Source: Armatimonadota bacterium (GTDB taxonomy: Bacteria > Armatimonadota > JAAZEB01). Taken from it: 5,024 nucleotides of DNA. How positions within the stretch are numbered: position 1 is the stretch's first letter; every line of letters starts with the position of its first letter. Under the pieces are notes generated by a model. It was given only the letters and a program-made list of their open reading frames with translations, was not told the origin of the DNA and did not search any database. Below, piece after piece: positions 1-5,024 of the stretch. Where the stretch lies: contig DUUU01000555.1 of NCBI GenBank assembly GCA_012841485.1, positions 1 through 5,024 on the forward strand, given 5' to 3'. The translations under genes were made by a program, and so were the position numbers.

Positions 1-826
1 CCTGAGCGCGCACACGCACCACGGCCTGCTCCGGGCCGAGGGCCCTATCCAGCATGCTCTGGATCTCCCTCTGGACCTTGCGCTCGATCTGCGCCTGGAT
101 CTTGAGCTGCGTCTCGGCCTGATCCGGAGTGGCGTCCGGATCCTCGTCCGCCATGGCTTCCTCGGTGGAGAGGATGTTGCCGCGCGCGTCGATGAGGGTC
201 ACGTTCTCCGGCGTCAACCCGACGACGGCGCTGGAGACCAGGTGGACAATCCCCCTGATCTCGGTCTTCGCAAGGGGCTTCGTTCCCGAAAGGTGCAGCA
301 CCACCGAGGCGGTTGGCTCGTCGGCATCCTCCTGGTAGAGGGACTGCTCCGGGATGGTCAGGTGGACGCGCGCCTGCTCCACCTGAGAGAGCTGCATGAT
401 CGTCTTGGCAAGCTCCGCCTGAAGCGCACGCTGGAAGTTCAGCTTCTGCGTGAACTCTGTCATCCCGAAGGGGCTCTTATCGAAAAGCTCCCATCCAGGC
501 CCGCTGCTCTTTGGCAGGCCCTCGGTCGCCATCTTCATCTTCAGCTCGTGGACCTGCTCGGACGGCACCTCGATGGCGCTGCCCCCTTCGCTGATGCGGT
601 ATGGGATCTTCTCGGATTTGAGGCGCTCGACAATCGCGCCCGCATCCTCGACGCTGAGTTGGCTATAGAGGCGGCTGTAGCGTGGCTGAAACGCCCACGC
701 GAGGATCCCAAGGGCCGCAACCACGCTGATGAGCGCCAGCAGTACCAGGGTCTTCTGCCGTTGACCCGAAAGCTGATCCCACCGCTCTCGTAAGCGGCTT
801 GCGTTCTCTTTGAAGGCATCCGACAT
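1..826 (-). CDS. fliF: Flagellar MS-ring protein FliF (N-terminal 275 codons, cut by window edge)
   Basis: FliF forms the MS ring in the inner membrane, the base on which the rod, C ring and export apparatus are built. Translating the minus strand from the ATG at 826 gives an open frame of 275 codons reaching the window edge. The family pattern is clear. A short charged N-terminus precedes one membrane segment at about residues 27-46 (LVLLALISVVAALGILAWAF). The periplasmic ring-building region follows, with GWELFDKSPFGMTEFTQKLN (111-130), FQRALQAELAKTI (131-143), ARVHLTIPEQSLY (152-164) and the HLVSSAVVGLTPENVTLID stretch (195-213). Full-length FliF is usually about 500-570 residues, so roughly half is missing, including the second membrane segment and the C-terminal FliG-binding tail. 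The start is 83 bases after the fliE stop and has only a distant GGGGA, about 18 bases upstream, as a ribosome site. No better in-frame start is visible. It is the fourth gene of the flgB operon; fliG would be the usual next gene. Confidence 0.96.
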   Translation of the reverse strand, partial: MSDAFKENASRLRERWDQLSGQRQKTLVLLALISVVAALGILAWAFQPRYSRLYSQLSVEDAGAIVERLKSEKIPYRISEGGSAIEVPSEQVHELKMKMATEGLPKSSGPGWELFDKSPFGMTEFTQKLNFQRALQAELAKTIMQLSQVEQARVHLTIPEQSLYQEDADEPTASVVLHLSGTKPLAKTEIRGIVHLVSSAVVGLTPENVTLIDARGNILSTEEAMADEDPDATPDQAETQLKIQAQIERKVQREIQSMLDRALGPEQAVVRVRAQ

Positions 827-893
827 GGCTGTTGATGAAGACTTTCCCCTGCCGACGGAGCTAGACCCCGATCCTGCCCGTGCCTACTCGCCC

Positions 894-909
894 GCGCCAC
901 CCACGGCGC
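894..909 (-). repeat. Small inverted repeat between fliE and fliF
   Basis: In the 83-base gap 827-909, the only large gap in the operon, GCGCC and GGCGC flank a 6-base loop immediately after the fliE stop codon. It could form a short RNA hairpin that modulates read-through or protects the upstream message. No T-run follows, so it is not a convincing terminator. Five-base stems are common by chance in GC-rich DNA. Confidence 0.3.
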
Positions 910-1248
910 TCAGAGCTGCATGCGCATGATCTCCTGGTAGGACTCGATCGCCTTGTTCCTCACCTGCAGCGTGAGCTCCAGGGCAAGGCTTGCTTTCTGC
1001 ACCGCGATCATGGCGGTGTGCAAATCCTCCACACGGCCCGTGCTCACCCTCTCCGAGAGGTCATCCAGATTCAACTGGAGCCGGTTTACCTCGTGGAGGG
1101 AATCCTTCATCATCTCGCTGAAAGAGCGCATCTCCTCAGAGGCGCCGGGCTGCGCCGCTTCGTTCAGCGGCAACCCCGGCTGCACGCGCTCGACCGGGTC
1201 CGGCACCGGCACTCGGATCAGGGAGTCACCCGGAAACGCGATTCTCAT
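910..1248 (-). CDS. fliE: Flagellar hook-basal body protein FliE
   Basis: FliE is a small rod-base protein that joins the MS ring to the proximal rod and is among the first substrates of the flagellar type III export machine. The 112-residue product has the usual FliE length (about 100-115). Its N-terminal 40 residues are variable and proline-rich. A helical region from about residue 41 leads into the diagnostic C-terminus, DLHTAMIAVQKASLALEL (75-92) followed by TLQVRNKAIESYQEIMRMQL (93-112). The family hallmarks are VRNK and YQEIMRM. The ATG shares an ATGA overlap with the flgC stop, and a GGAG lies 8 bases upstream inside the flgC end, so translation is probably coupled to flgC. Placing fliE between flgC and fliF is a common arrangement outside the enteric bacteria. 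Confidence 0.96.
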   Translation of the reverse strand: MRIAFPGDSLIRVPVPDPVERVQPGLPLNEAAQPGASEEMRSFSEMMKDSLHEVNRLQLNLDDLSERVSTGRVEDLHTAMIAVQKASLALELTLQVRNKAIESYQEIMRMQL

Positions 1249-1634
1249 TGGCCAATCTCCAGCGCCTTCAGCGCCATGCGCTTGGCAGCGGTCAAAGCCG
1301 AAACGTTTGCCTCATAGGCACGTGTCGCGGAGATCATGTCGACCATCTCTGTCGCCACCTGGACGTTGGGCAGCTGAACATAGCCCTGCGCGTCGGCGTC
1401 GGGATGAGCCGGCTCATAGAGGCGTGGCCCCGGAGTCGGATCCGTGACGATCCCAGCCACCGCCACCCCCTCATCGAGCACTTCGCGGAAGGTCACCATC
1501 TTGCGCTGGTAGGGACCGCCCTCGGGAGTGCGCGTGCTCTCCGCGTTCGCCAGGTTCGTCGCGATGGTGTCCATGCGGACACGCTGCGCAGAAAGAGCCG
1601 AGCCGCTGATCTCAAATGCGTTGAATAGACGCAC
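1245..1634 (-). CDS. flgC: Flagellar basal-body rod protein FlgC
   Basis: FlgC is a proximal rod subunit exported through the flagellar type III system and assembled in the periplasm. The product is 129 residues, slightly below the usual 134-150. Family marks in order are the N-terminal rod motif TNLANAEST (27-34 region), PYQRKMVTF (41-49), the stretch DPTPGPRLYEPAHPDADAQG (65-84) followed by YVQLPNV, and the C-terminal MVDMISATRAYEANV (97-111). The start is GTG at 1634, one base after the flgB stop. A good GGGAGG sits 7 bases upstream inside the end of flgB, which supports this start and suggests translational coupling. The 3' end overlaps fliE by four bases. Confidence 0.97.
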   Translation of the reverse strand: MRLFNAFEISGSALSAQRVRMDTIATNLANAESTRTPEGGPYQRKMVTFREVLDEGVAVAGIVTDPTPGPRLYEPAHPDADAQGYVQLPNVQVATEMVDMISATRAYEANVSALTAAKRMALKALEIGQ

Positions 1635-1635
1635 G

Positions 1636-2016
1636 CTAGCGCCTCCCTTCCGTGATCGCGGTGCGCAGGAGACGCACCCGAGCGGACGTCATGCGCGACA
1701 CCGCCTCATAGTGGAGGGCATTCTCGGCCATCATCGCGCCCTCCAGGTCGATATCGACGTTGTTGCCATCGGCGCGGAGTGATGTCTCGATGCGTTCCAC
1801 CCTTGGCGTCACCGAGGACACCTTGCGCGCGCGCTCATCTGGATTGCCAGGCGTGTCGAGAGCGCGCGCCAGGGCTTCCTCGAAACGGACCACCGAACGC
1901 TTGTAGCCAGGCGTATCGATGTTGGCCAGGTTCTGGGCCATGGCCCGCTGCCGGATGGCCGCCGCATCGAGCGACCGCTCCAGCGCGCCCCAGGTTGCAT
2001 CCTGCAGGAATCCCAT
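1636..2016 (-). CDS. flgB: Flagellar basal-body rod protein FlgB
   Basis: FlgB is the proximal rod subunit nearest the MS ring/FliE and is exported by the flagellar type III machine. The product from the chosen start is 126 residues. It carries the rod-protein signature NLANIDTPGYK (29-39), which includes the Asn-Asp-Pro-Gly-Tyr core of the FlgB/FlgC/FlgF/FlgG family, and DGNNVDIDLEGAMMAENALH (83-102), typical of FlgB. An in-frame ATG four codons upstream (2028) would give 130 residues. I prefer 2016 because GGAGGT lies just before it and overlaps the upstream ATG's own first codons, and because the resulting N-terminus matches FlgB spacing to the NLAN motif. It is the first gene of the flgB-flgC-fliE-fliF operon and lies about 53 bases downstream of the predicted sigma-54 transcription start. 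Confidence 0.96.
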   Translation of the reverse strand: MGFLQDATWGALERSLDAAAIRQRAMAQNLANIDTPGYKRSVVRFEEALARALDTPGNPDERARKVSSVTPRVERIETSLRADGNNVDIDLEGAMMAENALHYEAVSRMTSARVRLLRTAITEGRR

Positions 2017-2020
2017 GGGC

Positions 2021-2026
2021 ACCTCC
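2021..2026 (-). promoter_or_regulatory. Ribosome binding site that decides the flgB start
   Basis: GGAGGT on the minus strand, with GGAGG ending 5 bases before the ATG at 2016. The alternative ATG at 2028 lies directly before this site and would place it inside the coding region, so initiation at 2016 is the better reading. Confidence 0.65.
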
Positions 2027-2079
2027 ATACAACGTTAGCCAGCCCCCCCAAAGGGAGCGATAGACCCGGAAAGGTATTC

Positions 2080-2097
2080 CGCAAGCAGGGTGCCGCG
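2080..2097 (-). promoter_or_regulatory. Sigma-54 (-24/-12) promoter of the flgB operon
   Basis: The minus strand reads CGCGGCACCCTGCTTGCG. The invariant GG (2094-2093) and GC (2082-2081) are exactly 10 bases apart. The flanking bases match the known consensus TGGCAC-N5-TTGC except for the first T, which is C here. The predicted start of transcription is near 2069, giving a leader of about 53 bases before the flgB ATG at 2016. The position, in the gap directly between rpoN and the first rod gene, is what a sigma-54-dependent flagellar operon would show. The same core (CGCGGCAC...TTGC) recurs upstream of rpoN at 4177-4194. The assignment rests on sequence match and position. Confidence 0.82.
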
Positions 2098-2152
2098 AAT
2101 CGATCTCCCGGGCCGGAACGCTGGGAATGCCGCGTCCGAATGGCCGCAAAGA

Positions 2153-2179
2153 GCGCCGAGCGAGGGCGCCAACAGGCGC
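2153..2179. repeat. GCGCC/GGCGC inverted-repeat cluster upstream of the flgB promoter
   Basis: Three related elements sit in 27 bases: GCGCC (2153-2157), GGCGCC (2165-2170) and GGCGC (2175-2179). They give two overlapping perfect inverted repeats with spacers of 4 and 7 bases. The cluster is centred roughly 95 bases upstream of the predicted sigma-54 start at 2069, within the distance range at which enhancer-binding activators usually bind. A role as an activator site is inference; short GC repeats are common in DNA of this composition. Confidence 0.35.
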
Positions 2180-2208
2180 TGAGACAGAGGCGGGCAACCC
2201 CTTGAAGG

Positions 2209-2247
2209 AGGAAAAGACCACTTTCCGGCCACGCCCACGGGGGCCGG
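2209..2247 (-). terminator. Possible weak intrinsic terminator after rpoN
   Basis: On the minus strand CCGGCC (2247-2242) pairs perfectly with GGCCGG (2230-2225), with a possible inner CCC-GT-GGG helix in the loop. Ten bases later comes a short run CTTTT (2216-2212). The stem is strong but the T-run is short and displaced, so at best it is a weak terminator. It lies between the rpoN stop and the flgB sigma-54 promoter, where a transcript end would be expected. Confidence 0.3.
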
Positions 2248-2349
2248 GCGTCCAGTCAGGGATAGGTGCCTCATCGGGTGGATGGCCGCCTGGCCCAACG
2301 CGGGAACCCTCGCGCGCGCCGAAAGCCTGGCGATGACCTGCATGGAGTG

Positions 2350-2394
2350 GCAGGGCTCTGGGGAGAATTGGGACAGCAGCGAAGAATGCCCTGC
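2350..2394 (-). repeat. 7-base inverted repeat just downstream of rpoN
   Basis: GCAGGGC and GCCCTGC form a perfect 7-base inverted repeat separated by 31 bases, beginning about 19 bases past the rpoN stop codon. It could close a large hairpin at the 3' end of the rpoN message. There is no T-run, and the function is unknown. The remaining parts of the 396-base gap 2017-2412, apart from the promoter and hairpins listed separately, show nothing I can support. Confidence 0.3.
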
Positions 2395-2412
2395 GGCCTT
2401 TTGCGCCAGAGG

Positions 2413-3795
2413 TCAGCGGGAAGCGCGATAGGCGCGCCGGCGCTCTGCATAGGAGGGAATACCCAGCTCCTCGCGGTACTTGCTCACCGTGCGCCGGGCG
2501 ATGTTGATGCCATCGGTTCGCAACCGGTCCGCGATATCATCGTCCCGGAGCGGCGCGGCAGGATCCTCGGAGTGCAGCAACGCCTCGATCCGCCGCTTGA
2601 TAGCACCGGCCACGTCAAAGAAGACCTCGAACGGCACGATGCTGCCCGAGGGGAGCTCGACGCATTTGCCGATGGTGGCACGACAGACGGTTGACTCGCT
2701 CAGGCCCATCTGGAGCGCGACGTCGCGCCGGGTGAGCGGACGGAGGGCGCGCGCATCGCCATCCACAAAGGCCCGCTGCTGGGCGATCACGTACTCCGTC
2801 ACCCGCTGCAGCGTGCGCGCACGCCGTGCCAACCCCTTGAGCAGGAATCGCGCCCGGTCGAGCGCCTCAAGCACATGGCTTCGCTCATCCTCGCTAAACG
2901 TGCCCTTCCCGCGCTGCATTGCCCGGCAGATATTCTGATACTCGCGGTTGATGCACAGCGAGGAAGCCTGGAGGCCGATGTCGGTCACCTCCACCCGGTA
3001 GCCAGCGCTCGTGCGCCGCACGCATACATCGGGGATCAGCGGGGCTTCCTGGGTGTTCATCTCCCAGGGGGCCCGCGTTCCCTGCCCCGGGTAGGGCACC
3101 AAGCGCCGGCGGATGAAGGCATAGCCTTCCTGTATACTCTGCTCGCTATAGCCCAGGTGGCGCGACATCGCCTCGAAATCCTGGCGGATCAAGAGGTCCC
3201 AACCGCGTTCGAGAATCTCACCGGCGAGAGTGGCAGCCTGGTCTTCCACCCAATTGCCGGCGCGGAGCTGAAGCAGCAGGCACTCCCGGAGGTCGCGTGC
3301 TCCCACCCCGGGCGGGTCCAATGCCTGAATGATGTGCAGCACCGCCTCGACCGCATCCAGGCTCTTGCCCAGTTCATCGGCCACCTCGAGGAGAGGCACG
3401 CTCAGATAGCCGTTGTCATCGATGCACTCGATCAGATAGCGACCGATGGCGCGCTCTTCGGGCATGCTGACGATCACGAACTGGCGCCAGAGATGGTCGC
3501 GCAGCGTTTCATGGGCCGGCAGATCCGCGGCGAAATCGGACTCCTCGTCATCGGGCGCACGCCCTCCCCACCGGGACGCCGTGTCCAGCACGGGCGTGGT
3601 GGGAAAAGGGGACGTGAAGGGTGTCGCCACGTCGGAAACGGTCTCGCGCAGATCCAGAGCCGGGTTGTTCTCTAGCTCCTCTTCCAGATGATTGCGAAGC
3701 TCCTCCGCGTTCATGCGGAGAATCGTGCTCGCGACGATCTGCTCCGGGATCATCCGGACAGACATCTCTTGCCGGAGGCTGAGCGTTTGATCCAC
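2413..3795 (-). CDS. rpoN: RNA polymerase sigma-54 factor RpoN
   Basis: Sigma-54 directs RNA polymerase to -24/-12 promoters and needs an AAA+ enhancer-binding activator to open DNA. The 460-residue product is full length (family about 430-500). Region I is at about 1-50 and ends in EELENNPALDL. An acidic, low-conservation linker follows (about 51-90). The core-binding domain runs from about 91 to 270 and includes YLIECIDDNGYLSVPLLEVA (120-139) and ALDPPGVGARDLRECLLLQL (158-177). The helix-turn-helix is at about 356-384 (RRDVALQMGLSESTVCRATI...). The signature RpoN box ARRTVSKYRE is at 433-442. The start is GTG at 3795, with GGGAG 7 bases upstream. The recognition region departs from the usual family pattern: Cys371 replaces the common Ser of STVSR, GKC replaces NKY, and PSG replaces PRG. 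This suggests a divergent or specialised copy. It is preceded by its own predicted sigma-54 promoter and followed by the flgB operon. Confidence 0.97.
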   Translation of the reverse strand: MDQTLSLRQEMSVRMIPEQIVASTILRMNAEELRNHLEEELENNPALDLRETVSDVATPFTSPFPTTPVLDTASRWGGRAPDDEESDFAADLPAHETLRDHLWRQFVIVSMPEERAIGRYLIECIDDNGYLSVPLLEVADELGKSLDAVEAVLHIIQALDPPGVGARDLRECLLLQLRAGNWVEDQAATLAGEILERGWDLLIRQDFEAMSRHLGYSEQSIQEGYAFIRRRLVPYPGQGTRAPWEMNTQEAPLIPDVCVRRTSAGYRVEVTDIGLQASSLCINREYQNICRAMQRGKGTFSEDERSHVLEALDRARFLLKGLARRARTLQRVTEYVIAQQRAFVDGDARALRPLTRRDVALQMGLSESTVCRATIGKCVELPSGSIVPFEVFFDVAGAIKRRIEALLHSEDPAAPLRDDDIADRLRTDGINIARRTVSKYREELGIPSYAERRRAYRASR

Positions 3796-3868
3796 GACGG
3801 AACTCCCACAGTGCCCGCGTCGTCACAATACTGTCTGCTCCCGGTCCCGCTCCATTCGCAAGGGGGCG

Positions 3869-3884
3869 GCCTGATCACTCAGGC
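3869..3884 (-). repeat. Hairpin with GNRA-type tetraloop in the rpoN leader
   Basis: The minus strand has GCCTGA-GTGA-TCAGGC, a perfect 6-base stem closed by a GTGA loop. In RNA this fits the stable GNRA tetraloop class. It ends 73 bases before the rpoN start codon. A regulatory or stabilising role is possible but not shown. Confidence 0.45.
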
Positions 3885-3907
3885 GGCGGACGCACCTTTT
3901 CAGACGC

Positions 3908-3927
3908 GCGCTAGCGCCGCTTAAGCG
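3908..3927. repeat. Two abutting 10-base palindromes upstream of rpoN
   Basis: GCGCTAGCGC (3908-3917) and CGCTTAAGCG (3918-3927) are each perfect palindromes and lie directly side by side, 113-132 bases upstream of the rpoN start. They share the half-site CGCT/AGCG. Such a tandem arrangement could be a paired operator for a dimeric regulator, or a cruciform or RNA hairpin element. The binding protein is unknown. Confidence 0.45.
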
Positions 3928-4176
3928 CCGAGCCAAGCCGGCCGAACGAAGAGACGGAGGCCCCCCAGCGCCCTCTCAGGGCAGCTCGGGGCGGCGGCTC
4001 CTCACAGAACATCGGGCCAGCCGTGCAGCGTGCTCACGGCTAGCAGAAGGCAGGATCAGGATCACGGGGATCGCAACGTTGTGGAGGGTCTCCACAGCGT
4101 CGGTTCCCGACGCGAGCGTATGATGCAGGCCGAGCGACAGTCGGCCGGCGGCATCCTGGCCCCATCATATACCTAC

Positions 4177-4194
4177 TGCAATCTGCGTGCCGCG
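4177..4194 (-). promoter_or_regulatory. Sigma-54 (-24/-12) promoter upstream of rpoN
   Basis: The minus strand reads CGCGGCACGCAGATTGCA. The invariant GG (4191-4190) and GC (4179-4178) are 10 bases apart. GGCACG-N4-TTGCA is a near-complete match to the known consensus TGGCACG-N4-TTGCA, with C in place of the first T. It lies just after the histidine kinase stop codon, with the predicted start of transcription near 4166. The next gene on this strand is rpoN itself, so the sigma factor probably drives its own gene, unless the true product is a short RNA or peptide encoded in 3796-4166. The core matches the flgB promoter at 2080-2097. Confidence 0.82.
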
Positions 4195-4207
4195 TTTGCC
4201 GAGGCGC

Positions 4208-4936
4208 TCATCCCTCCTGCGGGAGATCAACGATCGCGCGTACCCCCGTGGGGGATCCGTTCTCGATCCGAAGGTGGCCGTTCTGCCGCGAGACGAACTG
4301 CGCGCAGAGGGTCAGCCCGATCCCGTTCTGACGCTGGCGCGTCGAGAAGAACGGCTCGGTGATCCGCGGGAGGATGTCCGGGGCAATGCCCGAACCCTCA
4401 TCGGCCACTACCAGGCGCACCCACTTCTCGCCTTCGCGGCTGTTCTCGGTCCGGATCGTGATCGTGCCGCCCTCCGGCATCGCCTCGGCGGCGTTCTGGA
4501 GCAGGTTGACCAGCACATGGCGCGTGAGCTCCGGATCGATGTTTGCCGTGGGCTCCCAGGCTTCCCGCTCCAGGGCAAGAGAGATCCCCTCTGGAACCTG
4601 GAAAAGATCGAGCGCCCGCTGTATGAGCTCGTGAAGATCGGTGGGAATCGGTCGCAACTCGGGCGGGCGCGCAAGCAGCGCGAGCCGATCGAGGGCACGG
4701 GCGCACTTCTCTGCCTCCGAGAGAAGCATGCCCACATACACCCGGCACTGGTCGGCAGGGACAGGCTCGCCCTCTTCCAGCATGCGTTCGAGAAGTTGCC
4801 CGCAGCCGAGAATGGCGGCAAGTGGGTTGCTCATGTTGTGGACAAGGCAGCGCGTGAAACGCTGGAGGAGCTGGTCCGCATCCATTGCAGCCAGACCCGA
4901 TCGGCGGTCACCCGCTGCCCCTACATCGCCTTGCAT
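4208..4936 (-). CDS. Soluble sensorless histidine kinase, NtrB/FlgS-like
   Basis: A two-component histidine kinase that would autophosphorylate on His and pass phosphate to a response regulator. From the chosen start it is 242 residues. The dimerisation/phosphoacceptor domain has His33 in HNMSNPLAAI (33-42), followed by a helical stretch to about 90. The ATP-binding domain has the N box NLLQNAAEA (144-152), G1 box DEGSGI (179-184), F box EPFFST (194-199) and a G2 region NGIGLTLC (204-211). There are no membrane segments and no PAS, GAF or other sensor domain, only about 30 residues before the H box. The closest known styles are NtrB/AtoS/FlgS kinases, which partner sigma-54 activators. Its place directly upstream of rpoN and rod genes supports a flagellar role, but that partner is inferred. 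An upstream ATG (4954) is rejected because it lies between the promoter -35 and -10 boxes. Another in-frame ATG at 4885 lacks a ribosome site. Confidence 0.93.
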   Translation of the reverse strand: MQGDVGAAGDRRSGLAAMDADQLLQRFTRCLVHNMSNPLAAILGCGQLLERMLEEGEPVPADQCRVYVGMLLSEAEKCARALDRLALLARPPELRPIPTDLHELIQRALDLFQVPEGISLALEREAWEPTANIDPELTRHVLVNLLQNAAEAMPEGGTITIRTENSREGEKWVRLVVADEGSGIAPDILPRITEPFFSTRQRQNGIGLTLCAQFVSRQNGHLRIENGSPTGVRAIVDLPQEG

Positions 4937-4942
4937 GTGTGC

Positions 4943-4971
4943 ATTGTAGCCCATTCGCGGACGCGCGTCAA
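4943..4971 (-). promoter_or_regulatory. Near-consensus sigma-70 promoter of the histidine kinase gene
   Basis: On the minus strand TTGACG (4971-4966) and TACAAT (4948-4943) are separated by exactly 17 bases, each one base from the sigma-70 consensus. Counting seven bases past the -10 box places the start of transcription at about 4936, which is the A of the chosen ATG. The message would therefore be leaderless or nearly so. This is one of the clearest promoters in the window and suggests housekeeping expression of the kinase. Confidence 0.8.
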
Positions 4972-5002
4972 CTATGCGCGAGCGCGCGTTTTGAGACGCG
5001 CG
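4960..5002. repeat. GACGCGCG palindromes over and upstream of the kinase promoter
   Basis: GACGCGCGTC (4960-4969) is a perfect 10-base palindrome overlapping the -35 box. Just upstream, CGCGCGT (4983-4989) and ACGCGCG (4996-5002) form a perfect 7-base inverted repeat around a 6-base spacer. The octamer GACGCGCG occurs at 4960, 4995 and again upstream of rpoN at 3903. The position would suit a repressor or other regulator acting on the kinase promoter. GC-rich composition makes such strings less surprising, so the role is uncertain. Confidence 0.4.
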
Positions 5003-5024
5003 GGGTGGGCAAGCCGCTACGAAA

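Follow-up and report, generated by a model that had tools for sequence, protein, structure and literature searches.

The flagellum-linked σ54 gene of an Armatimonadota bacterium, rpoN2, is preceded by a conserved -24/-12 element that is very likely a real promoter, the role of which is most likely to drive rpoN2 itself. The best explanation of the observations, which we consider moderately probable, is that a functional σ54 promoter transcribes rpoN2 as part of a σ54-dependent flagellar regulon in which RpoN2 exerts positive feedback. The window, i.e., the whole stretch of 5,024 nucleotides analysed here (contig DUUU01000555.1), carries on its minus strand the genes for a histidine kinase, rpoN, flgB, flgC, fliE and fliF in this order (Table 1), and its RpoN contains the AID, the core-binding (CBD) and DNA-binding (DBD) domains and the RpoN box ARRTVSKYR. 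The nearest genome found is that of the Armatimonadetes MAG isolate AS09scLD_344 (genome G001, locus L001), with an RpoN identity of 91%, followed by that of AS09scLD_256 (G002, L013), also from the Armatimonadota, in which the rpoN gene is split across contigs into two pieces with 62% and 69% identity. Genome-wide statements refer to these two relatives, which stand in for the genome of the window. Flagellar genes of the relatives were named by similarity, by Pfam for fliO, fliP, fliM and flhA of G001, and otherwise from their translations; Pfam confirmed the kinase and receiver genes of G046 and the receiver gene of G232, and tblastn the presence of flgB-flgC-fliE-fliF after rpoN2 in G002.

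Table 1. Coordinates of annotated and predicted features in the window.
Feature	Position	Strand	Remarks
Histidine kinase gene	4208..4936	minus	HATPase_c; HisKA match under the curated cut-off; ATG 4936 taken as start instead of 4954
σ70-type promoter of kinase, TTGACG-N17-TACAAT	4943..4971	minus	6 nt from -10 hexamer to ATG 4936
-24/-12 σ54-type promoter element upstream of rpoN, CGGCACGCAGATTGCA (GG-N10-GC)	4177..4192	minus	16-mer
Predicted +1	4166 (a G)	minus	12 nt past C of -12 (4178); computed from spacing
Predicted rpoN transcript leader, 371 nt	3796..4166	minus	inferred from computed +1
rpoN (RpoN2, flagellum-linked σ54 paralogue)	2413..3795	minus	460 aa, start GTG 3795
Candidate σ54 promoter of flgB, CGGCACCCTGCTTGCG	2080..2095	minus	weaker, 5.5 of 8
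flgB	1636..2028	minus	Flg_bb_rod domain; named from position and similarity
flgC	1245..1634	minus	
fliE	910..1248	minus	
fliF	2..826	minus	gene cut by window end

The initial annotation had placed a GG-N10-GC element in the gap between the kinase gene and rpoN, on the strand of rpoN and with a transcription start near 4166, and both coordinates and spacing are borne out, the start being a computed one. The sequence CGCGGCACGCAGATTGCA, which is the minus strand of 4194..4177, has its GG at 4191-4190 and its GC at 4179-4178 with exactly 10 nt in between, and the element begins 15 nt past the stop codon of the kinase gene (TGA, 4210-4208). Transcription from σ54 promoters starts about 12 nt downstream of the -12 element, the spacing from which the +1 is derived. 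Compared with TGGCACGN4TTGCW, the 16-mer has a single mismatch (C at -26). Sites were rated with a simple score of 8 points beyond the GG and GC, built on the general consensus. Among 20,000 dinucleotide-shuffled versions of the 412-nt kinase-rpoN gap, 3 had an equal or better site on the sense strand; for the whole window, with both strands scanned, 10 of 2,000 shuffled versions did. A loose scan of the window allowing up to three mismatches gave 7 matches vs 8.1 expected, which is no excess over chance, and what makes the element significant is thus its almost perfect fit to the consensus, together with where it lies and the fact that it is conserved.

In L001, the element reads CGGCACGGAGATTGCA (L001:9605-9620) and is also located 15 nt past the kinase stop codon. 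The site is identical to that of the window in 15 of 16 positions and the whole kinase-rpoN gap in 77%; because 41 of 399 16-column windows of this gap are conserved at least as well as the site (3 of 387 when 28 columns are taken), the pair formed by the window and L001 is by itself modest evidence. The corresponding gap of L013 contains TGGCAGGATACTTGCT (L013:9848-9863), which differs in sequence and keeps GG, GC and TTGC intact. Seven loci have rpoN2 adjoining flgB-flgC-fliE-fliF (those of the window, G001, G002, G046, G232, G235 and G237). A site with a score of at least 7 stands directly before rpoN2 in four of them (window, G001, G002 and G237) and before a string of kinase, receiver and rpoN2 genes in two (G046 and G232), and the seventh, G235, has TGGTACAGAAATTGCT (score 6.0) before such a string. 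In G046, G232, G235 and G237, rpoN2 is followed by flgB-flgC-fliE-fliF-fliG, and the gene of a candidate activator, EBP-A, is found upstream on the same strand. The kinase and receiver genes of G046, G232 and G235 lie between EBP-A and rpoN2, and the site of these loci precedes the kinase gene, at a distance of about 1.2-1.3 kb from rpoN2, with no such site in the 700 nt next to rpoN2 (best score 5.0); the kinase-receiver-rpoN2 strings are presumably co-transcribed.

The element of G046, G232 and G235 overlaps the last codons of EBP-A (L162:7897-7912, L173:10621-10636 and L164 minus 10395-10380, with scores of 8.0, 7.0 and 6.0, respectively). The same bases might thus both encode the end of EBP-A and act as promoter of the kinase-receiver-rpoN2 genes that follow, and because of this overlap the conservation of the element there may be partly due to coding constraint. 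Outside the seven loci, no site was found within 700 nt upstream of the RpoN2-side genes of G021, G034, G239, G240 and G004 (best score 4.0); in the stretches examined, these genes do not precede flgB. Among 40 further rpoN rows, mostly RpoN1 and including three RpoN2 already counted, only that of G020 reached 7.0, and none of the four named RpoN1 rows scored above 4.5.

A σ54-type site is also found upstream of flgB in all seven loci, with scores of at least 7 in five (G002, G046, G232, G235 and G237), 5.5 in the window and 4.5 in L001; the relatives of the window site are CGGCATCCTGCTTGCG (L001:11646-11661) and TGGCACGCCGCTTGCA in G002. Because a site of 5.5 appeared in 257 of 5,000 shuffles of the flgB gap of the window, the case for this site comes from its place and its relatives. 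Across 480,207 scanned bases, a total in which about 4.9 kb of G034 are counted twice, 14 sites reached a score of at least 7, of which 12 are at rpoN2, flgB or fliO: six before rpoN2 units, five before flgB and one before a fliO-first operon (G001). The other two are located inside an ORF (C81:2841) and in G034. The scanned stretches were picked for rpoN, EBP or flagellar genes and the window and G001 are close kin, and these enrichment counts are therefore not independent draws. The reversed-pattern control gave a single site. This difference argues against the element upstream of rpoN being a chance match in GC-rich DNA, and so does its recurrence: GG and GC, the conservation of which had been named as a check in the initial annotation, are kept at the corresponding position of G001 and G002 as well as upstream of the rpoN2 units in G046, G232 and G237. 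What speaks for chance is that, in whole genomes, the pattern YGGCANGN4TTGCW is about twice as frequent as its reversed control (11 vs 6 in G001 and 13 vs 5 in G002). On the whole, we regard a chance match as highly improbable.

Two further sites concern σ28. TGGCAAGATGCTTGCT (L158 minus 17180-17165) stands before a G001 operon that runs from fliO to a σ70-family gene read as fliA, and CGGCAAGCAGCTTGCA (L159 minus 9400-9385; score 6.5) before the fliA-like gene of G002; σ54 may be placed above σ28 in these genomes. As a separate observation, two ORFs of contig C81 of G001 (10502-12106 and 44070-44420) both carry a stretch translated as GVSPTQPGRASLASSAVIYRRAP, and a similar one is present at L161:7520-8002 (C210); the stretch is perhaps a dispersed repeat.

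The kinase gene has a σ70-type promoter that the initial annotation overlooked and of which both hexamers are invariant across the window, L001 (L001:8826) and L013 (L013:9059). The listed kinase start at 4954 would fall inside this conserved promoter, which makes 4936 the likelier start, and, given the short distance between the -10 hexamer and this ATG, the kinase mRNA is probably leaderless. The σ70-type promoter is a probable second, basal input into rpoN by read-through, which would explain how a feedback loop starts. A stronger version of this idea is that rpoN2 output stems mainly from σ70 read-through, with the σ54 site being used as a minor tuner or as the source of a leader RNA. Besides the conserved σ70-type promoter, this is favored by the length of the rpoN leader (371 nt) and by the presence of one weak terminator-like match between 3700 and 5024 (0.6 expected). 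However, the promoter core is retained although the predicted leader varies in length, with 370-371 nt in the window and L001 vs 121 nt in G002, and the leader has neither an Rfam match (none in the window at the gathering threshold) nor more than a slight folding excess over shuffled sequences (z of -1.78; 4 of 100 shuffles as good). We thus judge it improbable that the σ54 promoter plays only such a minor part. The absence of an Rfam family and the weak folding excess also led to rejection of the leader as a small RNA or riboswitch, and the reading frame of a short ORF considered in the leader, compared by eye in an alignment, is lost in L001. The leader contains an inverted repeat, GGCCGA..TCGGCC (4128-4146, minus strand), which L001 also has, though with a loop of another length, and which could form a hairpin.

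An important aspect of this locus is that the window RpoN has a paralogue in the closest genomes. A second RpoN, 37-38% identical to that of the window, is encoded in both G001 and G002, G046 has a second RpoN match, and in G232 as in G235 the two RpoNs fall into different halves of a 60-row tree. In this tree, the window RpoN falls on the side of the RpoNs from flagellar loci; support for the split is weak (59/88), L059, L064 and L120 fall on the RpoN2 side uncertainly, and this side is for that reason not used as proof of orthology. Differences in the RpoN box were compared as predictors of promoter specificity and were not interpretable. From the original proposal that rpoN is autoregulated, what holds is that a conserved σ54-type element precedes the flagellum-linked rpoN and likewise flgB; action of this RpoN on its own gene does not follow, as a second σ54 factor is encoded in the genomes of five of the seven loci (G001, G002, G046, G232 and G235) and either or both of RpoN1 and RpoN2 could thus read the rpoN2 promoter. 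Self-activation of RpoN2 is plausible. Positive feedback requires an activated enhancer-binding protein, and feedback alone does not make a switch; the proposed switch-like commitment to flagellar assembly is speculation.

The presence of two paralogues allows for an alternative wiring, in which RpoN1 reads the rpoN2 promoter and RpoN2 serves later flagellar genes, producing a σ54 cascade and not autoregulation. A second RpoN accompanies RpoN2 not only in the five genomes named above but also in G021, G034, G239 and G240, and there is a precedent in Mesorhizobium loti, in which, according to a passage of PMC3538637, an rpoN2 mutant retains expression from the prxS-rpoN2 promoter. Yet the sites before rpoN2 and flgB resemble each other in G046 and have the same sequence in G237, so that the factor reading flgB should also read rpoN2. 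Moreover, Xanthomonas campestris also has a second σ54 gene, rpoN2, within its flagellar cluster, and this paralogue is the one required for flagella (passage of PMC7280030), which by analogy would favor RpoN2 as the flagellar factor here. X. campestris belongs to another phylum, and the same passage mentions no σ54 promoter for its rpoN2. Both of these counterarguments are indirect. Weighing both sides, we consider a cascade headed by RpoN1 unlikely.

The activator of these promoters is likely an FlgR-like enhancer-binding protein. FlgR is known for its flagellar role and has FlgS as its kinase. Two strong enhancer-binding protein matches are present in each of G001 and G002. One of them, EBP-A, contains in G001 Response_reg, Sigma54_activat and HTH_8 (Fis-type HTH) domains by Pfam and is encoded on the same contig as rpoN2 (C81), about 24 kb away, with no kinase adjoining it in the ORF list of C81; the other, EBP-B, has a kinase gene just upstream. 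EBP-A is also found near rpoN2 in G046, G232, G235, G237, G004, G021, G034, G239 and G240. The GAFTGA loop of EBP-A, which contacts σ54, is GAFTHA in G001 and GAFTNA in G002. Of the 22 best EBP-A loci (L122-L143), 18 have H, N or D at the fifth position of the loop, usually the second G of G[A/S]FTGA, while a G is present there in all six readable members of the next eight loci. According to a passage of a 2011 survey (PMC3162934), changes in the GAFTGA motif mostly reduce or abolish activity; a figure legend of this survey gives D at the fifth position in FlgR and lists H and N as putatively functional. EBP-A thus resembles FlgR of Campylobacter and other Epsilonproteobacteria in the replacement of this glycine (D in FlgR; same figure legend of PMC3162934), but, unlike FlgR, it is accompanied in G001 and G002 by another enhancer-binding protein (loop GSFTGA) and by two σ54 factors. 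The literature search found no paper with both GAFTGA and GAFTNA. A strict pairing of the changed loop with the presence of RpoN2 was rejected, since G232, G235 and G237 have RpoN2 together with a G loop. Around the promoters, no convincing binding dyad for an enhancer-binding protein was found; at most one is shared, by three related flgB sites (window, G001 and G002), against sharing by at most 2 in 30 shuffles. A more far-reaching idea, which we put forward tentatively and hold to be doubtful, is that Armatimonadota have a private flagellar circuit, made up of RpoN2, a clade of FlgR-like proteins with GAFT[H/N/D]A loops in most members seen, and self-amplifying rpoN2 and flgB promoters, that would be insulated from RpoN1 and EBP-B.

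Transcription of rpoN genes by σ54 is already known elsewhere, and the present case adds an Armatimonadota flagellar locus. A 2025 survey predicts, in a passage of PMC12316311, that rpoN genes of several classes are transcribed from σ54 promoters and reads this as autoregulation, the candidate promoter described here being likewise upstream of rpoN; the string 'armatimon' is absent from its main text. A library search for papers dealing with Armatimonadetes, flagella, σ54 and motility together found none. The closest precedent, by analogy, is the autoactivated nifU2-rpoN superoperon of Rhodobacter capsulatus, in which rpoN has a weak constitutive promoter and a promoter activated by NifA and RpoN (passage of PMC6925177, citing Cullen et al. 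1994). The locus of the window is similar in having a σ54-type promoter upstream of rpoN, as judged from sequence alone. However, R. capsulatus has a single rpoN in a nitrogen-fixation operon under NifA, whereas here the gene lies in a flagellar locus and the closest genomes have two σ54 paralogues, and the order is reversed, with the basal promoter before the upstream gene and the σ54 promoter next to rpoN.

In the proposed circuit, the σ70-type promoter would produce the sensor kinase and probably a little RpoN2 by read-through; the kinase would phosphorylate the flagellar EBP-A, with which it is putatively paired; EBP-A would then activate the σ54 holoenzyme at the rpoN2, flgB and fliO promoters; and RpoN2 would feed back positively on itself and drive the flgB operon. 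The element, its conservation, the promoter type common to flgB and fliO, the σ70-type promoter and the two paralogues of the closest genomes are backed by the DNA itself, and from these we infer promoter activity, read-through, the pairing of kinase and enhancer-binding protein, and RpoN2 rather than RpoN1 as the reader. In all, a σ54-type promoter is kept upstream of a σ54 gene across divergent relatives, and a testable flagellar hierarchy is proposed for Armatimonadota. The locus thus lets one ask whether two σ54 paralogues within one cell are insulated from each other or wired together.
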